Shown here: positions 1 to 64,000 of the stretch, piece after piece
How positions within the stretch are numbered: position 1 is the stretch's first letter
Layout: each line of letters starts with the position of its first letter
From: Klebsiella pneumoniae
GTDB lineage: Bacteria > Pseudomonadota > Gammaproteobacteria > Eutrophobiales > Eutrophobiaceae
Length of the DNA: 64,000 nucleotides
Assembly (NCBI GenBank): GCA_945878555.1
Contig: CAMDWI010000004.1
Span: forward strand, 62,001-126,000
Direction of reading: 5' to 3'
Notes under the pieces: generated by a model
Database searches by the model: none
Seen by the model: only the letters and a program-made list of their open reading frames with translations
What the model was told of the DNA's origin: nothing
Position numbers and translations under genes: made by a program

Positions 1-968
1 ATGTCAGCCCGGCCGACACCTTGTCGGTTATACCTGATATTCCTGATTATTTTGATGAGCCGTTTTCAGATTCGTCCCAGATCCCAACATTTCTTTTGTC
101 ACGTCTTGCCAGGACGGATGTCACAGTAGCACTCTCCGGCGATGGTGGGGACGAATTGTTTGGTGGCTATAGTCGTTATCTTGTTGGTCTGGATGCCTGG
201 AATATAATCCGTAAAATTCCGTTGTCTTTGCGTCGTGCTGGCGGCAAGCTGATAAGAGGCATTCCGGCTGCATACATTGACTTATTGGCAAGACCAGTCC
301 GACCATTCTTGCCAGGGTCACTTCGATATAACCAGTTCGGACATAAGTTGCATAAACTCGCCGGAGTGTGGGATTCAGACTCACCTGATGCAGTTTATAA
401 CAGTTTGATATGCCTCTGGACACACCCGGAAGAAATAGTAATTGGCGCCAGTGAAATGGACATGCTTGAGTCTCACCGCACCGCTCTTGAGGGAATCACA
501 AACTTTACAGAACGGATGATGTATGCCGATACTGTAACCTACCTGCCAGATGATATCCTGGTCAAGGTTGATAGGGCGAGTATGGCCGCATCTCTTGAGG
601 TCCGGGTACCGTTTCTGGACCATCGTATAATCGAGTTTATCTGGAATCAATCTGCCGATTTAAAGATTGTCGGGAATGAAGGCAAGTGGTTATTGAGGCA
701 GATACTTTCACGATATGTCCCCTTGGAATTGACAGACAGGCCCAAAATGGGATTTGGTGTGCCACTGGATAAATGGTTACGGGGGCCGTTAAAAGAATGG
801 GCTGGTGATTTACTGGCTGAAGACAGATTGAATCGACAGGGTATCTTTCGTTCCGGGCCGGTGCAGAAAAAGTGGCAGCAACACCTTTCCGGAGAAATAG
901 CTTGGCATTATCAATTATGGCCGATTTTGATGTATCAAGCCTGGCATGATCGTTGGATTCGTGGGTAG
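1..968 (+). CDS. Asparagine synthase (glutamine-hydrolysing), C-terminal part; 5' end lies outside the window
   Basis: Frame is open from position 3 to the stop at 968. Contains VALSGDGGDELFGGY and YLPDDILVKVDRASMAASLEVRVPFLDH motifs typical of AsnB synthetase domains. Confidence 0.9.
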   Translation, partial: VSPADTLSVIPDIPDYFDEPFSDSSQIPTFLLSRLARTDVTVALSGDGGDELFGGYSRYLVGLDAWNIIRKIPLSLRRAGGKLIRGIPAAYIDLLARPVRPFLPGSLRYNQFGHKLHKLAGVWDSDSPDAVYNSLICLWTHPEEIVIGASEMDMLESHRTALEGITNFTERMMYADTVTYLPDDILVKVDRASMAASLEVRVPFLDHRIIEFIWNQSADLKIVGNEGKWLLRQILSRYVPLELTDRPKMGFGVPLDKWLRGPLKEWAGDLLAEDRLNRQGIFRSGPVQKKWQQHLSGEIAWHYQLWPILMYQAWHDRWIRG

Positions 969-992
969 ACGACCACAACCGGATCAATAACC

Positions 993-2168
993 ATGAGCAA
1001 TAATCGCGACAAGCATACAGTCAGGATTGTTATTGGCAGTCTGGACATTGGAGGTACGGAAACCCACCTTTTCCGGATTTTACCTCGACTGAAATCTGAC
1101 AAATTGAGCCCGGTCGTTATAACCCTGACTCACAGGGGGCAACTTGCAGACGGTTTGCAGAGTCTCGGAGTACCTGTCTATGGGCCACCTCAAATAGTCC
1201 GGGTTACACAACGAATTCCTTATCTACGCAGGGTAATCGGACCTGTTTCCACCATACTCTACCTGATTTCTCGGTTTGTCCGCACTCCTGCCTCAGTCAC
1301 CTGTTTCTACCTTCCATCCTCGTATTTTCTCGGTATGATAGCGGCGTTTCTTACTGGTACTACTGGCAAAACATTGATGTTTCGCCGCAGCCTGAATGTA
1401 TATCAGGATAATTGGCCATTTATCAGATCACTTGAACCCCTGTTACACAAACTCACACATGCCATTGCGGGAAACAGTCAGGCGGTTATACGGCAATTAA
1501 GGGACGAGGAGGGAGTTCCATCACATAAATTAACGCTTATCTACAATGGTATCGATATACCCGCTGATACAGATATTTCTGGACGTGCAGGTACACGCAA
1601 TAACCTGGGTATTGCAGAAGATGTAATCGTTTTATCGATAGTGGCAAATCTTATACCATACAAGGGACATGCTGATTTGCTGGCTGCATTATCCAGGATA
1701 AGCGACAAGATTGGTCATCACTGGATACTTCTATGTGTAGGTTCCGGAATTGAACAACGGAAGGATCTGACTGATTTGGTAAAACAGTACGATCTGTCAG
1801 ACAAGGTCCGTTGGCTCGGACAGCGTCAGGATGTTTCCGATATATTGTGCGCTTCTGATATAGGCCTGCTGGTCTCACATCATGAAGGTTTTTCAAACTC
1901 CGTACTTGAAGGTATGGCTGCAGGTCTGCCCATGATAGTCACAGCAGTAGGAGGTAATCCTGAGGCAATAATAGACCAGGAGTGTGGTCTGGTGGTGCCA
2001 CCGAGGGATCCTGTTGCGCTGGCAAAGGCAATACTCTACCTGGCGAATAATCTGGAAACAGCACGAAAATACGGGGCTGCGGCAAGGGAGAGGGTCCGAC
2101 TCATATTTTCAATGGACTCCTGCCTGGCATCGTACCGGCAGTTATTAGACAAAATGATGTCGGAATGA
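993..2168 (+). CDS. Glycosyltransferase, GT4 family
   Basis: GT-B architecture with 'GGTETHLFRIL' and C-terminal 'SHHEGFSNSVLEGMAAGLPMIVTAVGGNPEAI' motif. Confidence 0.85.
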   Translation: MSNNRDKHTVRIVIGSLDIGGTETHLFRILPRLKSDKLSPVVITLTHRGQLADGLQSLGVPVYGPPQIVRVTQRIPYLRRVIGPVSTILYLISRFVRTPASVTCFYLPSSYFLGMIAAFLTGTTGKTLMFRRSLNVYQDNWPFIRSLEPLLHKLTHAIAGNSQAVIRQLRDEEGVPSHKLTLIYNGIDIPADTDISGRAGTRNNLGIAEDVIVLSIVANLIPYKGHADLLAALSRISDKIGHHWILLCVGSGIEQRKDLTDLVKQYDLSDKVRWLGQRQDVSDILCASDIGLLVSHHEGFSNSVLEGMAAGLPMIVTAVGGNPEAIIDQECGLVVPPRDPVALAKAILYLANNLETARKYGAAARERVRLIFSMDSCLASYRQLLDKMMSE

Positions 2169-3292
2169 AGAAAATACTATATCTGGTAACCGAAGACTGG
2201 TATTTCTGGTCACATCGACTGGCACTCGCCCGGGCCGTCAGGAAACAGGGATATGAAGTTTTTGTCATGACCAGATCAGGTGAATACACAGAATCAATAA
2301 ACGCGGAAGGATTAATATTGTTGCCACTGGCTATGAATCGCTCGATAGGTTCACTTGCCGGGGAACTCATTACCCTCTCAACAATATTCAGGATATATCG
2401 TGAAATCAAACCTGATGTAGTCCATCATATTGCGCTTAAGCCTGTGGTGCTGGGATCTATTGCAGCCAGGTTTGCAAGGGTGCCAGTAGTAGTCAACTCC
2501 TATACAGGACTTGGATTCCTGTTTATTTCCGATTCAAAATTGTCACGGCTATTCAGACGGTTTTTACTGCCACTACTTTCCTGCTTTTTAAAAGGTAATC
2601 GTGTCAATAACATCGTTCAGAACACTACAGACAGGGATCTTCTGATAAGTCTGGGGCTCGTCGTGTCTTCCCGTACTACCTTGATTCGCGGATCAGGAGT
2701 GGACATGAAGATATTTAATTATACTCAAGAAGTGGTTACTGACAGACCGATTGTCCTTTTTGCATCCCGTTTATTAAGAGATAAGGGTATATCGGAGTTT
2801 ATTGATGCAGCAAGGTTATTGAAATCCACCGGATGCAACGCAAGATTTGTTGTCGCAGGTGATATCGATCCGGGTAATCCGACCAGTACAAGTCATGAGT
2901 TGGTCGGGCAGTGGGTCGCAGATGGTCTGATAGAATGGTGGGGGCATCGGGTAGATATGCCCTCGGTATTCAGCCAGGTCAATATCGTTTGCCTTCCCTC
3001 CTATCGCGAAGGGCTGCCCAAGGTGCTGCTGGAAGCCGCTGCGTGTGGACGCGCCATTGTTACAACCGATGTCCCGGGTTGCTCTGATGTAGTGGTGGAT
3101 GGCGTGAATGGTCTGATGGTACCTGTCAGAAATCCGGTCAGACTGGCAGAAGCAATCCGGACTCTGGTGGATTCAGCCGAGCTACGTAATAAAATGGGGT
3201 TGGCAGGACGAAAATATGTAGAAGCAAGTTTTGACGTTGATGCCGTGAATGCAGAGACTATAAGTCTGTATAATCAGCTGCTTGAGAAATAA
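2165..3292 (+). CDS. Glycosyltransferase, GT4 family (PglA-like)
   Basis: 4-bp overlap with the upstream GT; 'PSYREGLPKVLLEAAACGRAIVTTDVPGC' motif and 'VVNSYTGLGFLF'. Confidence 0.85.
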   Translation: MKKILYLVTEDWYFWSHRLALARAVRKQGYEVFVMTRSGEYTESINAEGLILLPLAMNRSIGSLAGELITLSTIFRIYREIKPDVVHHIALKPVVLGSIAARFARVPVVVNSYTGLGFLFISDSKLSRLFRRFLLPLLSCFLKGNRVNNIVQNTTDRDLLISLGLVVSSRTTLIRGSGVDMKIFNYTQEVVTDRPIVLFASRLLRDKGISEFIDAARLLKSTGCNARFVVAGDIDPGNPTSTSHELVGQWVADGLIEWWGHRVDMPSVFSQVNIVCLPSYREGLPKVLLEAAACGRAIVTTDVPGCSDVVVDGVNGLMVPVRNPVRLAEAIRTLVDSAELRNKMGLAGRKYVEASFDVDAVNAETISLYNQLLEK

Positions 3293-3313
3293 CGTATTAT
3301 TGAGAGGTCATAA

Positions 3314-4771
3314 ATGACAGAACTAATGAAGCCACTTTGTCCCGTTATACTCGCTGGTGGTGGTGGTACACGCCTGTGGCCGTTATCCAGGGAACATTAT
3401 CCAAAACAGTTTCTGTCTTTTGGCCAGGAACATTCGATGCTCCAGCAGACTTTGCTAAGAGTGTGTTCAGGCAACGGTGAATATAAAATTAACGCGCCGG
3501 TAATAATCTGTAATGAGGAGCACCGGTTTCTCGTTGCAGAACATGCGCTCCGTACCGGCATCACTCCGGCGGAAATTATTCTGGAACCTGTCGGCAGAAA
3601 TACCGCCCCGGCATTAACTATCGCCGCACTGCGTGTACTTGATCAGGACCCGGTACTTCTGATTTCGCCTGCCGATCATTTGATTGCAGATACTGATTCA
3701 TTCCATAAGGCCATCGCCGATGGTTATGCACATGCATTACAGGACAGACTCGTTATATTTGGTATCCAGCCTGCCGCACCCGAAACCGGATTTGGATATA
3801 TTCGCGCTGGCAAGCCGATTGCCGGCAATGATTACAGCGTTGATGCATTTGTAGAAAAACCGGATGCTGCAACAGCCGCCGGATATCTCGCTGCCGGAAA
3901 TTATTACTGGAACAGTGGTATATTCATGATGAAGGCCTCGGTCTGGTTAAAGGCGATACATCGGTATCGACCGGATATCTATCAGGCATGTTTCGATTTG
4001 ACATCATTGAGTACATTTGATGGCGTGTTTTTCAGACTGGCGAACAGTTTTCGTGATTGTCCGGCAGATTCAATAGATTATGCGGTAATGGAAAAGGTAT
4101 GTGCAGACAAGGGTGAGTATGATCTTGCGATGGTCAGCATGAATGCCGGATGGTCTGATCTCGGTTCATGGTCAGCTATATATGATATCTCGAGTCAGGA
4201 TAATAATGGAAATGTCATTCTCGGAAATGTTTTTACCCACAATACCAGCAACTCTATAGTCCAGTCACACGACAGACTGGTAGCAACCTTCGGCTGCGAT
4301 GATCTGCTGGTTATCGAAACGTCCGATGCGGTTCTGATCGGAAACCGTAGCAATGCCCAGGACGTCAAACATATTGTATCCCGGTTAAACGAAAAAAAAC
4401 GGTCTGAAGCAGTCAGTCACAGGCGCGTATATCGTCCCTGGGGCAGCTATGAGTCCCTGGATTCAGGAGAGTGTTACCAGGTCAAGCGACTGGTAGTTAA
4501 CCCGGGCAAGAAGCTGTCTTTGCAATTACATAACAGGCGCGCCGAGCATTGGGTAGTTGTTCAAGGTACGGCAACGGTTACCTGCGATGATCGGGTTTTT
4601 GATCTGCAGGTGAATGAGTCTACCTATATCCCTCTGGGTGCAAAACACAGACTCGAAAATCGACATTCAATTCCGCTGGAAGTAATTGAGGTGCAGTCCG
4701 GAGACTATCTGGGGGAAGATGATATCGTCCGTCTTGATGACGATTTTGGACGGCACAATTCGGTCAGTTGA
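3314..4771 (+). CDS. manC: Mannose-1-phosphate guanylyltransferase / mannose-6-phosphate isomerase (bifunctional)
   Basis: 'PVILAGGGGTRLWPLSREHYPKQFL' and C-terminal cupin 'RPWGSYESLDSGECYQVKRLVVNPGKKLSLQLHNRRAEHWVVVQG'. Confidence 0.93.
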   Translation: MTELMKPLCPVILAGGGGTRLWPLSREHYPKQFLSFGQEHSMLQQTLLRVCSGNGEYKINAPVIICNEEHRFLVAEHALRTGITPAEIILEPVGRNTAPALTIAALRVLDQDPVLLISPADHLIADTDSFHKAIADGYAHALQDRLVIFGIQPAAPETGFGYIRAGKPIAGNDYSVDAFVEKPDAATAAGYLAAGNYYWNSGIFMMKASVWLKAIHRYRPDIYQACFDLTSLSTFDGVFFRLANSFRDCPADSIDYAVMEKVCADKGEYDLAMVSMNAGWSDLGSWSAIYDISSQDNNGNVILGNVFTHNTSNSIVQSHDRLVATFGCDDLLVIETSDAVLIGNRSNAQDVKHIVSRLNEKKRSEAVSHRRVYRPWGSYESLDSGECYQVKRLVVNPGKKLSLQLHNRRAEHWVVVQGTATVTCDDRVFDLQVNESTYIPLGAKHRLENRHSIPLEVIEVQSGDYLGEDDIVRLDDDFGRHNSVS

Positions 4772-4788
4772 GACCGGACTTTCCAGAA

Positions 4789-5748
4789 ATGACGATGGTG
4801 CTGGTAACGGGTGCGCAGGGATTTGTCGGAACCCATCTAATCAGGATCTTGCTGGGAAGGGGCTATCAGGTCCGTGCAGCTATCCGCGATACCCGCAATA
4901 AACGGGACATCCCCGCTTCGGTTGAAACTATTGGATATTGTTCAGGTTCACCGGATAATGACTACCAGCGATTATTGACCGGAATTGATGTGGTAGTTCA
5001 TCTTGCCGGAATTGCACACAGGGAAAATGTCGTACACTCAGATTATATTCAGGTGAATACCCTCGGGACCAGGGAACTTGCAACTGCCGCCCTTGAAAGA
5101 GGTATCAAGCGGTTTATTTTCCTAAGTACCGTAAAGGTACACGGCGAACACACAGGTTTATCAGCAGAAAAGAATACTGCATTAAATGAGTGCAGCCCGT
5201 TGTCAGCAATCGATCCCTATAGTCATAGCAAACTGCAAGCTGAAAATGCTCTTCGGGAAATATGTCGGAACACCGATATGCAGTATGTCATTCTCCGGCC
5301 GCCGCTGGTTTTTGGTCCTGGGGTAAAGGCAAATTTTTATCTGTTGATGAAAATGGTATGGCACGGGTGGTGGCTGCCATTTGCCCGGGTGGAAAATCGA
5401 CGCAGTATGATATACGTAGAGAATTTATGTGACATTATCGAACTACTTGTCAAGGCAGGCAGCATCAATAATACAGAGTTTCTGGTAAAGGATGTAGATA
5501 TGTCTACCACCCGTCTGGTCCAGGAGCTTTCATCGGCAATGGGCAAACCTCCCCACCTGTTTTATCTACCGCTACCGATAGTCCGTATTATCTCCCGTCT
5601 TTTAGGCAGGCATGAAACTGTGGACAAGTTGTATTTTTCACTGGCGATAAATGATGACAAGCTCAGATCAGAATTACACTGGACCCCTCCGGTTAAACCT
5701 GCGATCGCCATTCAGAGAACAGTTGACTGGTTTATCCAAAACAGATGA
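4789..5748 (+). CDS. NAD-dependent epimerase/dehydratase (UDP-glucose 4-epimerase-like, SDR family)
   Basis: 'MVLVTGAQGFVGTHLIRILLGRGYQV' Rossmann motif and 'YSHSKLQAE' YxxxK. ATG at 4789 preferred over the TTG at 4768. Confidence 0.85.
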   Translation: MTMVLVTGAQGFVGTHLIRILLGRGYQVRAAIRDTRNKRDIPASVETIGYCSGSPDNDYQRLLTGIDVVVHLAGIAHRENVVHSDYIQVNTLGTRELATAALERGIKRFIFLSTVKVHGEHTGLSAEKNTALNECSPLSAIDPYSHSKLQAENALREICRNTDMQYVILRPPLVFGPGVKANFYLLMKMVWHGWWLPFARVENRRSMIYVENLCDIIELLVKAGSINNTEFLVKDVDMSTTRLVQELSSAMGKPPHLFYLPLPIVRIISRLLGRHETVDKLYFSLAINDDKLRSELHWTPPVKPAIAIQRTVDWFIQNR

Positions 5749-5773
5749 TCCTGGACGTCTTTGACATGGGTTT

Positions 5774-6826
5774 ATGCCCGTTATGAATGTGCCGGTTGGT
5801 ATTTACCTGGCTGGAGTACCCGCCTATTTACTGACAGTTATTTTTGCCTGGTTACTCACGGGCTGGATACGCTGCTATGCATTGAATAACGACATCCTTG
5901 ATCATCCCAATCATCGTAGCCTGCATATAAGGCCCACCCCCCGAGGTGGTGGACTTACTATTGCACTTCTGGTACTCGTTACACTATTTCTGCTACGTTT
6001 GACCAGCCTCGTCTCCCCGGTTTTTTTTATTGCCCTGGGACCGGCTGCTTTACTTGTCACTGTTACAGGCTGGATAGATGATCGACGCGGGTTGCCTGCT
6101 CATTGGCGCGGTTTGACTTATCTGTTATCTGCAGTCTGGGTAACACTCTGGATCACTGGTGTTTCCCAGCTGATTGATTATTCGAGACTCGTGTACATGG
6201 TTATTGCTGCCGGCGGGATAATGTGGTTGATTAATTTGTACAACTTTATGGATGGATCGGATGGATTGGCGGGCTCCCAGGCTGTTATTACTGCGGGGGC
6301 AGGCGCATGGATTTTATTGCTTGCAGGCGAGCAAGGGATGGCGATACTTCTAATAGTCGTTTCTGCCTCTGCAACAGGGTTTCTGATCTGGAACTGGCCA
6401 CCCGCAAGGATCTTCATGGGCGATGCTGGAAGCTGTCTCGTAGGACTGGTCTTTGGTGTTGTAGCGCTGGCGTCGGATGTCAGTAACTCAGTACCGTTTG
6501 CGGTCTGGCTAGTACTGTTGTCAATTTTTATCGGTGATACCACAATGACCCTTATCAAGCGTATCGTGACCGGCGAGACCTGGTATCTGGCGCATAGACA
6601 ACATGCCTATCAAAGGCTGGTCCAGATGGGAATGAGTCACAAACAGCTGACCTGTGCAGCAATTTCAGTTAATCTGTTAATACTGGTACCGGCTGCCTTT
6701 ATGGTTAACACCTATCAAGTGTATGCCTGGTGGATAACCGGTGGGGTATATCTGCTCAATGGCAGTCTCTGGTTGCTGGTACAGATTAAATACAATAATT
6801 ATAAAGATGGTAACAGGGCTGGATGA
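5774..6826 (+). CDS. MraY/WecA-type undecaprenyl-phosphate glycosyl-1-phosphate transferase (WbpL-like)
   Basis: Multi-TM protein with 'DHPNHRSLHIRPTPRGGGL', 'YNFMDGSDGLAGSQA' and 'RIFMGDAGSCLVG' motifs. Confidence 0.9.
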   Translation: MPVMNVPVGIYLAGVPAYLLTVIFAWLLTGWIRCYALNNDILDHPNHRSLHIRPTPRGGGLTIALLVLVTLFLLRLTSLVSPVFFIALGPAALLVTVTGWIDDRRGLPAHWRGLTYLLSAVWVTLWITGVSQLIDYSRLVYMVIAAGGIMWLINLYNFMDGSDGLAGSQAVITAGAGAWILLLAGEQGMAILLIVVSASATGFLIWNWPPARIFMGDAGSCLVGLVFGVVALASDVSNSVPFAVWLVLLSIFIGDTTMTLIKRIVTGETWYLAHRQHAYQRLVQMGMSHKQLTCAAISVNLLILVPAAFMVNTYQVYAWWITGGVYLLNGSLWLLVQIKYNNYKDGNRAG

Positions 6827-8697
6827 AACCTAGGCTTATAATCAGTACACGCTCTCTGGTCATACTGCATGACCTGGGAATGGCTATGTTTGCCTGGTTC
6901 GCTGCCTGGTGGATCCGGTTTAATATGACCTTTCCTTTTCCGGAATGGCAGGTATGTCTATATACATTGCCATTTGTACTGGTAATACAATCGGCCATTT
7001 TCTGGCGCTTCAGTCTGTATCGGGGTATCTGGCGTTTCGCCAGTCTGCCGGATCTGTGGAATATATTCCGGGCCACAATACTGGGTGCAATGATTATCAC
7101 CCTGTGTCTTTTTATCCTGTTCAGGCTGGAGGGAGTGCCAAGATCAGTATTGATACTCTATCCCATGATACTGATCATCCTGCTGGGTGGGCCCCGACTG
7201 GGCTATCGATTATGGAAAGACCATACACTGAACCTGCGATCCACCGGGCAGGGCAAACGCATATTTATTATTGGTGCCGGACGTGCAGGCGAAATGTTGG
7301 CCCGCGAAATGTTGCGTGATGGTAACTATACCCCGATCGGATTTATTGATGACAATGCTGCATTAAGCAGGTCGGAAATTCATGGTATCAGGGTTTTGGG
7401 GCCACTCTCCCAGATAAAAGTCCATGCAGAAAAATATGCGCCGGATTTTATTGTCATAGCCGTGCCCTCTGCCAGTAACGAACAAATGCAGAGGATCGTG
7501 GAATTATCAAAAAACACCAATTTGCCGGTCAGGACCTTGCCCAAACTGAATGAAATGATCAGCAGTAACCCCTCATTGAAAGAGTTGAGAGATGTTTCAA
7601 TTGAGGATTTGCTGGGGCGCGACAGGATAGAACTGGACTGGAGTCTGTTACAGAAGGCCATTTCCGGCAAGACGGTGATGGTCACTGGTGGAGGGGGATC
7701 AATAGGCTCTGAATTGTGCAGGCAGATTTGCGGATTGAACCCACGACAAATCATTATCCTGGAGCGCAGCGAATTTAATCTTTACCGGATGTTGCAGGAA
7801 CTTGATGTATACAGGGATAAATTCAGGGTAACAGGTGTTCTTGCGGATATTTGTGATCGTGAGAAAGTTGATCAGGTATTTAATAACCATAAACCGCAGA
7901 TTATCTTTCACGCCGCCGCCTATAAACATGTACCGATACTGGAGAGTGAAAGCCGTGAGGCAGTCAGGAATAATGTCTTTGGCACAATCTATACCGTAAA
8001 TGCTGCCGAGAAATACAGGGCTGAAAAATTTATACTGATATCTACCGACAAGGCTGTCAACCCGGTCAACATACTTGGGTCGACCAAACGTTTGGCAGAG
8101 ATGTATTGTGAAACCCGCAATACCCGTGGTAATACGCGATTTATTACTGTCAGGTTTGGTAATGTGCTTGGTTCTGATGGAAGTGTGGTCCCACTGTTTC
8201 AACAGCAGATTCGTAATGGCGGTCCGGTCACAGTGACGCATCCGGACATCACCCGTTATTTTATGACGATACGTGAGTCCTGCCAGCTTATCCTGCAGTC
8301 TGCCGTAATGGGGCAGGGTGGAGAGATATATGTGCTGGATATGGGGACACCGGTAAAGATACTCTATCTGGCCGAACAGATGATTAAATTAACCAATCCA
8401 TACGTTGACAGGAAGATTGATATCAGGATTACCGGTCTGCGACCGGGTGAGAAATTGCACGAAGAACTTTTCTATGCAGGCGAACAGAAGATCCGGACAT
8501 CACATGAAAAGATCCTGATAGCGCGCCATCCCGATATAAATGCAAAGCAGCTTTCAGATATAATTTCCGAGCTGGAGGCGGCTTGCGCCACATTTGATGA
8601 TGTCAGAATCAGGAAGCTTCTGGATTCGGCGGTATTACTGGAGCAGTCAGGTAACAGGAACAATACCAGCAACATAATTCCGATAACGCAGGGTTGA
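6823..8697 (+). CDS. Nucleoside-diphosphate-sugar 4,6-dehydratase, WbpM/FlaA1-like with N-terminal membrane domain
   Basis: Two Rossmann domains ('RIFIIGAGRAGEMLAREML', 'KTVMVTGGGGSIGSELCRQI') and 'STDKAVNPVNILGSTKRLAEMYCE'. 4-bp overlap with the preceding gene. Confidence 0.9.
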   Translation: MKPRLIISTRSLVILHDLGMAMFAWFAAWWIRFNMTFPFPEWQVCLYTLPFVLVIQSAIFWRFSLYRGIWRFASLPDLWNIFRATILGAMIITLCLFILFRLEGVPRSVLILYPMILIILLGGPRLGYRLWKDHTLNLRSTGQGKRIFIIGAGRAGEMLAREMLRDGNYTPIGFIDDNAALSRSEIHGIRVLGPLSQIKVHAEKYAPDFIVIAVPSASNEQMQRIVELSKNTNLPVRTLPKLNEMISSNPSLKELRDVSIEDLLGRDRIELDWSLLQKAISGKTVMVTGGGGSIGSELCRQICGLNPRQIIILERSEFNLYRMLQELDVYRDKFRVTGVLADICDREKVDQVFNNHKPQIIFHAAAYKHVPILESESREAVRNNVFGTIYTVNAAEKYRAEKFILISTDKAVNPVNILGSTKRLAEMYCETRNTRGNTRFITVRFGNVLGSDGSVVPLFQQQIRNGGPVTVTHPDITRYFMTIRESCQLILQSAVMGQGGEIYVLDMGTPVKILYLAEQMIKLTNPYVDRKIDIRITGLRPGEKLHEELFYAGEQKIRTSHEKILIARHPDINAKQLSDIISELEAACATFDDVRIRKLLDSAVLLEQSGNRNNTSNIIPITQG

Positions 8698-8703
8698 GAT
8701 TTT

Positions 8704-9582
8704 ATGAAGATTAGAAAGGCAGTTTTCCCGGTAGCAGGACTTGGTACACGTTTTTTTCCCGCAACCAAGGTCATCGCCAAGGAAATGTTACCGGTAGTGG
8801 ACAAGCCAATTATGCAATATGCGACTGAAGAGGCCATCAATGCCGGTGTCACCGAACTGATTTTTGTTATTTCCAAAACCAAAACCAGCATACAGGAACA
8901 TTACACCAGTGCGTCTGAGCTGGAACAGGAACTGGCGGCACGCAACAAGCTGGACTTACTGAAGACGATCACGGACATCCTGCCTGCGGGTATCAGCTGT
9001 TCATTCGTGGAACAGCCAAAAGCGCTGGGACTTGGTCATGCGGTTTTGTGTGCGCAACCACTGGTTGGTAACGAACCGTTTGCCGTAATCTTGCCTGATG
9101 ACATGATAGACGATGACAGTACCGGTTGCCTTAGCCAGATGGTAGCTGTGTATCAGCAACATCCTCACAGTATTATCGCTATTGAAGAAGTAAATCGTTC
9201 AGAAACAGACAAATATGGAATTGTAAACATTAGCCCTGTGGCTGGCCCCGTGCACAGGATTGAGGCCATCGTAGAAAAGCCGAAGCCGGACGTTGCACCC
9301 TCGAACCTCGCTGTGGTGGGACGTTACATACTTTCAGGTGCGATTTTTGAACATCTGACCCATCTGGGCAAGGGTGCAGGCGGAGAGATTCAGCTGACTG
9401 ACGGTATCGCTGCCCTGCTGAAAGAGGAACCTGTACTGGCTTATGAATTTTCAGGCACGCGGTATGATTGTGGTTCCAAACTGGGTTATCTGAAGGCCAT
9501 GATGAATTATGGATTAAAACATGCTGAGGTGAAGGGAGAGTTTGCCGCATATCTGGGAAGTGAAATCAAAGCCAGACTTTGA
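8704..9582 (+). CDS. galU: UTP--glucose-1-phosphate uridylyltransferase
   Basis: 'KAVFPVAGLGTRFFPATKVIAKEMLPVVDKPIMQYATEEAINAG'; 292 aa. Confidence 0.95.
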   Translation: MKIRKAVFPVAGLGTRFFPATKVIAKEMLPVVDKPIMQYATEEAINAGVTELIFVISKTKTSIQEHYTSASELEQELAARNKLDLLKTITDILPAGISCSFVEQPKALGLGHAVLCAQPLVGNEPFAVILPDDMIDDDSTGCLSQMVAVYQQHPHSIIAIEEVNRSETDKYGIVNISPVAGPVHRIEAIVEKPKPDVAPSNLAVVGRYILSGAIFEHLTHLGKGAGGEIQLTDGIAALLKEEPVLAYEFSGTRYDCGSKLGYLKAMMNYGLKHAEVKGEFAAYLGSEIKARL

Positions 9583-9625
9583 TTCTGAACTGATACGAAA
9601 TGGAAGTCTGATGTCTGTGGAAATA

Positions 9626-9701
9626 TGGCTCCCCGGGACGGGCTCGAACCGCCGACCTAGTGATTAACAGTCACCCGCTCTACCGACTGAGCTACCGAGG
9701 A
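9626..9701 (-). tRNA. tRNA-Asn (GTT)
   Basis: Reverse complement TCCTCGGTAGCTCAGTCGGTAGAGCGGGTGACTGTTAATCACTAGGTCGGCGGTTCGAGCCCGTCCCGGGGAGCCA. 7-bp acceptor, encoded CCA, anticodon GTT. Confidence 0.96.
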
Positions 9702-9833
9702 ATAATCAGGACGCGTATGGTACTTGTCGTTACCCGTATTGGTCAACACTGAATATCCATATGACGGTAATTTTTTGCTAAATTCATCTCTGACCATGTC
9801 CCTGAACCGTCCGGACTGGAATTCAGGATTGTG

Positions 9834-11864
9834 ATGGCCGATGATGGACCCATGAAAGGCCAGTTTCAGCTACAGACTACATTTGCACCTGCCGGTGACC
9901 AGCCCGATGCGATAGCAAGCCTGCTTGATGGTATTAAACAGGGGTTGGCCCACCAGACTCTTCTGGGGGTAACGGGCTCGGGCAAGACATTCACTGTTGC
10001 CAATATCATCCAGTCCGAACAACGACCCACATTAATACTCGCCCCGAACAAGACTCTGGCCGCCCAGCTCTATGGTGAAATGCGCGAGTTTTTTCCGTCA
10101 AATTCGGTCGAATATTTTGTTTCGTACTACGATTATTACCAGCCAGAAGCGTATGTGCCTACCACGGATACCTATATAGAAAAAGACGCATCTATAAACG
10201 AACATATCGAACAGATGCGCCTGTCAGCAACAAAGGCTTTAATGGAGAGACGCGACAGTATTATCGTAGCAACGGTGTCGGCCATTTACGGTCTGGGTGA
10301 TCCACAGGCCTATCTGAAAATGGTATTACACCTGGATCGGGGAGATCGGATTGACCAGCGCACGGTATTGCGGCGTTTGGCGGAAATGCAATATACGCGC
10401 AACGAGATAGAGTTGCATCGCGCAAGCTACCGGGTCAGGGGAGATGTAATTGACATCTATCCCGCCGAATCTGAACGTGAGGCCGTTCGGGTAGAATTGT
10501 TTGACGAACATATCGAATCAATTTCCCGGTTTGACCCATTAACAGGTGAGATCATACGCCAGCTTCCCAGAGCCACCATCTACCCCAAAACCCACTATGT
10601 CACCGAGCGTTCCCGATTGCTGGATGCGGTGGAGTCTATCAAGCTTGAATTGGCGGACCGCCTCGAATATTTCCGAAAAGTTAACAAGCTGGTAGAGGCA
10701 CAGCGCCTGGAACAGCGGACCCGGTTCGATATCGAAATGATCCTGGAGATTGGTTATTGCAGTGGCATAGAAAACTACTCCCGCTATCTCTCCGGCCGTT
10801 CTCCCGGGGAGCCGCCACCGACGCTGTTTGAATACCTGCCCCCGGATGGTTTGCTGTTTATCGATGAAAGTCATGCAACCATCCCGCAGTTGGGTGCCAT
10901 GTACAAGGGCGATCGTTCGCGTAAGGAGAACCTGGTCAAATATGGCTTCAGGCTGCCTTGTGCGTTGGACAACCGTCCCTTAAGGTTTGATGAGTTTGAA
11001 CGGCTTGCCCCACAGACCATCTTTGTCTCAGCAACTCCGGGGCCCTATGAACGTCAGTTTTCGGGTCAGATCGTTGAACAACTGGTCAGGCCAACGGGTC
11101 TGATTGATCCTGAGGTCGAAGTTCGACCTGTGGTTTCCCAGGTGGACGATTTGCTGTCCGAGATTAACAAACGGGTAGGGGTTAACGAGCGAGTGCTGGT
11201 AACCACACTGACCAAACGTATGGCGGAAGATCTGACTGAATATCTGGCCGAGCATGATATCCGGGTCAAGTATCTGCATTCAGATATTGATACTGTCGAA
11301 CGTGTCGAGATTATCCGCGATTTACGGCTGGGTGAATTTGATGTCCTCGTTGGTATCAATCTGCTGAGAGAGGGGTTGGATATGCCAGAGGTTTCGCTGG
11401 TGGCCATTCTGGATGCAGACAAGGAAGGGTTTTTAAGGTCGGAGACTACACTGGTACAGACCATAGGCCGGGCGGCGCGAAATATCAACGGCAAGGCGAT
11501 ACTTTATGCCGATGTGATGACAGGTTCAATCCAGAGGGCACTTGCCGAGACAGACAGAAGACGTGCAGTTCAGGTTGAATATAACCGCGTGCATAATATT
11601 ACACCCAAAGGCATACAAAAGGGTGTGGCCGATATAATGGAAGGCGCGTACACGGACAAAAAGCGGGCGCTGAAGTACGCCAGAGTGTCAGAACATAAAA
11701 ATCCCTGGGTGGGAGTGGACGCGGGCACGATTGCAAAAAAGATTAACGAACTGGAAAAAGTAATGTACAAACATGCACGCGACCTGGAGTTCGAGAAAGC
11801 GGCAGATATACGTGATGAAATCTCGATGTTGCGGGAGGCGGGGCTGGAAATAGTAACAAACTGA
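9834..11864 (+). CDS. uvrB: Excinuclease ABC subunit B
   Basis: '[17 protein letters not shown]', '[17 protein letters not shown]', '[14 protein letters not shown]' and C-terminal UVR motif. Start codon among 9831/9834/9852 is uncertain. Confidence 0.97.
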
Positions 11865-11881
11865 AACGGGCGGGGAGATTT

Positions 11882-14203
11882 ATGAATAGTGATGAAACAA
11901 GGTTGAGTAAAAAAGACAAATTACGTGAAGCTGCACTTGAATATCACCGGGCAGACCCGCCAGGCAAACTGGCCATCGCAGCGACCAAACCGTTGGCAAA
12001 TCAGCATGACCTTGCCCTTGCCTATTCTCCGGGTGTAGCCGCCGCTTGTGAAGAGATCGCAGAGGACCCGGAACAGGCGGCATTTCTGACCAGCCGTGGC
12101 AATCTGGTCGCTGTCGTAACCAATGGTACCGCCATACTGGGACTTGGTGCACTGGGACCGCTGGCCGCCAAACCGGTTATGGAAGGCAAGGCGGTGCTGT
12201 TCAAGAAGTTTTCCGGGATAGATGTATTTGATATCGAAATAAATGAGCGTGATCCCGACAAACTGGTCGACATTATTGCCAGTCTGGAGCCGACCTTTGG
12301 TGGAATTAATCTGGAAGATATCAAGGCCCCGGAATGTTTCTATATCGAGCGCAAGCTGAAGGAACGTCTGAACATCCCGGTTTTCCATGACGACCAGCAT
12401 GGCACTGCCATTATCGTAGGCGCGGCTGTGCGTAACGGGCTACGCATCGTTAACAAGGACATCGCCAGGGTAAAACTGGCCGCATCCGGTGCCGGCGCCG
12501 CCGCCATCGCCTGCCTGGATCTGCTGGTCAGCATGGGTATGCGTCGGGAGAATATTTATATCGCCGATTCCAAAGGGATCGTCTGGCAAGGCCGGGACAA
12601 GGATATGGAACCGTCCAAGGCGCGTTACGCACAAAAAACAGAGGCCAGAAAGCTGGCTGAAGTGATGGATGGAGTGGACATTTTTCTCGGTCTGTCCGGA
12701 CCGGGTGTATTGACGAAAGAAATGGTCAAGGCAATGGCTAACCAGCCGATAATTCTGGCGCTGGCAAATCCCGATCCTGAAATCCTGCCGGAGGATGCGC
12801 TTGAGGCAAGACCGGATGCAATCGTTGCTACAGGTCGTTCTGATTATCCAAACCAGGTCAATAATGTATTGTGTTTCCCCTATATTTTCAGGGGTGCCCT
12901 GGATGTAGGGGCAACGACTATCAATGACGAGATGAAACTCGCTTGTGTACACGCCATTGCCGACCTGGCGACCGAAGAACCTTCTGATGTTGTAGCGAAG
13001 GCCTATGGTGGTAGTAACCTGCAGTTCGGTACAGACTATATTATTCCCAAACCATTTGATCCACGCCTGATAGTGCGTATTGCACCTGCTGTTGCCAAGG
13101 CAGCGATGGACAGTGGGGTCGCAACCCGGAAGATTGCCGATCTGAAGGTCTACCGACAGAAGTTATTACAATTCATCTTTCAGACCGGGACCTTGATGAA
13201 TCCGGTATATGAACAGGCCAAACAGGATCCCAAACGGGTCGTTTATGCTGAAGGTGAAGAGCGCAGGGTGCTCCAGGCGATCCAGCAGATTGTGGATGAG
13301 GGAATCGCGAGGCCTATACTGATCGGTCGTCCCAGTGTGATCGAGAAACGTATCCATGAGCTCGGGCTTCGTATCAAGTCCGGCCGGGACTTTGAGATTG
13401 TCAGTCCGCTGTATGACGAACGATTTACCCAGTACTGGTCGCAGTATCATGACTTGATGGGACGTAAAGGGGTCTCGCCGGGTGAGGCAAAAACCACATT
13501 ACGTACCCAGAATACTGTCATTGCTGCAATTATGCTCAGACGTAATGAAGCGGATGCGATGTTATGTGGCAGTGAAGGCCCGTATATCCGGCATTTGCGC
13601 TATATACGCCAGATTATCGAAATGGAAAAAAATATTTCATCACTGTCAACGGTCACAGCTGTCATTTTGCCCACCGGATTACTGTTCCTCAGTGATACCC
13701 ATGTAACGGTGAATCCCACCGCTGAGGAAATCGTTGAAAAAACCCTGTTGGGTGCCAAAACGTTGCAGCGGTTCGGGATCAAACCCAGGATTGCCCTGTT
13801 ATCACATTCAAATTTCGGGTCCCGCAATAATGCCTCATCAAAAAAAATGCGACGGGCAGCGCAAATCCTCCGGGAGCTGGATCAGAACCTGGTGGTCGAG
13901 GGTGAAATGCATGCGGATGCCGCCATCTCGGAGGAGATTCGCAATATTACCTTCCCGAATTCGCGCTTGAAGGGTAAGGCCAATCTGTTAATCATGCCTA
14001 ATATTGACGCTGCCAATATTACCTATAACCTGTTGAAGATGACCGGTGGTGGTGTAACAGTTGGACCCATATTGGTGGGTAATTCCCGGCCGGCACACAT
14101 TCTGACCAATGCGGCAACGGTCCGTGGCATCGTGAATATGACAGCCTTGTCGGTTGTAGAGGCACAGGAAATTGCCAATCAGACGACGCTATTAAAGCTG
14201 TAA
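11882..14203 (+). CDS. maeB: NADP-dependent malic enzyme with C-terminal phosphotransacetylase-like domain
   Basis: N-terminal malic enzyme ('[16 protein letters not shown]', '[14 protein letters not shown]') and C-terminal PTA-like domain ('[13 protein letters not shown]'); 773 aa. Confidence 0.95.
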
Positions 14204-14245
14204 TGTGTGGATAGAAGCAGGGCATAACGAATACTTCAACTGATT

Positions 14246-14277
14246 AAGCCGTTTTTTATTATAAAAGGCTTGTTTAT
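14246..14277 (+). terminator. Possible intrinsic terminator after maeB
   Basis: AAGCC(g)TTTT...AAAAGGCTT imperfect stem followed by GTTTATT. Confidence 0.35.
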
Positions 14278-14316
14278 TCGTTGCCGCCTTTGTATCCTAG
14301 CCAGCCTTGAATTTAC

Positions 14317-14393
14317 AGGCGCGTAGCTCAGTTGGTTAGAGCACCACCTTGACATGGTGGGGGTCGTTGGTTCGAATCCAATCGCGCCTACCA
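14317..14393 (+). tRNA. tRNA-Val (GAC)
   Basis: AGGCGCG...CGCGCCT acceptor, anticodon loop TTGACAT, TTCGAATCC T-loop, encoded CCA. Confidence 0.96.
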
Positions 14394-14406
14394 GATTCGA
14401 CACCCG

Positions 14407-14437
14407 GGCACCGTATAGCGGTGCCTGTTAGTTTTAT
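14407..14437 (+). terminator. Putative intrinsic terminator downstream of tRNA-Val
   Basis: GGCACCG-TATAG-CGGTGCC perfect 7-bp stem followed by TGTTAGTTTTAT. Confidence 0.6.
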
Positions 14438-14495
14438 CTTTAAACAAGTGACCTGTTGTGGGGGTCACCACTGAACGCATTTTAAGGGTTAAATC

Positions 14496-16421
14496 ATGCC
14501 ACGTGTTACCCTCCCGGATGGCAGTCATCGGGAATACAATCAACCATTAACGGTGCTGGATATTGCTGCGGACATTGGTCAAGGTCTGGCCAGGGCAACG
14601 CTTGGCGGACAGATAGATGGTCGCCTGGTGGACGGGTCCACGGTCATAGATACGGATGTCAGTCTGCGAATTATTACCGAGAAGGATCCTGAAGGCATTG
14701 AGATTATTCGCCACTCATGTGCCCACCTGATGGCCCAGGCAGTAAAACTGCTGTTCCCGGAGGCCCAGGTTACTATCGGACCGGTTATTGAAAACGGCTT
14801 TTATTATGATTTTGCATATGCCCGCCCGTTTACTCCTGAGGATCTGGTCGCCATTGAACAAAAAATGGTCGAAATCTCCGAGCAGGATTTGCCCGTCAGC
14901 CGGTCGATAAAGGACAGGGACGCTGCTGTTGCCTTTTTTCGTGGAATCAACGAAGAATACAAGGCACAGATTATTGAATCCATACCTCAGGGCGAACAGT
15001 TGTCGCTTTATCAGCAGGGCGATTTTATCGATCTGTGTCGCGGCCCACATGTACCATCTACAGGAAAATTAAAGGCTTTCAAGCTGACCAAACTGGCGGG
15101 TGCGTACTGGCGCGGTGATTCGCGTAATGAGATGTTACAGCGTATCTATGGTACGGCCTGGGCTGATAAAAAGCAGCTAAGGCAATATTTAAATCGTCTC
15201 GAAGAGGCAGAAAAACGGGACCATCGCAAGATAGCGCGCAAGCTTGAATTATTGCACTTCCAGGAAGAAGCCCCTGGCATGGTATTCTGGCATCCACGGG
15301 GCTGGACTATCTATCGGGAGATTGAGACCTATATTCGCGAAAAACTGGTTAACCATGGTTATCTGGAAATTCGCACACCGCAGGTCATTGATCGCATTCT
15401 CTGGGAAAAATCAGGACATATGTCCAAATTTGCAGATGGCATGTTCATGACCAGCTCTGAAAACCGTGAATATGCGATCAAACCGATGAACTGTCCGGCG
15501 CATATCCAGGTATTTAATCAGGGCCTCAAGAGTTATCGCGACTTGCCGCTTCGACTTGCGGAGTTTGGAAGTTGTCATCGAAATGAACAGTCTGGTGCAT
15601 TACACGGGTTGATGCGGGTACGTGGATTTACCCAGGATGATGCACATATTTTTTGTACCGAGGAACAGATCCAGAAAGAAGTCTCCGACTTTATGAAGTT
15701 ACTGTACTCGGTTTATTCAGACTTTGGATTTAATGAAGTTCTGGTCAAGTTGTCTACCCGCCCGGTTCAACGGGTTGGTACTGATGAAATCTGGGACAAG
15801 GCTGAAAATGCCCTGCAACAAGCACTGGAATCCAGTGGCCTGGAATGGATGTTACAACCGGGGGAAGGGGCGTTTTATGGTCCCAAGATTGAATTTTCCC
15901 TGAAAGATTGTATTGGTCGAATCTGGCAATGTGGCACGATACAGGTCGATTTTTCGATGCCTGAAAGACTGGGGGCAACCTATATCGACGATAACAGCCA
16001 GAAACGTACCCCGGTCATGCTGCATCGGGCCATACTCGGATCGATGGAACGGTTTATTGGAATTTTGATAGAAAATTATGCCGGTGCATTCCCGGCCTGG
16101 CTGGCGCCGACACAGGCGGTTATCGTCTCAATTACGGGTAATCAGGGCGAATATGCAAAAATAATTGCAGAAACCCTGAAAAATCAAGGTCTCAGAGTAG
16201 AATGTGACTTGAGAAATGAAACAATCGGCCTTAAAATCCGCGAGCACGCAATTCAACGTATCCCCTATCAGTTGATAGTGGGTGCTAAAGAAGCTGATAC
16301 TAACACCGTGGCCGTGCGTACGCGAGACGGTGCTGATCTCGGAAGCATGACGGTTGATGTTTTCGCCCAGCGCCTGAAACAGGATATCGCGTGCCGCGGC
16401 CGAACTATTTTGGAGGAATGA
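14496..16421 (+). CDS. thrS: Threonyl-tRNA synthetase
   Basis: TGS domain, '[12 protein letters not shown]', '[34 protein letters not shown]'; 641 aa. Confidence 0.97.
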
Positions 16422-16424
16422 CAT

Positions 16425-16940
16425 ATCGTAGCTGAAAAGCAGAATCGGTTGAATGAAGAGATAAATGCGCCTGAAATCCGTCTGATAGGCAAGGACGGCG
16501 AGCAGATCGGAATTGTGTCTGTTCAGAAGGCTCTTGCACTTGCAGGAGAAAACGAGCTGGATCTGGTAGAAATCGTACCAAATGCCGAGCCGCCTGTGTG
16601 CAGGATAATGGATTTTGGCAAATTTCAATTCGAACTGAACAAGAAACGTCATGCTGCCAGAAGAAAGCAAAAGCAGATTCAGATCAAGGAAGTCAAGTTC
16701 AGGCCTGGAACTGAAGAAGGTGACTATCAGGTCAAGATGCGGAACATCACCCGTTTTCTCGAGAATGGAGACAAGGTCAAGGTGACCTTGAGATTTCGAG
16801 GCCGGGAAATGGCACATCAGGAGCTGGGAGCAAAAATGCTTGAGCGGATCGAACAGGATCTGACGGCACTGGGAACTGTCGAACAATTTCCCAAGCTGGA
16901 AGGCAGACAGATGGTGATGGTAATTGCTTCAAAAAAATAA
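16425..16940 (+). CDS. infC: Translation initiation factor IF-3, probable AUC start codon
   Basis: '[20 protein letters not shown]' and '[15 protein letters not shown]'. GGAGG at 16412-16416 sits 8 nt before in-frame ATC (16425). The ORF track starts at an internal TTG (16449). Confidence 0.9.
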
Positions 16941-16977
16941 CAGTTTATTTATATTCTAGAGGAAGTCGGAGTTACAG

Positions 16978-17175
16978 ATGCCAAAGATTAAAACAATCAA
17001 GGCTGCAGCGAAACGTTTTACCGTATCAGCGTCCGGTAAAATCAAGCATAAACAATCGCATCGCAGTCATATATTGACGAAGAAAAGTACAAAACGGAAA
17101 CGCCAGCTGAGAACCATGAACCAGGTTCATGATAGTGATCAGAAGGCCGTTGCCCGGATGATCCCATATCTATAA
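16978..17175 (+). CDS. rpmI: 50S ribosomal protein L35
   Basis: [45 protein letters not shown]; lies between infC and rplT. Confidence 0.97.
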
Positions 17176-17191
17176 TTTGAGGTGTTGAAAA

Positions 17192-17551
17192 ATGGCAAGA
17201 GTTAAACGCGGAGTCACGGCGCGTGCAAGGCATAAAAAGGTAATCAGTCAGGCCAAGGGTTACCGGGAACGCCGGAAGAATGTATTCCGCGTTGCTACCC
17301 AGGCTGTTACCAAGGCCGGGCAATATGCCTATCGGGATCGCCGTCAGAAAAAGCGTCAATTCCGTTCTTTATGGATTATCCGTATCAATGCGGCGGCAAG
17401 GGAGCATGGTCTGTCCTATAGCCGTATGATTAACGGACTGAATCTGGCGGCTATCCAGATTGATCGTAAGGTACTGGCCGATATCGCCGTACATGACAAG
17501 GCTGCTTTTGCACAGCTGGCAAACCAGGCAAAAGCCCGCCTCGCCAGTTAA
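17192..17551 (+). CDS. rplT: 50S ribosomal protein L20
   Basis: [35 protein letters not shown]. Confidence 0.97.
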
Positions 17552-17577
17552 AACCGGTTGTTGTTGATATAAAGGCA

Positions 17578-17609
17578 GAGGAAAGGGCAAACCCCTTTCC
17601 TCTTTTTTA
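17578..17609 (+). terminator. Intrinsic terminator/attenuator between rplT and pheS
   Basis: GAGGAAAGGG-CAAAC-CCCTTTCCTC perfect 10-bp stem followed by TTTTTTAT. Confidence 0.88.
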
Positions 17610-17624
17610 TTTAAGAGGTCTTAA

Positions 17625-18608
<984 letters not shown>

Positions 18609-18653
18609 GTTTGATACACCTGGTAACCCGCTTGATATCCGGAAAGCATAAAA

Positions 18654-21035
18654 ATGAAATTTACTGAATCATGGCTGCGAGAGTTGATCGATTTCCCGGT
18701 TTCCGTGGACGAACTCGCTGTACAGTTAACCATGGCTGGACTCGAAATTGAGTCTGTCACTGCTTGCCGTCCAGCGTTTTCAGGTGTTGTTGCAGGCAGG
18801 GTGATAATTGTCGATACAGTGACCGGCTCGGATAAATTGAAACATTGTGTTGTTGATGTGGGCAGTGGTGACAGGCGTACAGTTATCTGTGGGGCCAGTA
18901 ATGTGCAGGCGGGTGGCAGCTACCCTCTGGCGTTACCAGGTGCTGTTTTACCGGGGAATAAGACCATTCAGGAAACCACCTTGTATGGCGTTATTTCGCA
19001 GGGAATGTTCTGTTCAGGGGCAGAGCTGGGATTGTCCGAAATTGACAGCGGCCTTTTTGAGATCGCCGGTGATGCAATACCAGGAACTGCTCTGGATGAA
19101 TATCTACGATTGAATGATGTCCTGATCGAGGTGTCACTGACACCAAACCGGGGAGATTGCCTGGGTATGATTGGCCTGGCAAAGGAAGTGGCGGTGTTGA
19201 ATAACATGGAATTCAAGGCGCCGGTTGTCCTGACTACAACACCGACCATAGCAGATACACGCGATGTAATTCTGGATGTACCGGTCAGCTGTCCCCGTTA
19301 TTGCGGTCGCATCATTGACCAGATCGATATCAGTAAAAAAATACCTGTGGAGATCTCTGAACGGCTGCGCCTTTCCGGGATTCGTTCGATTAATCCGGTT
19401 GTTGATCTGGCCAATTATGTGATGCTGGAAACCGGACAACCCATGCATGTGTTTGACAATGAATGTCTCAAGGGTGATATACATGTTCGACTGGCGGGAG
19501 AAGGCGAGAAGATCCTTTTGCTGGATGGTGAAACACGGGAACTGTTTGCGAATACACTGGTGATCGCCGATGAAAGTGGTCCCGTCGCGATGGCTGGAAT
19601 TATGGGCGGGCTGGATAGTGCTGTAAGTAATTCAACAAACTCGATATTTATTGAATCCGCCTATTTCGACCCGCAGGTCATCATGGGTCGTGCGAGGCAA
19701 TACGGTATGCATACAGATGCATCACACCGGTATGAACGTGGGGTTGATCCTGCGCTGGCACCGCTGGCAATGGACAGACTCACTACCCTGATTATGCAGG
19801 TTTGTGGGGGCAAGCCAGGTCAAGTCAATCAAGTGAGCTGTCCTGCACACTTGCCACAAAGCAAATCGATAAAACTGCGCTTGTTACGTATCGAGCATGT
19901 ACTGGGTGTTGCGATCCCTGAATCACGCATCCGGGCTATTCTTACCCAACTGGGATTTAATGTTACAGTCGTCAGTGATGGTCAATACCTGGTCAAGGTG
20001 CCTACCAGCAGGTTTGATATCACTATTGAGGCAGATTTGATAGAAGAAATTGCCCGGATCCATGGATATCAGAACATTGCTAGCACTTCACCAGTTATAA
20101 AGATGCAGATGAAGGGGGCTAACACGTATGCCCAGGTACTTTCGGGAATGTCAGCCGTGTTGGTAGCACGTGGTTATCGGGAGTGCATCAGTTACAGTTT
20201 TGTTGATCCTGCGCTCCAGAATTTGTTCCGGAATACGGACAGTACGGAGACCTGCTTATTAAATCCTATATCGCATGAAATGTCCGTGATGAGGCTCAGC
20301 CTCTGGCCGGGTTTAATCCAGTCGCTTTTATACAATATAAAGCGCCAACAATTGTCAGTTCGATTATTTGAAACCGGTAAGGTGTACCCGGGTGAGCTTG
20401 GAATGGAAGAACATCGGGTGATCGGCGGATTAATATACGGTAATAGATATAAAATACAATGGGATATAGATAATATATCATGTGATTTCTATGATTTAAA
20501 ATCTGATGTTGAGGCGGTGCTGACTGCTCAGTCAGGTTATAAAGAAATTGAATTTTTACGGTCGAAACAACCTGGACTTCACCCGGGGCAATGCGCCCAG
20601 GTTATTGTTAATAATAGAAATATTGGATACATCGGTATGTTACATCCGACAATTTCCAGACATTTAGCCATAACCCAGCCTGTCTTTCTATTTCAGTTGA
20701 ATCTGGAGCTGATTTCGGCTGATAATTCGACGAAATTTACTAAAATATCCAAATATCCATCAATTAAACGCGATATTTCCATCGTAGTTGATGAAACCGT
20801 GGCAGCAGCAGAGCTGATGGACACGATTAGAAAGGCGTCAAATGAAGTGCTAACAAACCTAGAGTTGTTTGACGTATATCGCGGCGAAGGTATTGATTCA
20901 GGGAAAAAAAGTCTTGCTTTGGGCTTGACCTTTCAGAGATCTTCCAGCACTCTTACGGACGAGGAGGCTGATGTTGCCATCAGCGATATCTTAAAATCAC
21001 TCCATGAGAAGTATGGAGCCATACTAAGAGAGTAA
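18654..21035 (+). CDS. pheT: Phenylalanyl-tRNA synthetase beta subunit
   Basis: 'MKFTESWLRELIDFPVSVDELAVQLTMAGLEIES', tRNA-binding domain, B5 and FDX-ACB domains; 793 aa. Confidence 0.97.
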   Translation: MKFTESWLRELIDFPVSVDELAVQLTMAGLEIESVTACRPAFSGVVAGRVIIVDTVTGSDKLKHCVVDVGSGDRRTVICGASNVQAGGSYPLALPGAVLPGNKTIQETTLYGVISQGMFCSGAELGLSEIDSGLFEIAGDAIPGTALDEYLRLNDVLIEVSLTPNRGDCLGMIGLAKEVAVLNNMEFKAPVVLTTTPTIADTRDVILDVPVSCPRYCGRIIDQIDISKKIPVEISERLRLSGIRSINPVVDLANYVMLETGQPMHVFDNECLKGDIHVRLAGEGEKILLLDGETRELFANTLVIADESGPVAMAGIMGGLDSAVSNSTNSIFIESAYFDPQVIMGRARQYGMHTDASHRYERGVDPALAPLAMDRLTTLIMQVCGGKPGQVNQVSCPAHLPQSKSIKLRLLRIEHVLGVAIPESRIRAILTQLGFNVTVVSDGQYLVKVPTSRFDITIEADLIEEIARIHGYQNIASTSPVIKMQMKGANTYAQVLSGMSAVLVARGYRECISYSFVDPALQNLFRNTDSTETCLLNPISHEMSVMRLSLWPGLIQSLLYNIKRQQLSVRLFETGKVYPGELGMEEHRVIGGLIYGNRYKIQWDIDNISCDFYDLKSDVEAVLTAQSGYKEIEFLRSKQPGLHPGQCAQVIVNNRNIGYIGMLHPTISRHLAITQPVFLFQLNLELISADNSTKFTKISKYPSIKRDISIVVDETVAAAELMDTIRKASNEVLTNLELFDVYRGEGIDSGKKSLALGLTFQRSSSTLTDEEADVAISDILKSLHEKYGAILRE

Positions 21036-21041
21036 ACAAGA

Positions 21042-21344
21042 ATGGCGGCACTAACAAAGGCAGATATGGCAGAAATGCTGTATCAGGAGCTTGGCCTTAA
21101 CAAACGTGAAGCGAAAGAACTGGTCGAGATGTTTTTTGAAGAGATCAGGTCCTCGCTGGAAAATGGCAGCCAGGTAAAATTGTCCGGTTTCGGCAATTTT
21201 GATCTGCGAGATAAAAATCAACGACCTGGCAGGAATCCCAAAACCGGAGAGGAAATACCGATCAGTGCGCGACGCGTAGTGACATTCCGCCCGGGACAGA
21301 AATTAAAAGCGCGAGTAGAGGCATATGCTGGAAGCATCCAATAA
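21042..21344 (+). CDS. ihfA: Integration host factor alpha subunit
   Basis: '[72 protein letters not shown]'. Confidence 0.96.
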
Positions 21345-21681
21345 TACAGAATTACCTGCAATACCCGGCAAGCGCTATTTCACCATCGGTGAAGTGAGTG
21401 ATTTATGTGCGGTAAAACCGCATGTTTTGAGATACTGGGAGCAGGAGTTTCCACAATTAAAACCGTTAAAACGACGTGGAAACAGGCGTTATTACCAGAG
21501 GCATGATGTTATTATCATCCGTCAGATCCGTAGCCTGTTGTATGAACATGGTTTTACAATTGGTGGCGCCAGATTGCGCCTGTCAGGCACAGAAGCCAAG
21601 GATGATTCCAACCAGAGTCAGCAAATTATCAGACAGTTACGCAGCGAACTGGAAGAAGTGCTCGATTTATTAAAGCGATAA
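21325..21681 (+). CDS. MerR-family transcriptional regulator
   Basis: '[46 protein letters not shown]'; overlaps the end of ihfA. Confidence 0.92.
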
Positions 21682-21818
21682 TCAATGTCCGGTGTTCAAT
21701 TCTGCATCCAGCCTGCTTATTTTCATCTGGCTGGTTATACAGTTTTATATCCCGCTGTTGTTACGTTATTATAGCCAGCAATTCCTGACAGTCAGGTAGT
21801 ATCTTTTTAAATTCCACA

Positions 21819-21898
<80 letters not shown>

Positions 21899-21947
21899 TA
21901 TTCTGTTTCTGAACATTTTCTTATGTCGACAGAAATAATGGTATTTC

Positions 21948-21974
21948 CCTGCCAGAGAAATTCTCCCTGGCAGG
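21948..21974. other. Unassigned hairpin in the tRNA-Pro/glmS intergenic region
   Basis: CCTGCCAG-agaaattctcc-CTGGCAGG, perfect 8-bp stem, no U-tract on either side. Confidence 0.55.
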
Positions 21975-22026
21975 ACACTTATGATTACTCGCCTGCATCC
22001 GCACACATCATGTAGAATGTCAGCTG

Positions 22027-22056
22027 CAATCCTCAGCATAACAGTCTGCAGGATTG
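22027..22056. other. Second unassigned hairpin upstream of glmS
   Basis: CAATCCT-CAG-cataacagt-CTG-c-AGGATTG: 7 bp + 3 bp with a single-nt bulge. Confidence 0.5.
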
Positions 22057-22151
22057 ACCGGCAGTGAACCAAAAAATAATAATTTCGGGATAAGCAACAT
22101 TCAGGCTGGTTTGTAATATCCCAAAACAGTACGGTCTAGAGGATAAAAATA

Positions 22152-23987
22152 ATGTGTGGAATAGTTGGTGCACTTGCACAGCATGATGTCTGGCCTACAT
22201 TACTGGAAGGTTTGCGTCGACTTGAATATCGTGGGTATGACTCTGCCGGCATGGCGGTGGTAGGTATTGACGCTGAAATACGATCGGAGAGGGTGCTCGG
22301 CAAGGTTGAAAATCTGTCGCAGGCGCTCAAACAGAATGCACTCTCCGGATTTACCGGTATAGCCCACACACGATGGGCAACTCACGGCAAGCCCAGCGTG
22401 ATGAATGCCCATCCGCATATATGTGAAGGGAAGGTGGCACTGGTTCATAACGGGATCATCGAAAACCACGAATCCCTGCGACAAACCCAGATACAGAAAG
22501 GTTACAAATTTAACTCAGAAACCGATTCAGAAGTGGTAGTCAATGAAATCCATTTTCATATGACTGCCGGTATGGATGCGTTGGAAGCAGTCTTCCAGGC
22601 TGTTTCGGTACTGGATGGAGCATTTGCCGTAGGCGTTATATTCAGGGACCAGCCTGGAAGATTGATCGCTGCCAGGCATGGTAGCCCGCTGGTTATCGGT
22701 CTGGGTGAAAATGAATATTATATTGCATCAGACATATTTGCCCTGCTGCCGGTAACCCGAAGGTATATGGTACTGGAGGAAGGCGATATAGCGGATATCC
22801 AGCTGGACAAGGGAATCCGTATTTATGACAAGAACCACAAGGAATGTACAAGGCCTGTTTCCGTCACAGAATTACGTGATGCGATTTCGGACAAGGCGGG
22901 CTTCAGACATTATATGCTGAAGGAGATTTACAGCCAGCCGATGGCCATATCCGATACACTGGAAGGCAGAATTTTAAACGATGGAGTAATGGATGAAGTA
23001 TTGGGTCCGAATGCGGGCGAGATTCTGGACAAGGTCAAGGCGGTACAGATTGTTGCCTGTGGGACAAGTTTTCATGCAGGTCTCGTTGCACGTTACTGGA
23101 TAGAATCGATTGCCAGGATTCCGTGTGTTGTGGATATTGCAAGCGAGTTCAGATATCGCGATACCTACGTTTATTCGGGCACACTTTTTGTGGTTATTTC
23201 GCAGTCGGGTGAAACAGCAGATACGCTGGCAGCGCTCAAAATGGCAAAAACCAGCGGTTATGTTGCGACATTAAGTATTTGTAATGTCCCTGAAAGTTCA
23301 ATGACGCGCGAATCCGATCTGGTTTTTCTGACCCGAGCCGGCATCGAAATCGGTGTGGCGTCTACAAAGGCATTTACCACCCAATTAACCGGATTGATGT
23401 TACTGGTACTTTTGCTGGCCAAGCGCACTGGTGCCGACAGGAACATTGAAAAGCGGATTACCGGATTACTGCAAAGCCTGCCTGGACGCGTAAATCATAT
23501 ACTTGAACTTGATGGCCAGATCAGCAAGATGGCAGAACGATTTGTTAATAAACACCATGCACTTTATCTGGGACGCGGCAGTATGTTGCCGATTGCCATG
23601 GAGGGTGCGCTGAAGCTGAAGGAAATATCCTATATTCATGCCGAGGCCTATGCAGCGGGTGAACTCAAGCATGGCCCCCTTGCACTGGTTGATGAAGATA
23701 TGCCAGTTATAGCCGTGGCTCCTAATAATGATTTACTGAAAAAACTGGAATCCAACCTGCAGGAAGTAAAGGCCAGGGGCGGGGAATTATATGTTTTTGC
23801 GGATTCCAGCATCAAACTGGATTCAATAGACGGATTGCACAAGATTGAAATTGCACCGGTGGATGATTTTATTGCCCCGATTGTCTATAACATACCATTG
23901 CAACTGCTTGCCTATCATGTGGCTGTTCTGAAAGGTGCCGATGTTGATCAACCGCGAAATCTGGCCAAATCTGTAACGGTGGAATGA
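22152..23987 (+). CDS. glmS: Glutamine--fructose-6-phosphate aminotransferase (isomerizing)
   Basis: 'MCGIVGALAQHDVWPTLLEGLRRLEYRGYDSAGMAV' and C-terminal 'DVDQPRNLAKSVTVE'; 611 aa. Confidence 0.98.
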   Translation: MCGIVGALAQHDVWPTLLEGLRRLEYRGYDSAGMAVVGIDAEIRSERVLGKVENLSQALKQNALSGFTGIAHTRWATHGKPSVMNAHPHICEGKVALVHNGIIENHESLRQTQIQKGYKFNSETDSEVVVNEIHFHMTAGMDALEAVFQAVSVLDGAFAVGVIFRDQPGRLIAARHGSPLVIGLGENEYYIASDIFALLPVTRRYMVLEEGDIADIQLDKGIRIYDKNHKECTRPVSVTELRDAISDKAGFRHYMLKEIYSQPMAISDTLEGRILNDGVMDEVLGPNAGEILDKVKAVQIVACGTSFHAGLVARYWIESIARIPCVVDIASEFRYRDTYVYSGTLFVVISQSGETADTLAALKMAKTSGYVATLSICNVPESSMTRESDLVFLTRAGIEIGVASTKAFTTQLTGLMLLVLLLAKRTGADRNIEKRITGLLQSLPGRVNHILELDGQISKMAERFVNKHHALYLGRGSMLPIAMEGALKLKEISYIHAEAYAAGELKHGPLALVDEDMPVIAVAPNNDLLKKLESNLQEVKARGGELYVFADSSIKLDSIDGLHKIEIAPVDDFIAPIVYNIPLQLLAYHVAVLKGADVDQPRNLAKSVTVE

Positions 23988-23996
23988 TAGACCGCT

Positions 23997-25364
23997 GTGA
24001 ATATTACAACTGCAGAAACCAGGGAATCCGATGTCATATTCATCGTCGATGATGATGTGGATATGCTCAAATTATTGACAAAATGGCTGGTTACAGATGG
24101 ATTTGATGTAGTTACGGCACAATCAGGTGAAGAGGCTTTTTCAAAAATCGCAGGGACCAGACCTTCGCTTGTTATTACTGATCTGATTATGGGAGGTATG
24201 AACGGTATCGAGTTGATGTCGAGGATACACAGCATCAATCCGCTGTTACCCGTTATCCTGCTGAGCGGTCAGGCGAGTATTCCAGACGCAGTCAAGGCAA
24301 CCCATATGGGGTCAGTGGCGTTTCTGACCAAACCTATTGCAAAACCGGATTTGATAGACAATGTACGCCGTTATCTGCGGCGCCCATCAGGTAATCCGGA
24401 CGAACAGACATTCAGCAAGAATATAATTTATCGTAGCCGGATCATGGCTGAACAGATAGAGCTCGCCCAGCTGGTTGCCGATAGTAATGTCACCATCCTG
24501 CTCACAGGCGCAACCGGTACCGGTAAGGAAATTTTTGCAAGAGCCATTCATGATGCCAGTCCCCGTAAGGATCACCCGTTTATAGCCATTAACTGTGGTG
24601 CCATCCCGGAACAATTACTTGAATCCGAGTTGTTTGGTCATGAGAAGGGTGCATTCAGTGGCGCAATATCCAGACATGAAGGGCTGTTTCAGGCCGCCAA
24701 TGGCGGGACACTTTTTCTGGATGAAGTAGGTGATATGCCTCTCGCGTTGCAGGTAAAGCTTCTGCGAGTGCTTCAGGACTTTGAAGTCCGCCCGGTTGGT
24801 TCAGCGAAATCCTATCCAGTTGATGTCAGGATTTTATCCGCAACACACAGGGATCTTGAAAGCAAGGTCAAGAGCGGTGAGTTTCGCGAAGACTTGTATT
24901 ATCGTCTGAAAGTAGTACCTATCAATATTCCGAGTCTTGTTGAAAGGCGGGAAGACATACCGCTGCTGATAAATCATTTTCTCAAACGTTATGCCCTGAC
25001 CAATCACAAGGCGGGAAAACACTTTGCCCCGGATGCAATGGAATATCTGGTTTCTGCCTCATGGCAAGGCAATGTCAGACAGCTGATCAATGTAATTGAT
25101 TTATGTGTAACACTTTCAAAAACAGACACTATACCACTGAGTCTGGCACAAAAAGCATTACAGGATAAACCGGGCCAGATTTTGACGTTAAAGGAAGCAA
25201 AAAATGAATTTGAGAAAAACTATCTGGTCAGTATTTTGAGGATAGCCAACGGGCATGTTGCCAATGCGGCGAGGATTGCTGGCAGAAACCGGACTGAATT
25301 CTACAAGTTGTTGAATCAGCATGAACTGGACCCGGCTGATTTCAGGGACAGTTCACAGCCCTAA
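23997..25364 (+). CDS. Sigma-54-dependent response regulator, GlrR (QseF/YfhA)-like
   Basis: REC domain 'IFIVDDDVDML...LVITDLIMGGMNG', AAA+ domain with GAFSGA, and C-terminus 'KNEFEKNYLVSILRIANGHVANAARIAGRNRTEFYKLLNQHELDPADF', which closely resembles E. coli GlrR from memory. Confidence 0.9.
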   Translation: MNITTAETRESDVIFIVDDDVDMLKLLTKWLVTDGFDVVTAQSGEEAFSKIAGTRPSLVITDLIMGGMNGIELMSRIHSINPLLPVILLSGQASIPDAVKATHMGSVAFLTKPIAKPDLIDNVRRYLRRPSGNPDEQTFSKNIIYRSRIMAEQIELAQLVADSNVTILLTGATGTGKEIFARAIHDASPRKDHPFIAINCGAIPEQLLESELFGHEKGAFSGAISRHEGLFQAANGGTLFLDEVGDMPLALQVKLLRVLQDFEVRPVGSAKSYPVDVRILSATHRDLESKVKSGEFREDLYYRLKVVPINIPSLVERREDIPLLINHFLKRYALTNHKAGKHFAPDAMEYLVSASWQGNVRQLINVIDLCVTLSKTDTIPLSLAQKALQDKPGQILTLKEAKNEFEKNYLVSILRIANGHVANAARIAGRNRTEFYKLLNQHELDPADFRDSSQP

Positions 25365-25395
25365 ATAAACATCGATCAGCGGAGGTAATTTACCC

Positions 25396-25701
25396 ATGAG
25401 CACAGAACCAATTATCGTTTCTATAGACAAGGATCTGGAAGATCTGATACCCGGGTTTCTGGAGAACAGAAAAAAAGATGTCGTATCACTTGGTGAGGCG
25501 CTGGCTTCCGGCCGAATTGAAAGCCTGAAGTCAATCGGACATAGCCTGAAGGGTGTGGGTGGTGGCTATGGATTTAATGAATTATCCTTGATTGGTGCGG
25601 AAATAGAGCGTATCGCCAAGTCCGGTGATACAGTCGGCATGGCCGAGTTGATACACAAAATGTCAGACTATCTTGCCCGAATCGAGATAGTTTACGAGTA
25701 G
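25396..25701 (+). CDS. Hpt-domain phosphotransfer protein
   Basis: About 100 aa helical protein with 'LKSIGHSLKGVGGGYGFNELSLIGAEIE' phosphoacceptor-His motif. Confidence 0.88.
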   Translation: MSTEPIIVSIDKDLEDLIPGFLENRKKDVVSLGEALASGRIESLKSIGHSLKGVGGGYGFNELSLIGAEIERIAKSGDTVGMAELIHKMSDYLARIEIVYE

Positions 25702-25719
25702 GACCTGTCTCAGCGAAAT

Positions 25720-28251
25720 ATGAATGAGCATCCGCAAAAGTCGGCGTGGTTTAATTATGCGATAGCGCTGACATTGGGTGTAGCGTTCAGTATTACCCTG
25801 CTGGTAATCACCTGGAACAACAGTCTTGAATCTGAAAAAAGTGAATTTGCGCTATCGTCCAGCACTATAAAGGATACGCTTGGTAGCAAGGTACAGACAG
25901 CCAATGATACGCTCAACAGCCTTGCAGCATTTCTGGAAGCAAGTTCCAGTCTGAATGAACAACAATATAACGTTATCACCTCATCGTTACTGGAGCTGCA
26001 TCCTTTTATTGAAGGCGCTGTTTTCAGCACACTTGAAGCCGGTTCGTCCAGCCGGTTCGGAATTCGTTATCAAACCATGCGTAACAACACATCGTCTGGT
26101 CCGCAAGATGAGTTGTTGTCTATGGATACACACGTCAGCGCAATAGCTTCATTGTTTAACGGTAAATCGGTGATTGCCCTTGATTCGGAATACACAATTG
26201 ATGGCTGGAGAGCATACTGGATACTGAAAGCAGTGTACCCTCAAAATAACAGTCTCTATGGTATTCAGGCGCCGCGCGGATTCGTTGCGATCCTGATCAA
26301 CACCAGCCAGATGATTGGTGAAAATATTGGCGATTTGAATCTCTCGGTCATGTTACTGGGAGATACCGCGGGACTGAGCGGCAGACAGTTTCTCTACCGG
26401 CAATCGGCAACCCGATTAAATGGATGGACGGTTGTCGAACTGGTGGAAGAGGACAATACACAGTTTCCACTCTATTCCATCAGGCTCGCAATCATGAAAC
26501 CTGTGGCATGGAATGAATTAGACAAAAGTCTGCTCTATATCTCCCTGCTGATTGGAACGGGTGTGTCATTGTTACTTATTGCTGTGGTGAAGACACGGGA
26601 TGAGCAAGATCGTCAGCTCAGGGAACGAAATGCGGTCATTGAGGCCCAGGTACGTGAGCAAACCATAGAACTTGCACATGCCCGTGATCAGGCATTGCAG
26701 GCCTCCCTGATGAAATCCAGTTTTCTGGCGAGCATGAGTCATGAGATTCGTACTCCATTAAATGCAATTATTGGCATGTCCGATTTGCTGGCAGAGACGA
26801 CACTGGATTTTGAACAGAAAAAATATGTCAGTGTGTTCAAGAAGGCCGGTGATACCTTGCTGAGTCTGGTAAATGATATTCTCGATTTGTCCAAAATTGA
26901 GGCCAATCAGCTCAAGCTGGAAGAGATTGAATTTAATCTGATCGATACCATAGAGGAATCTGTTGAGATTTATGCACTGAAGGCGGCTGAAAAACGGATT
27001 GAGCTGGTCTGTAATATTGAACCAACGGTGAAACCGGTCAGGATCGGCGATCCGTCCCGTCTCAGACAGATATTGTTGAATCTGATAAGTAATGCGCTTA
27101 AATTTACCGAGAAGGGAGAAATTATTATTTCTGCCCGCTATTGTCCCCGGACAGGTGATGCCAGTCAGGTACCCGGTTGTCTGGAAATATCTGTAAGTGA
27201 TACTGGAACAGGTATACCTGCGGATAAACTCGAGGCCATATTTGCCAGTTTTACCCAGGCAGATTCCTCTACCACACGTAAATATGGTGGGACCGGGCTT
27301 GGACTTACCATCTCGCGCCGTCTTGTAGAGATGATGGGCGGTAAAATCTGGGCAGAAAGCACACTGGGTAAAGGCAGCCGTTTTATCGTCCAGGTTGAAA
27401 TTGGAATTGTCGAATCTCATCACGAAAATGCCCTGCAGCAACAGGGCTCATTAACAGGCATGAAAATACTGCTGGTCGATGATAATCAAAGCTACAGGGA
27501 AGTGTTGAAGTCCTATGTCACCTATCTTGGCGCTGTTGTTACAGATGCGCCGGATGCCGCTTCCGCCATTTCCTGTCTCGAAAACAAAGTCAACGGGCAT
27601 TATGATCTGATACTTGCCGACTGTGAGATGCCTGGTATGGATGGTTTCACGCTGGCCGGGAAAATCAGGGAGTTTAACAAGGACATCGCCGTCATTCTGA
27701 TGTTAAGTCCAGCCGCCCTGAATCAGAAAAACCTTGCACAGCTGGACGACAGGCAAAAATACCTGACCAGACCGGTGAAGAAGAAGGAGCTCAACCGTCA
27801 GATTGCTGCATTATTGTCCCAGGAAGACAGGCGTAAATCCCTGGTTACCCCGATGCAACAAGAGAGCGCAGTCAAGTCACTGCGTATCCTGCTGGTGGAT
27901 GATAACGCTGATAACAGGTTGCTGGTTAATGCCTATTTAAAGAAATTACCTTATGTAATAGAAGAGGCGGAAAATGGCGAACAGGCAGTCAATATGTTTA
28001 CAGCCAGACCGTATGATATTGTACTGATGGATGTGCAGATGCCGGTCATGGACGGGCGTGAGGCAACCCGAAACATCCGGCTATGGGAGCTTCAACACCA
28101 GAAGACACCCGCACCGATAATTGCATTAACCGCGCATGCAATCAAGGAAGAGATTGATTTGTGTATTGAAGCCGGATGCAATGCGCATCTCAGCAAGCCG
28201 GTCAAGAAGGCTACGCTGGTAACAACTATTCAGTCATTTGTTGGTGTCTGA
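25720..28251 (+). CDS. Hybrid sensor histidine kinase with CHASE-like sensor and two receiver domains
   Basis: N-terminal TM, CHASE-like periplasmic segment, HisKA '[25 protein letters not shown]', HATPase '[20 protein letters not shown]', REC1 '[13 protein letters not shown]', REC2 '[13 protein letters not shown]'. Confidence 0.93.
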
Positions 28252-28284
28252 ACAAAAAAGTTACGCGTATATCTCTGACAGTTA

Positions 28285-29643
28285 TTAGTTCAGCCACTGG
28301 TTTATCTTTTCAATATCATCAATTGTCAGGATGCCGGCCGCCTGTTTAAGGTTGAGCGTATTGATAATGTAGTCATAACGTGCCCGTGACAGATCACGCT
28401 TTGCCTGAAAAAGCGCGCGTTCAGACTGGACCACATCTACAGCTGTACGGGTGCCGACCTCGAAGCCGGCACGGGTGGCATCCAGCGCAACCTCGCTGGA
28501 GACCACTGCCTGTTGCAGCGCCTTAATCTGGCTGATACCTGACATTACACCGAGATAGGACTGCCGGGCCTGTCTGTGCGCCTGACGTCTGGTTTGTTCA
28601 AGACCTTCCAGTTGTTGCTGGAGGCGTTCACGCGTAGCGCGTGTCCGGGAGTTCACTGCCCCACCTGAATAGAGCGGCATGTTCACTTGCAATCCAACAG
28701 AATTACTGGTGTTTTCGCTGTCTCCACTGGTATCTGACTCATTGTAGGATCGGCGCGCGGTCAGATCGACCGTCGGCAGATGTCCGGCCTGTTGTACCTT
28801 TATCTCATCACGGGCGATATCTACTGCATGTATTGCCGCGATCACGTCAAGATTATTACTCATGGCATTATTCGACCAGGATTCAATATCAGCCGGTTCC
28901 GGACTGACCATGGGAATTGCTTCATCGAGTCCTTCAAGATCAGGCAGGTATTCGCCGGTGATCTCGCGCAGTGCTTCGCGCGTATTGTCGATTTCGTTGA
29001 TTGCCCTGATTTCGTCGGCAACCGCCCGATCGTAACCGGCCTGGGCCTCTTGCACATCTGTAACTGCCGTCAGTCCGACATCAAATCGTTGCTTTGCCTG
29101 CTCAAGCTGCTGACTAAGAGAACGCTTTTCCGCCTCGGCATAACCAAGATTATCAACAGCGGCCAGTACATTAAAATAGGAGGTAGATACTCGCAGTGCC
29201 AGGTTTATCTGCGCCGCCGATAATTCTGCATCAGCCTGTTTGATACTATTATCGGCCTGTTTCAGTCTGAGATAACGGTCACCATGAAATACAGGTTGGG
29301 AAAGTATCAAATCATATCCTCTGCTATCTGCATTGGAACGTGAAAGGTCAACAAACGATCTGCTGCTGTCAAATCCTATTGAATTTGATCCGGTGCGTAC
29401 ACTACTGACACCGGCTATATCGGCTGACAGGCTGACTTCCGGTAGAAGATTCGCAAGCGCCTGGGGCCGCTCTTCCAGTACTGCACGTTTATTCGCCGCA
29501 ACCTGTCTGAACTGCGGGTCACCCGTCAGTGCCATCTGGTAAACTTCAACCAGGTCAGTCGCCTGTGCAACCTGGGAGATCCCGGCACATAACACGATTG
29601 ATCGTAGCAACAGGGTGGTGTATGTCTGGGTAGGGCGTTTCAT
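28285..29643 (-). CDS. tolC: TolC-family outer membrane channel protein
   Basis: Signal peptide, 'DLVEVYQMALTGDPQFRQVAANKRAVLEERPQALANLLPEVSLSADI', repeated OEP helices. Confidence 0.92.
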   Translation of the reverse strand: MKRPTQTYTTLLLRSIVLCAGISQVAQATDLVEVYQMALTGDPQFRQVAANKRAVLEERPQALANLLPEVSLSADIAGVSSVRTGSNSIGFDSSRSFVDLSRSNADSRGYDLILSQPVFHGDRYLRLKQADNSIKQADAELSAAQINLALRVSTSYFNVLAAVDNLGYAEAEKRSLSQQLEQAKQRFDVGLTAVTDVQEAQAGYDRAVADEIRAINEIDNTREALREITGEYLPDLEGLDEAIPMVSPEPADIESWSNNAMSNNLDVIAAIHAVDIARDEIKVQQAGHLPTVDLTARRSYNESDTSGDSENTSNSVGLQVNMPLYSGGAVNSRTRATRERLQQQLEGLEQTRRQAHRQARQSYLGVMSGISQIKALQQAVVSSEVALDATRAGFEVGTRTAVDVVQSERALFQAKRDLSRARYDYIINTLNLKQAAGILTIDDIEKINQWLN

Positions 29644-29733
29644 TTAGGTCACATCCTTAATTTTTCAGAATATCCGGGTTTAATTTACCTGATAAACAGC
29701 CACAATCAAACCGGTCTATCATTTAAAGCAGTT

Positions 29734-30051
29734 TCAGTATTTTGCCATCGTGGTGTCTATCCGTTCTGCCCAGGCGCTGATTCCGCCGTCCAGATTCGAA
29801 ATATCGCTGAATCCGTTGTTCTCAAGATAGGAGGCAACCTGATAGCTTCTGGCACCATGATGGCAAATCACTACAGTTGCGGCATGCTGGTCCAGTTCTC
29901 CCAGCCGGTTGAGAATCTGCGACATAGGGACATTGACACTTCCTGGTATCTGACATATGCCATATTCCCAGGTTTCCCGCACGTCCAGTAGTTTACAGGG
30001 GCTACCTGCATCCAGCCGACGTTTTAACTCGGTTACATCAATCCGTTGCAT
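29734..30051 (-). CDS. Rhodanese-like domain protein
   Basis: 'KLLDVRETWEYGICQIPGSVNVPMSQI' and active-site loop 'VVICHHGARSYQVASYL'. Confidence 0.9.
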   Translation of the reverse strand: MQRIDVTELKRRLDAGSPCKLLDVRETWEYGICQIPGSVNVPMSQILNRLGELDQHAATVVICHHGARSYQVASYLENNGFSDISNLDGGISAWAERIDTTMAKY

Positions 30052-30059
30052 GACAAACT

Positions 30060-30713
30060 CTAGAATCTGAATTTAGCCGGTGTTTCAGCACCGATCAAGG
30101 CAGGTATATCTGTTTCAAACAGCGACTCCCTGATCCATACATCTTTGCCGGTGCGCGTAACCAATATTGCGCTCATGGCGGGTGAGTTTCCTGTGATCAC
30201 AAACAGGCGTCCACCTATCGTCAGTTGTTGTTCCAGGCGGACATTTAGCACTGGCATCGAGCCGGTAACTGCGATTGCCTCGTACGGTCCGAGATCCGGC
30301 CAACCATCTATCGCATTACCTGTCAGCAGTGTCACATTCATGGCAGGGTCTCCGGCAAGACGAGCCTTTGCCTGGGCGGTAAATTCAGGAAAAATGTCAA
30401 CACTGATAACTTCACGGGCAGACCGGGCCAGTAACGCAGTCAGATAACCACAGCCAGTTCCGATTTCAAGTACCTTGTCAGCCGGGGTGATATTCAGCGC
30501 CTGTAATAACCTGGCCTCCACCTTCGGTGTCATGGTTATCTGGTCATGGGCCAACGGTATATTCACATCGGCCAGTGCCAGTTTTTTGTAGCCCGGTGGG
30601 ATAAAGTCTTCACGATGTACCTCACCCAGCAGATCGAGTACGTGTTGATCCAGGACCTCCCAGGTACGCACCTGTTGTTCGATCATATTAAAACGCGCTT
30701 GTTCGTAGTCCAT
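30060..30713 (-). CDS. Protein-L-isoaspartate O-methyltransferase family protein
   Basis: 'MIEQQVRTWEVLDQHVLDLLGEVHREDFIPPGYKKLALADVNIPL', 'KVLEIGTGCGYLTALLARSAREVISVD'. Confidence 0.9.
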   Translation of the reverse strand: MDYEQARFNMIEQQVRTWEVLDQHVLDLLGEVHREDFIPPGYKKLALADVNIPLAHDQITMTPKVEARLLQALNITPADKVLEIGTGCGYLTALLARSAREVISVDIFPEFTAQAKARLAGDPAMNVTLLTGNAIDGWPDLGPYEAIAVTGSMPVLNVRLEQQLTIGGRLFVITGNSPAMSAILVTRTGKDVWIRESLFETDIPALIGAETPAKFRF

Positions 30714-30776
30714 TTTCGTATTCCGGATTTAATTAGCTAAAACATGGTTACTAAAGCTGCTATTATATAACAAACG

Positions 30777-32788
<2,012 letters not shown>

Positions 32789-32815
32789 TCCGCAAGCAAG
32801 GATCGATATACAAAC

Positions 32816-34120
32816 GTGGCTATCGAGTATGGGAAACTGATTCAACTGTCGGCGGATCCCGTTACCGCAGAGAACAGATTTGAACGACTACTGGAAGATG
32901 AAACAATACGCGAAACAATAAGTTGTTGCCCCGAATCCGTAGTCCGGGATGTCCTCGGAATAATCAGTATATCGAGATTCCTGTTTCACTTCCTGTGTCG
33001 TAATCCAGACGCCATCCGGCAATTCACCAGACCATTCGCCAGTGACAGTCCCGTTCCTGTCATCAACAGCATTGATGAATTGCGGATATATAAATACCGA
33101 CAATTACTCGATATTACCTGGATGGACATATCCGCCAATGTCGCATATGGAAATGTCCTGACTGCGTTGAGTCGACTTGCCGATACAGTCGTTAACAATA
33201 CCTTACGTATCACACTCGCACCGGCTGATCTGGCGATCTTCGAAAAATATTTCTGTACATTTGCACTCGGCAAGCTGGGAGCGAATGAGCTTAATTACAG
33301 TTCGGATATTGATCTGATATTTGTCTGTGCCAATCCGACAGATGTGCCGCTGGAGGTCCATGAGTACCAGAAAGTGCTGCAGGACGGAATCCGGTTGATC
33401 TCCAGTCATCTTGAACAACGTACGGTCGACGGGTTCCTGTATCGTGTCGACCTGAAATTACGTCCCTGGGGCAACAGTGGACCACTGGTCATGACCATTG
33501 ACGAAACTGAAAACTACTACGCCGCAAGTACCGAGGCGTGGGAAAGGTTTGCCTGGTTGCGTGCCAGGGCCATATCCGGCTCCATGATACTGGGCGCAGA
33601 CCTGAAAAAAAGGCTGCATCCATTCGTATACAAGCGTTCCCTTAGCTCGGAAGATCTTGACCGGTTTATTGAAATCAAGAATGAAATGTTCAGGGCCAGA
33701 CGTAAAAAAGGATACTGGAATGTAAAGGTCGGGGAAGGGGGAATTCGTGATCTCGAATTTTTCATCCAGATGTTGCAACTGGTTAATGCTGCCTCAATTC
33801 CGTCACTGCAGCTGACTGGCACGATGAACGTCCTGGCCGGATTGCAAAGTGCCGGACTGGTCAGTGAAATGGAGGCCCGCGAAATTGAACACAGCTACAT
33901 GTTCCTGCGCAGGCTGGAAAACCGCTTGCAGATGATCGATGAGCAACAGACCCATGAATTACCTGATGATCCGCGTCTGCGTATCATCATTGCCAGATCC
34001 ATCGGCATCTCTGGCAAGACCGACAGTGAAATACTGGACAACTTTGAAAGTGAATTGTTTACCAACCGCACCATCGCGCAGGGGTATTTCGAAAGAATCC
34101 TGCCACAAAAGGGTGGTTGA
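32816..34120 (+). CDS. glnE: Glutamine-synthetase adenylyltransferase, N-terminal (adenylyl-removase-type) half, separate ORF
   Basis: 'ALGKLGANELNYSSDIDLIF', 'GFLYRVDLKLRPWGNSGPLV', 'GEGGIRDLEFFIQMLQL', 'YMFLRRLENRLQMIDEQQTHELP'. GTG start; stop TGA at 34118-34120. Confidence 0.85.
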   Translation: MAIEYGKLIQLSADPVTAENRFERLLEDETIRETISCCPESVVRDVLGIISISRFLFHFLCRNPDAIRQFTRPFASDSPVPVINSIDELRIYKYRQLLDITWMDISANVAYGNVLTALSRLADTVVNNTLRITLAPADLAIFEKYFCTFALGKLGANELNYSSDIDLIFVCANPTDVPLEVHEYQKVLQDGIRLISSHLEQRTVDGFLYRVDLKLRPWGNSGPLVMTIDETENYYAASTEAWERFAWLRARAISGSMILGADLKKRLHPFVYKRSLSSEDLDRFIEIKNEMFRARRKKGYWNVKVGEGGIRDLEFFIQMLQLVNAASIPSLQLTGTMNVLAGLQSAGLVSEMEAREIEHSYMFLRRLENRLQMIDEQQTHELPDDPRLRIIIARSIGISGKTDSEILDNFESELFTNRTIAQGYFERILPQKGG

Positions 34121-35424
34121 ACATGCTGAACACTGCACAAGTCAAAACAGTTTTCACCGCTGCCTGGCACGAAGAAACCGCACGCAACAGTATTGAGCGC
34201 TGGAACAAGGTCTGTGAGCAGGAAGGCTGGACAGGGAAACCGGATAATCGCGAGTTGTTGATTCGGATATTCGGTGCCAGCTGGTATTTTACCCGGTTTA
34301 TCTTTGCTACCGGGCTGCAAGCTATCGAAATTATTGACCAGGACAATAGACCGGTTACCGACAAGAATCATATCACCGCATTACTTGAACCCGCGCTGAA
34401 CCATGAAGACGTGGAAATCCGTACCAATCATTTACGGGTACTCAAGAACAAATGTATGTTGCAAATGCTTGCAGGGTACATGCAACAGAACTACACACTG
34501 GACCAGCTAGAGCAAGCGCTGACACTGCTCGCCGAGGCAACACTGGATATGCTAATCCGCTCGGTCCGGCTGGTCCCACAATATGAACAATTCCCGGTTA
34601 CCGTGCTGGCAATGGGCAGGATGGCCGGTTATGAAATGACTTTTGGGTCGGATCTGGATCTGATTTTTTTGTACGATGAAAAAGACCAGGAACTGTATGA
34701 CAGACTGGGCAGGACGATCAGACTGTTATTAAGGACTATTGCCCAGCCTGCGTCTGCCGGCTCACTTTATGATGTCGACATGCGCCTGCGTCCGCATGGT
34801 AATTCCGGTCTGCTGGTCACTTCATATGGGTCTTTCCTTGAATACCATGAAGGCAATCGTGACATCTGGGAAAGGCAGATGATGACGCGTTGCCGACCGA
34901 TCATCAAATGCAGCGAAAATGTGGACAGCGTCCTTGAACGGGTAAACCGGAATATCTACGCCGTATATGACAGGGAGTTTCTGCGCACGGAGATCCTGAA
35001 CATGCGCACACGGGTCCAGAAGGAACTGGGTAGCCCCAGAGGCAAATATGAAATAAAGCGTGGATTTGGCGGCATAATGGATATTGATTTTATCAGCCAT
35101 TACTTCCAGCTACTGTATGGACATCAGTATGCTGAATTACAGACGTGTGCGACCCGCCATGCTTTACTAACGTTGGGGCAACTCGGGATGGCTGACAGCC
35201 AGATCACCCGACAGTTGATCGGGCATTATGACTACCTTAAAAGGGTCGAGATGTGCCTGCGTTTGTTTGATATGAAGTCGGTAGATTCTTTCCGCTCCAC
35301 AGATACCGACATTACTCCCTTGTCACGATCGATGGGGCACGGAGACAACACCAGACTGTTTATTGAAGAATTTGAGTCCGTAACCCGGTCTGTTCGTTCC
35401 CGCTTCGATGAATTGATGGCCTGA
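34117..35424 (+). CDS. glnE: Glutamine-synthetase adenylyltransferase, C-terminal (adenylyltransferase-type) half, separate ORF
   Basis: 'VLAMGRMAGYEMTFGSDLDLIFLYD', 'YDVDMRLRPHGNSGLLVTSYGSFLEYHEGNRDIWERQMMTRCRPI', 'KRGFGGIMDIDFISHYFQLL'. In -1 frame relative to the previous ORF; alternative ATG at 34123. Confidence 0.82.
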   Translation: MNMLNTAQVKTVFTAAWHEETARNSIERWNKVCEQEGWTGKPDNRELLIRIFGASWYFTRFIFATGLQAIEIIDQDNRPVTDKNHITALLEPALNHEDVEIRTNHLRVLKNKCMLQMLAGYMQQNYTLDQLEQALTLLAEATLDMLIRSVRLVPQYEQFPVTVLAMGRMAGYEMTFGSDLDLIFLYDEKDQELYDRLGRTIRLLLRTIAQPASAGSLYDVDMRLRPHGNSGLLVTSYGSFLEYHEGNRDIWERQMMTRCRPIIKCSENVDSVLERVNRNIYAVYDREFLRTEILNMRTRVQKELGSPRGKYEIKRGFGGIMDIDFISHYFQLLYGHQYAELQTCATRHALLTLGQLGMADSQITRQLIGHYDYLKRVEMCLRLFDMKSVDSFRSTDTDITPLSRSMGHGDNTRLFIEEFESVTRSVRSRFDELMA

Positions 35425-35432
35425 GCTGCACC

Positions 35433-36728
35433 TTACGCGTAATCTTCTTCTTCTCCGCGATCCTTGCCGGTATATAAACCGGGAGTGGCAGTAACAACCC
35501 GATTACGCCCCTGCTGTTTTGCCCGATACAGCGCCTTGTCCGCACGGGAAATCAGAATGCCAGGCTGTTGATCCGGTTTTGGAATAACCGTTGCTACGCC
35601 GAAGCTGCCGGTCACGATATTCTCGGGAGATGAAAACCGGTGAGGTATGGACAGTTCCTCAATTGCCAGACGCATCTGTTCTGCAATATCACGGGCATTT
35701 TCCAGACTGGTAGCCGGTAGCAGGATGACAAATTCTTCTCCACCATAACGTGCCGCCATGTCGCCTTCGCGACGGGCATGTTCCTGTAATAACATGGCTA
35801 TCCGGATCAGACAATTGTCACCTTTCTGGTGCCCATAGTTATCGTTATAAGCCTTGAAGTAGTCAATGTCACACATGATCAAGGAAACCGGTGTGCCTGT
35901 GCGGCTGGCGCGGTTCCATTCCTTCGCGATCGCAGAATCAAAATGTCGCCGGTTGGGAATGCCGGTCAATCCATCCAGTGTCGAAATGGCAAATAAAGAC
36001 TGTGCGAGTTGTTCAGCCTTTTCCTTTTCAATTTTCAGTTGCTCTTCGGTCTTTTTCCGGCGCGCAAGGTCAAACTCCAGATTGCTGTACAGACGGGTGA
36101 CGTGGGTTTTCTCTTTTTCGAGTTCGCCCAGTAATTGCAGGTTATCAAACTGGAACGACAGTGATTTGACTACCAGTTTATTCAACCTGTAGGCGCTGAA
36201 ACTCATGAACACCAGAAATATCCCCAGCACCAGGCCTGTCAGTCCGGTCCGTGGAGTCGGATCCAGCAGCAGATAAATAATGACCGGCAACGCCGTTGGC
36301 AGGCATACAGCAAAATAGGCAGATAATATAACGCAGTTGGTAGCCACAACGCCTGCAACCATACCCCCGATCATCAGTAGTACCAGCACACTGTCGTTTA
36401 ATGGTAATGCAGACAACAGGTAAATACCCATGGTAGACCATAACAATCCGACGATGACTGAAAAACCAAGATGAATATGCAGTGCTTTTCGGTGGTTTCT
36501 GCTGTCCACCCCGGAGCTGTTAAACCGGTAAATGCCTGCATAACGTAGCAGAAAGAGGGTCAGATAGGCCAGGAACCAGCAGGAAATAAAGGTCTGATCG
36601 GCCAGTGGCCAGAACATCAGTGTACAGATGAACGCGGCAATGGTACCGGCGCTGATCGCAACATGAGCCTGATCCAGCAGGACTTCCACCTTGCGTTGAT
36701 ACAACCGGGTTTCGATTTCCGTTAACAT
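35433..36728 (-). CDS. Membrane-bound diguanylate cyclase (GGDEF domain)
   Basis: N-terminal multi-TM region, coiled coil, then 'DGLTGIPNRRHFD...LIMCDIDYFKAYNDNYGHQKGD...REGDMAARYGGEEFVILLP' with RxxD I-site and GGEEF active site. Confidence 0.92.
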   Translation of the reverse strand: MLTEIETRLYQRKVEVLLDQAHVAISAGTIAAFICTLMFWPLADQTFISCWFLAYLTLFLLRYAGIYRFNSSGVDSRNHRKALHIHLGFSVIVGLLWSTMGIYLLSALPLNDSVLVLLMIGGMVAGVVATNCVILSAYFAVCLPTALPVIIYLLLDPTPRTGLTGLVLGIFLVFMSFSAYRLNKLVVKSLSFQFDNLQLLGELEKEKTHVTRLYSNLEFDLARRKKTEEQLKIEKEKAEQLAQSLFAISTLDGLTGIPNRRHFDSAIAKEWNRASRTGTPVSLIMCDIDYFKAYNDNYGHQKGDNCLIRIAMLLQEHARREGDMAARYGGEEFVILLPATSLENARDIAEQMRLAIEELSIPHRFSSPENIVTGSFGVATVIPKPDQQPGILISRADKALYRAKQQGRNRVVTATPGLYTGKDRGEEEDYA

Positions 36729-36784
36729 AGTTTAAATGTCAAATTATCTACGCCATGCATAGTCAGAAAGATAGCGGGTTCACA

Positions 36785-38470
36785 TCAATCCTCCTTTCCC
36801 GCAAATAGTAATACCGCTTTTCTCAATCGTACATGACTATTCACCCTTTTCAGATATTCAATCTGGCGTGGGGCGCCTTTCAGTCGGGCGATCTCGACAA
36901 GTTTGAGCCGTTCATCATGCGACCAGTTATCAAGCGTGTCCAGATTCAGGAGCAGCGGCGCCCAGTTTTCATAACTGCGGCGCTGGTCACTATCGATCAA
37001 TCTCTCGTGACGCGTGCCAAGTCTGGTCATCGCCTCGCGGGCACATAGCCGGGCGCCATGCTCACGCCTCGCACCAAACCGCGCCGCCATATAACTCGAT
37101 ATGCCGGGACTGATACCGGCCAGTCTCGACAATATGGTCAGCTGTTCGGGAGCAGGTTTGATCTGCAAAAACATCGCATCTGCAGCGAGCCGGTTCAGTG
37201 TGGATATTTCTGTACGCCAGGTCGGGTCAGCGGATATTTTTTTCAGTTCCTGCGCAAGCAGCCTGTTGATGTCATCGTTTTGCGGGCGGAAACCAAGCTT
37301 GTAATAGAACCACCACACACCGGATTTCAGTCCGTCCCGATTGTTATACCCGAGCTGGTACGGGTCGACTACAAATGTGTTAATCCCTAACAGGCGATGT
37401 GCTACAGCAATATTCCGGTTGTAAATCAGGGTGGACTCTCCCCCGCGGAATGCGTTAAACAGGTTAAAGGCGGCCTCGGCACAGGAAAAGACGGTGCTGA
37501 CGGGAAAGTAGGCGACAGGCATCCCGTTTTTGCAGGTAAGCAGAGCGTAGCTGGCGTGCAGCAGATAGCGTCTTTCGGGGACGATACCGATACAGGCAAT
37601 CTGGTAGCCGTCAGCAAAGTCGATCAGGCTGACATCGTTGCGGTTACCATAGGCAAAGGTATCAAGGTCTCTCTCATGAGTAAGCATTGTTTTTCTGGCC
37701 AGATCGATAACCCGATCACCCTCAACCGGATCCAGATCGGTGATTTTAAAGCGTGTCTCCCTGATGACCTGACGAATATCTTTATGTTCACGCTGAAACG
37801 GTTGCGTCTGCACGCTGATCCGGCTGCGTTCGAGCAGGTTATTGGCTATCGTTGGTGTGGTTTGTCCGGGTAAAAGCCGGTATGCGAGGTCCAGATCATC
37901 GTGTAACTGTTCGCGCTCAAGATCATCACGATAGATATGTTGCAGACGGGTCAGGAAAAAAACCGCATCCGTTTCAGTAGTGGATTTCAGTTTGTTAATC
38001 CAGGTTCTGATCGGCCGGTCCGTTTCATCAAACGCACTTGCCTCGTTAGGTGGCACCAGCAAGGGCAGAATTTTCAGCAGTCTATCCTGCTGGTCTCCGT
38101 CAATTCGTTGCCAGTCGAGCACGAGTTTGTCCGGCCAGTGTTTTGCCAGCCAGCGTGCCATTGGCCAGAAAAAACAGTATTCCATCCTGGTGCCGGCTAT
38201 ACCGGAGTTCACCAGTGATTTGCGCAAGCGTTTGATGTCCTGGCGACGGCCAAATCCAGTCAACATTGTTCTTGCCAGATGGAACAATTCAATGGAATCA
38301 GGATAGGCAAGGATAAAACACAATATCGCGTGCAGACGTCGGGTATGACTGGCGAGTACCACTGGCTTGTGATGGAGTGCCTCGAGCAATTCCAGTTTTT
38401 CAATGGCACTGGCCGTCGTAAATACAGTTTTCAGTTGTTCCAGTCGTGACAGACAGCGGAGGGCTTTCAT
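36785..38470 (-). CDS. Uncharacterised 561-aa protein, possible GNAT-like C-terminal fold
   Basis: Long ORF with strongly coding composition. 'HASYALLTCKNGMPVAYFPVSTVFSCAEAAFNLFNAFRGGES' and 'GVWWFYYKLGFRPQ' resemble acetyltransferase-like motifs. Confidence 0.75.
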   Translation of the reverse strand: MKALRCLSRLEQLKTVFTTASAIEKLELLEALHHKPVVLASHTRRLHAILCFILAYPDSIELFHLARTMLTGFGRRQDIKRLRKSLVNSGIAGTRMEYCFFWPMARWLAKHWPDKLVLDWQRIDGDQQDRLLKILPLLVPPNEASAFDETDRPIRTWINKLKSTTETDAVFFLTRLQHIYRDDLEREQLHDDLDLAYRLLPGQTTPTIANNLLERSRISVQTQPFQREHKDIRQVIRETRFKITDLDPVEGDRVIDLARKTMLTHERDLDTFAYGNRNDVSLIDFADGYQIACIGIVPERRYLLHASYALLTCKNGMPVAYFPVSTVFSCAEAAFNLFNAFRGGESTLIYNRNIAVAHRLLGINTFVVDPYQLGYNNRDGLKSGVWWFYYKLGFRPQNDDINRLLAQELKKISADPTWRTEISTLNRLAADAMFLQIKPAPEQLTILSRLAGISPGISSYMAARFGARREHGARLCAREAMTRLGTRHERLIDSDQRRSYENWAPLLLNLDTLDNWSHDERLKLVEIARLKGAPRQIEYLKRVNSHVRLRKAVLLFAGKED

Positions 38471-38496
38471 TCCTGTATCTCCCTGTGTTTCTGTAG

Positions 38497-39882
38497 CTAA
38501 AATTCCAGATGGCGCGGTGTACGGGGAAACGGGATGACATCGCGAATATTGGTGATGCCGGTTACCAGCATCAGGAAACGTTCAAATCCCATGCCAAATC
38601 CGGAATGTGGCGCACTTCCGTATTTACGGCTCTCCAGATACCACCAGTAATCATCCGCTGACAGGCCCATTCTGGCTATTCGTGCCAGCAACTTGTCCTG
38701 ACGTTCCTCGCGCTGGCTACCACCTATAATTTCACCGATGGATGGAACAAGGATGTCCATGGCCGCCACCGTCCGCTCATCTTCATTCTGGCGCATATAA
38801 AATGCCTTAATCTGCTCCGGGTAGTCATGGACGATAACAGGCTGTTTAAAATATTCCTCAGTCAGGAAACGTTCATGTTCCGACTGCAGGTCATTGCCCC
38901 ATTCAGGTCGGTAGCTGAATTCCCGCCCCGATTTTTGCAGGATATTAACGGCCTCGGTATAACTGACACGTGGAAAATCCCTGTCTGCAATATTGGTCAG
39001 CCTCTCCATCAAAGTACTATCGACATGACGTGCAAACAGATCCAGATCCTCAGCACAGTGTTCGGTAACATAACGCACCAGATGACGGATCAGGTCCTGT
39101 CCGAGATTCATATTGTCATGCAGGTCGGCAAACGCGACCTCAGGTTCTATCATCCAGAATTCGGCTATGTGGCGGCTGGTATTCGAGTTTTCAGAGCGGA
39201 AGGTCGGACCAAACGAATAGACCTTGCCCAGGCTGAGACAAAACATCTCGATTGACAGCTGACCAGAGACGGTCAGGTTTGCCTCCTTGCCAAAGAAGTC
39301 CTGATCGTAATCTACCTTGCCATTGACGACGGGTACATTGGACAGATCCAGCGTGGTCACATGGAACATATCACCGGCACCTTCACAATCCGAGCCGGTA
39401 ATGACAGGCGTGTGGATCCAGTAAAAGCCCCGGGAATTGAAAAAGTCATGCACAGCATGGGCCAGTCTGGCCCGGATCCTGAACAATGCACCATATTTGT
39501 TCGTACGCGGACGCAGGTGGGCAATCGTCCGCAGATATTCGTCACTGTGGCGCTTCTTCTGCAAGGGGAAATCGTCAGGGGATGCCCCCAACAGCTCCAG
39601 TGCGGAGGCCTTGACCTCCCATAACTGGCCTTTGGCAGGTGATCGGACGAGTTCACCCGTAATTCTTACAGCAGCGCCGGTGGACATGGCGGAAATCTGT
39701 ACAAAACCGTCAATGTGACTATCCGCTATTACCTGGATATTGGCCAGGCAGGAGCCATCATTCAGCTCAAGAAAGGAAAACTCCCGTGAATCACGGCGTG
39801 TCCGGACCCAGCCTTCGATCCGGATTTCCGCCAGCGGATGTTCTGAGTGCAATAAATCAGCTATACGATATTTATGTATCAT
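38497..39882 (-). CDS. asnS: Asparaginyl-tRNA synthetase
   Basis: OB fold 'RIEGWVRTRRDSREFSFLELNDGSCLANIQV' and class II motifs 'FGPTFRSENSNTSRHIAEFWMIEPE', 'GFGMGFERFLMLVTGITNIRDVIPFPRTPRHLEF'. Confidence 0.96.
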   Translation of the reverse strand: MIHKYRIADLLHSEHPLAEIRIEGWVRTRRDSREFSFLELNDGSCLANIQVIADSHIDGFVQISAMSTGAAVRITGELVRSPAKGQLWEVKASALELLGASPDDFPLQKKRHSDEYLRTIAHLRPRTNKYGALFRIRARLAHAVHDFFNSRGFYWIHTPVITGSDCEGAGDMFHVTTLDLSNVPVVNGKVDYDQDFFGKEANLTVSGQLSIEMFCLSLGKVYSFGPTFRSENSNTSRHIAEFWMIEPEVAFADLHDNMNLGQDLIRHLVRYVTEHCAEDLDLFARHVDSTLMERLTNIADRDFPRVSYTEAVNILQKSGREFSYRPEWGNDLQSEHERFLTEEYFKQPVIVHDYPEQIKAFYMRQNEDERTVAAMDILVPSIGEIIGGSQREERQDKLLARIARMGLSADDYWWYLESRKYGSAPHSGFGMGFERFLMLVTGITNIRDVIPFPRTPRHLEF

Positions 39883-39987
39883 GGATATTTCTGTATGATT
39901 GGGACATTGGAAATCAGTAATTACATGTTACTGCTTGGCATATACGGAACATTAGATAACAAAACGGGAATAAATAACAGATTGAAC

Positions 39988-41127
39988 ATGGACGAAAACC
40001 CCGGCGCACCTTTAAATTCAGACATCCTACGCACACCACTTTACCCGCTTCATATTGAACTCGGGGCAAGAATGGTTCCGTTTGCCGGTTATGAAATGCC
40101 GGTGCAGTACCCGTCAGGAATCCGCGCTGAACATGAACATACCCGAAATGCCGCCGGTCTGTTTGATATTTCGCACATGGGACAGGTCAGGATAGAGGGT
40201 GATAATGTCGCCGCCCGACTGGAAACACTCGTGCCCGGTGATATCAAGGGGCTCGCGGTCTGGCAACAACGTTACAGTGTCCTGACCAATCCGGTTGGCG
40301 GTGTCATTGATGATTTGATGATCACACGCATGCCCGATCATCATTTTCTGGTGATAAACGCCTCACGTAAACACATTGACTATGAGTACCTGCTTGGCAA
40401 GTTGCCCGATTGCAAGGTGACCCATCTGACAGACCGGGGTCTGCTGGCCCTGCAAGGGCCGATGGCAGCAACCGTTCTGGCCGGACTCGCACCGGAAACC
40501 GGCGACATGCCGTTTCTGGGGGCAAAACAGGTAACGCTGGACGGGATAGACTGTCTGGTGCATCGTTGTGGTTATACCGGTGAAGATGGTTATGAGATCT
40601 CAGTCCATGAGGACGATATCAGTCGTCTGGCCAGACTGCTTCTGGAAAATCCGCTGGTCAAACCAGTTGGTCTCGGTGCACGGGACAGTCTGAGGCTTGA
40701 GGCGGGCCTCAGCTTGTATGGACATGAACTGGATGAATCGACAAGCCCGATCGAGGCCGGACTGGACTGGGTAATTGCCAGAAAATACCGGTCCGAAATC
40801 CCGGAGCCGGCCGGTTTTCCCGGTGCAGAAATCATCCTGGATCAGCTCAGACGAGGGCCCTCCAGGATACGTCAGGGCTTCAGACCTGAGGGGAAGATTC
40901 CGATCCGGGACGGGACCATCATTTATGACGGTGACCAAAAAAAAGCCGGTATAATTACCAGCGGTGCCTACGGCCAGACAGCAGGCGGCCCGGTGGCAAT
41001 CGGATATATACAAAACCTGCGTGGTGGTACCACGGAATATTCAGTCGAAATACGCAACCAGTACCACAGGATAATCGCTGTAGAATTGCCCTTTGTTAAA
41101 CATCGTTATTACAGAAAGCCCCGCTAG
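39988..41127 (+). CDS. gcvT: Glycine cleavage system T protein (aminomethyltransferase)
   Basis: 'RTPLYPLHIELGARMVPFAGYEMPVQYPSGIRAEHEHTRNAAGLFDISHMGQV'. ATG at 39988 preferred over the ORF-track start at 39874, which overlaps asnS. Confidence 0.95.
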   Translation: MDENPGAPLNSDILRTPLYPLHIELGARMVPFAGYEMPVQYPSGIRAEHEHTRNAAGLFDISHMGQVRIEGDNVAARLETLVPGDIKGLAVWQQRYSVLTNPVGGVIDDLMITRMPDHHFLVINASRKHIDYEYLLGKLPDCKVTHLTDRGLLALQGPMAATVLAGLAPETGDMPFLGAKQVTLDGIDCLVHRCGYTGEDGYEISVHEDDISRLARLLLENPLVKPVGLGARDSLRLEAGLSLYGHELDESTSPIEAGLDWVIARKYRSEIPEPAGFPGAEIILDQLRRGPSRIRQGFRPEGKIPIRDGTIIYDGDQKKAGIITSGAYGQTAGGPVAIGYIQNLRGGTTEYSVEIRNQYHRIIAVELPFVKHRYYRKPR

Positions 41128-41145
41128 CAAACATAGAGAACCGAT

Positions 41146-41523
41146 ATGAGTACGACAAAATTTACGGATGATCACGAATGGTTAAGACTTGAGAATGACG
41201 GCAGTGTGACGGTCGGCATTACAGACTATGCACAGGAGCAGCTCGGTGATGTTGTGTATGTCGAGCTACCCGAAGCCGGCACCAGCTTTGATGCTGGCAA
41301 GGAGATGGCGGTGGTAGAATCAGTGAAGGCGGCAGGTGACGTCAAGGTGCCGGTAGCAGGCGAGGTAGTCGAAGTAAACATACGCCTGACCGACGAACCC
41401 GAGCTGGTCAACACTGATCCGCTGGGGGATGGCTGGTTCCTGAAGATCGTACCTGAAAATCTGGAAGATCTGGACAGCTTGATGGACGAGGATCAGTACG
41501 CTGAATATATCGGCGGTCTGTAA
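41146..41523 (+). CDS. gcvH: Glycine cleavage system H protein
   Basis: 'FTDDHEWLRLENDGSVTVGITDYAQEQLGDVVYVELPEAGTSFDAGKEMAVVESVKAAGDV'. Confidence 0.97.
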   Translation: MSTTKFTDDHEWLRLENDGSVTVGITDYAQEQLGDVVYVELPEAGTSFDAGKEMAVVESVKAAGDVKVPVAGEVVEVNIRLTDEPELVNTDPLGDGWFLKIVPENLEDLDSLMDEDQYAEYIGGL

Positions 41524-41606
41524 TTCGTAAATTCTTATCGTTGTCTGCGCGGATACACTGCTCATCCGATAATCGCTTGTTTAACCCAGCCTGGAAATAA
41601 TATTGC

Positions 41607-44513
41607 ATGTCAGTAAAACAACCATCGCTTGATTCTCTGGAAATACACGGTGATTTTATACGCCGTCATATTGGCTCTGATCCTGCACAGATAGCCGCAA
41701 TCTGCAAGCAGTTGGGTATTGACCAGGCGGAATCAATCCTCGCAAAGGCTGTCCCCGAAGCAATACTCACCCGCGAGCCCTTTTCAGGGAACGCTACACT
41801 CAGTGAAGAGGACGTGATTGCCAGACTGGGCGAGATGCGCACCAGCAATCACGTTTATACCTCCATGATCGGGATGGGCTATTCCGGCACGATTATGCCT
41901 GCCGTTATCAAACGCAATGTGCTGGAGAACCCGTCCTGGTATACCGCCTATACACCCTATCAGGCCGAAATCAGTCAGGGCAGGCTGGAGGCACTGCTGA
42001 ATTTCCAGCAGATGATTATGGATCTTACCGGTATGGAGATTGCTAATGCCTCCTTGCTGGATGAAGCCACCGCTGCCGCCGAGGCTATGGCGATGTCCAG
42101 CCGCATCAGCAAGAAAAAAAATAACCGCTATTTTGTCGACCGTGACTGTCACCCGCAAACGCTCGCCGTCGTCCAGACCCGTGCCAGATATTTTGGTTTT
42201 GAACTGGTCATTGGCGATCCATTAACGGACCTCGCGAACGAATCTGTATTTGGTGTATTAATCCAGTATCCTGGCTCCTCCGGTGCAGTACGCGATATTG
42301 AGCCCGCGATCCAGTCAGCACATGCGCAGGATGCACTGGTTACAGTGGCCACAGACATTATGAGTCTTGTCCTGTTGAAGTCTCCCGGGCAAATGGGGGC
42401 CGATATCGTACTTGGTAATTCACAACGGTTTGGTGTGCCGCTTGGCTACGGTGGCCCGCATGCCGCGTTTTTTGCCACACGTGAAAGTTTTATCCGGCAG
42501 ATGCCAGGACGGGTCATTGGTGTCTCGATAGACAAGAACGGCGATCCCGCACTGCGTATGGTGTTGCAAACACGTGAACAGCATATCCGCCGTGAGAAGG
42601 CGACCAGTAATATCTGTACATCCCAGGTTTTGCTGGCGGTCATAGCCAGTTTCTATGCGATTTATCACGGACCGGAGTCGTTGAAGCTGATTGCCGGCCG
42701 TATCCATCGTCTGGCAGGTCTGTTTGCAGCCGGTCTGGATCAGGCCGGATACCGGGTAATCAATACTGCATTTTTTGATACGGTTACCGTGCATGTCCCC
42801 GGCAAGGCCACGCTGTTCCTTGAGCAGGCGCGTGCATTGCGCATCAATCTTCGACAGGTCGATGCCGATCACCTCGGCATTGCGTTTGATGAAACCAGTA
42901 CCCGTTCTGATGTGGAAACGTTATGGCGGATGTTTGCCAGCGCTCGGGGGACGAATACCCCGGATCTGAATGTACTAGATCAAACTACAGGCATGTTTAT
43001 CCCCGCCGTATTGCAACGCCAGACCGGGTTTCTCTCCCATGCCGTTTTCCACCTGTACCACAGTGAAACCGAGATGATGCGTTATATCCAGTGGCTTGCA
43101 CGACGTGACATCGCCCTGGATCGTGCAATGATCCCGCTGGGTTCCTGTACGATGAAACTGAATGCCGCTACAGAGATGCAGGCGCTTTCCTATGCCGAGT
43201 TCAGTTCACTGCATCCGTTCGCGCCTGTAGAGCAGGCCGGGGGTTACCAGCGGCTGTTTACTGAATTACAGCAGATGTTGTGCAATCTGACCGGATTTTC
43301 TGCATTTTCGTTACAGCCAAATGCCGGTTCACAGGGTGAATATGCCGGATTGCTGGTTATACGCAAGTTTCAGGAAGTCGCTGGCGAAAGTCATCGCGAT
43401 ATCTGCCTGATCCCGGCCTCGGCACACGGAACCAATCCTGCCAGTGCTGCAATGGCTGGTCTGAAAGTCGTCGTGGTCAAATGTGACGACGATGGCAATG
43501 TCGATATGGCTGATCTGGCTGAAAAAGCGGAAAAATATGCTGCCAGTCTTTCGGCATTGATGATTACCTATCCATCCACCCACGGTGTGTTTGAGGCCGG
43601 TGTGCGTGATATCTGTGAGGTGATCCATAAATTCGGTGGTCAGGTCTATCTGGACGGTGCCAATATGAATGCACTGGTCGGTATCTGCCGGCCGGCCGAG
43701 ATAGGGGCCGATGTCATGCACATCAACCTGCACAAGACCTTTGCGATCCCGCATGGTGGTGGTGGACCCGGTATGGGGCCGATCGGTGTTAAAGCCCATC
43801 TGGCGCCGTACCTGCCGGACCATCCCGTTATCGCCGGGGTAAATCCGCTTGCAAACAAACATGGCACCATTGGTACAGTCTCGGCTGCCCCGTGGGGCTC
43901 GGCGAGTATCCTGACCATCTCCTGGGCCTATATTGCGATGATGGGATCAGCGGGCTTGCGTCATGCGACGGTGATGGCGATCCTGAACGCAAATTATCTG
44001 GCAAGCCGCCTCTCGGCGCATTATCCGATTTTATATACCGGCAAAAATGGGATGGTCGCACACGAGTGTATTATTGACCTGCGCCAGCTCAAGGAGTCCA
44101 GTGGCATCTCTGTCGATGATGTTGCCAAACGCCTGATAGACTATGGCTTTCATTCACCAACGATGTCATTCCCCGTAGCTGATACGTTGATGATCGAGCC
44201 GACCGAGAGTGAAAACAAACGCGAGCTTGATCGGTTCTGTGAGGCGATGATAGCGATACGGCAGGAAATTACCGATGTCGAGAACGGAGTATCTGACCGT
44301 CTGGATAACCCGCTGAAAAACGCGCCACATACCGCAAAACTGTTGACTGCCGAAAACTGGGACAGACCGTATAGCAGGCACCAGGCAGCTTATCCGGTGA
44401 AGACCTTGCGTGATGACAAATACTGGCCACCTGTAGGCCGTATTGATAATCTCTACGGGGACAAAAACCTGTTCTGCAGCTGCATGCCAGTTGAGGCCTA
44501 TAACCAGGACTAG
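41607..44513 (+). CDS. gcvP: Glycine dehydrogenase (decarboxylating), single-chain P protein
   Basis: 968 aa; 'MIGMGYSGTIMPAVIKRNVLENPSWYTAYTPYQAEISQGRLEALLNFQ', 'NLHKTFAIPHGGGGPGMGPIGV'. Confidence 0.97.
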   Translation: MSVKQPSLDSLEIHGDFIRRHIGSDPAQIAAICKQLGIDQAESILAKAVPEAILTREPFSGNATLSEEDVIARLGEMRTSNHVYTSMIGMGYSGTIMPAVIKRNVLENPSWYTAYTPYQAEISQGRLEALLNFQQMIMDLTGMEIANASLLDEATAAAEAMAMSSRISKKKNNRYFVDRDCHPQTLAVVQTRARYFGFELVIGDPLTDLANESVFGVLIQYPGSSGAVRDIEPAIQSAHAQDALVTVATDIMSLVLLKSPGQMGADIVLGNSQRFGVPLGYGGPHAAFFATRESFIRQMPGRVIGVSIDKNGDPALRMVLQTREQHIRREKATSNICTSQVLLAVIASFYAIYHGPESLKLIAGRIHRLAGLFAAGLDQAGYRVINTAFFDTVTVHVPGKATLFLEQARALRINLRQVDADHLGIAFDETSTRSDVETLWRMFASARGTNTPDLNVLDQTTGMFIPAVLQRQTGFLSHAVFHLYHSETEMMRYIQWLARRDIALDRAMIPLGSCTMKLNAATEMQALSYAEFSSLHPFAPVEQAGGYQRLFTELQQMLCNLTGFSAFSLQPNAGSQGEYAGLLVIRKFQEVAGESHRDICLIPASAHGTNPASAAMAGLKVVVVKCDDDGNVDMADLAEKAEKYAASLSALMITYPSTHGVFEAGVRDICEVIHKFGGQVYLDGANMNALVGICRPAEIGADVMHINLHKTFAIPHGGGGPGMGPIGVKAHLAPYLPDHPVIAGVNPLANKHGTIGTVSAAPWGSASILTISWAYIAMMGSAGLRHATVMAILNANYLASRLSAHYPILYTGKNGMVAHECIIDLRQLKESSGISVDDVAKRLIDYGFHSPTMSFPVADTLMIEPTESENKRELDRFCEAMIAIRQEITDVENGVSDRLDNPLKNAPHTAKLLTAENWDRPYSRHQAAYPVKTLRDDKYWPPVGRIDNLYGDKNLFCSCMPVEAYNQD

Positions 44514-44584
44514 AATACGGTTACGAAATTCCTGTGCTATCAGCCGTCTGATTTGCGGGTGGAGTGGAATTCAGGAAGGGTGAT

Positions 44585-45250
44585 TCACCCGGTTACCTTA
44601 TTGCGAATATAGACCGGTAGCGCCTCGGCAGCCGACAGCAAATTGCCCTGCTGCATTTCCCGGCGTGCCAGCGCAATAATATTTGCGGCATCCGGAAACA
44701 GCTCCCCATTCATTCCGACTAACTGATTACCCGGTTGATGTTGCAGTATGGAATGATACGTAGCCCAGCCTGAGCCGACACCGAAATATCTGTGCCCGGT
44801 CGTGAGTTGCAGTTCCTCAGGGCGACTGACCTTTTCTTCGCTAACGGCATGGACCAGACCTGCCGCGTCGGCTTCATACACACACCAGTAGATCTCTCCC
44901 ATACGCGCATCAATTGCACTGATGATATGGGTATGTTCAGCAGCGACGCCCTGGGCAAGTGCTGCCAGAGTCGAAACGGGTATGACGGGTAAATCGGCCC
45001 CGTATGCCAGACCCTGTATCACACCCGCCGCAATCCGCACGCCGGTAAAGGCACCGGGGCCTCGTCCAAATGCCAGCGCATCCATGTCACGCAGGGTGAG
45101 CCCGGCCTCTGCCAACAAGGAGTCAACCATCTCCAGTATCAGCGCCGTATGCTGCCGGGGTGCGACCTGATAACGACGGATGATCCTGTCATTATGCAGC
45201 AATGCGGCCGAGCAGGCTTCAGTAGCGGTGTCTATGGCCAGCAGTTTCAA
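44585..45250 (-). CDS. tsaB: tRNA threonylcarbamoyladenosine biosynthesis protein TsaB
   Basis: 'MKLLAIDTATEACSAALLHND', 'LAFGRGPGAFTGVRIAAGVIQGLAYG'. Confidence 0.93.
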   Translation of the reverse strand: MKLLAIDTATEACSAALLHNDRIIRRYQVAPRQHTALILEMVDSLLAEAGLTLRDMDALAFGRGPGAFTGVRIAAGVIQGLAYGADLPVIPVSTLAALAQGVAAEHTHIISAIDARMGEIYWCVYEADAAGLVHAVSEEKVSRPEELQLTTGHRYFGVGSGWATYHSILQHQPGNQLVGMNGELFPDAANIIALARREMQQGNLLSAAEALPVYIRNKVTG

Positions 45251-45387
45251 GACAGTTTCCTGTAAATAAATTATCGGTCAATTCTGCCACAGAGTATCAG
45301 CAGAACACAGGTCTAAAGTGTTTTATCTGCGGATGTATACAAGTTTAAAACTAACACATACCTTTCTTGTAGCTTATAATGCCGCTC

Positions 45388-46632
45388 ATGTATAAACCCT
45401 TTGAAATATTCGTAGGCCTGCGTTACGTCCGCGCCAAACGCCGTAATCATTTTATTTCATTTATCTCAATGATCTCGATGGCAGGAATTGCACTCGGTGT
45501 CATGGCATTGATCGCCGTGTTATCGGTGATGAATGGTTTCGAAAAGGAATTGACCAGCCGTATTCTGGGGATGGTGTCTCATGCTGTTGTCATCCAGTAC
45601 GGAGCTTCGCTGGACGAGTGGCGTCCGGTGGCAGAACAGGTAGCCAAACACCCGCAAATCAGGGGTGTTGCGCCGTTTATTGAGGCTGAAGGCATGCTGG
45701 TCTATAACAAACAGGTCAAAGGGACAGCCATCCAGGGGATACTGCCTGAGGAAGAACCCCGGGTCTCGGTGATTGCGGAAAAGATGGTTGCCGGGAAACT
45801 GGCCAATCTGCAGGCCGGACAGTTCGGGATTGTGCTTGGTACGGAAATGGCCGGCTCGCTGGGTGTGATAACCGGCGACAAGGTCACCATTGTGGCTCCC
45901 ACAGCCAATGCGACACCAGCGGGACTGTTACCGAGACTGAAACAGTTTACCGTGGTTGGAATTTTCGAGATCGGCATGCACGAATATGACAGCGCTCTCG
46001 CGTTGATTCATATGGACGACGCACAAAAGCTGTTCAGAAAGGACGGGCCGGATGGTCTGCGTCTGATGACCACTGACATGATGTCAGCCCCACAGATCAG
46101 CCGGGACGTGATGCAAAACATTCCGGGACAATATGGCATCATAGACTGGACCCAGCAGCACGCCAATTTCTTCAGGGCACTGAAAACCGAAAAAACGGTC
46201 ATGTTTGTGATCCTCACGCTTATCGTTGCTGTGGCAGCGTTTAATATCATCTCCACGCTGGTGATGATGGTAACCGACAAACAGGCGGACATCGCCGTAT
46301 TGCGGACCATCGGCGCCAGTCCGCGCAGTATCATGGCAATATTCATGATTCAGGGTACGGTCATCGGTGTGATTGGTATCCTGATTGGCATGGCCAGTGG
46401 AATCTGGCTTGCGTTAAACGTAGAAACACTGGTGCCTGCGATTGAAGACCTTTTGCAGATGAAATTCCTGTCGCCTGAGGTTTATTACATCAGCGAGTTA
46501 CCGTCGGATCTGCACTGGAACGATGTGATTGTCATCGGCAGTGTTGCCTTTATATTCAGTGTACTGGCCACAATATTCCCGGCCTGGAAGGCAGCAAACA
46601 CCCAGCCAGCCGAGGCCTTGCGTTATGAGTAA
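45388..46632 (+). CDS. Lipoprotein-releasing ABC transporter permease, LolC/LolE family
   Basis: 'MYKPFEIFVGLRYVRAKRRNHFISFISMISMAGIALGVMALIAVLSVMNGFEKEL'. ATG at 45388 matches the family N-terminus better than 45379. Confidence 0.92.
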   Translation: MYKPFEIFVGLRYVRAKRRNHFISFISMISMAGIALGVMALIAVLSVMNGFEKELTSRILGMVSHAVVIQYGASLDEWRPVAEQVAKHPQIRGVAPFIEAEGMLVYNKQVKGTAIQGILPEEEPRVSVIAEKMVAGKLANLQAGQFGIVLGTEMAGSLGVITGDKVTIVAPTANATPAGLLPRLKQFTVVGIFEIGMHEYDSALALIHMDDAQKLFRKDGPDGLRLMTTDMMSAPQISRDVMQNIPGQYGIIDWTQQHANFFRALKTEKTVMFVILTLIVAVAAFNIISTLVMMVTDKQADIAVLRTIGASPRSIMAIFMIQGTVIGVIGILIGMASGIWLALNVETLVPAIEDLLQMKFLSPEVYYISELPSDLHWNDVIVIGSVAFIFSVLATIFPAWKAANTQPAEALRYE

Positions 46633-47314
46633 TAACAGCGTTATCCGTTGCACCCGATTGCAAAAATCCTACACGCAGGGCGGTCTTAACGTCACTGTGC
46701 TGAAAGGTGTGGATCTGGATATCCGCAGTGGCGATTGTATGGCGATTGTCGGTGCATCCGGTTCGGGCAAGAGTACCTTCCTGCATTTGCTGGGTGGTCT
46801 GGACTACCCGGACGCTGGCGAGGTGTCAATCTGCGGTACAGCGGTACACACCCTCTCCGAAAAGGCGAAAGGTGATCTGCGCAACAGCTCGCTTGGATTT
46901 GTATACCAGTTTCATCACCTGTTATCGGAATTTACGGCACTTGAAAATGTGGCCATGCCATTGCTGATGGGCAGGACACCGCTTATTGAGGCAGAGGGTC
47001 GCGCACGCGACATCCTTGATAAGATTGGTCTGGGCGCACGCATGGAACATAAACCGGGTGAAATGTCCGGTGGAGAAAGACAACGCGCTGCCATTGCGCG
47101 TGCGTTGGTGACCCGACCGCGTTGTATCCTGGCGGATGAACCAACCGGAAATCTGGATGAAAAAACAGCAGGTCAGGTATTTGACGTGATGATGGATCTG
47201 AACCGGCAAATGGGAGTCAGTCTGGTGATGGTCACCCACAACCTGGCGCTCGCCTCCAGGTTCCCCATAATCAAAAGACTGCATGAAGGCGGACTGGAAG
47301 ACTACTCTATCTAG
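46625..47314 (+). CDS. lolD: Lipoprotein-releasing system ATP-binding protein
   Basis: Walker A '[20 protein letters not shown]', '[32 protein letters not shown]'. ATG at 46625 overlaps the permease stop. Confidence 0.94.
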
Positions 47315-47332
47315 CCCACAGAACGTGATTGA

Positions 47333-47863
47333 TTATTTGAGCGTTTTGCGCCTGTTATGTTTGCGTTTTTCCCATTTTTGTATCACTGCCATACGCCATA
47401 ACAAATGTACCAAAAAATAGCCGGCAATTGACGCTACTGATGCTACTATCAGGCTGCCCGTCACCAGCGCCGGCCAGATATTCATCAAGGTCCCCTCAAT
47501 CCATGCCCAGGTCATCTCGAACTGCACCGGGTGGACAGGGTGTCCCAGCAGGGTGGCCCCCAGTTTATAGGCCAGAAAAAACAATGGCGCCGTCGTCAAT
47601 GGATTCGTGACCCAGGTGACCGCCGCTGCAATTGGCAGGTTAACCCGGAAAAATATCGCGACCAGCACGGCAAGCAAGGTCTGACCAGGCACGGGGATAA
47701 ACGCAAAAAACAGGCCTGTCGCACTGCCGCCTGCCACCGAGCGGCGGGTCAGATGAAACATGTCCGAATCTTCCATGATCCTGCTCAGGAAACGTAACTG
47801 ATGATGTTGCTGGACAGTATGCTTGTCGGGCAACATCGATCTTAATATTTTCTTGAATTTCAT
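47333..47863 (-). CDS. DUF2062 domain membrane protein
   Basis: 'RRSVAGGSATGLFFAFIPVPGQTLLAVLVAIFFRVNLPIAAAVTWVTNPLTTAPLFFLAYKLG' typical of DUF2062. Confidence 0.85.
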   Translation of the reverse strand: MKFKKILRSMLPDKHTVQQHHQLRFLSRIMEDSDMFHLTRRSVAGGSATGLFFAFIPVPGQTLLAVLVAIFFRVNLPIAAAVTWVTNPLTTAPLFFLAYKLGATLLGHPVHPVQFEMTWAWIEGTLMNIWPALVTGSLIVASVASIAGYFLVHLLWRMAVIQKWEKRKHNRRKTLK

Positions 47864-47924
47864 ACCAACTGGGCTAAGCTTGAAAGGTTAATCCGGTAGT
47901 ATACCGCAAGCATCAAAATGGATT

Positions 47925-50228
47925 TTGAAAATGCGCACTGGAAGCGGACTTTTTCTGTCTGGCATACTTACACTCGTACAGTTTCGGGTATTACCCGGGC
48001 TATTACCGACCCTGATTGTTACCCTGATTGCAGGCCTGGTTAGCTGGCGCTGTGGCTTGCTGCGTTATTTCAGCTGTTACATGGCCGGATTTCTCTGGTC
48101 ATTTTTTTATGCGTCGATATTATTACAGCAGACATTTCCCGCCGCACTGGAGGGCAAGGATGTCCGTATCACGGGACACGTCATCTCCCTGCCCGAAATA
48201 TCCGACTTTGCCATCCAGTTTGATTTTGCGATTGACCAACTGGCAGACAGACAGGGAGACGAACGTACAGTTCCTGGCAAGGTCAGACTGAACTGGTACA
48301 AACCTTACCCCAAAATTATTCCAGGCCAATATCTGGACCTGGCAGTGCGCCTGAAACGGCCTCATGGTTACATGAATCCTCATGGATTTGATTATGAGGC
48401 CTGGTTGTTCCAGCAACAGATCCGGGCCACCGGTTACGTACGCAGCAACCATACGAACCCGCAGGACATTTCCAACCGGTTGACTGTGAATTCAGTGCGT
48501 CAGGCACTGCGTGACAAGCTGGACGTTTTGCTGGAGGCCACGGGCAGTAATGCGCTGCTGCTCGCTCTGACGATAGGTGACCAGTCCCGGATTGCAAGAT
48601 CGCAGTGGCAGGTGCTTGCCGCCACGGGCACGGGACATCTGATTTCCATCTCCGGTCTGCATATCGGACTGATTGCCATGTTCGCTTTTTTTGTGGGCCG
48701 CTGGCTCTGGCCTTTGTGGTACAGGGGCGTGATGTTTATGCCTGCGCCTCTGTTTGGCTGTCTGCTGGCACTGCTAGCGGCCACCATCTATGCCGCTCTG
48801 GCCGGATTTACCGTCCCGGTTCAGCGTTCATTGATTATGATTATCATATTTACCCTGCCGGGTATTACCGGGAAACGTATTGCCAGTGCCGACAGTTTCG
48901 TACTTGCCATACTGGTTGTGCTGTTACTTGACCCTCTGGCTGTTCTGTCGACCAGTTTCTGGTTATCCTACGGTGCCGTGTTGATACTGTTGCTGGTCCC
49001 CGGTAACACCCTGGGCGGGACAGGTACGTCACCGCTGTCACGCTGGTTACGGACCCAGCTATATATCTTTCTCGGTCTGATCACCATCATCATCACCTGG
49101 TTTAACCAGATAACACCGGTAAGTATGATAGCGAATGCTGTCTCGATTCCCTGGGTCAGTTTTATCACGGTACCGCTGGTCTTGGCTGGTACCGGCGTGA
49201 TGCTGATCCATGAAACTGCCGGTAAATATTTACTGGAGGCCGGTGGATGGACGCTTGATCTGGTCTGGCCCTTGCTCGAATATTTGGCCAGCCTCGATCA
49301 GTTCATGGTCACGGTAGCACGTCCGCCCATCTGGGCACTGGTCGCAGCAATAACCGGAACGATGCTGCTGTTCATGCCAGCGGGTATGCCACTGAAATGG
49401 CTGGGACTGTTCTGGTTCCTGCCGCTGTTTTTCCCACAGCAACGACCGCCCGGACATGGCACCTTTGAGGCAGTTGTCCTGGATGTCGGACAGGGACTGG
49501 CCGTGCTGGTTCGTACCCGTAATCACTTGCTGCTTTATGATACCGGCCCCGGATTCAGTACCGGATTTAATGCAGGCTGGGCGGTCATACTTCCTTATCT
49601 GCAAAGCGCCGGTGAAACCCGGATCGATCGAATCATTGTCAGTCATGGTGATATGGACCATATCGGCGGCTTGCGCGACATACTGGCTACTATCGAAGTC
49701 AGTAATGTCAGTAGCAGTGTTCCGCACCGCATCGACTTCAGAAGGGTAGAACGATGCGAGGCTGGCCAGGGCTGGGAATGGGACGGTATCCGGTTTGAAA
49801 TGTTGTCACCGGCCCAAGCAGACGGTTTGTCTGGTAATAACGCCTCCTGCGTACTGAAAGTGGGCAACGGCTATAATTCCATACTGTTATCCGGAGATAT
49901 GGAAAAAAAGGCGGAAATGTTGATGCTGGAACGGGTGACAGAACCGATATCAAGTGCGGTGCTCGTTGCCCCGCATCACGGCAGTGCCACATCTTCAAGC
50001 CCCGACTTTATACGTGCAGTCTCCCCGGACTATGCCATTTTTTCTGCCGGATTTCTGAATCGCTTCAGGTTGCCGAAACAGGATATAATGCAACGCTATG
50101 TGCAGGCCGGGACAAAGACACTGAATACTGCCGAGACCGGTGCAATCAGTATACAATTCGGCGAAGGTGTCTATACGCTGGTGACCGAACGGGAGCAGGC
50201 ATCCCGATTCTGGAATTTTGGTCAATGA
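47925..50228 (+). CDS. comEC: DNA internalization-related competence protein ComEC/Rec2
   Basis: DUF4131, competence domain 'HLISISGLHIGLIAMFAFF', and metallo-beta-lactamase domain 'VSHGDMDHIGGLRDIL'. Confidence 0.93.
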   Translation: MKMRTGSGLFLSGILTLVQFRVLPGLLPTLIVTLIAGLVSWRCGLLRYFSCYMAGFLWSFFYASILLQQTFPAALEGKDVRITGHVISLPEISDFAIQFDFAIDQLADRQGDERTVPGKVRLNWYKPYPKIIPGQYLDLAVRLKRPHGYMNPHGFDYEAWLFQQQIRATGYVRSNHTNPQDISNRLTVNSVRQALRDKLDVLLEATGSNALLLALTIGDQSRIARSQWQVLAATGTGHLISISGLHIGLIAMFAFFVGRWLWPLWYRGVMFMPAPLFGCLLALLAATIYAALAGFTVPVQRSLIMIIIFTLPGITGKRIASADSFVLAILVVLLLDPLAVLSTSFWLSYGAVLILLLVPGNTLGGTGTSPLSRWLRTQLYIFLGLITIIITWFNQITPVSMIANAVSIPWVSFITVPLVLAGTGVMLIHETAGKYLLEAGGWTLDLVWPLLEYLASLDQFMVTVARPPIWALVAAITGTMLLFMPAGMPLKWLGLFWFLPLFFPQQRPPGHGTFEAVVLDVGQGLAVLVRTRNHLLLYDTGPGFSTGFNAGWAVILPYLQSAGETRIDRIIVSHGDMDHIGGLRDILATIEVSNVSSSVPHRIDFRRVERCEAGQGWEWDGIRFEMLSPAQADGLSGNNASCVLKVGNGYNSILLSGDMEKKAEMLMLERVTEPISSAVLVAPHHGSATSSSPDFIRAVSPDYAIFSAGFLNRFRLPKQDIMQRYVQAGTKTLNTAETGAISIQFGEGVYTLVTEREQASRFWNFGQ

Positions 50229-50243
50229 GATGGAGGAATTGGA

Positions 50244-50870
50244 GTGCTTGAATTAATCAAGGCGGGTGGAATTTTGATGTGGCCGATTATGCTGTGTTCG
50301 GTCATTGCGCTTGCCATCATTGCCGAACGGTTCTGGTCGTTACAGACCAAACGGATAAGTCCGAAAAACCTCGTGGCCCAGGTCTGGCAATGGCAGAAAA
50401 GTGGAGAACTCAATGCACAGAAAATCCAGCAATTACGTGCAGGTTCACCGCTTGGACGTATACTCGCAGCCGGCCTGGTCAATCGCAATTATGATCGTAG
50501 TGTCATGAAAGAAAGCATCGAAGAGGTTGGACGACACGTAGTGCATGACCTGGGCAAGTTTCTGACCACGCTGGGTACTATCGCTTCTATCGCACCGTTG
50601 CTTGGATTACTGGGCACGGTCATTGGCATGATACAGGTCTTTACTGTCATCACCACGGTCGGTCTGGGTGATCCGGCGGTACTTGCAGAAGGAATATCAG
50701 TTGCCCTGATAACCACGGCAGCCGGATTGACAGTCGCCATCCCGGCACTGATGTTCCATCGTTACTTTCAGGGCAAGATCGACGAACTGGTTGTGAATAT
50801 GGAGCAGGAGGCACTCAAAATGGTCGAGGTCATGCATGGCCAGCGTGCCCGTGAAGGACAGCCACAATGA
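50244..50870 (+). CDS. exbB: MotA/TolQ/ExbB proton channel family protein
   Basis: 'LGTIASIAPLLGLLGTVIGMIQVF', 'ISVALITTAAGLTVAIPALMFHRYF'. Confidence 0.92.
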   Translation: MLELIKAGGILMWPIMLCSVIALAIIAERFWSLQTKRISPKNLVAQVWQWQKSGELNAQKIQQLRAGSPLGRILAAGLVNRNYDRSVMKESIEEVGRHVVHDLGKFLTTLGTIASIAPLLGLLGTVIGMIQVFTVITTVGLGDPAVLAEGISVALITTAAGLTVAIPALMFHRYFQGKIDELVVNMEQEALKMVEVMHGQRAREGQPQ

Positions 50871-51301
50871 ATTTTCGACCACGGCGTAAGGATGATCTGG
50901 ACCTGAATCTGACCCCGTTGATTGACGTGGTATTTTTGTTGTTGATCTTCTTTATGGTATCAACCACATTTGAAATGAAATCCGAGATCAATATCAAACT
51001 GCCGGAGGCGGCTGAAAACCGTGCCGAAGTCGTGCCAGATTCAATCGTCGTCGCGTTGGATGCAAACGGCCGGGTGTTTGTGAATGACAACCCTCTGGTC
51101 AATGCCCAAATCACCACCATACGTGAGGCACTCCGGCAATCGGCACAGAAGCTCGATAATCCTTCAGTTATTATCAACGCAGATGCCAATGCCACCCATC
51201 AATCCGTCGTTCGGGTAATGGATGCAGCACGCCAGTTATCAATGACCCGAATCACCTTCGCAACACGGGCGCTGGAACAAACCGATGTCGGCCAGCCCTG
51301 A
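50867..51301 (+). CDS. exbD: Biopolymer transport protein ExbD/TolR
   Basis: 'LDLNLTPLIDVVFLLLIFFMVSTTFEM'; 4-bp overlap with exbB. Confidence 0.93.
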   Translation: MNFRPRRKDDLDLNLTPLIDVVFLLLIFFMVSTTFEMKSEINIKLPEAAENRAEVVPDSIVVALDANGRVFVNDNPLVNAQITTIREALRQSAQKLDNPSVIINADANATHQSVVRVMDAARQLSMTRITFATRALEQTDVGQP

Positions 51302-51316
51302 GCAGATTGCGGCTTT

Positions 51317-52327
51317 ATGGCCCGGGTCGGTGCAAAAATGATCTCACCGGATTTCATACAGCAAGTCTGGTACACAAACCACTGGTTATCGAAGTTGCTA
51401 CTGCCGGCCAGTTGGCTGTATGCGGGGGTGATGAAGCTGAGATATATGGCCTATACACTGCGGATCCTGCCCCGGCGCAGTGTGAATGTCCCGGTTATCG
51501 TGGTTGGCAATATTACTGTCGGTGGCACCGGCAAGACACCACTGATTATCTGGCTGTGCCATTTTCTCGCCTCGCAGGGACACAGGCCCGGCGTGATCAG
51601 CCGGGGTTATGGGGGGAGACATTCGGGACGTCCCCAGCAGGTGCGACCCGACAGTCATCCGGCCCAGGTCGGTGATGAACCTGTCCTGATTGCGCAGAGC
51701 ACCGGGTGTCCGGTCGCAATCGCGACAAATCGTTACCAGGCCGCCACAGAGCTGCTCGAACATACCGATTGTGACATACTGCTTTTTGATGATGGTTTGC
51801 AACATCTGTCTATGCATCGCGACCTGGAAATTGCGGTCGTCGATGGCGTCAGACGTTTTGGCAACGGCAAGTGTCTGCCCGCGGGCCCGCTGAGGGAACC
51901 GGTTACCCGACTCGCAACAGTGGATATGGTCGTTGGTAATGGCAGGGCGGGCCGCAATGAGTTTCTGATGCAATATGTCTATGATGACCTGCGCAGTGTC
52001 GACGGGAGGTTCACCACCACGCTGGAAGCCTACAGGGGCACCAGTGTCCATGTCGTCACCGGAATCGGCAACCCCGAGCGCTTTCATTCCTACATCCGCA
52101 GTTGTTCAATCCAGGTCATACGCCATGATTTTCCGGATCATCATGAGTTTGTGGAAAAAGACCTGCTGTTTCATGACGGTCTGCCAGTCATCATGACGGA
52201 AAAAGACGCGGTTAAATGCAGGGAGTTCAGGCTGGATAACTGCTGGTACATACCGATAACAGTTGAGTTGACAGACGCATTCCATCACCGACTGAAACAA
52301 TTATTGAAGGAACTCTTTAATGGATAA
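51317..52327 (+). CDS. lpxK: Tetraacyldisaccharide 4'-kinase
   Basis: '[43 protein letters not shown]'. Confidence 0.95.
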
Positions 52328-52511
52328 AAAGCTGCTGGAGATACTGGTTTGCCCGGTGACCAAAGGACCATTGATTTATGACAGGAATGCACAGGAGCTG
52401 ATCTCGGTTGCCGCCAGATTGGCCTATCCGGTGCGTGACGACATCCCGGTCATGTTGCAGACAGACGCGCGTGAACTGACCGAGGAAGAATACCAGAAGC
52501 ACAGGAAGTAA
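52320..52511 (+). CDS. Trm112 family protein
   Basis: '[46 protein letters not shown]'. Confidence 0.93.
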
Positions 52512-52513
52512 AG

Positions 52514-53281
52514 ATGCAGAGCGCTTTCAAGGTTATCATCCCGGCACGCTATGCCTCCACCCGTCTACCCGGTAAACCGTTGTTGAAAATCGGGGACAGG
52601 ACACTGCTGGAACACGTGTTCCATATTGCGATCCGCAGTGGTGCCGACGAGGTCATCGTTGCGACCGATGATGTACGCATCCAGGAACACGCCCGTGGTT
52701 TCGGGGCGACGGTGGTGATGACATCTCCCGACCACCCGTCGGGCACTGACCGGATCAATGAGGCGCTGTCAATTCTTGGCAGTGACAAGGAGCAGATAAT
52801 TGTGAACCTGCAGGGTGATGAATATGGTCTGCAGCCCGAATTAATCGGGGAGGTGGCACAGGGTCTGTTTCTCAATCCCGACAAACAGATGGCAACCTTG
52901 TGTGAGCGTATCAGCGACTGGAAGACCTGGCTGGATCCGAATGCTGTCAAGGTTGTCATGGATACAAAAAATACAGCGTTATATTTCAGTCGCTCTCCAT
53001 TACCCTGGGGCAAGAGCGATACGGGGCAACAGTCAACGCCATTTTCGATGGTCGCCTACAAGCATATCGGGATCTATGCCTATCGGGCTGATTTTCTGCA
53101 GACTTATGCGGCATTACCCCGCGCCCGACTGGAGCAGCAGGAGTCACTGGAACAGTTGCGTGCGCTTTATTATGGATACAGGATCCATGTCCAGGAAGTG
53201 CCTCACAAGGCGGGTATAGAGATCAATACGGAGGAAGACTTGTCCCGGGCGAGGGCCGCTGTCCCTGCCGGTGGTACCTGA
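52514..53281 (+). CDS. kdsB: 3-deoxy-manno-octulosonate cytidylyltransferase
   Basis: 'FKVIIPARYASTRLPGKPLLKIGDRTLLEHVF', 'NLQGDEYGLQPELI'. Confidence 0.95.
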   Translation: MQSAFKVIIPARYASTRLPGKPLLKIGDRTLLEHVFHIAIRSGADEVIVATDDVRIQEHARGFGATVVMTSPDHPSGTDRINEALSILGSDKEQIIVNLQGDEYGLQPELIGEVAQGLFLNPDKQMATLCERISDWKTWLDPNAVKVVMDTKNTALYFSRSPLPWGKSDTGQQSTPFSMVAYKHIGIYAYRADFLQTYAALPRARLEQQESLEQLRALYYGYRIHVQEVPHKAGIEINTEEDLSRARAAVPAGGT

Positions 53282-53290
53282 AGGCGCCTG

Positions 53291-53509
53291 TTAGCGGGCG
53301 CGATAGATGATTCTGCCCTTGGTCAGGTCGTAAGGTGTCATTTCGATGGTAACCTTGTCACCGGTCAGGATACGGATATAGTTCTTGCGCATCTTGCCTG
53401 AAATGTGTGCTGTTACGACATGTCCATTATCGAGTTCAACACGAAACATCGTATTCGGGAGGGTTTCAACTATCGTCCCTTCCATTTCAATCTGGTCTTC
53501 TTTAGCCAT
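53291..53509 (-). CDS. infA: Translation initiation factor IF-1
   Basis: [72 protein letters not shown], 72 aa. The ORF track extends spuriously upstream. Confidence 0.97.
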
Positions 53510-53567
53510 ACTTTCCTCATTAGATGAAAAGACAAATTCTGCCTGATTTTGCTCAACCTGGCAAAGA

Positions 53568-54317
53568 TCATTCGTCCAGCCCACCAGTATACCAGTTGTG
53601 CCAGTTATTGTTCAGATAGACTTGTTGTGGTTGATATTCAGACTTGTAATTCATCCTCTCACACTGTTTTATCCAGTAACCCAGATACAACCATTTATAA
53701 CCGTTCAGACGGACCTGTTCGAGTTGATAAAGTATGGCAAACCTGCCGGGACTGCGGCGTGCCTGTTCCGGATCATAAAAGGTATACACCGCTGACAGTC
53801 CGTCATCGAGTATATCGGTCACTGCAACAGCAACGAGCTTGCCGGCGGCACGCATCTCGAAAAACACAGTTTCAGCCCACGGGGCCGTGAGAAACTCCAT
53901 GTAAGTCTCCGGCGTAGGATTGTCCATTCCACCGTCCGGGTGTCGTAGTGCCAGATATTTACTATACAGATCAAAATGTTCATCACTGTACAGCGGAGGC
54001 AAGACCCGGACTTCCATGTCACGGTTTGCTTTCCATGTACGTCGCTGCATACGGCTCGGTCTGAATTCCTCACCCGATATCCTGACTGAAATGCAGGCGC
54101 TACATCCATTGCAGTGGGGTATGTACAGATGCATCCCGCTGCGACGGAAACCACTGTTGGCAAGTGCGGAATACAACTGACGGTTCTTGGGGAAGTCCGG
54201 ATCGGCAAACAGTGTGACCGCCTCGCGGTCCTCCAGATAATTACACCGGTGTGGTGGTGTGGCGTAAAATCCCAGTCTGATCTCACGGCTCATGACCATA
54301 CACTCTCGGCCGGCCAC
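53568..54317 (-). CDS. bpt: Arginyl/aspartate-glutamate leucyl-tRNA--protein transferase (Bpt/Ate family)
   Basis: '[56 protein letters not shown]'. Confidence 0.93.
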
Positions 54318-55027
54318 ACCGTAAGACCCGGTTCATAACAATAGTGGGCGAGCAAACCAGTAAACTGATCACGCGGTATCAGGGTGGCACCGAGACTGGC
54401 CAGATGGCTGGAATGGACCTGGCAATCGATCAACGGAAAATCGGCCAGCTCCAGCTGTCTCGCCAGATGGACCAGACAAACCTTGGAGGCATTGGCCATT
54501 CGGCTGAACATGGATTCGCCAAAATAGATTCTGCCGGCCACCACACCATACAGGCCTCCGACCAGGTCATCGCCGTACCAGCATTCGACTGAAACGGCAT
54601 GACCCTGCTGATGCAATCCGGTATAGGCCAGGATCATCTCCTCTGATAGCCATGTACCTCGTCCGTCAGCCCGTGGTTCGGCACATGAACGGATAACCCG
54701 ATCAAATGCCTGATTGAAGCTTACCCTGAACTGCTGGCGCCGCAGCAGCTTGTGCAGGCTGGACGCTATGTGGATTTCTGCGGGTCGCAGCACACAGCGC
54801 GGATCCGGAGACCACCACAATACCGGCTGCCCCGGGTTAAACCACGGGAAAATCCCTCTACGATAGGCATCCAGTATCCGGGCAGGGTGCAGATCGCCAC
54901 CGATGGCCAGCAGTCCGTCCGGTTCGCACAGAGCCGATCGAACGTCGGGAAAGTCATCGGCAAAAATCCTGTCTGCGATCCAGAAGATCCGTTGTTCACC
55001 CGCTGTGTGTGTTGTCGTCTGAATCAC
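54290..55027 (-). CDS. aat: Leucyl/phenylalanyl-tRNA--protein transferase
   Basis: 'FPDVRSALCEPDGLLAIGGDLHPARILDAYRRGIFPWFNPGQPVLWWSPDPRCVL'. Confidence 0.95.
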   Translation of the reverse strand: MIQTTTHTAGEQRIFWIADRIFADDFPDVRSALCEPDGLLAIGGDLHPARILDAYRRGIFPWFNPGQPVLWWSPDPRCVLRPAEIHIASSLHKLLRRQQFRVSFNQAFDRVIRSCAEPRADGRGTWLSEEMILAYTGLHQQGHAVSVECWYGDDLVGGLYGVVAGRIYFGESMFSRMANASKVCLVHLARQLELADFPLIDCQVHSSHLASLGATLIPRDQFTGLLAHYCYEPGLTVWPAESVWS

Positions 55028-56187
55028 GCCGGTTCATCTACGGTGGTCTGGCGGAAAGGCAATTGCTGACGCAAACTGTCAATATACCGGTTCATCTCAG
55101 CAGTTTCACGGACCAGATAATCCTCTATTGCCCGCCTGAATCCGGCATGCCGTATCCAGTGCCAGGAGATGCCCGTTACCGGTTCAAACCCGCGTGCCAG
55201 TTTGTGTTCACCTTGCACACCCGCATCCACATGTTGTAAGCGGTGCCGGATTGCATAGTCTATGGTCTGGTAATAACACAACTCAAAGTGCAGAAATGGA
55301 TACTGTTCTGCACAACCCCAGTGCCGTCCAAACAGTGTGTCGGTGCCGAGCATGGCAAATGCACCGGCGACATAGTCGTTCCCTCGTCGCGCCAGTATGA
55401 GCAGCGTACTGGCAGGTAATCGTTTTCCCAGCATACGGAAAAAATCCAGCGTCAGTCGCGGATTGCCCCAGCGCCGCAGGAATGTCGAACAATAAAACTG
55501 ATAATAGGTTTGCCACTGAGATTCGCTGATCTGATCACCGGTCAATACTTCGATATCAATCCCGTGTTCGGCAACCAGCCGTCGTTCACGCCTGATTTGT
55601 TTACGTTTTTTGGACGTGAGAGTATCCAGAAAGTCGTCAAAATCGCGATAGCCCTTATTATGCCAGTGAAACTGGCAAGTCAGCCGAGGCATGAACCCTG
55701 CCTGCCGGAAAGCAGACTGATCCGGTCCGGCGGTAAACAAACAATGACTGGAGGACAGGCCGCCTGTGTCGGTCATTTGAACCAGTTGCCTGGCAAGACC
55801 CGCACGAATCTTGTCTGCCTCAGTATGGTTTTCAATCACAAGCAAGCGCGGACCAATGACCGGTGCAAACGGGATGGCAGAGACCAGTTTGGGATAATAT
55901 CTGCCGCCGGCCTGTTCATAGGCATCGGCCCAGGCCCAGTCAAACACGAATTCGCCGTGAGAGTTACTGCGCTGATACAAGGGCATCGCACCCACCAGAC
56001 TTTCTCCCGAATAGATAGCAAGATGCTGTGGTGTCCAGCCGTGTCCGGTCAGACAACCTTCCTGTTCCAGACCATACAGATATTCGTGACTCAAAAACGG
56101 GTTGTTACCCGCCGTCAGCCGGTTCCAGCTGTCGGAGGTCAGACCACCCAGACCTGGCAATACCCTGGAGGTGAAATCACCTGACAA
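55024..56187 (-). CDS. FemAB/GNAT-like 'peptidogalycan biosynthesis' family protein (DUF482 type)
   Basis: 'NPFLSHEYLYGLEQEGCLTGHGWTPQHLAIYSGESLVGAMPLYQRSNSHGEFVFDWAWADAYEQAGGRYYPKLVSAIPFAPV'; overlaps aat by 4 bp. Confidence 0.85.
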   Translation of the reverse strand: MSGDFTSRVLPGLGGLTSDSWNRLTAGNNPFLSHEYLYGLEQEGCLTGHGWTPQHLAIYSGESLVGAMPLYQRSNSHGEFVFDWAWADAYEQAGGRYYPKLVSAIPFAPVIGPRLLVIENHTEADKIRAGLARQLVQMTDTGGLSSSHCLFTAGPDQSAFRQAGFMPRLTCQFHWHNKGYRDFDDFLDTLTSKKRKQIRRERRLVAEHGIDIEVLTGDQISESQWQTYYQFYCSTFLRRWGNPRLTLDFFRMLGKRLPASTLLILARRGNDYVAGAFAMLGTDTLFGRHWGCAEQYPFLHFELCYYQTIDYAIRHRLQHVDAGVQGEHKLARGFEPVTGISWHWIRHAGFRRAIEDYLVRETAEMNRYIDSLRQQLPFRQTTVDEPA

Positions 56188-56249
56188 CTCAGTTGTCCAG
56201 ACAGCAAGCGGACAGATGACGAGAGGATATCACCCGGCCGTCATCCGGA

Positions 56250-56810
56250 TTACCGGGGCTGAACACTGATTTCTTTTCCAATAGCCGTGGTCATCGAACG
56301 TTTGGATCCGGCAAGCGAGAAGCCGGTTTCGCGATAATCACCCTGTTCCAGCCGGAAGCGAAAGGTAATAGTGTTGCCATTCATGATTTGTAATAGCAGA
56401 TCGGAGCGGATCTGCTGGCTCTCAATGTGACCCGTTACAAACTCGGGGTGGAGTACCGTGCCGCTACAGGGACTTGCGTCATACGAACGGTTGTCCGGTT
56501 TACCCTGATCTATCTGATAGGTCGGGCAGGTGCCCTCATGCAGCTTCATCAGGCCTTCAGGCAGGTTCAACCGAATGCGGATGGCGGCATCACCGTCCTT
56601 GTAGAACTCCAGAGCATAACCTGCCTCATTTTCAGTATGTGCAACCAGACCTTTTGCGCCGGATTGTGAGATGGAACGCTGGTTGACCCGCCATTGCGCA
56701 CCGGCATTCAATGGCAACAGACAGACGATTAATGCCAGAATCAGCTGTGCGGGCGTGCAATCCGGCCGGTAGAATCCGGCACGGAGTCTATTTGGAATCT
56801 TCTGTGCCAC
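56250..56810 (-). CDS. Hypothetical secreted protein
   Basis: 'AQLILALIVCLLPLNAGAQW' signal-peptide-like N-terminus. Start uncertain; a GTG around 56810 overlaps the DUF1820 gene. Confidence 0.6.
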   Translation of the reverse strand: MAQKIPNRLRAGFYRPDCTPAQLILALIVCLLPLNAGAQWRVNQRSISQSGAKGLVAHTENEAGYALEFYKDGDAAIRIRLNLPEGLMKLHEGTCPTYQIDQGKPDNRSYDASPCSGTVLHPEFVTGHIESQQIRSDLLLQIMNGNTITFRFRLEQGDYRETGFSLAGSKRSMTTAIGKEISVQPR

Positions 56811-57144
56811 CAGGGGTATAAAACGGAAATGGCATGACTTTCCCGGCCCGTGAGCCTGCGTCGGTGACCTTGGACGGGCCCTGTTTATCCACCTCATCGA
56901 TACGTATGATCGAATGCAGCGGGATATAGGTACGGGTGACATTGTTGAACTCAGACTTCAGCGTCTCCTCGGAGGGATCTACAACGACGGTCGATTTTTC
57001 GCCAAAAACCAGCTTCTCGACCTCGATAAAACTGTACATATCCCCCTGATGGACATTCCGGGCATAAATCTCGTAGACCTTGCCCTGGTTAAAAAAGATA
57101 ATCTTGTAAATTGGTTTTCTGGACATATGCGATGATACTTGCAA
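56788..57144 (-). CDS. DUF1820 family protein
   Basis: 'MSRKPIYKIIFFNQGKVYEIYARNVHQGDMYSFIEVEKLVFGEKSTVVVDPSEE'. The likely true start is the internal ATG giving MSRKPIYK. Confidence 0.85.
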   Translation of the reverse strand: MQVSSHMSRKPIYKIIFFNQGKVYEIYARNVHQGDMYSFIEVEKLVFGEKSTVVVDPSEETLKSEFNNVTRTYIPLHSIIRIDEVDKQGPSKVTDAGSRAGKVMPFPFYTPGGTEDSK

Positions 57145-57325
57145 AAAAGTGACCTGATTCTAGCATAACCAACCCTTGGGATTTGGACTAATTCACCCGG
57201 AAAAATATATCGTATTCTGTCGACGGCGATGTACGGTTCTGGCTGAAATTTCAAGCGATACATGCTACAGTTCTTCTTTATTAAACATAATCATATGTTA
57301 TTTTTCAACCAATCAGGATTAACTT

Positions 57326-59641
57326 GTGGGACAAGCATCGAAGAAACAACTGCGTGCCGGGGCAGCTACGGTACAGGTGATTCGAAACGTCAAGGAAATC
57401 AGTTTTATCGTCCTGGCATTGCTTGCCATTTATCTGGCGCTGGCTCTGTTCAGCTTTCATCCGCAGGATCCGGGCTGGTCACAGGCCGTCAGTACCGAGC
57501 AAATCCATAACCGCGGTGGTGTCGTCGGTGCCTGGCTCGCCGATTTCCTGTTGAACCTGTTTGGCTATTTCGGTTATCTGTTCCCAATCCTGTTTGTCTA
57601 TGATGGCTGGCGTGTATTTGAAACCCGACGACAGGAAGAACCGTTAAATCATTTCCTGCTGGGTGCGCGCCTTTCCGGTTTCCTGATGACATTAATCAGT
57701 AGTTGTGGCCTGTTGCGCCTGCATTTCCGTGAAGGGGCAGGGGTACCGGACCAGATCCCCGGTGCGGGTGGCATCTTCGGTGATGGCATCGGTATGTTTT
57801 TCCTGAACAGCTTCGGTCCACTGGGCAGCACGCTGTTTATGCTGGCTATCTTCCTGATAGGTCTGACCCTGTATACCGGCCTCTCGTGGTTATGGGTAAT
57901 GGATCAGCTGGGGCACCAGGTACTGAAATTCAGTGAGTGGTTTGCCGAATACCTGCACGATACCCGCGAAAAGACCGAGGGAAAACGCGTTAAAAAGGAA
58001 CGCGAGGTCGTCATCAAGGAAGAGATTGAAAAGGTCGAAAACCGGCCGCCACCCCGTATCGAACCGATCATTTCCGAATTGCCCCGGGGTGAACGTGCCG
58101 AACGTGAGAAACAGGAACACCTGTTTGCACCGCCGGCCGATTCCTTCCTGCCGCCACTGAACCTGCTGGACGGACCACAACCTGCAAAAAATCGAATGTC
58201 CAATGAATCGCTACAGGCCATGTCGCGTCAGGTCGAACTGAAACTGAAAGACTTCGGTGTCAGTGTGCGCGTGGTGGCAGTCAATCCGGGACCGGTCATT
58301 ACCCGTTATGAACTGGATCCGGCACCGGGGGTGAAGGGCAGCCAGATCAGCAACCTGTCGAAGGACCTGGCGCGCTCACTGTCTGTGATCAGTGTCCGTG
58401 TGGTGGATGTGATACCGGGCAAGTCAGTCGTTGGCCTGGAAATCCCGAATGAATATCGCGAACTGGTCACGTTGGGTGAGATCCTGAATTCAAGTGAATA
58501 TGAACGGACAGAGTCCCCACTCTGTCTGGCGCTCGGCAAGGACATCAGTGGTAACCCTGTAGTTACTGAGCTGAACAAAATGCCCCACCTGCTGGTCGCC
58601 GGCACGACCGGTTCCGGTAAATCGGTCGCATTGAATGCGATGATCCTGAGCTTGCTTTACAAGGCTACTGCCCGCGATGTGCGCATGATCATGATAGACC
58701 CGAAGATGCTGGAATTGTCTGTCTATGAAGGTATCCCGCATCTATTGACTCCGGTTGTGACCGATATGAAAGAGGCGGCCAATGCACTACGCTGGTGTGT
58801 GGCCGAAATGGAACGGCGTTACAAGTTGATGGCCTCACTCGGTGTCCGCAACATCGGCGGTTATAACCGCAAGGTCAAGGAGGCCGCTGAACGCAAAAAG
58901 CCGCTCCCGGATCCGACCTACAAGCCCGTCGGCCCGGACGATCCGCAGCGTATGCTGGAGGAGGCGCCCTACATCGTAGTTATCATCGACGAACTCGCCG
59001 ACATGATGATGACCGTTGGCAAGAAGGTCGAGGAATTGATAGCCCGACTGGCACAGAAGGCCCGTGCATCCGGTATACACCTGATTGTGGCCACCCAGCG
59101 GCCTTCTGTTGATGTCATCACGGGTCTGATCAAGGCCAATATCCCGAGTCGCATCGCATTCCAGGTATCGTCAAAGATAGACTCACGCACAATTCTGGAT
59201 CAGATGGGTGCTGAAAGCCTGTTAGGTCATGGTGATATGTTGTATCTGCCTCCCGGTTCCGGCATGCCGATACGTATCCACGGCGCGTTTGTGGATGACC
59301 ATGAGGTCCACAAGGTCGTGGAAAATATCAAGGCACGTGGTGCACCGGATTATCTTGAGGAGATCACCAAGGGACCGGGCGAGGGTGGAGCCGAGATGAT
59401 ACCGGGTGTCGAGTCAGGCGGAGGCGGTGGTGATGAATCAGACCCGCTGTATGATGAGGCAGTCAGGATCGTGACCGAATCACGCAAGGCCTCCATCTCC
59501 TATATCCAGCGAAGACTGAAGGTCGGTTATAACCGTGCCGCGCGAATGGTTGAGGAGATGGAGAAAAGCGGCCTCGTAGGGCCACTCGAATCAAATGGCA
59601 GCCGCGAAGTGCTGGCTGGTCCTCCCCCCTCAATTGACTAG
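57326..59641 (+). CDS. ftsK: DNA translocase FtsK
   Basis: Four-TM N-terminus, '[20 protein letters not shown]', '[10 protein letters not shown]', C-terminal gamma domain '[41 protein letters not shown]'. Confidence 0.96.
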
Positions 59642-59656
59642 GCACAGCCATTAATC

Positions 59657-60310
59657 ATGAAGATCATCTGCACGCTGTTATTAGCCTTGTTTTTGCCCAT
59701 GCTGTCCGCCACAGCACAGGACATACCCACAGCAACGGCGGCGACCACGTCTGTGGATAACCGGCTGAAACAGTTCCTTGCCGACCTTGAGACCTTCAAC
59801 GCCGATTTTGAACAAACGTTGTTTAATGAATTCGATGAGGTGCTGGAAAGCTCGGCTGGCCAGGTCACGCTGATGCGACCGGGCAAATTCTACTGGGCCT
59901 ATACACAGCCTTATACCCAGTTTCTGATCAGTGATGGCAAGGACCTGTGGATCTACGATCAGGACCTTGAACAGGTGACGGTTTCCTCCATCAGTAATTC
60001 CATTGAAAAGTCCCCGGCGTCGGTACTGGCAGGGGATACCGACCTGAACGATGACTATATCATCACCGATCTCGGCACACTGGACGGGGCCGACTGGGTC
60101 GAACTGGCCTCGGCCGACCCGGAGTCACAATACAATTCCATCCGCATCGGCTTTAACGGCAATGACCTGGCCGGCATGATCCTGTTTGATAATCTCGGGC
60201 AGACCACACGTATCATCTTCAGTAACGGCAAGCGCAACACCACAGTCGACAATGCCTTGTTTGATTTCAAGCCTCCCGCAGGTATCGACATAATCGATAA
60301 CCGGGAATGA
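59657..60310 (+). CDS. lolA: Outer-membrane lipoprotein carrier protein
   Basis: Signal peptide, '[66 protein letters not shown]'. Confidence 0.95.
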
Positions 60311-60341
60311 CAGCACAAGACCCTCATCAGGCCAGGCTGGC

Positions 60342-61652
60342 ATGACCCCGGGCAGGGAATATCGCCCGCTGGCTGATCGCATGCGTCCGGTCACGCTGGA
60401 TCAGTACACTGGCCAGGCGCATATTCTTGGCAAGGACAAACCGTTACGTAAGGCGATCGAGTCCGGCCATTTACATTCAATGGTGTTCTGGGGTCCACCC
60501 GGCACCGGCAAGACCACCCTGGCAAAAATTATCGCAGCCTCCTGTCAGGCACAGTTTCTGACGATCTCCGCCGTGCTTGGTGGTGTAAAGGAGATCCGCC
60601 AGGCTATCGACTCGGCCAGGGTTTACCGTGAGCAATCCGGACGTGAAACTGTGTTATTTGTCGACGAGGTACACCGTTTCAACAAGTCCCAGCAGGATTC
60701 CTTCCTGCCACACGTCGAGGATGGCACGATTACCTTTATCGGCGCGACCACCGAGAACCCCTCGTTTGAACTGAATAATGCGTTGTTATCAAGATTACGC
60801 GTCTATGTGTTGCGGTCTCTCGGTACTGAAGAGATCATCGGCGTATTACAAGGCGCATTAACGGACACGGCACGTGGCCTCGGTAGCCTGTCAATGACCG
60901 CCGATCCAGCCGCCCTGGATCAACTGGCCGCCTATGCAGACGGTGATGCACGCAAGGCATTAAACATGCTGGAGATCGCCTCGGACCTCGCCGATGATCG
61001 AAGGATTACACCCACCCTGCTTGAGCAGGTACTCGGGGGTGGCGGTCTGCGTCGTTTCGACAAGGGAGGGGAGGCGTTTTATGATCAGATCTCGGCACTG
61101 CATAAATCGGTCAGGGGTTCAGCACCGGATGCGGCCTTATACTGGTTTGTGCGCATGATAGACGGTGGTTGTGATCCGCTCTATATCGCCCGCCGCGTTG
61201 TACGTATGGCCTCGGAAGACATCGGTAATGCCGATCCGAGGGGGATCCGACTGGCGTTGGATGCCTGGGAGACCCAGGAACGGCTCGGTTCACCTGAAGG
61301 CGAACTGGCCATCGCCCAGGCGATTCTGTTTCTCGCCTGTGCCCCGAAGAGTAACGCGGTCTATATGGCCTACAACGAGGCGATGGCCGAGGTGAAAACA
61401 CAAGGGTCACTGGAAGTGCCGTTGCATCTGCGCAATGCACCGACCCGGTTGATGAAGAATCTCGATTACGGCAAGCAGTATCGTTATGCACATGACGAAC
61501 CCGATGCGTACGCTGCCGGGGTCAATTATTTCCCGGACGCTATGCCACCTCGCCAGTATTACCGGCCGGTTAATCGTGGACTGGAACAGTCAATTGCCGA
61601 GAAACTGGAACGGTTGCGGCAGCTGGATAAACAGGTTAAAAAAGATGTCTGA
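60342..61652 (+). CDS. rarA: Replication-associated recombination protein A (AAA ATPase)
   Basis: '[57 protein letters not shown]'. Confidence 0.95.
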
Positions 61653-61718
61653 TGTGTGGCAATCGGCCTGAAACCTGGACCATGCATCGAATAATCAGGT
61701 GATACGGGGTTAACAAAC

Positions 61719-62081
61719 ATGACAAATCTCATATATATAGCCGGTGGCGGTGCTGTAGGCTCTGTCTTGCGGCACTGGATGATCACCGGCATACACAATT
61801 GGCTGGGCAAGGATTTTCCTTATGGGACCCTGTCTGTCAATCTACTCGGTTCATTTGCGATAGGACTGCTTTATATCCTGTTACACGAACGTCTGGAATG
61901 GCGTTTGGCATTGATTGTTGGGCTGCTGGGATCATTCACCACCTTTTCCGCGTTTTCTCTGGATACGCTGCACCTGATTCAGGGTGGGCAACCGGGCAAG
62001 GCCGCGCTGAACATATTTTTAAGCATAAGCCTGTGCCTGGCCGGGTGCTGGCTTGGTATAATCATCGGCAAGAAATTCTAG
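61719..62081 (+). CDS. crcB: Fluoride ion exporter CrcB/Fluc
   Basis: 'GGGAVGSVLRHWMITGI', 'PYGTLSVNLLGSFAIGLL', 'GLLGSFTTFSAFSLDTL'. Confidence 0.95.
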   Translation: MTNLIYIAGGGAVGSVLRHWMITGIHNWLGKDFPYGTLSVNLLGSFAIGLLYILLHERLEWRLALIVGLLGSFTTFSAFSLDTLHLIQGGQPGKAALNIFLSISLCLAGCWLGIIIGKKF

Positions 62082-63373
<1,292 letters not shown>

Positions 63374-63374
<1 letters not shown>

Positions 63375-64000
63375 TGGGCCTGTCCAGAATAAATCATCCC
63401 GGACTGACAGGCGCTTTACTGATAACGCTGACCGGATTGATGCCGGGCAGCAATACAGTTTCTGCCCAGGACCTGCCGTTGTGCCATATGGTGGCCACCG
63501 GAGGGACGATAGCGATGAAGCTGGATCCGCTGACCAATGCGCCGGTACCGGCCTTGTCAGGCGAGGATTTGATTGAGAGTGTGCCAGGTCTGGATCAGGT
63601 GGCAAGGATACAGGTAGAAAGTCCGTTTAATGTACCTTCCACCTATATGGATCCGGAACGTTGGGTGGCGACACGTGAGGCCGTTGCTGTGGCACTGGAC
63701 AATCCAGAGGTGGCCGGTGTGATCGTGTCCCACGGTACCGATACGCTGGAGGAGACGGCCTGGTTTCTGGACCTGACGGTCAACTCAGACAAACCGATCA
63801 TACTGGTAGGTGCGCAGCGTAATGCGTCCGAACCCGATTCTGACGGCCCGCGAAATCTGTTGAATGCGGCACGCGTTTGTATTGCGGATCAAGCAAAAGG
63901 CATGGGCGCGATGATTGTGATGAATGGTCAGATCAATGCGGCGCGTGAGGTGACCAAGACCCATACCTCTGACGTGGAGACATTCAAATCAGGCGACTTT
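63374..64000 (+). CDS. Type II (periplasmic) L-asparaginase, N-terminal part; runs off the window
   Basis: ATG overlaps the serS TAA by 1 nt. Translation has a signal peptide (...GLMPGSNTVSA), 'HMVATGGTIAM' and 'GVIVSHGTDTLEETAWFL'. Confidence 0.9.

Follow-up and report, generated by a model that had tools for sequence, protein, structure and literature searches.

GlnE as two adjacent reading frames, adenylyl-removing and adenylylating, in a bacterial lineage and its relatives

GlnE usually consists of one chain that attaches AMP to glutamine synthetase (GS) and also removes it. It is the founding example of reversible protein AMPylation, with two opposed activities on one polypeptide, and futile cycling between them is prevented by signalling through the central R domain. 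Biochemists have artificially cut E. coli GlnE between its adenylyl-removing (AR) and adenylyltransferase (AT) halves. In the stretch of 64,000 nucleotides analysed here (the window), two adjacent open reading frames correspond to these same halves. Is this a damaged or misread gene, or an enzyme maintained as two proteins, and in the latter case how might the nitrogen signal reach it?

Two reading frames and their assignment

All features described here for the glnE locus lie on the forward strand. The upstream gene (30911-32788), whose translation we take to be ThiC (phosphomethylpyrimidine synthase), provides context only and ends 27 bp before ORF1. ORF1 extends from a GTG at 32816 to a TGA ending at 34120 and encodes a predicted deadenylylating (adenylyl-removing) nucleotidyltransferase of 434 aa. 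ORF2, predicted to be the adenylylating nucleotidyltransferase, extends from an ATG at 34123 to 35424 and encodes 433 aa, or 435 aa from an alternative TTG start at 34117. The junction (34110-34125) contains a Shine-Dalgarno-like AGGGTGG (34110-34116) a short way 5' of the ORF2 start, the ORF1 TGA (34118-34120) and the ORF2 ATG (34123-34125). Stop and start are separated by 2 nt and the two ORFs are in different frames.

The first-pass annotation had described ORFs of 434 and 435 aa, each carrying a nucleotidyltransferase half, and this description was borne out: both quoted motifs were found, and each ORF matched PF03710 (GlnE) and PF08335. For PF03710 the E-values were 1.1e-41 (ORF1) and 6.9e-35 (ORF2), and ORF1 matched PF08335 with 4.1e-26. 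Each ORF thus has the GlnE architecture of a nucleotidyltransferase domain followed by a helical domain of the GlnD_UR_UTase type. On the 946 positions of the PRK11072 GlnE model, ORF1 aligned to 89-435 and ORF2 to 591-873. The bit scores of 259.5 and 214.2 stayed below the NCBIfam equivalog cut-off of 487, as expected for the halves of a divergent protein. The active-site motifs are SSDIDL and VDLKLRP in ORF1, with an AR-type Asn at the position of E. coli N169, and GSDLDL and VDMRLRPHG in ORF2.

To which activity does each half belong? The best structure match of ORF1 was the E. coli AR domain (1V4A, 2.5e-52) and that of ORF2 the E. coli AT domain (3K7D, 6.4e-29; profile 6.7e-57). When 92 catalytic domains were placed in a tree, the N-terminal halves of the clade formed by the window's GlnE and its relatives grouped with AR domains and the C-terminal halves with AT domains, the separating branch having a support of 100. 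The catalytic Asp residues of the SDxD and LRP motifs are invariant in both halves throughout the clade. Class-specific residues were taken from PMC4454073: the AR-class Asn (equivalent to E. coli N169) is invariant in the N-terminal half, and the position of the AT-class Gly697 is occupied by Thr in the window and by Asn, Ile, Ser or Gly in relatives, a position that also varies in other AT domains. On these comparisons ORF1 is orthologous to AR and ORF2 to AT. The AlphaFold model of ORF2 (pLDDT 91.5) superposed with a TM-score of 0.81 on the AR structure versus 0.73 on the AT structure. This slightly better AR fit is taken to result from the shortening of the AT half at its N-terminal end. 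It had hinted that the C-terminal half might be a duplicated AR, which the AR/AT tree ruled out.

The window genome (3.55 Mb, 94.8% complete) was searched for a second full-length glnE, a check that the first-pass annotation had proposed. None was found in this assembly, whose PF03710 matches were confined to the two adjacent ORFs. A 968-aa ORF at 41607, considered as a glnE candidate, turned out to be GcvP. Downstream in the window, between a GGDEF gene and asnS, a 561-aa ORF (36785-38470, reverse strand) had no significant Pfam or NCBIfam match; the nearest relative, G004, has a copy with 86% identity. A GlnE-like domain was also seen outside GlnE proper, in an 817-aa protein (L090:1146-3599; G035, C10) that joins a PF00487 desaturase/alkane-hydroxylase-like membrane domain to a degenerate GlnE-like domain (PF03710 46 bits, and PF08335) with a broken SDxD motif (GAGLDIMF). 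Similar ORFs of about 810 aa occur in G038:C38, G041:C121 and G044:C68, and this type of fusion was found only in a genus with fused GlnE.

Extent and history of the split

Scans of contigs and whole genomes yielded 32 genomes from the window's family in which both halves are present and the junction can be read. Separate ORFs were present in 24 of them, including four other members of the window's genus, and a single ORF in the remaining 8. G017 was left out of the count, its junction being interrupted by an assembly gap, and G019 breaks off after the AR half. The split was also found in two other families, one represented by G178 and the other by G139, G271 and G367. The two halves are therefore encoded by two ORFs, in place of a single polypeptide, in the window and in 27 other genomes, that is 28 genomes of uncultured gammaproteobacteria from three families, with identities across the split genomes down to about 39%. 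The gene order tolC, pcm, thiC, AR, AT was shared by most of these genomes, those of the other two families included. The natural bisection of GlnE proposed by the first-pass annotation is thus matched by the same two-ORF layout at a syntenic locus in relatives.

The junctions themselves are diverse. The ORF2 start lies at -4 to +12 nt from the ORF1 stop within the family and at +26 nt in G178. Family members show ATGA overlaps, TAATG overlaps or short gaps. All three frame relations (0, +1, +2) are represented, stop and start codons vary, and the ORF2 start at the junction is ATG except in two genomes with GTG or TTG. Compared with its nearest relative, the window gave a dN/dS of 0.075 for the AR half and 0.119 for the AT half, and both halves are under purifying selection. 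Varied junctions in which a start always lies near the stop argue for translationally coupled genes kept over the long term, and against shared sequencing errors or recoding.

Could the locus be a fused glnE that was misread during sequencing or assembly, or that a frameshift has recently disabled? The first-pass annotation had kept sequencing error and recent frameshift as a caveat, to which the 42 contigs of the window assembly might lend some colour. These comparisons exclude both: independent assemblies of relatives show the split in 28 genomes with differing junctions, start-stop signals at every one of them and dN/dS far below 1 in both halves, and one indel cannot account for about 85 absent residues. 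That annotation had set against its own reading the case in which all relatives encode one fused ORF at this locus, and the opposite was observed, 24 genomes of the family and 4 elsewhere being split.

A programmed frameshift or stop readthrough yielding a full-length fused GlnE is very improbable. Some genomes do have short overlaps, and the natural fusions indicate that a fused chain is workable in the clade. Against recoding, the frame relation varies from genome to genome with no common junction sequence, and a dedicated start is found at the stop in every genome, sometimes several untranslated bases later.

Two observations on related contigs may be recorded here. In G004, thiC (L060, about 2950-3280) has lost about 1.26 kb internally, so that only codons of about 94-148 and 570-626 are left; the glnE pair that follows remains intact and is kept by selection. 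The contig CAMBTO010000024.1 (L003), of the window's genus and sharing about 90% identity with the window across each GlnE half, is titled Klebsiella pneumoniae and is apparently a mislabelled metagenome-assembled genome.

How did the split state arise? A tree placed 35 clade members (27 split, G017 included, and 8 fused) in one group with a support of 100, the fused members being nested inside it. The fused G034 is sister to the split G014 and its linker retains the Met of the old start, so that either the two ORFs were joined again or the assembly contains an indel. For G005 a re-fusion is probable, on a borderline AU p of 0.033, and genus g15 may be primitively fused (AU p 0.28). Monophyly of the split state was rejected overall (p 4e-7) because G034 sits inside the split genus g11. 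At least one re-fusion is required, and parsimony counts three, with G034 itself being either a re-fusion or an assembly indel. These natural fusions suggest that the AR and AT chains work together. In the AlphaFold model of a naturally fused relative, the stretch of lowest confidence (430-441) falls at the fission point, and its low pTM (0.54) would resemble two domains on a loose linker.

Outside the clade, three samples were surveyed, one of 96 relatives, one of 184 genomes from the class and one of 70 genomes from the phylum. Among the matches listed, GlnE was a single long ORF, mostly of 860-1,100 aa, a few being cut by contig ends; since the surveys were samples, rare independent splits may exist elsewhere. 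In the open-access literature searched we found no report of a split glnE, and a genome-wide survey of reading-frame transitions does not name it.

The two chains might also never have been fused in this lineage, either as an ancestral AR and AT pair or through transfer from an unfused donor. The deeper placement of the clade leaves some room for this: its AT halves fall outside both the gammaproteobacterial and the other-class GlnE with a support of 98, and AU tests do not decide. We regard it as improbable, as GlnE outside the clade is one ORF among the matches listed in the samples and the locus keeps its gene order in three families and shows no trace of recent transfer.

The central region and the partner proteins

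ORF1 and ORF2 together amount to about 867 aa, about 80 residues below a normal GlnE, and the deficit is central. Summed over both chains, 425-453 residues separate the two SDxD motifs in the clade, whether split or fused, versus 500-547 in 29 other gammaproteobacterial GlnE, 527-532 in another class and 496 in the distant fused protein of G181. The alignment gap lies between the end of AR and the FGxSWYFTR segment. Spacing and alignment gap agree that most of the R domain normally found between the halves is missing, from fused and split clade members alike; in the window the loss falls at the N-terminus of the AT half. In its place, the start of ORF2 carries a short, strongly conserved and clade-specific block (W15, R26, W36, FGxSWYFTR).

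The R domain of E. coli GlnE is reported to bind PII and PII-UMP (PMC12894286; likewise PMC12409994, citing Clancy et al. 2007). The first-pass annotation had proposed that a bisected GlnE would change the coupling to PII and glutamine; it had not described that the central R region is lost, and this loss strengthens the proposal. The E. coli constructs of Clancy et al. that lack both the opposing domain and the R domain reportedly stay active without the nitrogen signal proteins.

We then considered the target and the partners. The window genome encodes a canonical GlnA whose adenylylation motif KDLYDLEPEE contains the target Tyr, and three PII proteins with the Tyr51 motif GHTELYRGAEY beside amtB-like genes, so that both of the proteins which the first-pass annotation had asked about were found. 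GlnD is present too, at full length (923.8 bits), elsewhere in the genome. Wherever the site could be read in a GlnE-positive genome, 11 of 11 cases, the GlnA Tyr motif is kept. When the family is restricted to genomes of at least 90% completeness, canonical GlnA occurs in 10/10 GlnE-positive versus 4/11 GlnE-negative members (Fisher p 0.004, kinship ignored), a co-occurrence that ties the split enzyme to GlnA.

The idea that GlnE-negative relatives had lost the GlnA Tyr proved mostly wrong, the Tyr remaining in genus g17. What is lost in seven near-complete GlnE-negative genomes is canonical GlnA itself: G007, G010, G022, G024, G032, G040 and G046 (96-100% complete) are without GlnE and without canonical GlnA, and keep GlnD.

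ORF1 and ORF2 might instead have left GS regulation, as paralogue-like nucleotidyltransferases acting on another protein. Their identity of about 25-39% to other GlnE, the long stem branch of the clade, the absent R domain and the variable Gly697 position would fit such a change of target. Nevertheless the genome search found no GlnE besides them, GlnA keeps its Tyr motif, and the seven near-complete family members without canonical GlnA are also without GlnE. We consider this change of target unlikely, if slightly less so than chains that were never fused.

A proposed mode of action and comparison with known systems

The explanation that we favour, with a probability of roughly 0.8, is an old and maintained fission of GlnE throughout the lineage into a translationally coupled eraser and writer, which probably cooperate and whose nitrogen-signal route has changed. 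It is built on sequence evidence: two intact halves under selection, a conserved layout, coupling signals, catalytic residues, loss of the R region, and the presence of target and partners. The AR and then the AT protein would be translated from one message by start-stop coupling, in near-equal amounts. ORF1, the eraser, would remove AMP from GlnA by phosphorolysis, and ORF2, the writer, would transfer AMP from ATP onto the GlnA tyrosine, so that both halves are predicted to be active on GlnA. They may associate non-covalently or act as free enzymes on the same GlnA dodecamer. Because the known docking domain for PII and PII-UMP is largely gone, we infer that the nitrogen signal arrives by another route. 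Candidates are a direct action on each half, the block at the start of ORF2 (W15...R26...W36...FGxSWYFTR) or glutamine alone.

In a stronger version, a tentative reading that we hold at below even odds, writer and eraser are independent subunits without a PII-binding R domain, and the pair senses nitrogen status by other means. It might respond to glutamine directly, bind PII at a new site, or be controlled as an AR-AT heterodimer that forms and dissociates on GlnA.

Returning to the maintained fission, split GlnE is a genuine, long-established variant of a known enzyme, built from known parts and surprising to a specialist of nitrogen regulation. The lineage makes it testable whether reciprocal control needs the covalent linkage and the R domain, and its naturally separate AR and AT proteins offer material for structural work with GS.

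Compared with E. coli GlnE (AR-R-AT; 1V4A, 3K7D), both catalytic halves are orthologous and alike in motifs, order and fold. E. coli GlnE is however one polypeptide, whereas two are encoded here, and these lack about 85 residues of the central R domain. GlnD, the uridylyltransferase/uridylyl-removing enzyme, belongs to a related nucleotidyltransferase superfamily and to the same cascade, and ORF1 gives a weak profile match to it; it differs in that a normal full-length GlnD sits elsewhere in the window genome. The closest engineered parallel is the truncated "unidirectional" GlnE (uAT) of E. coli and Azorhizobium, which forces GS adenylylation (PMC9249168). As in split GlnE, the AT half of these constructs is free-standing; unlike it, they were engineered without the AR half, which in the split locus would be a second protein translated from the shared message. 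The split lineage is a potential source of free-standing AT enzymes like those engineered for ammonia-excreting nitrogen fixers.
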